34,719 nucleotides of DNA. It comes from Candidatus Nealsoniibacteriota bacterium. GTDB lineage: Bacteria; Patescibacteriota; Minisyncoccia; Minisyncoccales; PWPS01. Every line of letters begins with the position of its first letter. Positions within the stretch are counted from its first letter, which is position 1. A program made the translations under genes and the position numbers. The notes beneath the pieces are model-generated. The model worked only from the letters and a program-made list of their open reading frames with translations, was not told the DNA's origin and searched no databases. The stretch is taken from the NCBI GenBank assembly GCA_003560665.1, contig PWKK01000023.1, positions 75,698-110,416 on the forward strand, given 5' to 3'. Below are positions 1-34,719 of the stretch, piece by piece.

Positions 1-1
1 A

Positions 2-316
2 AAACAACCATTAGGGCGCATAATAATAGGAGATATAGGGGGCCTTCTGATAAAGAAATTTTTAAAAATGGACTACCTTGACACGCAGTGTGGATTTAAA
101 ATTTTCAATAAAGAAGCAACAAAAAGAGTTTTTTCTAAAATGGATTGTAAAGGATGGGCCTTTGATTTTGAAATTTTAAAAATTGCGGAAAAAGAAAGGC
201 TAAAAGTAAAAGAAGCGCCGGTGGTGTGGGAAAACAGCAAAGATTCAAGGGTAACTCTTTTAGATTATTTTAAAACTCTAAGAGATTTATTTTTTGTTTA
301 TAGTAAATACAAGTAA
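2..316 (+). CDS. C-terminal part of GT2 family glycosyltransferase (dolichyl-phosphate glucose synthase-like), truncated by window start
   Basis: Frame is open upstream of the ATG at 68; DTQCGFKIF motif followed by FDFEIL..A is typical of the C-terminus of DPG/DPM synthase-like GT2 proteins. Confidence 0.75.
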   Translation, partial: KQPLGRIIIGDIGGLLIKKFLKMDYLDTQCGFKIFNKEATKRVFSKMDCKGWAFDFEILKIAEKERLKVKEAPVVWENSKDSRVTLLDYFKTLRDLFFVYSKYK

Positions 317-340
317 AGATATTTATTGAAATTTTAAGGA

Positions 341-1756
341 ATGAAAGTATTACTAATAAATCCAGGATCAAGAAAAACTATTTATGCTGGTATACCCGAA
401 TCATTTTACAAATTAAGAGGGGCTCATCCCCCACTTGGGTTGCTTTATTTATCCTCTTACCTTTTAAAAAAGAAACCTCATTACAGGATAAATGTCTATG
501 ATATAAATGTAGAGGAAGACTCTCCAAAGGCTACAAAAAAGAAAATAAAAGATTTTGCGCCCGATGTTGTTGGAGTGCAGGCAATGTCATTTTCTTTACT
601 CGATGCATTGGATGTTTTAAAAAGCGCAAAAGAAGTTAACAAAAAGATTATTACCGTAATTGGAGGAGCTCACCCTTCTCTTTACCCAAAAGAGACAGTT
701 TCTTTTAAAAATGTTGATTACTGCGTTCTTGATGAAGGAGAGATTCCTTTCTATGAGTTATTGGATGGTATTGAAAAAAAGAAGGAGAATTTTTCAAGCA
801 TTAAGGGGATTACTCACAAGAAAGCCGGTAGAATCCTTGTAAGCAGAGAAAAAAATATAGTTGAAGATATCGATGAAATACCTTTAATTGATAGATCTCT
901 TTTGCCACTTGGTAAATATAGGTCATTGTTTTCAGGTAGCGAAAAAAGCGCCAACATAATAACTTCAAGAGGGTGCCCCTACAGGTGTAGCTTTTGTCTA
1001 AATTTTAAACACCCCTTTAGAGCACATTCTCCTGAATATGTAATTGAAGATATTAAAGAATGTTTGAAATTGGGAGCAAAAGAGATTTTTGTAGTTGATG
1101 ATACTTTTTCTTTGGATATGGAAAGGGCAAAAGAAATATGCCGCAAAATAAAAAAAGAAAATCTTAAATTTAAGTGGTATATCAACACAAGAATTAATGC
1201 GGTTGATAATGAGTTGCTATTTCTTTTTAAAAAAGCCGGGTGCAGACAAATAAATTATGGAATAGAGTCAGGTTCGCAAAAGATTTTAGATGGAGTAAAT
1301 AAAAATATTAATATAGATGAAGCAAAAAAGTGGATTATAAAAACGAAGAAGGCAAAAATTAGAACGCTTTGTTATTTTATGATTGGTTTGCCAGGAGAAA
1401 AGAAAGATGATTTAAAATTAACAATGAAATTTATCAGAGAAGCGGCTCCTGATTTTGTTCGTTTTTCTGTAACCACACTGGACCCGAAAACAGAGATTTA
1501 TAAAGAGGCATTAAAAAAAGGAGTTCTTGAGTCTGATGTTTGGCAAGAGTTTGCAGAAAGACCAAAAATTGACTTTGTAGCACCCGTCTGGACGGAAAAT
1601 TTTAAAAAAGAAGAGCTTTACAATTTGCTTGGCAAAATGTCAAAAAGCTACTATCTATCTCCAAAATATATCATTAAAAATATTTTCAATATTGAAAACT
1701 GGATAAATCTTAGGAAAAATTTTAGCGCGCTCATTGAAATACTAAAACTGAAGTAA
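341..1756 (+). CDS. B12-binding-domain radical SAM protein
   Basis: N-terminal VLLINPG...PPLGLLYLSSYL and GGAHPSLYP (cobalamin-binding fold), then SRGCPYRCSFCLN (CxxxCxxC). Confidence 0.9.
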   Translation: MKVLLINPGSRKTIYAGIPESFYKLRGAHPPLGLLYLSSYLLKKKPHYRINVYDINVEEDSPKATKKKIKDFAPDVVGVQAMSFSLLDALDVLKSAKEVNKKIITVIGGAHPSLYPKETVSFKNVDYCVLDEGEIPFYELLDGIEKKKENFSSIKGITHKKAGRILVSREKNIVEDIDEIPLIDRSLLPLGKYRSLFSGSEKSANIITSRGCPYRCSFCLNFKHPFRAHSPEYVIEDIKECLKLGAKEIFVVDDTFSLDMERAKEICRKIKKENLKFKWYINTRINAVDNELLFLFKKAGCRQINYGIESGSQKILDGVNKNINIDEAKKWIIKTKKAKIRTLCYFMIGLPGEKKDDLKLTMKFIREAAPDFVRFSVTTLDPKTEIYKEALKKGVLESDVWQEFAERPKIDFVAPVWTENFKKEELYNLLGKMSKSYYLSPKYIIKNIFNIENWINLRKNFSALIEILKLK

Positions 1757-1757
1757 A

Positions 1758-2615
1758 ATGAAAAAAAATATCAAAATAGCAATGGGACAACTGCTAGTGG
1801 AAGGAGGAGAGCCAGAAAGAAACATTGAGAGAGCGGAAAAACTAATAAAAGAAGCAAGCGAGAAGATGTGCAACTTAATAGTTTTACCAGAAACAGTTGA
1901 TTTTGCTTGGACTCACCCCTCTTGTATAAAAGAGGCGGAACCTATCCCCGGAAAGCATAGTGATGTTTTTTGTAGATTAGCCAAAGAGTATAAAATTTAT
2001 ATTTGTGTTGGACTTACAGAGAAAAAGAAAAATGGAAAAATATTTAATACAGCGATTCTAATTAGTAAGAAAGGAAAAATAATTCTCAAATACCACAAGA
2101 TAAATCTTTTAGAAGTAGAGCAACCTTTTTATGAGGTGGGAGATAAAATAAAAGTCATAGACACTGAGTTTGGGAAAATCGGTGTAAATATTTGTGCTGA
2201 TAATTATAAGGACTCTATACATATTGCAAAAACATTAGGGGCAATGGGAGCTCAAATTATTCTTTCTCCATCTTCATGGACAGTAGATTACGGAATTACT
2301 GAAAAAGATGACCCGTACAAGGAAAAATGGATCAAGCCACTTGGTTATATCGCAAAGATGTATGATTTAATTTTTGTAAGCGTGACGAGTGTAGGTTATA
2401 TTGTGGGAGGACCTTACGAGGGAAAGAAAAAGGTGGGATGTTCTTTGGCGGTAAATAAAAACGGAATAATAAAAAAAGGGCAAGTAAATGAGTTTGCCGG
2501 AGAGGCTGTTTGTTTTGATGCGGAAATTCTTCAAAACAAAGAGAAAGGAGTCTGTTTGACGGAAAAAATAAAGGAAAAAGGGTTTAAGTCGGAAATTGAT
2601 ATATGGGAAAATTAG
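1758..2615 (+). CDS. Carbon-nitrogen hydrolase (nitrilase-fold amidase)
   Basis: Glu-Lys-Cys triad in context: LIVLPETVDF, KYHKINL, GVNICADNYKD; 285 aa. Confidence 0.9.
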   Translation: MKKNIKIAMGQLLVEGGEPERNIERAEKLIKEASEKMCNLIVLPETVDFAWTHPSCIKEAEPIPGKHSDVFCRLAKEYKIYICVGLTEKKKNGKIFNTAILISKKGKIILKYHKINLLEVEQPFYEVGDKIKVIDTEFGKIGVNICADNYKDSIHIAKTLGAMGAQIILSPSSWTVDYGITEKDDPYKEKWIKPLGYIAKMYDLIFVSVTSVGYIVGGPYEGKKKVGCSLAVNKNGIIKKGQVNEFAGEAVCFDAEILQNKEKGVCLTEKIKEKGFKSEIDIWEN

Positions 2616-3778
2616 ATAAAAAAAATTTAAGAAGATGTGTTCGTTGTCCACAAGACACAACAATCCCGGGAATAGAGTTTGACAAAGATGGTTTCTGTAA
2701 TTTTTGTCGTCTCCACGATAAAATGGAAAGGATTTTTCCAAACGACGAAAGGGGTGAGGAAATTTTATCGAGAATTATTAGTAAAATAAAAAAGAAAGAG
2801 AAAGGTAAAAATTATGATTGTGTAGTAGGAATAAGTGGGGGAAGAGACAGTACATATTTACTTTATAAAACAGTTAAAGATTGGGAATTGCGACCTCTTG
2901 CGGTTCACTTTAATGACGGCTTTGATAATCCGATAGCTGGAGAAAATATGGTCAAAGCTTGCAAAAAATTAGGAGTTGAGTTAAGAACCATAACCTCTGA
3001 CTGGAAAGAAGGAAAAGATTTAAAAATAAGCTTCCTTAAGGCCTCTGTCCCCGATCTTAACATGGGGACTGATATTGGAATAGCGGCATCTCTTTACGGA
3101 GTTGCATGCGAAGAAGGAATCAAAAACATTTTTATAGGGCAGTCGTTTAGGACGGAAGGAATCAAACCTCTTTCTTGGTCTTTTTTAGACGGTAAATATC
3201 TTAAGAGTGTACAAAAAAAGTTTGGTACGGTTGAACTAAAAAAATGGTGCCCCGAGAGACCGGGATTTAATTTGGGGCCAAAAGAAATTTTTTATTATAC
3301 GATAATAAAGAGAATTAAAACTTTTACTCCTTTTTATTATTTAAATTATGTAAGAAAAGATGCAGAAGAGGTTATAAAAAAAGAATTGGATTGGGTTTAT
3401 CCGGGGGCGCACTACTTTGATGACCTTTATCACAGTTTAATAAAATATGTTACGAGAAAAAAATTTGAATTTGACATGAATCTTAACAGCGATGCTGCAC
3501 TAGTTCGATCCGGACAACTCTCCTATAGTGAAGCAATTAAGAGGGCTCATGGGGTATATAAAATAGAAGACCCAAAGATAATTGATCTTTGTATTAAGAG
3601 GCTGGGAATAACTAAAGAAGATTTTGATGAGTATATGAAGCTTTCTCCCAAAAATTTCAGAGATTATAAAACAAGTTATCCCTATATTAGGAAGATGAGA
3701 GTTCCCATCTGGATTTTTTCCAGGATAAACTTAATCCCAAAAGTAGTTTATGATAAATATTTTAACTGCGGAAAGTAG
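2603..3778 (+). CDS. N-acetyl sugar amidotransferase-like protein (PseA/WbpG family, N-type ATP pyrophosphatase)
   Basis: Zn-ribbon-like RCVRCPQDTTIPGIEFDKDGFCNFC, PP-loop GISGGRDSTY; start overlaps the end of the nitrilase ORF. Confidence 0.85.
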   Translation: MGKLDKKNLRRCVRCPQDTTIPGIEFDKDGFCNFCRLHDKMERIFPNDERGEEILSRIISKIKKKEKGKNYDCVVGISGGRDSTYLLYKTVKDWELRPLAVHFNDGFDNPIAGENMVKACKKLGVELRTITSDWKEGKDLKISFLKASVPDLNMGTDIGIAASLYGVACEEGIKNIFIGQSFRTEGIKPLSWSFLDGKYLKSVQKKFGTVELKKWCPERPGFNLGPKEIFYYTIIKRIKTFTPFYYLNYVRKDAEEVIKKELDWVYPGAHYFDDLYHSLIKYVTRKKFEFDMNLNSDAALVRSGQLSYSEAIKRAHGVYKIEDPKIIDLCIKRLGITKEDFDEYMKLSPKNFRDYKTSYPYIRKMRVPIWIFSRINLIPKVVYDKYFNCGK

Positions 3779-3796
3779 ATTCGGGGAGCTATTACT

Positions 3797-4271
3797 ATGA
3801 TAAGATCAATTAAAAAAAATTTAAGTTTTTTGCAAAACAAAGTTGCGAAATATGACAATGTTTTTGTGGTTGGGCTTATTGTTTATTTTTCGTTTATAAC
3901 AATCGGAATGATTGCTTTTGCATTTTAATGCAGAGATGTTGATGGAGGCGAGGGATTACGGGAATATGGCTACAGGAACAATAGACGGAATAACGAAGCA
4001 AATAAGCATAGAAAATATCCAACACCAAAAATGGGAAAGATCAGAGATTTTATTAACCCTGCTTATAATATTACTCTTTTTAATATTTGATGAAAGTTAT
4101 TATGCACTACAAGCAATAGATTTTTTTGAACTGCAAAGATTTAACGCTTATTCTGAGATTAGCAAGGTAATGTTGGAAAAAAGAAGGTGGACTCAAAAAT
4201 ATTATGCAACAAATTATTTTTCTTGTATTTGGATAAATGATTATTTCAATTTTGAGCGTAGATTAAAATAA
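3797..4271 (+). pseudogene. Probable degenerate membrane protein / glycosyltransferase fragment
   Basis: TM-like IRSIKKN..VAKYDNVFVVGLIVYFSFITIGMIAFAF ends at TAA; the protein sense appears to continue in another frame (HFNAEMLMEARDYGNMATGTIDG). Confidence 0.45.
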
Positions 4272-5084
4272 ACAGCTTCTGCAAATTTTATAATCCATTC
4301 TTTTAGACAACAAGTTCTTTCTTGTTTTTTTAAATTTTTCTTTATTCCATATCTCTAAAATACTTTCCTTTTCTATATTCCCAAAAGAATGTTTAGAGAA
4401 GAAGTCATCTGCACAAAGAATAATATTTCCTTTATAATCTATCGTGAGCTCCACAGAAGGGAGAATACATCTCTGCTTTCTTTCTTTCTTCTTTACATTT
4501 ACAAGTCCTCCTCGTGACGAGAGTGTGTGATTTTCTATGTTTTCTTTAATGACAACATCGCTACTTTTTGTTATTTCCTTTATTTTTTCATATTTTTTTT
4601 CATTATTTTTATCGTGCAATGTTATAATAAGAAGTATGGAGAGTTCCTCCATTTTTTTCATTGTTTTTTTGTTTAAAAAATCCCCGTTTGTATAAACAAC
4701 GATTTTTGCTTTTTTTAAATTTTTTCTCGTAAAATTTATGTACTTAAATAACTCTTTTTCAAGAAGGGGCTCGTAGTAACCTGTGAAGTGCACTTCTCCA
4801 CGAAAATCTATTTTTTTAAGTTCATTTATTAATTTTCTGAAAACATTAAAATCTAATTTTTCTTGTTTTCCAAAATTAGGATATTTTGAAACGGGACAGT
4901 AGGAGCACTTTCTGTTGCAGTTCCTGCTTAGCTCAATATTTACGTGGTGGAATAAATTTTTATCCTCGTATCTTAAGAAATTTCTTGCCCTAACAGAGAA
5001 AAGAAATAAAAGTCCCAAAAGTTCTCTCATCTTATGAGGCAGCTTTCTCGATTGCCAAAAAATTATTTTATCAATAAGATTCAT
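4263..5084 (-). CDS. Radical SAM protein with SPASM-like C-terminus
   Basis: NIELSRNCNRKCSYCPVSKYPN (CxxxCxxC); C-terminal GNIILCADD..FGNI..SILEIW..CRSC. Confidence 0.9.
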   Translation of the reverse strand: MNLIDKIIFWQSRKLPHKMRELLGLLFLFSVRARNFLRYEDKNLFHHVNIELSRNCNRKCSYCPVSKYPNFGKQEKLDFNVFRKLINELKKIDFRGEVHFTGYYEPLLEKELFKYINFTRKNLKKAKIVVYTNGDFLNKKTMKKMEELSILLIITLHDKNNEKKYEKIKEITKSSDVVIKENIENHTLSSRGGLVNVKKKERKQRCILPSVELTIDYKGNIILCADDFFSKHSFGNIEKESILEIWNKEKFKKTRKNLLSKRMDYKICRSCLF

Positions 5085-6276
5085 TTTTAGAATAAAATCT
5101 ATTTAATGTATCGGCTATCCTTTTGATCTCCTTTCTCCTCAAAGAGCAGTAAAGTGGAATTTGGAAAATAGAATTAAATACTTTTTGCGAGCTTTCCATT
5201 TCTTTTCCATCTATACAAATGTCCATTAATTCGTCTTTAATTCCCACATCTACTCCCTCTTTAAACATGTACTTTTCTGCTTCTTGAGCATTTCTGTTGG
5301 TTAAAAGAAACAAAGAATAGTTGGATTGTTTTGAGTTTACCCCGGAAGGTCTTTTTTCTAAAACCTCACTTTTTAAATTTTTTTTGTACAGCTCAACAAT
5401 ATCTTCAATTTCTTTTTGTTTTTTATCGAATAATTTTAACTGATAAAAACCAAGCATTGCTTGAAAATTAGACATTTTTTTTATCTCTAAAGAAAGAGAC
5501 GGTTTTTTATGTATTTTTTTTACTATCTCTTTTGTCTTTTTGTTTCTTAAAAGGATTTTTAGGGCAAGGAAGAGAGGGGTTTTAAGAATTAAGCAAGAAA
5601 TATAGTAGCGAAAAATTTTAGAAAAAAGATCTTTTTTAGGAGGGCTTTCTAGTTTAGAATATTTTTTTTCTGTAATTTTTTTATAATAATCAGAGTTCAC
5701 GATAAGAGCTCCTCCCCCGAGAAGGTTTAGTGGCTTTATATAATCAAAACTAAAAAAAGAAAAATCCCCGAATGTTCCCAGTTTTTTATGTTTATACTCA
5801 GCACCAAAAGCATGTGCACAATCTTCAATTATAATAATATCTTCCTTTTTATTCTTAACAGTAGAGATAAATTTTTCTATGTCCTGGCAAACACCAAAAG
5901 TATGTGGAAGAATAACGAACTTTGTTTTGGGAGTGATACAAGAAATTGTTTTTTCCAAGTCAAGAGAGAGGTGTTTTGAATTTATGTCGGAAAAAACTAC
6001 AGAAAGATTGACGAGCTCTAGAAGAGGAACAAGTTCCTTTAGGTAATAGTTGGGGACTATTATTTCATCTCCCTTTTCTGTTTTTGTTATCTCAAAAATT
6101 AATCTTAGAGAACTCCGACCGGAATTTAATACAAAAACACGCTCTTTAGAAAAATATTTTTTTAGTGAATCTTCAAAAAATAAAAGAAAATTTTTCCTAA
6201 AAATTATTGCCCTCGAATAAATAAAGAAGTATCTGAAAAGACCACCGTATATTTTTATGTCTCTTCTTGGAATCAT
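5071..6276 (-). CDS. DegT/DnrJ/EryC1/StrS family PLP-dependent aminotransferase
   Basis: GRSSLRLIFEI...GDEIIVPNYY, IIEDCAHAFGAEY, SFFSFDYIKPLNLLGGGAL (PLP-Lys region). ATG at 6276 overlaps the upstream TGA (ATGA), preferred over the longer ORF start at 6315. Confidence 0.88.
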   Translation of the reverse strand: MIPRRDIKIYGGLFRYFFIYSRAIIFRKNFLLFFEDSLKKYFSKERVFVLNSGRSSLRLIFEITKTEKGDEIIVPNYYLKELVPLLELVNLSVVFSDINSKHLSLDLEKTISCITPKTKFVILPHTFGVCQDIEKFISTVKNKKEDIIIIEDCAHAFGAEYKHKKLGTFGDFSFFSFDYIKPLNLLGGGALIVNSDYYKKITEKKYSKLESPPKKDLFSKIFRYYISCLILKTPLFLALKILLRNKKTKEIVKKIHKKPSLSLEIKKMSNFQAMLGFYQLKLFDKKQKEIEDIVELYKKNLKSEVLEKRPSGVNSKQSNYSLFLLTNRNAQEAEKYMFKEGVDVGIKDELMDICIDGKEMESSQKVFNSIFQIPLYCSLRRKEIKRIADTLNRFYSKNESY

Positions 6277-7985
6277 TTTTGTTTTTCTACCAAGTAATCT
6301 CCGATTGCCAGGCAATCCAAATTAGATTTTATAAAACTGGTAATGGCGTCTTTTGGATTCATTACAATGGGTTCTTCATGAACATTGAAGCTTGTATTTA
6401 TAAGGACAGGTATTTTGGTGATTTGGTAATATTCTTCTATTATTTTACAATAGCTAGGATTATCTTTTTGATTTATTATTTGTGGTCTAGCTGTGCCATC
6501 AACATGAACTGTTGCAGGAGCTTTTTTAATCATTTTTTCTGTTACTCTAAAAGAAATGTTCATAAATTTTGCTGTAAATTCTGCTCCTTTTATATTCTGA
6601 ATGTATTCGTTTACGAACTCTTCTAAAATTACCGGAGCAAAAGGCATAAACTCTGTTCGCTTTAATTTTTTGTTTAGTGTGTCATTTATTTTTTTATTTT
6701 TTGCTTCTGCTAAAATGCTTCTGTTTCCGAGCGCTCTCGGGCCGTACTCCATTTTTTCATTAAATCTTGCAACTATCTTGCCATCAGAAAGGAGCTGTGC
6801 AACTCTTTTTTCAATATTTTTAATTTTTTTGTACTTTATGTTTTGTTTTTTCAGTTCTTTTTCTATTGTTTTATTTTTAAACCTTGGCCCAAGATAAATA
6901 TTTTCCAGTAGCCTCTTTTTTTTAGTGACTGCCAGAGCTGCACCATGTGAAAGTCCCATATCTCCCATAGCCGGATAAATATATATATTTTCCACCTCTT
7001 TTAATTCGTGAATTTTTTGATTTAGCTTTACGTTTGCAAAAAGACCCCCCGAAAGACAGGTGTTTTTTTGATTAGTTTCTTTTAAAAAATGAGAAATGAT
7101 TTCACAAACATATTTTTCTGTATTTTTCTGAAGCCAAGCGGCAACATCTTCTCTTTTATATTTCGAAAAGTTTTTTTTAAGATATGTAAGTCCTCTGATT
7201 CCGTGATGCCCACTATATTTAACTTTTCTTTCTTTTGTAATTTTAAAAGGAAAACTTTCTTTTACATTTTTTGCACTTCCAAGGGCCGCAAGACCAGTAA
7301 TTTTCCCTTCATGTTTGTGGCTTTTAAAACCCAAGAAAACGGTAACAAGAGAATAAAAGAGACCAAAAGAGTCAAGTGCGGGAACAGAGTATATCTTTTT
7401 TAATTTTTTGTTCTTCCCCAAATATATTTTTCCTGAAAACCCATCTCCAAAACCGTCAAATGAAACAACAAGAGATTTTTTAAAAGGAGAGGTGAAAAAA
7501 GCACTTGAAACGTGTGCGAGATGATGATCTACCAAAACAAGTGGTTTCTTTTTTAATTCTTTAGGGAGTTTTTTTCTTAAAAAATACTTTATTACTTTTT
7601 GCAAGAGCTTGTTGTTATTGAATCTGCTTATTCTTGTGGTTAGTCTTAATCGGTACTCAATGAAGTCAGTAATTACCGAAAAAATTCTATTTTTATTTTT
7701 CACGTCTAAATTAACATCAGAAAGACCAAGTATTCTTAAAATTGGTGTAGGTGTAGTTATTCCGGCAAAAACTATTATGTCTATCTTGCTCAACTCCTCT
7801 TTATATTTTTTCAAAAAAAAAGAAAAAGAGTTTTTGGGAAAACCTCCCTGAATTTTTTTTCTAGAAAACCTTTCTTCGTTTATTGCCAAGAAAAGTTTGC
7901 TGTTCTTATAATAAGCAACTCCTGAATCGGTTAACGAATCACTTATAGCCAAAACATGTTCATTTTCAAAAATGTGGGGTTTCAT
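6273..7985 (-). CDS. Carbamoyltransferase, NodU/CmcH family
   Basis: N-terminal ISDSLTDSGVAYYKN..NEERFSRKKIQGGFP, LVDHHLAHVSSAFF, C-terminal EYGPRALGNRSILAEA and PVLINTSFNVHEEPIV. Confidence 0.93.
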   Translation of the reverse strand: MKPHIFENEHVLAISDSLTDSGVAYYKNSKLFLAINEERFSRKKIQGGFPKNSFSFFLKKYKEELSKIDIIVFAGITTPTPILRILGLSDVNLDVKNKNRIFSVITDFIEYRLRLTTRISRFNNNKLLQKVIKYFLRKKLPKELKKKPLVLVDHHLAHVSSAFFTSPFKKSLVVSFDGFGDGFSGKIYLGKNKKLKKIYSVPALDSFGLFYSLVTVFLGFKSHKHEGKITGLAALGSAKNVKESFPFKITKERKVKYSGHHGIRGLTYLKKNFSKYKREDVAAWLQKNTEKYVCEIISHFLKETNQKNTCLSGGLFANVKLNQKIHELKEVENIYIYPAMGDMGLSHGAALAVTKKKRLLENIYLGPRFKNKTIEKELKKQNIKYKKIKNIEKRVAQLLSDGKIVARFNEKMEYGPRALGNRSILAEAKNKKINDTLNKKLKRTEFMPFAPVILEEFVNEYIQNIKGAEFTAKFMNISFRVTEKMIKKAPATVHVDGTARPQIINQKDNPSYCKIIEEYYQITKIPVLINTSFNVHEEPIVMNPKDAITSFIKSNLDCLAIGDYLVEKQK

Positions 7986-8059
7986 TCTTAATTAATAGAG
8001 TATATAATGAAAGTATAGTATAAGAGGAGATTTTTTGAAATATATTGGCTGGATAAAAT

Positions 8060-9652
8060 ATGTTAACAGGAGAAAATTTGGAATTATTTTTACATTTTTT
8101 GCCGCACTTCATGAGAGCGATTCTTCTTCTGATTCTTTTTTTTATTTTTTATAATAGAAAAGTTATAATAGGAGCTTTCAAAGGGGTGAGTGGAAGAACA
8201 TGGCTTATTCTATTTCTAATTATAATTTTAGGTTTTTCCTTAAGATTTTTTTGGATAAATCACGAGCAGATAGTTGCCACCGATGGCGAAGGTTGGGTTG
8301 AGTTAGGGTTGGCAATAAGCGATTATGGGGCACATGGTTTTTGTGGCTTTACTTCTGGCAACGATTGTCATTCCTTGAGCTACCCAACTTATCCTCCAGG
8401 ATATCCAACTCTACTTAGTGTTGTTTTTATATTTTTTGAAGCAACTGAAAAGACAGCATTTTATTTTAGTGCATTTATGGGAACATTAATGATCTTTCTT
8501 TCTTTCCTTTTTTCTTATTTGTGGATAAAAAAAGAAAATGTTGCACTTCTCGGAGCTTTTGTTTTTGGGCTTATCCCTCCCATTTTAAAATTTTCGGGAG
8601 GAGTTTCAATGGAGTTTTTTGCAGTTTTCTTTCTTTTTTTAACTCTTATTTCTTTTAAGCTTTTTTTAGAAAAGAAAAGCAAGTCACTATTTTTGCTTTT
8701 TCTCTCCTTGCTCCTTTATACATCTTATATAAGACCGGAAACAGCTTTTTTGCCTTTTGTTTTTCTTGTTATTTTTGCCTTTCAAAAAGAGTTCAAAGAT
8801 TTTTTTAGCAAAAACAAGAAATTTTTCATTTACTCTATTGGCTCGCTTTTACTTTTTATCATCCCTGCCATGGTGATGATATATATGGGAGCCCAAATTT
8901 GGCACGACTGGTCTCCTACCATAACTGACACTATAAACCACTTTTTAGATCATTTGCCAAACAACCTGTTCTTTTTCGTTGATGCTTCTTTAAACTTATT
9001 AGTGTTCACTTTATTTGCGATAATTGGAGTAAGTGTTTCTTTTTTAAAAGAAAAAAGAGAATTTTTTATCTTTGCATTTCTTTTTCTCTTCTATTTTGGT
9101 TATTATACTGCCTTTGAAGTAGGATTGTTTCTCGATCAGTTTATAAGATACACACTAATATTGTATGTGCCTTTGTTTTTCTTTTTCGTTCAAGGGATAA
9201 CTTTTTTTGTCGAAAGAATAAAAAACAAAAGAAGCAGAGTGTTTTGTGTTTTTATATTTATTCTTTTATTTGTCGGAAATTTTGTCTATACGATTCCCTA
9301 TATTTTAGAAGAAGAAAATTTTTACAACCCAGCCAAGGATGCCCTCTACAAAGCAAAAGAAAAAATTCCCGAGGATGCTTATATGGTTGCCCAAGAAAGA
9401 AAGTTTGTTCGGCCGATTATAAACAGAAATTTTATATCAATACGTAATCTTACAATCCAAGAAAATTATAATCAAATCAAAAACAAGAGATTGTTTTTAT
9501 TTAATCCCGATATAAACCTCATGGGCAACTCTCAGCAGAGAGCTGTTTTGTATAAAGAGTACGATTTTCTTCTTTTAAAAAATATTTTTCGAAACAATTC
9601 TAAGATGGAAGCGGGAATTTACGAGCTTGTTGAGAAAGAGCAAAAGCAGTGA
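8060..9652 (+). CDS. Polytopic membrane protein, GT39/PMT-like glycosyltransferase
   Basis: Many TM segments, loop-1 WVELGLAIS..GYPTLLSV; 530 aa. Confidence 0.65.
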   Translation: MLTGENLELFLHFLPHFMRAILLLILFFIFYNRKVIIGAFKGVSGRTWLILFLIIILGFSLRFFWINHEQIVATDGEGWVELGLAISDYGAHGFCGFTSGNDCHSLSYPTYPPGYPTLLSVVFIFFEATEKTAFYFSAFMGTLMIFLSFLFSYLWIKKENVALLGAFVFGLIPPILKFSGGVSMEFFAVFFLFLTLISFKLFLEKKSKSLFLLFLSLLLYTSYIRPETAFLPFVFLVIFAFQKEFKDFFSKNKKFFIYSIGSLLLFIIPAMVMIYMGAQIWHDWSPTITDTINHFLDHLPNNLFFFVDASLNLLVFTLFAIIGVSVSFLKEKREFFIFAFLFLFYFGYYTAFEVGLFLDQFIRYTLILYVPLFFFFVQGITFFVERIKNKRSRVFCVFIFILLFVGNFVYTIPYILEEENFYNPAKDALYKAKEKIPEDAYMVAQERKFVRPIINRNFISIRNLTIQENYNQIKNKRLFLFNPDINLMGNSQQRAVLYKEYDFLLLKNIFRNNSKMEAGIYELVEKEQKQ

Positions 9653-9674
9653 ACATTTAATCATTCTGCCAGCC

Positions 9675-10193
9675 TTATTCGTAGAACTCTAGCTTTTCTA
9701 TAAAATCAATTTCTTTGGGTGGTTCAAATAAAGATGCTTCTAAACTTTCTATTTCTTTGCAGTGTAGATTTTGCTCCTTAATATAACTAGTCCATCTATC
9801 TTTGTCTTGCATTTCTTTTCGTCTTTTCTCGAGTGCTGGATCAGACATTTTTGTTCTATCATAGTAATATCCGTGAGGAGCACCTTTTTCATAATAATAA
9901 AAAATTGTGGAAATAGTGGTAATTTTTGACCAACTATAGTGAGAAATATAGTGAGAAACATTAAATGCCTTAGAAATACTGAAAATAGATCCATTTTTAT
10001 AATAAACCATCTTCTGTATATCTTTTTTATAAATGGGATGATATTGCCAGCATACTGCACTTACGTTATTGTGAAGCGCCTCAAATGAAATCCGAGCTGA
10101 TTTTTGTTCTTGTGTTTCTTTAAAATAATGAATTAAAAGAATACCTGCGGCAAGAATAATAACAAATATAAAAAAGGGAATTACATTTTTCAT
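9675..10193 (-). CDS. Hypothetical membrane-anchored protein
   Basis: 172 aa, N-terminal signal anchor MKNVIPFFIFVIILAAGILLIHYF; plausible intergenic context. Confidence 0.6.
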   Translation of the reverse strand: MKNVIPFFIFVIILAAGILLIHYFKETQEQKSARISFEALHNNVSAVCWQYHPIYKKDIQKMVYYKNGSIFSISKAFNVSHYISHYSWSKITTISTIFYYYEKGAPHGYYYDRTKMSDPALEKRRKEMQDKDRWTSYIKEQNLHCKEIESLEASLFEPPKEIDFIEKLEFYE

Positions 10194-10259
10194 AATATTA
10201 ATAGAGTTGTTTCTAATACACCTACATTCTTACAGAAAATAAAAAAAAGGTCAACTTTT

Positions 10260-10288
10260 TTGACTTTTTGTTATAAATAAAATAAAGT
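10260..10288 (+). promoter_or_regulatory. Candidate sigma70-type promoter for the 331-aa radical SAM gene
   Basis: TTGACT (10260-10265), 17-nt spacer, TAAAGT (10283-10288), about 30 nt upstream of ATG 10318. Confidence 0.4.
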
Positions 10289-10317
10289 AAACAAAAAAGA
10301 TAAGAAGGAAAATAGTT

Positions 10318-11313
10318 ATGGAAAATAATTGTAACAAAATTTCAATAAACAAGATGGTTCCACCGATCAAAAAGGTGAGCTTTTTAGAAATTTTAGAAAA
10401 AAGAAAAAAGAAAAGAGAAAAAATAAAAGAAATCCAAGAAGATTTCCTCGGGTATTGCATACACGTTGGAAAAATATCCTATGGATGTCGATCGTGCTTT
10501 AAAGACTCTAAATACAACCTCTCGGAAGCATTGGGGTGGAAGTGTAACTTGAATTGTAGTTATTGTTTTTCAAATAAAAACTTAACCGAAAAAACGGAGA
10601 ATCAGATTGACGACATGATTGGGAGGCACTACCGCAACTCTCTTAACCCGGATTATGGGAAAAGAGGCCCAACAGGATTTGCCTTTACAATGGGAGAACC
10701 ACTGCTCTACATGAAAAGAATGGAGAAGTATATGTATCATCTCAAGGAGATTGAGAAAAGAACCGGCAACAGGCCTTATTATAAGCTCTACACAAACGGA
10801 GTTTTAGCGACAAAGAAAACTTTAAAAAAGTTAAAAGAAATCGGAATAGATGAGATAAGGTTTCATCCGAGTGCTTCTAATTTTTCTGCGAAGGTTTATA
10901 AAAACATGGAGGAGGCGGTAAAGACTGGTTTTATCGTTGCTGTTGAAGAGCCTTGCTGGCCCAAAAACAGAAAAAAACTCTTTGAAATGCTTCCGATAAT
11001 AGATAAAATAGGAGTAAAACATTTGCAGATGTGTATCGTTGAGGTGTACGATTATAATATTGCAGAAATCTATAAGGACTATCCAAGCGGTTTGTTTTTT
11101 CACGACAATTTACTTCATATGTATGACGAAGGTTTGGTTTATGATATAATGGAAAAAGTGTTAAAGAAAAAGTATAAATTTTCAGTATTAGACTGTAGTA
11201 ACGAGGTACACAGACATAACCGTTCTCAATCAAGGAAAGTGGTGGAGGCGTGCGAAAAAGAAGAGGGAGAAAAAGTTTTTTTTAATCCATGGAAAGAGGG
11301 AATTATTAAATAA
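10318..11313 (+). CDS. Radical SAM protein with extra N-terminal Cys cluster
   Basis: LGWKCNLNCSYCFSNKN (CxxxCxxC) preceded by GYCIHVGKISYGCRSCFKD; FTMGEPLLY and LYTNG motifs. Confidence 0.88.
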   Translation: MENNCNKISINKMVPPIKKVSFLEILEKRKKKREKIKEIQEDFLGYCIHVGKISYGCRSCFKDSKYNLSEALGWKCNLNCSYCFSNKNLTEKTENQIDDMIGRHYRNSLNPDYGKRGPTGFAFTMGEPLLYMKRMEKYMYHLKEIEKRTGNRPYYKLYTNGVLATKKTLKKLKEIGIDEIRFHPSASNFSAKVYKNMEEAVKTGFIVAVEEPCWPKNRKKLFEMLPIIDKIGVKHLQMCIVEVYDYNIAEIYKDYPSGLFFHDNLLHMYDEGLVYDIMEKVLKKKYKFSVLDCSNEVHRHNRSQSRKVVEACEKEEGEKVFFNPWKEGIIK

Positions 11314-11327
11314 ACCTTTTAATAAAA

Positions 11328-12143
11328 ATGAATTTTATGGATAAAAAGTATTTCAAAAAAAATAATTTAATTATTTTCGGCACTTTATTTATTTTGATTA
11401 CTACCAGCCTTGCTTCTTATTTTTTATTTTTTGCTGGTTTTGATTGTGGGAAAGCAGTGTTGGATATAGAAGGGAACGAATATGAAACGGTGGAGATAGG
11501 AAATCAGTGTTGGTTTGCGGAAAATTTAAAAACAACCAAATATAGGAACGGGGAACCAATTCTCGAAGCGGCCAATCATACTCATGCGGATGATTCTTGG
11601 TACACGAGAGAACCGGTCTATACTTGGTATAATTATTGGGACTTCAGAGATAAAGAGAAAGAATATGTAGAAAAGTACGGTTATCTTTATAACTGGTATG
11701 TAGTAAACAAAAGAAACACTGAGGGGGATGAAGATTACAGTCTTTGTCCTGAGGGATGGAAGGTACCAAGCCACGAAGAGTGGACAGAACTTGAAAGATT
11801 TATATGTGAAGATATGGGAAATCCCGACTGTGAGCAGTATTTTCCTTATGATGAGAAAGAGGAAGGCTATCAAGGAAAAGACGAAGGAGTTGCCCTTAAG
11901 AGCAAAGAAGCAGCAGAGGAAAATTCGAGTGCGGACAAGTATGGGTTTAGCGCCATTTTTGGAGGGATAAGGTACCCGAATGGTGCATTCCACAGTCGCT
12001 TGGAAATACATACGGGATGGTGGAGCTCAACGGGCGATGAAGGATATGCCTGGGTAAGAACGCTTCACGCCACCGATTCCAGGATTGGAAGATACTTTAA
12101 TGACAAAGGACACGCTTATCCTGTTCGATGTCTTAAAAAATAA
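11328..12143 (+). CDS. Membrane-anchored FISUMP-domain protein
   Basis: N-terminal TM; EYETVEIGNQCWFAENLKTTKYRNGEPI...GYLYNWYVV...LCPEGWKVPSHEEWTEL...WWSST...YPVRCLKK is the Fibrobacter succinogenes major paralogous domain signature. Confidence 0.88.
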   Translation: MNFMDKKYFKKNNLIIFGTLFILITTSLASYFLFFAGFDCGKAVLDIEGNEYETVEIGNQCWFAENLKTTKYRNGEPILEAANHTHADDSWYTREPVYTWYNYWDFRDKEKEYVEKYGYLYNWYVVNKRNTEGDEDYSLCPEGWKVPSHEEWTELERFICEDMGNPDCEQYFPYDEKEEGYQGKDEGVALKSKEAAEENSSADKYGFSAIFGGIRYPNGAFHSRLEIHTGWWSSTGDEGYAWVRTLHATDSRIGRYFNDKGHAYPVRCLKK

Positions 12144-12308
12144 ATGAAATTGTTTTCTGTTGTGGCTTATAGCCGAAAATTATTTATTTTTCCACTCTTA
12201 TTTTTAGTTATTTTTTTGGCCTGAATTTTTAGGGACCAATTGGAGCAAGTTTGAAAACATAAAAATTTGGAGTCTCTTTGTCAATCACCCCGTAGGAGGA
12301 GAGGGGGA

Positions 12309-13118
12309 ATGGTTAGGAATTATAATTATTTTCAATATAAGATGAAATTTTTAGAAGAAGTAAGAATATTTATCGGGGCTTTTTTAAAATGGATTTACCT
12401 TTTGCTTGGCCTTTTTATTTTTATATTTGCTTTCGGAATCAAGGAGGTTGTTCTTTTTGGCAAGCAGTTATCAATACCATTCCCTGCTCACGAATCATTT
12501 ACGGTAATTGTTTTTAAAAAAATTACAGCGGACTTGTTGCCGGAAGAAGTGGAACTCATTGTAACAAGCCCGCTAGAAGCTTTTTGGGCGCAACTCAGTA
12601 TCACTTTTTTCTTGGCTTTTGTTATCGCTTTGCCTTATCTTTTGTATACTCTTTTGAAATATCTCTTACCCGCGTTTACTCCAAAGGAAAGAACAGCCGT
12701 TTTTAAGGTTTTGATTCCTTCCGCAGTTTTATTTTTTTCAGGATGTATTTTTGCCTACTATTTACTAATTCCTTCCACGGTAAATCTTTTGTATGTTTAT
12801 TATGTGCAAACAATTGATGTTACGTCCTTTTTTGCACTGAAAGAGTTTGTTCCACTTGTTCTTGCTTTGTCTTTCGGAGTAGGTGTTGTTTTTATGCTTC
12901 CGGTGTTTATGATTATTTTAAGTTTTGTGGGTATTATTCATCCTGACTTTTGGAAGAACAACTGGAGATATTCGCTTTTATTCTTTTTAATTGTTTCTGC
13001 GATAATTACTCCCGATGGAAGTGGAATCACGATGTTATTTTTATCTGTTCCCTTGACACTTCTCTATGCAGTGGGCTATTATGGGGGAAAGAAGATTTCT
13101 AAAAGTTTTAAAACTTGA
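12309..13118 (+). CDS. tatC: Sec-independent (twin-arginine) translocase subunit TatC
   Basis: Six-TM layout; FFLAFVIALPYLLYTLLKYLLPAFTPKERTAVFKVL, SFGVGVVFMLPVFMIILSFVGII, SAIITPDGSGITMLFLSVPLTLLY. AGGAGG lies just upstream of the ATG at 12309. Confidence 0.93.
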   Translation: MVRNYNYFQYKMKFLEEVRIFIGAFLKWIYLLLGLFIFIFAFGIKEVVLFGKQLSIPFPAHESFTVIVFKKITADLLPEEVELIVTSPLEAFWAQLSITFFLAFVIALPYLLYTLLKYLLPAFTPKERTAVFKVLIPSAVLFFSGCIFAYYLLIPSTVNLLYVYYVQTIDVTSFFALKEFVPLVLALSFGVGVVFMLPVFMIILSFVGIIHPDFWKNNWRYSLLFFLIVSAIITPDGSGITMLFLSVPLTLLYAVGYYGGKKISKSFKT

Positions 13119-13172
13119 CATTGTTCTTTTCTTCGCTAAACTGGAAAGAGTAATATTTAAATAAACAAAAAA

Positions 13173-13403
13173 ATGCTTGGTGCAACGGAAATCATAATCA
13201 TTTTGGTGGTAGGAGGAATCATCTTATTTGGCGGAAGTAAAATCGGCAGTATTGCAAGATCATTTGGAACGTTTACTACAGAATACAAGAAAGGGAAGAT
13301 GGAAGCCGAAGAAGAGCTCAAAGAACTAAAAAAGGAGATTGAAGAAGCGACGGAAGATGTAAAAGATGAAAAAGAAGAGAAAAATAAAGGTGAGCACAAA
13401 TAG
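13173..13403 (+). CDS. tatA: Twin-arginine translocase subunit TatA/TatE
   Basis: Single TM GATEIIIILVVGGIILFGGSKIGSIARSFG followed by a charged amphipathic tail. Confidence 0.9.
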   Translation: MLGATEIIIILVVGGIILFGGSKIGSIARSFGTFTTEYKKGKMEAEEELKELKKEIEEATEDVKDEKEEKNKGEHK

Positions 13404-13435
13404 GGCTATATAAAATAAAAGGATATTTTAAAAAT

Positions 13436-13651
13436 ATGTTAAATCAAAACAGAAGAAAGCTTATAAAAACATCTGTTCTTTGTGGAGGATTCTTTTTTCT
13501 CGGAAGAATCCTTGGCTCTGTTGCTCCAAGTCTCTCGAAAAAAATTGATTACGAGAAGAACAATTCTTTTCCGGAAAACAGGAAAGAAGATGAAAAAAGA
13601 GTTGCCTATTATGATAACAAAGGAAACAAGGTTTTGGTAATCGAGAAATAA
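13436..13651 (+). CDS. Small twin-arginine signal protein (71 aa), putative Tat substrate
   Basis: NRRKLIKTSVLCGGFFFLGRILGSVAPSLS twin-arginine leader directly downstream of tatC-tatA. Confidence 0.75.
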   Translation: MLNQNRRKLIKTSVLCGGFFFLGRILGSVAPSLSKKIDYEKNNSFPENRKEDEKRVAYYDNKGNKVLVIEK

Positions 13652-13676
13652 AAATTATTATTTAATATTTTTAAAT

Positions 13677-13922
13677 ATGGGGAAAAAACAAAAAGAGTGT
13701 AAACATGAGTACGCACCTTTAATGGTAAAGCACAACGGGGAAGTTTTTCCTCTTGAGAAGGCAAATTTATGTATGCACTGTGGAGTAATGAAAATTGGAA
13801 CGAACACCATCAAAATCTCCAACGCACTTCTCGATATGGGACAAAAGCCGATAGAAAATGCGTCCGGCGTTTACATCAGTTCACGATTGAAAATTCCGGT
13901 GGGTAATAACATGTACGACTAA
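13677..13922 (+). CDS. 81-aa protein with Cys/His pairs (possible metal-binding)
   Basis: ECKHE...NLCMHCG; tightly packed in operon, ends immediately before the next ORF. Confidence 0.65.
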   Translation: MGKKQKECKHEYAPLMVKHNGEVFPLEKANLCMHCGVMKIGTNTIKISNALLDMGQKPIENASGVYISSRLKIPVGNNMYD

Positions 13923-13923
13923 A

Positions 13924-14697
13924 ATGGTTGAAAGTTTTGTAAGGTTAATGCCTAAGCAGGGTTTTCAGGAGTGGCCGTCTTTAATGGGAGATATGGCCGA
14001 GCTTTGCAGAGAAACAGAGTACAGATTGGTAAAAGATGGCTATAGAAAAGCAACAACACTGCACATTGAAGATAGAAATTATAAGGAGTTAATGGAAAGA
14101 ATTAACAAGGATGGGTTGATTTATACTCCCATCTTAAAAGCGGCTTATTCTGAAGGATTTATTCACGAACACAAAGAAGCAAAAGAAGGTGAACCTTTCT
14201 ACTGGTATGGTTGTGTAACAAAAACGTATAAAGAAGGGCAAGAATTTAAGAAAGCAGATGGAAGTGCCGAGCAAAAAAAACCGAATCACATTAAGCTTGG
14301 AAAATTGCTTGGATATCCCGAGTGTTGTATAGATTATTTTAACAAAAAATTTCCTCAAAACTGGGACCCCATCTGGATTGAAAAGTCGGGAAGGGTGTGT
14401 GGTTATCCGGAGTGTAATAGACTTTTAAGGTATTTTGGCGTTCACATCACATGGCATTTCAGCTGTTCTCCTGTTTGCGAGAAAACAAAAGAAGAAGGAA
14501 AAAAATGGTTTTCTGTGATGAAAGAAATGGACAAAGAGTTGGCGGAGAAAATATATAACTTACTTAGTAAAAGTATGACGTGGGATAGTTATCATGGGGT
14601 TGTGCAGATTGAAACACCCTATTTTGTGGGACTTTCGCGAACATTCCCTTATTTAGAAAAAAAGAGAGTTATTAATTGGGAGGTAAAAAAGAAATAA
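13924..14697 (+). CDS. Cys-rich protein of uncertain family (DUF483-like LGYPECC motif)
   Basis: LGKLLGYPECCIDYFNKKF...VCGYPECNRLLRYFGVHITWHFSCSPVC; 257 aa between the 81-aa ORF and the radical SAM gene. Confidence 0.65.
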   Translation: MVESFVRLMPKQGFQEWPSLMGDMAELCRETEYRLVKDGYRKATTLHIEDRNYKELMERINKDGLIYTPILKAAYSEGFIHEHKEAKEGEPFYWYGCVTKTYKEGQEFKKADGSAEQKKPNHIKLGKLLGYPECCIDYFNKKFPQNWDPIWIEKSGRVCGYPECNRLLRYFGVHITWHFSCSPVCEKTKEEGKKWFSVMKEMDKELAEKIYNLLSKSMTWDSYHGVVQIETPYFVGLSRTFPYLEKKRVINWEVKKK

Positions 14698-14700
14698 AAA

Positions 14701-15831
14701 ATGGGACTTTTAGTAAAACCATATTTGGGGTGTAATATAAAATGTAAGTACTGTTACGAGGGACCGTTGAGAAATGTCAAAGAACCACAGCTTGACTATG
14801 ACCTAGATGCAGTAGTTAATACTATCAGGGAGAATAAAAAGACGGCTCCCAGTATCGGTCTTCACGGAGGAGAGATTTTTTGTATTCCCAACAAACACTT
14901 GGAAATTCTTCTAAAAGAAACCTATAAATATGGAGAATCGGTGGGTATTCAGACTAACGCAACCCTTATTGATGATGAAAAAATAAGACTCCTTAAGAAA
15001 TATAACGCTAATTTGGGAATTTCTTGGGATGGTCCGGGCGAGCTTTGTAGTGCAAGACCAGGAACGGAAAAAGTGGGAGAAATCATAGACAAGGTAATGA
15101 GCAAAGGGATAAGTGTGGGAATGATAATAGTAGTTTCCGAGGCAAATGCCGGGACAAAGGCAAAAAGAGAAAAATTAAAGAAGTGGGTTTACAAATTAAG
15201 CAAAGAAAAAGGAATCGATGCACGATTTAATCCGTGTTATAATGACAAGGAGTTAGAGTTATCTCCAAAAAAGAGAGTGAGCGTTTATCTTGATTTTGCC
15301 AAGTTTTTTCTTGAGAATGATATAAGGTGGAGCCCCTTTACCGACATTATAAGAGCACTTCAAAATAGCAAAAATAAGGTTTGTACATTTAGCGGTTGTG
15401 ATATTTTCTGTACTAAATCAGCGACATCTGTGATGGGAGATGGGAGTATTACAAACTGTATGAGGACAAATGAAGAGTTTATTTTACTTAGAGATAAAAA
15501 AGAGTATGATACACGTTTAGAGATATTAAGAGAAACACCGATTAAATATGGAGGGTGCAAAGGATGTAAGTACTTGGAAATGTGCACAGGGGGGTGTCCT
15601 ACAGCAACGATTGATGATGATTGGAGAAACAGAACTTCGTGGTGTGACGTCTGGTATGCACTTTTTCAGTATTTTGAAAATGTGTTAAAAATGACAGAAA
15701 ATGAACAGCTTTATTCTAGAGATAAAAAGGGTGACGAGAAAGAAAAAAAGGAGATACACTCTCATGAGGATCAAACAAAACCCGGTGGACACGGCGATTA
15801 TTCTGCACATATTAATAAATTAAAAGAATAA
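14701..15831 (+). CDS. Radical SAM/SPASM-domain peptide-maturase-like enzyme
   Basis: GCNIKCKYCYEG (CxxxCxxC), LHGGEIF, IQTNATL; SPASM cysteines CTKS..ITNCMR..GGCKGCKYLEMCTGGCP...WC; His-rich tail HSHEDQTKPGGHGDYSAH. Confidence 0.92.
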   Translation: MGLLVKPYLGCNIKCKYCYEGPLRNVKEPQLDYDLDAVVNTIRENKKTAPSIGLHGGEIFCIPNKHLEILLKETYKYGESVGIQTNATLIDDEKIRLLKKYNANLGISWDGPGELCSARPGTEKVGEIIDKVMSKGISVGMIIVVSEANAGTKAKREKLKKWVYKLSKEKGIDARFNPCYNDKELELSPKKRVSVYLDFAKFFLENDIRWSPFTDIIRALQNSKNKVCTFSGCDIFCTKSATSVMGDGSITNCMRTNEEFILLRDKKEYDTRLEILRETPIKYGGCKGCKYLEMCTGGCPTATIDDDWRNRTSWCDVWYALFQYFENVLKMTENEQLYSRDKKGDEKEKKEIHSHEDQTKPGGHGDYSAHINKLKE

Positions 15832-15835
15832 TAAT

Positions 15836-16432
15836 ATGGGTGAACAAGGTCATATTTGGGTAGAGGGCACGAATCTTTTTTTTATAGATACAGCGGGTGC
15901 GAAAAAAGGCGCGACTGGTACGGCGACTGGTAATTCTGGTTCCCCGGGGTATATGTGGATATTGGGAGATTATATATATTATACCGATCAAAATGGGGAT
16001 GAGAGATATCTAAGTAATATAAACAAACCAGGAGGCAGTGGGTCGCCCACTGGACAACAGTGGTTGCAGGCAGATAGCGATTACATCCGTTATATCGGCG
16101 GTGGTGGTGCCGTGACGGAGTGGTATCATGCTGATCACGGGAACTCGCATTCAGACGACCATCCTAATGTACATACGAATACTCATAACGACAACCACCC
16201 TAATACACATACAAACACTCATGGCAACCACAGCGATCACGCCAACTGGCACGGTGATACATTTGGGGCTGTAGTTGGTTGCCATACGGATAATCACACC
16301 AACACTAACCCACACAGTAACACCGTCCACCACAGCGACCATAGCGACAGCCATACCAATACGGTCACTCACTCTGATCACGCTAACGAGCATACCAACC
16401 ACCATGGTGATACACATGGTGACACTTTGTGA
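15836..16432 (+). CDS. His-rich repeat protein (candidate substrate/precursor of the adjacent radical SAM enzyme)
   Basis: N-terminal W/Y repeats (HIWVEGTNLFFIDTAG / YMWILGDYIYYTDQNG / QWLQADSDYIRYIGG), then H-x(1-3)-H-rich tail (HPNVHTNTHNDNHPNTHTNTHGNHSDHANWHGD...). Start is 5 nt after the radical SAM ORF ends. Confidence 0.8.
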   Translation: MGEQGHIWVEGTNLFFIDTAGAKKGATGTATGNSGSPGYMWILGDYIYYTDQNGDERYLSNINKPGGSGSPTGQQWLQADSDYIRYIGGGGAVTEWYHADHGNSHSDDHPNVHTNTHNDNHPNTHTNTHGNHSDHANWHGDTFGAVVGCHTDNHTNTNPHSNTVHHSDHSDSHTNTVTHSDHANEHTNHHGDTHGDTL

Positions 16433-16572
16433 ATGCTTGGTTGGCTTTTCAGTAGGTTTGAATTTTTTGATTTTTACTCCTTAAAGTTGAGGGTTATGTC
16501 TCGGACAAGGGTCGACCGTAGGTAATAATAAACTCTAAATTGTAAGCTCTAAATGCCAAAAACGCACATCTA

Positions 16573-16589
16573 CGACAACAAGGTTGTCG
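16573..16589. repeat. Perfect inverted repeat (hairpin)
   Basis: CGACAAC-AAG-GTTGTCG. Confidence 0.7.
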
Positions 16590-16762
16590 GGATTTTAATT
16601 AAGTTCAAAATTTAAAGATTGAAGACCAAAATAATAGCAGCAATTTTCAATTTCCAAGCACTCAATTTACAATATGAAGTTACGTAGCGTAAAACTATGT
16701 AATGGCTCATTTTATATGGTATCCTCGTTGTTTTATGCAAACAATCCCCAATATCCAAACAT

Positions 16763-16787
16763 GATTAATTTTCAAAACTAATTAATC
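16763..16787. repeat. Perfect 8-bp inverted repeat downstream of the RT
   Basis: GATTAATT-TTCAAAACT-AATTAATC. Confidence 0.65.
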
Positions 16788-16796
16788 TTTGCTCTG

Positions 16797-16817
16797 TTAG
16801 ATAGAATTGCTATCTAA
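16797..16817. repeat. Perfect 8-bp inverted repeat overlapping the RT stop codon
   Basis: TTAGATAG-AATTG-CTATCTAA; the RT TAG is within the 3' (plus-strand) arm. Confidence 0.7.
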
Positions 16818-18010
16818 TGGGGTGAAATAAAACCTTTAATTTTTTCAATCAAGGAGGTTTGCTGGTTTTTCTCTATTTTGGAAATTCTTTTTTCTAATTC
16901 TTTCATTGAGTTTGTTATTGATTTTATTTCTTTTAAAATTATTTTTTGCTCGTAATAGTGGGATTCTTCTTTTAATTCTCTTAATGAATAATAGGTATTC
17001 GATTTACAGCTTTTGCCTCTTTTTTTCCGTTCTTTTTTTCTTTTAAGGCTCTTATTTTTGTCATATTTTTGTTTTATGGAAGAAAGTGACTTTAGTCCCA
17101 TTTCTTTTTCAAGGATGGAGTTTGTGAGAAATATATTTCCTTCTCTCATTTTACTATCTCTATTTCTCGTGATGTATCTTCTTAATCTCATTCTGATAAA
17201 GGCATCGACATCTTTAAACTCTCTCATGCAACTTGCATGCTTGTAATAGTTACCGAATCCTAAAATTTGATTATTTAATAACTTTATCACCACTTTTTTC
17301 GGCTTTTTCTTTGTAAGATGAGTTATTTTAATAATCCTTTGTCTAAACTCTTTAGCCTTCTTTTCGGAGATTCTGAAATAATTTGAATAGAATTCAAAGC
17401 CAATGAAACTAACTCTATTTTGATGAAATTTTCCAGAACTTAACTTTTTTTCATTTATTTCCAGCTTTAATTCTTGAAGTTTTGGAGTAATGATGTTTTT
17501 AAGAAATTGTTCAGGCTCTTTTTTATTTTTGCAGAGAATTAAATAATCATCAACTTTTCTTAAAAAAGGATTCTTGATTTCAGTATCCAGATTTAAAAGG
17601 AAAATTCCCGCTAAAATGTATGATAGTCGGGAACCGATAGATAGCCCCTTTTTATAGGGAGATTTTTCAAGAAAAATGGGGATTTCTTTTTATAAATATT
17701 TTTTAAATTTTCTTGATGGGTGGGTGTTTATTAGCTTTTGATATGTAACAGGGAGTGTACTAAGTAATACTTGATGATCTATAGAGGGGAAATATTTTTT
17801 AATATCAAAACTAAGAAAATAAGGGTGTGTCCTAGAGGTTTCTTGGATAAATTTCAAATTTTCTTTAGGAATATGTTGAATTAAGTAGTGTTGGGGAGCA
17901 AAGTTCCTTATTTTTGGCCTGAATTTACGCAAAAGAAAATCAGAAACCTCTTTTTCTTTTGTATTTTGAGTAGCATTAAAATAGGGGAGTTGATTTGTTT
18001 TTCTGCTCAT
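16814..18010 (-). pseudogene. Reverse transcriptase (DGR-like/group II-like), interrupted by one in-frame TAA
   Basis: Same frame throughout: FLSFDIKKYFPSIDHQVLL ... TAA (17690-17692) ... GLSIGSRLSYILAGIFLLNLD, FLRKVDDYLILC (xxDD), LELKLEI-type region, FIGFEFYSNYFRIS, then LNNQILGFGNYYKHASCMREFKDVDAFIRMRLRRYI (maturase-like) and a charged coiled-coil tail. Confidence 0.8.
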
Positions 18011-18089
18011 ACTTTGCCTTTTTTCTTTTCTTTTGATTAAACTACTACGGTTTTTGTTTGAAAATTAATTATTACTATTTTCATTTTTA

Positions 18090-19024
18090 AGGATTGGATT
18101 TTGGATTTACGTGAATTTTACGCTGAAATGCAACACTTGTCATATACTTCGCACGGTGTTGTGCCTCAGTGAAGGGGCTCTCTCGGGGTGTGATTGATAT
18201 TATGTTACACTATCTGGCTCCTCTTGGGAGAAATTAGCAAAATTATATCCTTTTTTAAATACTTTTCTGAATCGTTCGTTGGTGTTCTTATTCTTGGGAT
18301 GTTTCTCAAGGAGATTATAGGCGAGTAAAATAAACAATAGCAGAGGTTTCTTTTTCAATCATCCCCCAGAGAGCAAACTCACTATCTCGATTATAAGTGA
18401 TTGTTCCTTCGATGTAGTGTTCTTTGTTCTTTGCATCTGCGTTATCTCCCGTACACCGCACTATCCGTCTGCTAGAGCAAAGAGACTTTTACGCTTTATA
18501 TAGGTCAAAAAATGGCTGATTTGTGCACGTCCCTTAGACAAGTATCTCCTTCCCAGTTTTCTTCTTTTTCCAATCTTTCTTCGATAGAAAGTACATTTCG
18601 TATCCAGCTTTGTCTTTCTCCCTTTTTGAGCTGTATTTCCTTCTTCTTCCTTGTCGTGGAAGCTTCTTTTTTAAATCCGGACGGAATCTTTCTGTCCATT
18701 CATAAATAATTTGATGATGAATCTTCTGTTTGTGGGCCACTAATTTAGGAGATATCAGAGGAGAAAATCTTTTTTCAATTATCAGAGAAAGATGAGGGTT
18801 TTTTCTGTGAGGCGTGATTCAGTTTTTGATTCCCTTCTTCTTTTTGCTTTCTTTTCTGTCGATCAGACACGGCAAATACCATCAGAATCCTTGTTGCGAT
18901 TAACTTCTTTCCAGACAGCATCTTTGGTTTTGCTAATTCTAAGAGCGATATCGGCGCATGATTCTTCTTGCCTTAATCCGCTTGAGATGACAGATCTGTC
19001 ATCTCTGCTAAAATGTTTATGCAT
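18090..19024 (-). pseudogene. Decayed IS30-family-like transposase
   Basis: Minus-strand fragments in several frames: MHKHFSRDDRSVISSGLRQEESCADIALRISKTKDAVWKEVNRN (HTH), IEKRFSPLISPKLVAHKQKIHHQIIYEWTERFRPDLKKKLPRQGRRRK, RNVLSIEERLEKEENWEGDTCLRDVHKSAIF. Order matches IS30 transposases. Confidence 0.7.
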
Positions 19025-19193
19025 ACTCGTGTTGGTGGTTGCTGGTTTGTACTTATTGCCAGGGTACTATCCGAGTATGTTCTTTGCAAAAATCTATCGT
19101 TTCCTTGCAGTGACGAATTTGTGTTAATTCTTTGACTTTTCTTTCTTTTTCTGTAAAGTATAATAACAGAAGTTGGTAACAGACTGAAGTATT

Positions 19194-20294
19194 ATGGCGG
19201 GTAAAAACTTTAGACCAAAAAGGCTCCACGTTCAGTGGCACATCACGGATAAGTGCAATCTTAACTGTAAGCACTGTTATAAAGACCCCGAATTAGAGAA
19301 AAATGAGGTTTCTTTTGCTGATTTAAAAATAATTTTAGAGGATTATATAAAGCAGCTTGAAAAGTGGGAGATAAACAAGGGTAGTATATCTTTTATGGGG
19401 GGAGAGCCTTTTGCGAGAAGCGACTTCTTTGATCTTTTAAAAGAGTGTCAGAAGTATTCGGAAAAAATAAATTATAGACTTTCTAGTAATGGGACACCGA
19501 TAAATAAAAAAACTGCCCGGAAGTTAAAAGAAGTGGGAATTACTAGTGTGCAGATTAGCTTAGAGGGAAGAGAAGAAGTAAATGACAGCATTAGGGGAAA
19601 AGGTGTTTTTAAAAGAGCGATAAAAGGAGTTAAAAATTTAAGAAAAGAAAATATTGGGGTGTCACTTTCCGTTACCGTTTGTAAGCAAAATATCAAAGAA
19701 GTTCCTCACATGATAAAATTAGCTCAAAAGCTAGATATTGGAGGAATTGGTTTTCGGAGAATTGTCCCTCTTGGAAATAGTCAAAATGCGAAAAATTTTC
19801 TTCTTTCTCCAAATGAGACAAAGGATTTTTACAAGTTACTGCTAAAGGAAGAAAAGAAAACAGGAATGAATTTAACGGGGGCATGTGAAATGGGAGTTGT
19901 TGCGCAAGAGGAAAAAGTACATATGGGGTGCCCTGTCGGGTTCAATGCTTTTATAATTATGCCTGATGGGGCCGTGCTCCCTTGCAGAAGATTACCTGTT
20001 TATGCGGGAAATGTACTAAAAGATGGATTTGAAAAGATCTATTATAATTCAAAAATATTTAAAGAACTTAGAAACATTAAAAATACAAACGAGCACTGTG
20101 GGAAGTGTCCTTATTTTCTAGAATGCAGAGGAGGTGCGAAGTGTATTAATTATGCGTATTATGGGAATGCTTTTAATCCGGATCCACAGTGCTGGAGAGC
20201 CTTTAAGCAGATTCCACCAAAAAAATTAAAAGTAAAAAAAGCAGAAAAGATAGAAAAAGAGAAGAGCAATAAGTGGATTCTGTCTAAAAAATAA
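19194..20294 (+). CDS. Radical SAM/SPASM protein
   Basis: VQWHITDKCNLNCKHCYKDPE, SFMGGEPF, LSSNGTP; SPASM CPVGFNAFIIMPDGAVLPCRRLP...HCGKCPYFLECRGGAKC. Confidence 0.93.
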   Translation: MAGKNFRPKRLHVQWHITDKCNLNCKHCYKDPELEKNEVSFADLKIILEDYIKQLEKWEINKGSISFMGGEPFARSDFFDLLKECQKYSEKINYRLSSNGTPINKKTARKLKEVGITSVQISLEGREEVNDSIRGKGVFKRAIKGVKNLRKENIGVSLSVTVCKQNIKEVPHMIKLAQKLDIGGIGFRRIVPLGNSQNAKNFLLSPNETKDFYKLLLKEEKKTGMNLTGACEMGVVAQEEKVHMGCPVGFNAFIIMPDGAVLPCRRLPVYAGNVLKDGFEKIYYNSKIFKELRNIKNTNEHCGKCPYFLECRGGAKCINYAYYGNAFNPDPQCWRAFKQIPPKKLKVKKAEKIEKEKSNKWILSKK

Positions 20295-20298
20295 ATCT

Positions 20299-20508
20299 AT
20301 GAAGGCATTTGCAAACAAAAAAAGGGATTATATTATCACATACCGAGGCGGTTCTTCTTATACTGTTTTGGGTTGGATAAAAGCGAAAACAAAAGAGAAA
20401 GCTTTTAAAAAGGCAAAGAAGAAACTAAGCGGGAAAGCAAAAGAAAGGTTTGTTTCTGGCGCTCAAATTGCAGAGTGGAAAGGAGTAGGAACTATATTTT
20501 TTCAATAA
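20299..20508 (+). CDS. Small basic protein (69 aa), unknown
   Basis: Immediately follows the SPASM radical SAM gene; YIITYRGGSSYTVLGWIKAKTKEKAFKKAKKKL. Confidence 0.55.
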   Translation: MKAFANKKRDYIITYRGGSSYTVLGWIKAKTKEKAFKKAKKKLSGKAKERFVSGAQIAEWKGVGTIFFQ

Positions 20509-20529
20509 ATTAATGTAATATATTAGCAT

Positions 20530-21609
20530 ATGAAGGGCTTTATATCCGAAAAAGAGCTTTTAAATCTTTGGGAAAAGAAACTTTCTTCAATAAGGGATGA
20601 GGAGAGTTTTAATCTATACATTGACAATCCTTTTTGTGTACAGCAGTGTGCATACTGTAAACACACGGGAAGCCTGAAAAGAGACTACGAAGATGATTTT
20701 AGTAAATATTATGAAGAAATCTTGCCAGCTCAAATAAAAATATTTTCTAGTTTACTTAAAAAGAAAATTCCCGATACGGTTTACTTTGGAGGAGGTACTC
20801 CGAGTGCGATGTCTTTTTCTCAGATGAAGAATGTTTTTAGTAGCATCCCAAACTTTAAAAAAATAAAAAAGAAAGCGTTTGAGTGTAATCCAAATCTTTT
20901 AAACAAGGAAAAGATAAAGTTGCTTATAGAAAATAATTTTACTTATGTTTCCTTTGGAATACAGTCTCTCGATAAAGATGTTTTAGATTACAATAGGCGC
21001 GATAATTATGAAAAAATACCCCTGAAAGACTATATAGGAAAGTTTGAAAAGGAAGGAGTAAGAGTAAACTGTGACTTGATGGCGTTTATCGGTGAGTATA
21101 AAGACAATCCAAGCATTGAAATAAAAAGAGTAGAGAAAGATATAGTGGGGCTTGTTAAAACCTATAGACCGAGTATGATTACTATATATCCGGAAAGTGG
21201 ATTTCTAAGAGAAGATAAAATCAGGGGAGCATATCTTTCACGAAAGCTTCGTGAAATGATTTTAAAACTAGATAAAAAGCATAACTTTGGCCATCAGGAT
21301 GAATTTTTACTAAGCTTGAATAAAGATGACATATTGCGGGGAATGGAGATTTGTTATCATCTGGGAGTTTCCCTTTCTTCGGAGGAATTAAGAGAAACGA
21401 AGAAATACGATTCTTCCGGACCACCAAACCAAAGCCCGGTTCAGAACTGTTTGGCACTCGGTGGCTTTAAACACCACCGTCCCTGGAGCTATCACGGAAG
21501 AGATTTTGTCTACCATAACCTAAACGAGGAAAATACAGGATTTAGTTATTTTATTACGGGGGAAAAAGAAAAGAAAAGACCCGTGTTTACGAACATGGAT
21601 TTTATCTAA
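20530..21609 (+). CDS. HemN-like (coproporphyrinogen III oxidase family) radical SAM protein
   Basis: LYIDNPFCVQQCAYCKH (CxxxCxxC), DTVYFGGGTPSAMS, VSFGIQSLDKDVL, VNCDLMAFIGE. Confidence 0.88.
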   Translation: MKGFISEKELLNLWEKKLSSIRDEESFNLYIDNPFCVQQCAYCKHTGSLKRDYEDDFSKYYEEILPAQIKIFSSLLKKKIPDTVYFGGGTPSAMSFSQMKNVFSSIPNFKKIKKKAFECNPNLLNKEKIKLLIENNFTYVSFGIQSLDKDVLDYNRRDNYEKIPLKDYIGKFEKEGVRVNCDLMAFIGEYKDNPSIEIKRVEKDIVGLVKTYRPSMITIYPESGFLREDKIRGAYLSRKLREMILKLDKKHNFGHQDEFLLSLNKDDILRGMEICYHLGVSLSSEELRETKKYDSSGPPNQSPVQNCLALGGFKHHRPWSYHGRDFVYHNLNEENTGFSYFITGEKEKKRPVFTNMDFI

Positions 21610-21633
21610 ATTAATAAGATAATATAAAAAAAT

Positions 21634-22194
21634 ATGTCAAAAAAGATAATTATTTTAAATATAGTGGGAATGGTGATAGTGGGGCTTGGTGTTATTTATT
21701 TTTTCGCTTGGAGGCCTCAAGAAAAGTCGGTGGATGTGCCAAGAGAAGAAGCAGAAGGGATTTACTTTAACTCAAATATAGATATAGGTATTCCGGAACA
21801 CCCCGGAATGAATTTCGTTATGGAGTATAGAAGAGGAGTGCTCGTTGCACATTACTATATCGCTAAAGAAAAACAAAGTAACTTGATTGATTTTTTTAAA
21901 AATGAGTTAGATAATTTTGAGGTTGCAGAAGATATAAGCGTTTCAAATGCCCGTTATTTTTATATGAGCAACAAGAAAATGATGGCCTATGACAGTGAAG
22001 GTGACTATGATGATCAACATGATCTTATAGAGGCACATGAAGAGTTCAAGGAAGGGGAATTAATGACAGTTGAAGTTGGAAGAGCTCCTGTTAATCCTGG
22101 ATTTGATTATATCGATTTTAACCCTATGCGCCCAGGACAAAGAGAATTGGAAGAAACAATGGTTGTGTTTTGGTTTTATTCACCGAATATATAA
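21634..22194 (+). CDS. Membrane-anchored hypothetical protein
   Basis: 186 aa with N-terminal TM (IIILNIVGMVIVGLGVIYFF). Confidence 0.65.
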   Translation: MSKKIIILNIVGMVIVGLGVIYFFAWRPQEKSVDVPREEAEGIYFNSNIDIGIPEHPGMNFVMEYRRGVLVAHYYIAKEKQSNLIDFFKNELDNFEVAEDISVSNARYFYMSNKKMMAYDSEGDYDDQHDLIEAHEEFKEGELMTVEVGRAPVNPGFDYIDFNPMRPGQRELEETMVVFWFYSPNI

Positions 22195-22382
22195 TATTTA
22201 AATTTAATTTTCAGATTAAAAGATATTGGCAGAGTGTAAGCTACATACAAAGAATAATATAAGGTTGTGCGTTAACTCTACTTTTTGAAATTTGAAGGTC
22301 AGCAAGCGAGTGGGAAGAAGGATTTTGCAGGGAAAAAAAGAGATAACTGCTTTAAATAAAAGTTTCTATAGACGACTAAGAA

Positions 22383-24095
22383 ATGAAAAAGAGAAATTTT
22401 TTAATAAGAATCTCTATTTTGCTCTCTATTTTCATTTTTATTGCTGGTTGGAGTTATTTTGACGAGCTAGAAGAGAAAAACACAGTTCTTAAAACGGAAA
22501 AATTAATAGAAATCCCCGAAGATCATGACAATGTAAATTCCGTTATCTTTGACTCTGATCTTCGTCGGGTTGCATACAGAGCTGAGAAAGAAGGAGAGCG
22601 GTTTATGGTTGTTAATGGTGAAAAAGGGGAAAAATATGATTCTGTTAGCGCCTTCAGGTTCGATTTCGGTGGTGATAAATTTTTCTACAGAGCGAGAAAA
22701 AACGGAGCCTGGATTATAGTGCAAAACGGAAAAGAGGGTGAGAAATACGATTCAATTTTAACCTCCACTTTCAGCCGTGACGGAAAAAAGATTATTTACA
22801 GTGCTCAAAAAAAAGGGAAATATTATACTGTTGTAGGAGACAGAGAAAGAGGACCTTATGATGCGGTCGGCTCTTTTCCCGTCTTTAGTCCCAATGGAAG
22901 CAAGTTGCTTTATAAAGCTGAAGAAGAAGGCAAACAGTTTGTAGTTCTAAACGGAGAAAAAGGAAAAAGTTACAATCTGGTCCGGTCCTTTTCTTTTAGC
23001 CCCGACAGCAGGAATTTTGCCTATGTTGCAAAAGAGAATGGCAAAGAGTTTGTTGTTTTAAATAGAGAAGAAAAGAAAAAATATGATGCTGTCGGATTTC
23101 TTTTTTCTTTTAGCCCCGACAGCAGGAATTTTGCCTATGTTGCAAAAGAGAACGGCAAAGAGTTCGTTGTTTTAAATGGAGAAGAAAAGGAAAAATATGA
23201 CTTTGTGGAACTTTTCCCCGGCTTTAGTCCTGACGGAGATAAGTTTGCCTACAGGGCCGAGGAAAAAGGAAAGCAGTTTATGGTAGTTGATGGTAAAGAA
23301 AAGAAAAAATATGACTCTGTCAGCTCTTTTGCATTTTCCTCTGACAGCATACGATCTGCCTATATAGCAAAAGAAGATGGGAAACAGTTTGTAGTTCTAA
23401 ACAGAGAAGAAAAGAAAAAGTATGATGAAGTAAAGTTTTTTACTTTCCATCGTCACGGAATGAGGAATGCCTATATTGCAAGAAAGGGAGAAAAATGGCT
23501 TTTAGTCATAGACGATAAAGAAGAAAACGACTATGACTTTGTTGACCGTTTTGTTTTCAGTCCCGATGGGACACGCTTTGCCTACAGAGTGAAAGAAGAG
23601 GGAGAACAGTTTATAATTGTAGACAGCAAAGAAGAGAAAAGGTATAATACGGTTAGTTCTTTTTCTTTTAATTCTACCGGAGAAAGATTTGCCTACAGTG
23701 CCGAAAAAAAAGGAAAGCAAGTTAAAGTTATAGATGGAAAAGAAGGGGTTCTTTATGATTCGATTGACTCTTTCAAGTTCAGCCCTGACGGTAAGCGTTT
23801 TGCCTATAGAGCGAAAGACGGTAAAGAAGAGTTTATGGTTGTAGAAGGCAAAGAAGAAAGTACTTATGATTCGGTAAGCTCCCTTCTTTTTAGTCGTGAT
23901 GGTAAGAACTATGCATACAAGGCGAAAAAAGAGGGTGAAGAATTTATCATCTTAAACGTAGAAGAAGGTGAAAGATGGGATGCTGTTTACTCGGGAACTG
24001 TTTTGTTTAGTCGTGACGGAAGATATATTACCTACGGGGCAAAGAGGGGAAATGAGATTTGGAGAGTAACAAAAAAAGTAGTGAACGCAAAATAA
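22383..24095 (+). CDS. Membrane-anchored beta-propeller protein with 14 PD40/WD40-like repeats
   Basis: N-terminal TM then about 38-aa repeats of type FSPDGxxFAYRAKExGKQFVVLNGEEKKKYDSVSS; 14 units counted by eye. Confidence 0.85.
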   Translation: MKKRNFLIRISILLSIFIFIAGWSYFDELEEKNTVLKTEKLIEIPEDHDNVNSVIFDSDLRRVAYRAEKEGERFMVVNGEKGEKYDSVSAFRFDFGGDKFFYRARKNGAWIIVQNGKEGEKYDSILTSTFSRDGKKIIYSAQKKGKYYTVVGDRERGPYDAVGSFPVFSPNGSKLLYKAEEEGKQFVVLNGEKGKSYNLVRSFSFSPDSRNFAYVAKENGKEFVVLNREEKKKYDAVGFLFSFSPDSRNFAYVAKENGKEFVVLNGEEKEKYDFVELFPGFSPDGDKFAYRAEEKGKQFMVVDGKEKKKYDSVSSFAFSSDSIRSAYIAKEDGKQFVVLNREEKKKYDEVKFFTFHRHGMRNAYIARKGEKWLLVIDDKEENDYDFVDRFVFSPDGTRFAYRVKEEGEQFIIVDSKEEKRYNTVSSFSFNSTGERFAYSAEKKGKQVKVIDGKEGVLYDSIDSFKFSPDGKRFAYRAKDGKEEFMVVEGKEESTYDSVSSLLFSRDGKNYAYKAKKEGEEFIILNVEEGERWDAVYSGTVLFSRDGRYITYGAKRGNEIWRVTKKVVNAK

Positions 24096-24194
24096 AAAAG
24101 ACGACAAAGATATAGAGAAAGGCGATAAGATGTATTATGTAAAAAAGCCAGGTGCAACTTTGTTGCCCTTAAATAATCGGGAGATTAACTTTTT

Positions 24195-24647
24195 ATGAAA
24201 ATTATTGCAATGAAAGAAAGAGGTGGATTTACCGTAATAGAGCTTTTGATCGTCATTAGCTTGATTACTCTTTTTTCCTTTTTGACCGCTCCTTTTAGCA
24301 TAGAGTTTTACAGAGAGCAAACTCTTGATGAAGAAGCGCAATTCTTGGCCAACAATCTCAAAAACACACAATCTCACGCCATGGCGGGAAAAGATGATAT
24401 TGCTTGGGGAGTGGAGTTTTTGTCGGAAAAGTATATAATTTTTAAAGGTGGTTCCTGTGGAGAAGGAACAACTCATCGGACGGTTAATTTGCGGGGGGGA
24501 GTGGAGCTGGAAGGAGATAGTTGTGTTTTGTTTAAAGGAGGAACGGGAGTGCCAAACAACTCAGCGGAAGTTACGATAAAACATGGAGAAGAAAGGAGTT
24601 ACATAATAAATATTACGGAAGGAGGGGCGATAAGTATAGTTAGGTAA
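24195..24647 (+). CDS. Minor prepilin, FimT/GspH-like
   Basis: MKERGGFTVIELLIVISLITLFSFLTAPF prepilin N-terminus. Confidence 0.85.
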   Translation: MKIIAMKERGGFTVIELLIVISLITLFSFLTAPFSIEFYREQTLDEEAQFLANNLKNTQSHAMAGKDDIAWGVEFLSEKYIIFKGGSCGEGTTHRTVNLRGGVELEGDSCVLFKGGTGVPNNSAEVTIKHGEERSYIINITEGGAISIVR

Positions 24648-24668
24648 ACTACAAATCAAAAACCGTTA

Positions 24669-26828
24669 ATGGACAAAATTCAAAACAATCAAAGCGGGGC
24701 GGGGCTTCTGGAGGTACTGGCGGCGGTAGCGGTTTTTGCAATCGGGATTATGACGGTACTACACCTTTACTCGGGATCTTTTTCCGCGACAACACACAGC
24801 ATAGAAAAAAACCAAGCAATTCTCTTGGCAAGAGAGGGAATAGAGGCGGTACGCTCAATCAGGGATGCTGATTTTGGGAGGTTATCTGAAGATGCAGGCG
24901 GAATTGAACTAGAAAACAACAGGTGGCATATTACAACGTATCCCGAGATGGACATAGATGGAAGATTTACAAGAGAGATTGCCATTGAGGAAACAAACGA
25001 AAAGACAAGGAGAGTAATTTCTACTGTTTCGTGGGAACCACTCAGAGGAGAAGAAACCAGCGTTGTTATTGAGGAGTATTTGACGAATTGGAGAGAACCT
25101 TATGATATCTCACATACTCTAACTATTCATTCCGGGACGGGTGGTTCTGTTACTTCTCCCGGAGAAGGGACCTATACTTACGATTTTGGTGAAACGGTAG
25201 ATATTGTGGCAGAGGAAACCGATTTTCAAGGATGGACGGGAGACACCGAAGAAATCGATGACCCAAGCAGTGCCTCTACAACAATAACTATACTTGGCGA
25301 CTACAGCATTACGGCTACTTTTGAAGGAGATATAACACACGACCTGACAGTTGATTCTACTTCCGGTGGTTCTGTTACTTCTCCCGGAGAAGGAACTTAT
25401 AACTACGTTTGGGATGAAACGGTAAATATCGTAGCAGAACCGAATGCGGGATACGATTTTCAAGGATGGACGGGAGACACCGAAGAAATCGATGACCCAA
25501 GCAGTGCCTCCACGACAGTAAACATGCTTGGCGACTACAGCATTACGGCTAACTTTACAGAGACAACACACGAACTGACAATTGAATCCACTTCCAGTGG
25601 GTTGGTTGCAAACCCCGGAGAGGGAACCTATACTTATGGATTAGGTGAAACGGTAAATATCGTAGCAGAAGGACCTGATTTTCAAGGATGGACGGGAGAC
25701 ACCGAAGAAATCGATGACCCAAGCAGTGCCTCCACAACAATAACTATACTTGGTGACTACAGCATTACGGCTAACTTTGGAGAAGTAACACACGACCTGA
25801 CAGTTGATTCTACTTCCGGTGGTTCTGTTACTTCTCCCGGAGAAGGAACTTATAACTACGTTTGGGGAGAAACGGTAGATATTGTAGCAGAACCGAATGC
25901 GGGATATGATTTTCAAGGATGGACGGGAGACACCGAAGAAATCGACGACCCAAGCAGTGCCTCCACAACAATAACTATACTTGGTGACTACAGCATTACA
26001 GCTAACTTTACAGAGATAACACACGACCTGACAGTTGATTCTACTTCCGGTGGTTCTGTCACCTCTCCTGGAGAAGGAACTTATAACTACGTTTGGGGAG
26101 AAACGGTAGATATTGTAGCAGAACCGAATGCGGGATACGATTTTCAAGGATGGACGGGAGATACCGAAGAAATCGACGATCCAAGCAGTGTCTCCACAAC
26201 AATAACTATACTTGACGATTACAGCATTACAGCCAGCTTTACAGAAAAAGAATATGAACTTGCCGTAAACTCCACTACCGGAGGAACGGCTACAGACAAC
26301 ACCAACAACTCTCCTTATTTAGTGGGAACGGTAGTTGACATTAATGCCAACTCTAGTAGCGGATATGAATTTGTTGAGTGGACTACCAATGACGGAGGAA
26401 GTTTCGGAAACAAAAATATCGCTGATACCACTTACGAGATGCCCTCCAACAATGCAACGATAACCGCTAACTTTAGTGTAGTAGAAACAGGGATAGTTCG
26501 TGATTCTACGGGAGTGATTTCTGACGGAGATGGAGAACAGAGCTACAGCATAACGAATATCGATGTCTCTGGAATGGACACCATGTCCCTGGAAATCTCC
26601 TATGAATTACAATCAGGCCGCCGTGGCAACCAAAGAATCTGGGTCGAGGTTGATGGAAGTGAAGTCTATTCTGACACCGTTGAAACGGCAAGTGCTACAT
26701 GGCAAGACGACATTGATGTTTCCGGAGACAGTAATGTGACCATTACCATTTATGCTGACGCAGGAAGCCACCCTCAAGGCGATGATTATGCTGAAATACA
26801 CTGGGTAGAATATGAGCAAAGAGAGTAA
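24669..26828 (+). CDS. PilV-like prepilin with tandem InlB-like (Flg_new/Bacterial_repeat) beta repeats
   Basis: QSGAGLLEVLAAVAVFAIGIMTVLHLYSGSF...ILLAREGIEAVRSIRDADF; then repeats HDLTVDSTSGGSVTSPGEGTYNYVWGETVDIVAEPNAGYDFQGWTGDTEEI...GDYSITANF. Confidence 0.88.
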   Translation: MDKIQNNQSGAGLLEVLAAVAVFAIGIMTVLHLYSGSFSATTHSIEKNQAILLAREGIEAVRSIRDADFGRLSEDAGGIELENNRWHITTYPEMDIDGRFTREIAIEETNEKTRRVISTVSWEPLRGEETSVVIEEYLTNWREPYDISHTLTIHSGTGGSVTSPGEGTYTYDFGETVDIVAEETDFQGWTGDTEEIDDPSSASTTITILGDYSITATFEGDITHDLTVDSTSGGSVTSPGEGTYNYVWDETVNIVAEPNAGYDFQGWTGDTEEIDDPSSASTTVNMLGDYSITANFTETTHELTIESTSSGLVANPGEGTYTYGLGETVNIVAEGPDFQGWTGDTEEIDDPSSASTTITILGDYSITANFGEVTHDLTVDSTSGGSVTSPGEGTYNYVWGETVDIVAEPNAGYDFQGWTGDTEEIDDPSSASTTITILGDYSITANFTEITHDLTVDSTSGGSVTSPGEGTYNYVWGETVDIVAEPNAGYDFQGWTGDTEEIDDPSSVSTTITILDDYSITASFTEKEYELAVNSTTGGTATDNTNNSPYLVGTVVDINANSSSGYEFVEWTTNDGGSFGNKNIADTTYEMPSNNATITANFSVVETGIVRDSTGVISDGDGEQSYSITNIDVSGMDTMSLEISYELQSGRRGNQRIWVEVDGSEVYSDTVETASATWQDDIDVSGDSNVTITIYADAGSHPQGDDYAEIHWVEYEQRE
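25111..26250 (+). repeat. In-gene tandem repeat, 5 close copies (about 222-231 nt) plus one divergent copy
   Basis: CACGACCTGACAGTTGATTC-type unit starts near 25338, 25569, 25791 and 26022; near-identical blocks such as GATTTTCAAGGATGGACGGGAGACACCGAAGAAATCGA. Confidence 0.9.
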
Positions 26829-27014
26829 GAAAGGACGCAGAGAGGTGTAAAAAATAAGAAGAAGAGAGGTGCTTGCAAAACAGCTAACAGAAAACGAGAC
26901 CTGGCTCCTCAAAAGTACACTGAATAAGAAAAGAAGATAATGTTTAAAGGTAGAATAAATAGATATTAAAAATCAACTTGTTGAGACCCAATTGGAATAA
27001 TTGAAAAAAGTTTT

Positions 27015-27419
27015 ATGTTAAGAGTTAACCGTCAAAAAGGAAATATCGCTCTTATCACTTCTCTTATAATAAGCGCTGTTTTTATTTTACTTTTTGCAGG
27101 TATGTTTCGCTTGGCCGTTGGAGGCATGGAAAGAATTTCTGATAAAGAAAATTCACAAAAAGCAATTTCTCTTGCCACTACTTGTGCTGAATATACACTT
27201 ACGCAGTTAAGAGAAGAACCGAATTATACCGGCGAAGAGAGTCATCCATCTGAAAACTGCACCATAGGAGCGGTAAAAATGAGAGCAGATGAGCGCCATT
27301 TTGTTGTTGGGGGAGATTATTCGGGTTACGTAAAAAGAGTGTCCGTTGAAGTTAAAATAGTAGAGGAAGGAGGCGAGAGAACACTGGAAATTTTGAAATG
27401 GGAGCCTGATGATTACTAA
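27015..27419 (+). CDS. PilX-like pilus assembly protein
   Basis: NRQKGNIALITSLIISAVFILLFAGMFRLAVGGMERISDKENSQKAISLATTCAEYTL, located among prepilin genes. Confidence 0.75.
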   Translation: MLRVNRQKGNIALITSLIISAVFILLFAGMFRLAVGGMERISDKENSQKAISLATTCAEYTLTQLREEPNYTGEESHPSENCTIGAVKMRADERHFVVGGDYSGYVKRVSVEVKIVEEGGERTLEILKWEPDDY

Positions 27420-27474
27420 GGTTGTTGTATTTTAATTTATATTAGTGTATAAACAAGAAAACTCATCCTAAAAT

Positions 27475-29406
27475 ATGATTTCTCAAAAAAAAAGAATCAA
27501 CAAAGGATTTACTCTTATCGAACTTCTTCTTGTCATTGCGATTGTTGCAATTCTTGTGGGTGTGGTTGTTGTTGCCATCGGACCGGCGAATCTGCTTGAA
27601 AGAGCGAGAGACAATCAGAGAGAGGCACACCTCAACGCGATTTATGGAGCAGGCGAACAATATTTTTTTACGAACAATGATTTTCCCGGTTGTATCAGTC
27701 CAACCGAAAGTGATGCCATAAACTGTGAAGCCTCTCTTACTCCTGCTTATTTAAACAGCATTCCCAGAGACCCCACGTGTGGTGATGACACGGAAAGTGG
27801 CTATTTTGTAAGAAAGGATTCCGCTACAGGGAGTATGGGTGTTATGGCCCCCTGCACGGAACAAGGGCCACCCATAATTGTCGGTAACTGGGAAGATTAT
27901 GAGGGCACTTACTTCGCGATAAATATTACCGGAACCAACTCTCCGGTGATGGAGGGAGGAACAATAGATGTTGATGTTACTATTACCAACATAGGAAGTG
28001 AGTCCGGAACAGAAGATGTTACTCTCTCTGTAGGCGGTACAGTAAGAGATTCAAAAACTATTACCCTTGATGCCGGCTCAGGTGGTTCTACCACTTTTTC
28101 GTGGAATACGGGATTAGGAGACAGCGGTTCATATACCGCTACTGTGTCAGGAGAAGAGCATTCCGACTCTAGAAGTGTTTTTGTCGAAGAGGCCAGAGAA
28201 TTTTTTCAGATTGATTCCTTTTCAACAAACGCTCCTGTTACCGAGGGGAATGTGTTTGAGGTAACTTTCGATATTACTAACACGGGAGATGATACAGGAA
28301 CCCAAGAAGTTGCTCTCTCTGTAGGCGGTACAGTAAAAGACACAGAAGATATCACTCTCGGGATTGGGTCAAGCACTACGGAAACACTATCTTGGAATAC
28401 ACAGGATGGAGACCACGGGTCGTATACAGCCGTTGTGTACACAAAAAATGACCAGGCATCGGCAAGTATAACGATTACAGAGGAAATAGGAGAGTTTCTT
28501 GTCGATATAACAGGCTCAAACTCTCCGGTGGTTGCGGGAGATACACTGAGGGTTAATGTTACTGTTACCAATACCGGGGAAGAGGCGGACACTCAGGATA
28601 TTACAATGACTAATGTTTCAGCACATCAAGTGGATACGAGAGAAGAAACTATAATTGCGGGTGGAACGAGAGAAATTGTTTTAGAGTGGGAGACGATAGA
28701 GGCAGACCAAGGAAACAATACAATGTATGTTTTTTCAGATAATGATTCAGCTAGTGTCGGAGTAACAATCGAACCGGTTTTCGATGTAAATATTACTTCC
28801 ACCAACTCTCCTATCAACGAAGGAGACACACTAAATGTAACCGCTACAATCACTAATACGGGGGATATTTTTGGAACCAGAGATATAGCGCTTATTGTAG
28901 GCGGGGAAGAAAGAGATACAAAGAGAGTTTCTCTTCAAGGAGACAATTCCAGTTCTCAAACTCTTTCGTGGACTACAGGAAAAGAAGATGAAGGAGAACA
29001 CACTGCAGTTGTGGCATCAAAGTATAACTCGGATTCGCAAAGCGTCCAAATACAGTATAACTGTACTTTATATGGAATAGGTGAAGAGTGTGAGGGAGGG
29101 GTAGTTGCCGGAGACGGCCTTATAGCCTACTATGGCGATGAAGGAGATTATCCGTGGGACACTGCTAAAAACGTATGTAATACGAAAACTTCTGGCGGAT
29201 ATAGTGACTGGCTTTTACCTGATGAAAACGAGTTGGACATACTCTATGACAACAGATACACCATAGGAGGGTTCACCGACTCTCTTTACTGGAGCAGAAC
29301 CCAATGGATATCTAATTGGGGGGTATTTCAATACTTCTGTATGGGAGGGGATTATGAGCCTGGAGATATGGGTGTGTACAGAGTTCGTTGTGTTCGAACT
29401 TTTTAA
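27475..29406 (+). CDS. Giant pilin: prepilin N-terminus + four CARDB-like domains + DUF1566 (Lcl C-terminal) domain
   Basis: KGFTLIELLLVIAIVAILVGVVVVAIGP; four repeats of NITGTNSPVxEGxTxxVxxTITNTGxxxGTxDVxLxVGG; C-terminal GGYSDWLLPDENELDILYDN..IGGFTDSLYWSRTQW...YRVRCVRTF. Confidence 0.88.
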   Translation: MISQKKRINKGFTLIELLLVIAIVAILVGVVVVAIGPANLLERARDNQREAHLNAIYGAGEQYFFTNNDFPGCISPTESDAINCEASLTPAYLNSIPRDPTCGDDTESGYFVRKDSATGSMGVMAPCTEQGPPIIVGNWEDYEGTYFAINITGTNSPVMEGGTIDVDVTITNIGSESGTEDVTLSVGGTVRDSKTITLDAGSGGSTTFSWNTGLGDSGSYTATVSGEEHSDSRSVFVEEAREFFQIDSFSTNAPVTEGNVFEVTFDITNTGDDTGTQEVALSVGGTVKDTEDITLGIGSSTTETLSWNTQDGDHGSYTAVVYTKNDQASASITITEEIGEFLVDITGSNSPVVAGDTLRVNVTVTNTGEEADTQDITMTNVSAHQVDTREETIIAGGTREIVLEWETIEADQGNNTMYVFSDNDSASVGVTIEPVFDVNITSTNSPINEGDTLNVTATITNTGDIFGTRDIALIVGGEERDTKRVSLQGDNSSSQTLSWTTGKEDEGEHTAVVASKYNSDSQSVQIQYNCTLYGIGEECEGGVVAGDGLIAYYGDEGDYPWDTAKNVCNTKTSGGYSDWLLPDENELDILYDNRYTIGGFTDSLYWSRTQWISNWGVFQYFCMGGDYEPGDMGVYRVRCVRTF

Positions 29407-29421
29407 TGAAAACGTGAGCAT

Positions 29422-29961
29422 ATGAAAGGTTCTTTAGTCAAAAAAAAGCATCGCCGTGAATGTATGCAAGAAGGGTTCACGCTTATCGAGTTCCTTGTCT
29501 ACAGCGTACTGGTTACCATTCTTGTCGGTTCACTGGTCCTTATAGGAGTTAATATTTTGCAAGGAAGAGCACGGATGGTAGGTATGGAAGAGGTAAACCA
29601 CAACGGAAAAATGGCCATAGAGAGAATCGCTTATCATATTCGGAAAGCTGAATCAATAAACTTTCCTCCGAACTGGAGTGAAGGTGCCTCGCTGTCGCTT
29701 GAGATGAAAGATCCGTTAAAAAATCCTACTGTGTTTGAAGTTGGAGTGAATGACGTATTAACAATAAAAGAGGGCCCGAGTGCTCCGGTGGCAATTACCA
29801 CGGAAGAGGTGGACGTTTTCCTTTTAAAATTTACCAATGTTTCAATCGATACTCCCGGAGCGGTAAGAGTAGAATTGACTCTAGAATATTCCAGTCCGAG
29901 AGGAGTACACGGCGAGGATTTTAGGAGAACATTTTACACAACGGAGAATATATACAGATAA
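29422..29961 (+). CDS. PilW-like prepilin
   Basis: MQEGFTLIEFLVYSVLVTILVGSLVLIGVNILQGRARMVGMEEVNHNGKMAIERIAYHIRKAE. Confidence 0.85.
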   Translation: MKGSLVKKKHRRECMQEGFTLIEFLVYSVLVTILVGSLVLIGVNILQGRARMVGMEEVNHNGKMAIERIAYHIRKAESINFPPNWSEGASLSLEMKDPLKNPTVFEVGVNDVLTIKEGPSAPVAITTEEVDVFLLKFTNVSIDTPGAVRVELTLEYSSPRGVHGEDFRRTFYTTENIYR

Positions 29962-29994
29962 AAAATTTATTAACAAATTTAATTTAGTGAACTT

Positions 29995-30423
29995 ATGTCC
30001 AGAAATGTAAAAATAATTTTTTTAGTCACACTGATTATACTGGGTGTTATTGCTTTTATGATATTTCGAGACCTGTCTATGGCTCCGGAGCCGGAAGTTG
30101 CTATACGTGAAGGAATCAGAGAGTACAGAGAGGTAAGCATAGAAACAGGTGAAGAAATAATTGATGGGAGGCTTATCGAAGAAAACTACTTTGAATGCGA
30201 TCAAGGGAGGTACATCGATATGAGATTTTTAGAAGAAAAAGAACTTATTGAGGTTAAGTTAAGTGACGGCAGAGAGATAACTCTCCCGCGAACAGATTCT
30301 CCCACTGGAGACCGTTATGCAAACGAAGATGAATCAATTATTATTTTCCACCGAGCTGACACTATCTTTATAAATGAAGGAGGGGAGGTTACTTTTGGAA
30401 ATTGTCGGCTGGAAAAAGACTAA
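29995..30423 (+). CDS. MliC-like (C-type lysozyme inhibitor) domain protein, membrane-anchored
   Basis: N-terminal TM; YFECDQGRYIDMRFLEEKELIEVKLSDGREITLPRTDSPTGDRYANEDESIIIFHRADTIFINEGGEVTFGNC follows the MliC pattern (two Cys, LPxxxSxSGxRYxx, GGE...xxC). Confidence 0.65.
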   Translation: MSRNVKIIFLVTLIILGVIAFMIFRDLSMAPEPEVAIREGIREYREVSIETGEEIIDGRLIEENYFECDQGRYIDMRFLEEKELIEVKLSDGREITLPRTDSPTGDRYANEDESIIIFHRADTIFINEGGEVTFGNCRLEKD

Positions 30424-30600
30424 GAGACAATATCGGATTGAACTTTTAAATGCGCCGATTGACTAGGAGAAGCTTAGAGGGGAATGGAGAGGTACCTAAA
30501 AAAGGAAAATTATCAGACCTCCAAAAGGAAGATGCGATAAGAAAATAACCTAAATTTAGAGTTTTAATAATTGCATTTATTTAACGCATGCTTTATACTG

Positions 30601-30630
30601 GAAGAACGGAAACGTTCTTCTTTTTGTTTT
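30601..30630 (+). terminator. Intrinsic terminator
   Basis: GAAGAACG-GAAA-CGTTCTTC followed by TTTTTGTTTT. Confidence 0.75.
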
Positions 30631-30661
30631 AAAAATGTTTGGAAAATGATAACGTTGTAGC

Positions 30662-32359
30662 ATGGTTATCCCAGAAGAAAAATTAAAAAAACTTGTTGTG
30701 GATCCGGGATATATTGCCACCGGAGATTTTGAAGAAGCAAAAGAGATGGCCGAGGAAAAGGGGGTTAGTATCGACCGTCTTTTGATAGATAAGGGGTTGA
30801 TTGATGATGAGAACTTAGGGAGAATTATATCCGATTCAATTGATTTTCCTTTTATTAGTCTTAGGAAAGCAAATATTGAGGAGATTTCGGATGACCTTTT
30901 AGAGTATATTCCGGAAGTGGTTGCCCACTCTCAAAGAGCAATTGTTTTTAAAGAGGAGAAAGGGGTACTTTTCTTGGCCACGAACAATCCTGACAACTAC
31001 GAGTTTATTAAGCACTTGGAGAAAACAACCGGATGCAAGGTGGAGGTGTATTATGCGACTCCCTATACGATAGACATGGCGTTAAGAAGGTATAGTGGTG
31101 ATTTAGAGAGAGAGGCAAGGACGCTTATCGAAGAGATAAAAAAGAACCCTAACAGTGCCGAGCAAACAGTGGTGCAACTAATCAATCTTCTTTTCGAGCA
31201 TGGTTACGCCAATGTCTCTTCTGATATTCATATTGAACCTTTGGAAGAAAAATGTATTGTGAGGTTTAGAGTTGACGGAACGCTTTTCCGGGTGCTTGAG
31301 TACCCAAAAGAGCTCCATAGTAGGATGGTTTCTCGAATAAAGATTCTTTCTCGGTTAAGAACCGATGAGAAAGCCGCTCCTCAGGATGGAAGATTTGACC
31401 ACAAAGTGGAAAATGGAGGAGAGGTAGATGTTCGTGTTTCCGTCCTTCCCACAACCGAAGGAGAGAATGTGGTCATGCGTCTTCTGATGCAACAAGGAAA
31501 AAGATTTACCATTGATAGCTTGGGACTTTTAGACGACGATCTTAAAAAATTAAAGAAGAACGCTAAAAAACCTTGGGGCATGATTATGGTTGTCGGTCCG
31601 ACCGGATCGGGTAAGACGACTACTCTTTACGGAGTTTTGCAACTTTTAAATGAACCGTCGGTAAATATTATGACGGTTGAAGATCCGGTAGAATATAATA
31701 TTAACGGAGTTCAGCAGACACAAGTTAATGTAAAGAAAAAGCTTACTTTTGCAACCGGATTGAGGTCTATTGTGCGTCAGGACCCCGATATTATTATGGT
31801 CGGTGAGATTCGTGACGAGGAAACGGTGAATATGGCCGTTGATGCGGCGATGACCGGACATCTGGTTCTCTCTACAATGCACGCCAATGATGCGGCAACG
31901 GCATTTCCCCGTCTTTTGGAAATGAAGGTGGAGCCGTTTCTTATCGCTTCGGCAATTAACGTTTCTATCGCACAAAGATTAGTCCGCACGATATGCGAAT
32001 CGTGTCGGGAAAGCTACTTTCTAACAAGCGAGGAGGTAGAAGAGATTTCAGAAGACAAAAATTTTGTAGAGATGGTAAAAGTGATTTCCGGGAAAAAAGA
32101 TATCATGAAAGTCCGATTTTTTCGAGGGAAAGGATGTGATTTGTGCGAAGATACGGGCTATGAAGGAAGAACTTCTGTTTTTGAAGTGCTAGAAATCACT
32201 GAGGCGTTGAGAAAGTTAATAGGAGAGAAAAGCTCTTCTGATGCAATTCGAAAAAAAGCGATGGAAGAGGGAATGACACCGATGGTTTATGACGGAATAT
32301 CAAAGGCACTTTTAGGGGTAACCACTATTTTTGAAGTAAGAAAGGTAGCTAAATCGTAG
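30662..32359 (+). CDS. pilB: Type IV pilus assembly ATPase PilB / GspE
   Basis: Walker A VVGPTGSGKTTTLYGVL, Asp box VEDPVEYNINGVQQTQVN, RQDPDIIMVGEIRDEETVNMAVDAAMTGHLVLSTMHANDA, CxxC zinc motif CESC/CDLC. Confidence 0.96.
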   Translation: MVIPEEKLKKLVVDPGYIATGDFEEAKEMAEEKGVSIDRLLIDKGLIDDENLGRIISDSIDFPFISLRKANIEEISDDLLEYIPEVVAHSQRAIVFKEEKGVLFLATNNPDNYEFIKHLEKTTGCKVEVYYATPYTIDMALRRYSGDLEREARTLIEEIKKNPNSAEQTVVQLINLLFEHGYANVSSDIHIEPLEEKCIVRFRVDGTLFRVLEYPKELHSRMVSRIKILSRLRTDEKAAPQDGRFDHKVENGGEVDVRVSVLPTTEGENVVMRLLMQQGKRFTIDSLGLLDDDLKKLKKNAKKPWGMIMVVGPTGSGKTTTLYGVLQLLNEPSVNIMTVEDPVEYNINGVQQTQVNVKKKLTFATGLRSIVRQDPDIIMVGEIRDEETVNMAVDAAMTGHLVLSTMHANDAATAFPRLLEMKVEPFLIASAINVSIAQRLVRTICESCRESYFLTSEEVEEISEDKNFVEMVKVISGKKDIMKVRFFRGKGCDLCEDTGYEGRTSVFEVLEITEALRKLIGEKSSSDAIRKKAMEEGMTPMVYDGISKALLGVTTIFEVRKVAKS

Positions 32360-32364
32360 TAAGC

Positions 32365-33075
32365 ATGGAAAACAAAAAAACAAAAGAAAAAGATTCTCTT
32401 ACCGCGATAAGGCACCATGTCAAGGGGCCGGTTTATATTCTTAAAGGATATTTGGACGCTCTTCTTTCCGGTGATTTGGGAGATTTGAGCGAAAAACAAA
32501 AAAAATATGCCGTTGCTTGTATGGATAATGCAAACAGAATGAGTCATATCATTGAACGTTTGCTTTCTGTTGTAGAGATTGAAGACGGAAAATATGAAAT
32601 AAAGAAGGAGAAAACAGACATTGTAAAGGTCGCAGAAAGAGTGGTAAAAAACAACCTTCCTTTGGCGAGGGCGTCAAACACGAAGATATTTTTTAAAACA
32701 GCGGAAAGTACGATTTTTGTTTTAACCGATACGGAAAAAATAGCAACTTCTTTCGGCTCGTTTATTACCAACGCGATTAAGTATAAAGGCCCAAAAGAGG
32801 GTGAAGTGGTGGTTGAAATTAAAAAGAAAGGAGAAGATGTGGTTTGCTCCGTTAAGGATAACGGAATAGGAGTTTCAGAAAAAGAAAAAAGAAAAGTATT
32901 CGATAAATTTTATCGCGGAGAAAAGGCAGTAGAGATAGATCCCAATACCTTGGGATTGGACCTTTACATGAGCAAGGCGGTTATTGAGGCATCAGGAGGG
33001 GAAACTTGGGCAGAAAAAAACGAGGGAGAAGGGTCAACTTTTTATTTTACCCTCCCGCTTTACAACCAACAGTAA
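32365..33075 (+). CDS. Cytoplasmic sensor histidine kinase
   Basis: H-box RHHVKGPVYILKGYLDAL, N-box FGSFITNAIKYKG, VKDNGIGVSEKEKRKVFDKFYRGE, GLGLDLYMSKAVIEASGG-like G2; no obvious TM. Confidence 0.9.
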   Translation: MENKKTKEKDSLTAIRHHVKGPVYILKGYLDALLSGDLGDLSEKQKKYAVACMDNANRMSHIIERLLSVVEIEDGKYEIKKEKTDIVKVAERVVKNNLPLARASNTKIFFKTAESTIFVLTDTEKIATSFGSFITNAIKYKGPKEGEVVVEIKKKGEDVVCSVKDNGIGVSEKEKRKVFDKFYRGEKAVEIDPNTLGLDLYMSKAVIEASGGETWAEKNEGEGSTFYFTLPLYNQQ

Positions 33076-33080
33076 AATCT

Positions 33081-33455
33081 ATGGAAGAAAACAAAAAAAC
33101 TATTTTAATGATTGAGGACGACTCTTTTTTGCGCAATCTTTACCGGGACAAACTGGAAAGAGAAGGGTTTGAATTTATTGAAGCAACGAGCGGGGTTGAG
33201 GGAATGAACAAGATTGCCAACGAAGACCCGGATTTGGTTCTCTTGGACATCCTTTTGCCGATGAGAAGCGGATTTGATGTCCTCGAAGAGATGAACGAAA
33301 ACGGAATGATTTCCCAGATACCGGTGATTATTCTCTCTAACCTTAAGCAAGAGGTAGATATTGAAGAGGGAAGAAAAATGGGAGCAAAAGATTATTTTAT
33401 CAAAGCGGAAACGGACTTTATTGATATTTTGGAAAGAATAAAAGAAATAATTTAA
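33081..33455 (+). CDS. Single-domain response regulator (CheY-like)
   Basis: ILMIEDDSFLRNLYRDKLEREGF, LVLLDILLPMRSGFDVL, VIILSN, GAKDYFIKAE; start MEENKKT at 33081 preferred over the in-frame 33006. Confidence 0.92.
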   Translation: MEENKKTILMIEDDSFLRNLYRDKLEREGFEFIEATSGVEGMNKIANEDPDLVLLDILLPMRSGFDVLEEMNENGMISQIPVIILSNLKQEVDIEEGRKMGAKDYFIKAETDFIDILERIKEII

Positions 33456-33477
33456 TAATTTATAATTTATAAATAAT

Positions 33478-34524
33478 ATGCCTATTATTGAAAAAATTAA
33501 AATACAAGAAAAGGTTGACCTTGTAAGAAACCTTTCTCTTCTTATAAAAAGCGGAAGTCCGATTAACGATTCTTTTGGTCTTTTGGCGAAGCAGTCAAGA
33601 AACCCTGCGTTAAAGAGCCTACTCATCAGAGCACAAGAAAAAACAGAACAAGGAACACCAATTCACCAGATTTTTGAGGAGAGCAGTGAATTTGACAATG
33701 TTTTTGTGAGTTTTATCCGTGCAGGGGAGGAAAGTGGAACGCTTGACGAAAACCTTGTTTATCTGGGTGATTGGTTGGAAAGACAAAATAATTTAAAAAA
33801 AGAGATGAGCTCGGCCACCCTTTATCCGAAAATCATTGTTACTTTTGCAATTATACTCGGTGGAGGGCTTTCTATTTTTGTTTTACCTCAGTTGACGGGA
33901 ATCTTTGAAGGGCTGGACGTAGAAATGCCTCTTACAACGATAATACTTCTTTGGTTTACAAATGTAATGGAAAATTACGGATTATATATAATGGGATTAC
34001 TGGCAGTTATCGCGGCCTCTTTCTACTTCCTTGTAAAAATAGAATCGGTAAAGAAGATTATTGACAAGCTAATGTTGCAAATTCCTGTTTTCGGAAGCTT
34101 AAACCAGGAGTATCAGCTTACGATTATCTCTCAGCTTGCAGCGATACTTTTTCAAAGCGGTCTCCCGGTAAGACAAACTCTTTCTATTGTAAGTGAGTCG
34201 GTAACCAATTCTCAGTATTCAGAATCTTTAAACGTAGTAACTGAGAGGGTTGGTAAAGGAACAAAACTTTCCGAGGCGGTGGAAGAGCAACCACACCTCT
34301 ACCCGGAAGTATTTATCAGTGTGGTTGCAACAGGAGAGTCTTCGGGATCACTCGGTGAAGCTCTTACTTATCTTTCCAATTTCTTTGGAGATAAGGTTAC
34401 GGAAAGAACAAAAAAACTGCCGGTAGTAATCGAGCCCATACTCCTTATTTTTATCGGTCTTTTTGTTGCTTTCCTTGCCAGTGCGATAATTATGCCGGTT
34501 TATCAAATTACCACCGGAATTTAA
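33478..34524 (+). CDS. pilC: Type IV pilus inner-membrane platform protein PilC / GspF
   Basis: LVRNLSLLIKSGSPINDSFGLL..., FVSFIRAGEESGTLDENLVYLGDWLERQ, second GspF repeat LAAILFQSGLPVRQTL. Confidence 0.94.
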   Translation: MPIIEKIKIQEKVDLVRNLSLLIKSGSPINDSFGLLAKQSRNPALKSLLIRAQEKTEQGTPIHQIFEESSEFDNVFVSFIRAGEESGTLDENLVYLGDWLERQNNLKKEMSSATLYPKIIVTFAIILGGGLSIFVLPQLTGIFEGLDVEMPLTTIILLWFTNVMENYGLYIMGLLAVIAASFYFLVKIESVKKIIDKLMLQIPVFGSLNQEYQLTIISQLAAILFQSGLPVRQTLSIVSESVTNSQYSESLNVVTERVGKGTKLSEAVEEQPHLYPEVFISVVATGESSGSLGEALTYLSNFFGDKVTERTKKLPVVIEPILLIFIGLFVAFLASAIIMPVYQITTGI

Positions 34525-34534
34525 ACTAAAAATA

Positions 34535-34719
34535 ATGGAGGGAAAAAATAAACAAAAAAAGGCCGAGGGAAAGGCCCTTCTTCAGGGAAAGCTAAGAAAA
34601 ACAAGAGAAAGGATAAAAATAATCCCCAAAAGAAAGAAAGCAGCAGAACGAAAGTTAAGAAAGCTTTCCGGTACAAAAGAAAGAATTAAGAATCAGAGGA
34701 GAAAAGCTCTTCAAAAAAG
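34535..34719 (+). CDS. Lys/Arg-rich ORF, truncated by window end
   Basis: MEGKNKQKKAEGKALLQGKLRKTRERIKIIPKRKKAAERKLRKLSGTKERIKNQRRKAL open to the window end. Confidence 0.4.
   Translation, partial: MEGKNKQKKAEGKALLQGKLRKTRERIKIIPKRKKAAERKLRKLSGTKERIKNQRRKALQK

Follow-up and report, generated by a model that had tools for sequence, protein, structure and literature searches.

A radical SAM cassette shared by phage tail modules and a small bacterial genome, with a repeat protein as the candidate substrate for tandem triceptide-like cross-links

In the triceptide (3-CyFE) systems, among them XncB, OscB/GrrM, MscB, YxdB, HaaB, YhhB and AmcB, a SPASM-type radical SAM (rSAM) enzyme adjoins a small precursor peptide with aromatic-x-x motifs, and the links run from residue i to residue i+2: Trp or Phe to Asn, Trp to Asp, Phe to Ser, Tyr to Asp, and His to Ala or Arg (PMC11002830). 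Other described systems share single traits with the locus reported here. The His-Xaa-Ser (HXS) proteins, served by rSAM enzymes (HxsB/HxsC), carry a His every few residues and a fixed residue at +2, in TvgA/TvgB a single rSAM acts many times over on a repeated motif to give poly-cyclopropylglycine (PMC9062424), and the tail fibres of phage T4 (gp37) and R-pyocins have HxH iron sites. Closest in gene content is the three-gene 'rSAM module' that Kolesnik et al. 2024 (PMC11437467) named in the Thermus phages Cumys and phiMa and in prophages, in which an rSAM, a DUF483 protein and a third protein are adjacent; that paper suggests a role in DNA modification, and a term search of its text gave no mention of histidine and, in the passages covered, neither these repeats nor a proposed substrate.

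Here we describe a homologous cassette in a Candidatus Nealsoniibacteriota genome. We propose that its rSAM probably cross-links each aromatic residue of an adjoining repeat protein to the beta-carbon of the residue two positions on, stiffening a tail or surface fibre. The window, by which we mean the whole stretch of 34,719 nucleotides analysed, contains the following features:

13677-13922, plus strand: 81-aa ORF of zinc-ribbon appearance (CxxH/CxxC), which opens the likely operon (from the ORF list)
13924-14697, plus strand: DUF483-like protein of 257 aa, third module component (Pfam DUF483, below threshold, E 2.4e-4)
14701-15831, plus strand: radical SAM/SPASM enzyme of 376 aa (Pfam Radical_SAM, E 2.7e-15)
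15836-16432, plus strand: repeat protein, the proposed rSAM substrate (198-aa ORF)
Residues about 7-97 of the repeat protein: three N-terminal W..G..Y/F.D..G beta repeats
16127-16429, plus strand: H-x-[N/D] repeat tail, the proposed i to i+2 cross-link sites (rule kept by 22 of 24 His)

The repeat gene is the last of what is likely a tight operon, with gaps of 1 bp between the 81-aa ORF and the DUF483-like gene, 3 bp between the latter and the rSAM gene, and 4 bp between the rSAM and repeat genes. All three proteins of the Thermus phage module have homologs here: profiles built without the window recover the rSAM (E = 3.1e-82), the DUF483-like protein (E = 9.6e-43) and the N-terminal repeats (E = 1.2e-12). 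The order differs, being DUF483-rSAM-substrate in the window, whereas in Cumys and phiMa the baseplate genes and collar fibre are followed by the H-x-D repeat protein (P0002 and P0003), the rSAM and the DUF483 protein. AlphaFold predicts a confident fold for the DUF483-like protein (pLDDT 88.8), which matches nothing in the PDB at E <= 0.001. The 81-aa ORF has a weak match to phrog_27296 (E 3.5e-4) and no homolog at the other module loci. Directly downstream of the module, on the minus strand at 16814-18010, are pieces of the reverse transcriptase/maturase of a group II intron.

A preliminary description of this DNA had pointed out an ORF with a His-rich tail and W/Y repeats, and both are real. 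The three N-terminal units read W-V-E-G...F-I-D-T-A-G, W-I-L-G...Y-T-D-Q-N-G and W-L-Q-A...Y-I-G-G-G, and the profile search proposed there for these repeats showed them to be homologous to the repeat domain of phage proteins. AlphaFold places confident beta strands in the first two of them and leaves the unmodified tail without structure, with pLDDT below 50 over most of its length. This prediction, together with the variable repeat spacing, disfavours the beta-solenoid suggested earlier for the tail. A fold search of the model against the PDB gave weak matches (E >= 0.07), the first few being choline- and glucan-binding beta-hairpin repeats. Scans of the protein against Pfam, NCBIfam and PHROGs returned no match, and a sequence-only search found no close relative among the 60 related genomes, nor in phages or viral contigs.

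The tail (residues from about 98-101 to 198) obeys a simple rule. Asn or Asp stands at +2 for 22 of its 24 His, the two exceptions being the first His of HH doublets, and at other offsets the proportion is 4-61%; shuffled tails held 6.5 such His on average and at most 14, and 22 was reached in 0 of 20,000 shuffles. The protein has 12 HxN and 11 HxD motifs. H-x-H, previously named as the dominant motif, does not occur in it at all, and the invariant is H-x-[N/D]. Successive His are irregularly spaced (1, 3, 4, 5, 6 or 11 residues, mostly 3-6). The tail His are encoded by 12 CAC and 12 CAT codons and the remaining codons are likewise mixed, which indicates that the tail is not a fresh DNA repeat; judging from the sequence, the rule is maintained at the protein level. 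The mid-tail Cys singled out earlier is present as the only Cys of the tail, but it falls in no conserved alignment column. That the tail is not a standard His-Xaa-Ser repeat was seen correctly: HXS proteins have a strict period of 3 with Ser, whereas here the spacing varies and Asn or Asp takes the +2 position. Canonical HXS membership was set aside, the similarity of the rSAM to those of HXS loci in related genomes being remote and generic (E 1e-6 to 1e-7). The best 25 of the 52 NCBIfam matches of the window rSAM (E <= 0.05) include no HxsB/HxsC model.

Relatives were sought in viral contigs with a degenerate DNA pattern of five H-x-[N/D]-x units, the matches then being read in frame. Most of the output was chance, frame-shifted simple repeats, and real phage proteins were picked out by their reading frames. 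Two of them (L077, L083) combine W/Y repeats with H-x-D tails, each directly 5' of a gene for a window-like rSAM, and a search with rSAMs of this type led to the Thermus phages Cumys, phiMa and phiLo. An rSAM-based search that made no use of the repeat yielded 17 bacterial loci (17 species) and 49 viral loci, and these 66 rSAMs stand well apart from others; the controls were 63 loci of unrelated rSAMs that came out of that scan. ORFs with 8 or more H-x-[D/N] in 100 aa lie within the flanks covered at 53 of the 66 module loci against 0 of 63 controls (Fisher 3e-24), at 31 of 42 against 0 of 63 once near-copies are removed (P 1e-17), and in 10 of 17 bacterial species taken alone (P 1e-8). The N-terminal repeat domain occurs at 44 of 72 module loci (0 of 63 controls), and a DUF483-like protein adjoins 66 of 72 module rSAMs (2 of 63 controls); in three ORFs (L163, L167, L173) the rSAM and DUF483-like regions are fused. 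Together with the rSAM gene 4 bp upstream, this conserved association of rSAM, repeat protein and DUF483 protein in phages and bacteria strongly supports the substrate role that had been one of several earlier suggestions. Against it, 11 of the 42 non-redundant loci have no HxD/N-rich ORF at this threshold; loci of this kind include one with a Phe version (L268), some that are truncated and some that are cellular (e.g. L162, L164, L174). Likewise, a few HxD-rich viral proteins (L060, L111) have no rSAM in the contig sequence covered. Among tail-module control loci found with a J-like fibre query, HxD proteins were present in 0 of 12 others and only in the query's own contig.

The window rSAM has a CNIKCKYC core, multiple auxiliary-cluster Cys and a SPASM-type Cys pattern, and in a tree it falls within the module clade (support 100/95) on a long branch. 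The clade is uncatalogued. The best NCBIfam scores of the window enzyme, AmcB at 65.7 bits (cut-off 425), YhhB at 44.9 (445) and GrrM at 41.5 (310), are far below every cut-off and thus place it in no known 3-CyFE family, and all 35 module rSAMs scanned match AmcB and YhhB (cyclophane makers), DynA (dynobactin) and sulfatase maturase, each below threshold. With sulfatase maturase among the nearest models and no cut-off reached, sequence alone does not tell which reaction is catalysed. The window enzyme itself ends in a short tail containing HxD (HGDYSAH), and 35 of 72 module rSAMs have a C-terminal H-x-D tail of their own (e.g. P0004, P0006, L240, L267) against 0 of 63 controls; these tails may reflect self-modification or substrate mimicry.

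What favours a particular chemistry is the behaviour of the motif across relatives. Of the 1,293 His counted in the repeats of non-redundant substrates, 99% are followed at +2 by Asp or Asn. These segments are partly selected by motif, so the less biased figure comes from the C-terminal tails of the module rSAMs, which were not motif-chosen, with 61% at +2 against 6-23% at other offsets. The aromatic residue changes while the +2 residue is kept: L268 has F-x-[N/Q/S/D] almost throughout, with Phe in place of nearly all His, L263 interchanges HTD with FTN or FSN inside one array, and L159, L258 and L260 mix Tyr with His. Positions 1 and 3 of the motif covary, His preferring Asp and Phe preferring Asn (odds ratio 21). 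An aromatic i to i+2 motif in which His, Phe and Tyr replace one another is that of three-residue cyclophanes rather than of a metal ladder. As in triceptides, a SPASM rSAM stands next to a protein with aromatic-x-x motifs, Asn and Asp are among the +2 residues of known links (Asn/Asp/Ser/Ala/Arg; PMC11002830) and the motif alone agrees with triceptide substrates; the similarity of the rSAM is below threshold. The systems differ in that the proposed substrate here is long and repetitive, begins with a domain of beta repeats and is found in phage tail modules and cellular loci, in that there is an additional DUF483 partner, and in that His-Asp and His-Asn pairs are not among the links in PMC11002830. 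The TvgA/TvgB reaction, by comparison, makes a Val-internal cyclopropane on a TVGG peptide with no aromatic motif.

From these observations we infer that the rSAM modifies the repeat protein, by cyclophane chemistry, with a part for the DUF483 protein and a mechanical role for the product. In the proposed mechanism the radical SAM/SPASM enzyme of the adjoining upstream gene would be a maturase dedicated to the repeat protein, aided by the DUF483-like protein. The enzyme would remove a beta-hydrogen from the Asn or Asp two residues past each His and link the beta-carbon to the imidazole ring. The tail would thereby come to hold many tandem His-x-Asn/Asp three-residue cyclophanes of triceptide type, dozens of small rings per protein; in relatives Phe or Tyr may be the ring residue. 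The modified tail would be a stiff, protease-resistant rod anchored by the N-terminal beta repeats. A different outcome of the same enzyme-substrate pairing, such as Asn/Asp beta-hydroxylation or epimerisation, an ether link, or methylation, seems unlikely. The rSAM-substrate association would suit it too, the nearest models include an oxidising sulfatase maturase and daropeptide and dynobactin enzymes, and many DUF483-like homologs carry a methyltransferase domain. Yet the window DUF483-like protein has no such domain, and modification of a single residue predicts neither that the aromatic residue be as strictly required as the +2 residue nor that the two covary.

The genomic setting suggests where cross-linked proteins would act. 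Many partner proteins share the three N-terminal W..G..Y.D..G repeats of the window protein, several of them in phage tail modules. A prophage (L159) has the order baseplate, substrate, rSAM, DUF483, endolysin, integrase; in L240 the substrate directly follows a lambda-J-like tail fibre, and in L246 the HxD/N protein has a collagen-like fibre match. Cellular H-x-D proteins adjoining a module rSAM (L160 5057-6001; L170 79-858) have N-termini that, from their sequence, look like export signals, which suggests non-phage uses. A stiff tail or surface fibre is thus, in our reading, the likeliest role of the substrate: most relatives would be phage tail or baseplate appendages, and the window copy and those of some other cellular genomes chromosomal. 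We found no phage structural genes among the window proteins scanned, so the tail role may not apply to the window copy. A search of 246 further genomes of the order found no module rSAM, and congeners lack the two neighbouring window genes that were tested; the locus has the look of an accessory island acquired by a small bacterial genome. A type IV pilus locus and a missing archaeal RPB10 suggest a bacterial host, while no ribosomal RNA turned up. There is a minor chance that the cassette is left over from a phage and is decaying or idle, with homology but no function here, as its chromosomal isolation, its rarity in the order, the long branch of its rSAM and the adjoining intron fragments would allow. 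Against this, all three ORFs are open and tightly packed, the rSAM retains its catalytic and auxiliary Cys, and 22 of the 24 motifs are intact in mixed codons.

It is improbable that the tail is instead part of a fibre that binds metal (Fe/Zn/Ni) as phage tail fibres do at their His sites, with the rSAM incidental or acting elsewhere. His, Asp and Asn are metal ligands, and phage fibres and spikes do bind iron via HxH (PMC6116203), but the window protein has no HxH and irregular spacing, the association with rSAM and DUF483 is very strong, and in L268 Phe replaces His with the +2 rule kept, which argues against metal ligation as the shared function; the spacing, the missing HxH and the Phe version likewise disfavour metal binding through His spacing, another earlier suggestion. 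Modification of DNA by the three-gene module, the role suggested by Kolesnik et al. 2024, where rSAM and DUF483 homologs are reported near deazapurine DNA-modification genes in cyanobacteria (PMC11437467), is very improbable given that a repeat protein is the partner at most loci, in tail modules, that the rSAM is nearest to peptide-modifying SPASM enzymes, and that the repeat motifs recur in its own C-terminal tail.

Returning to cross-linking, both the repeat substrate and the cyclophane prediction appear to be new for the module noted in Thermus phages in 2024, and by inference a new rSAM family here applies triceptide-like chemistry to a structural repeat protein. Searches of the open literature, with subscription papers mostly outside coverage, gave no report of an rSAM-modified phage tail protein. 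The chances seem evenly balanced that these proteins form a widespread class of phage-tail and bacterial-surface fibres whose chains each hold up to about 100 tandem cyclophanes (His-Asp, His-Asn, Phe-Asn, Tyr-Asp) introduced by a new family of rSAMs and their DUF483 helper, and in which the triceptide reaction serves as a structural protein modification. If so, radical cross-linking, so far known from small ribosomal peptides, would also contribute to the building of virus particles and perhaps of fibres on bacterial surfaces; His-Asp and His-Asn, with Phe-Asn and Tyr-Asp, would become new targets in enzyme chemistry, and repeat polymers of great stiffness and stability would come within reach. 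A phage module with a guessed role in DNA modification would gain a concrete, testable substrate, and the Thermus phages Cumys and phiMa are culturable.

Several further loci deserve mention. In phiLo 4 kb separate the H-x-D protein (L157 12807-14231, minus strand) from its rSAM, which is encoded on the opposite strand, yet a portion of the repeat shares 57% identity with the Cumys one. One viral contig (L111 1-2429, minus strand) encodes two adjoining proteins with 58 and 23 H-x-D motifs and no rSAM within the 13.7 kb covered. Canonical-looking His-x-Ser proteins stand beside several rSAM genes in related genomes (G030:C7, L026 8557-9520; G033:C4, L027 1506-3086; G008:C13, L028 6407-7702), those of L027 and L028 sharing a C-terminal WNGQKFVLENNILPQSE-type domain. 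The 35 kb window itself holds unusually many radical SAM genes (341-1756, 4263-5084, 10318-11313, 19194-20294 and 20530-21609); a copy of the gene at 10318, with 61% identity and an in-frame stop, lies at G000:C1:126858-127805.
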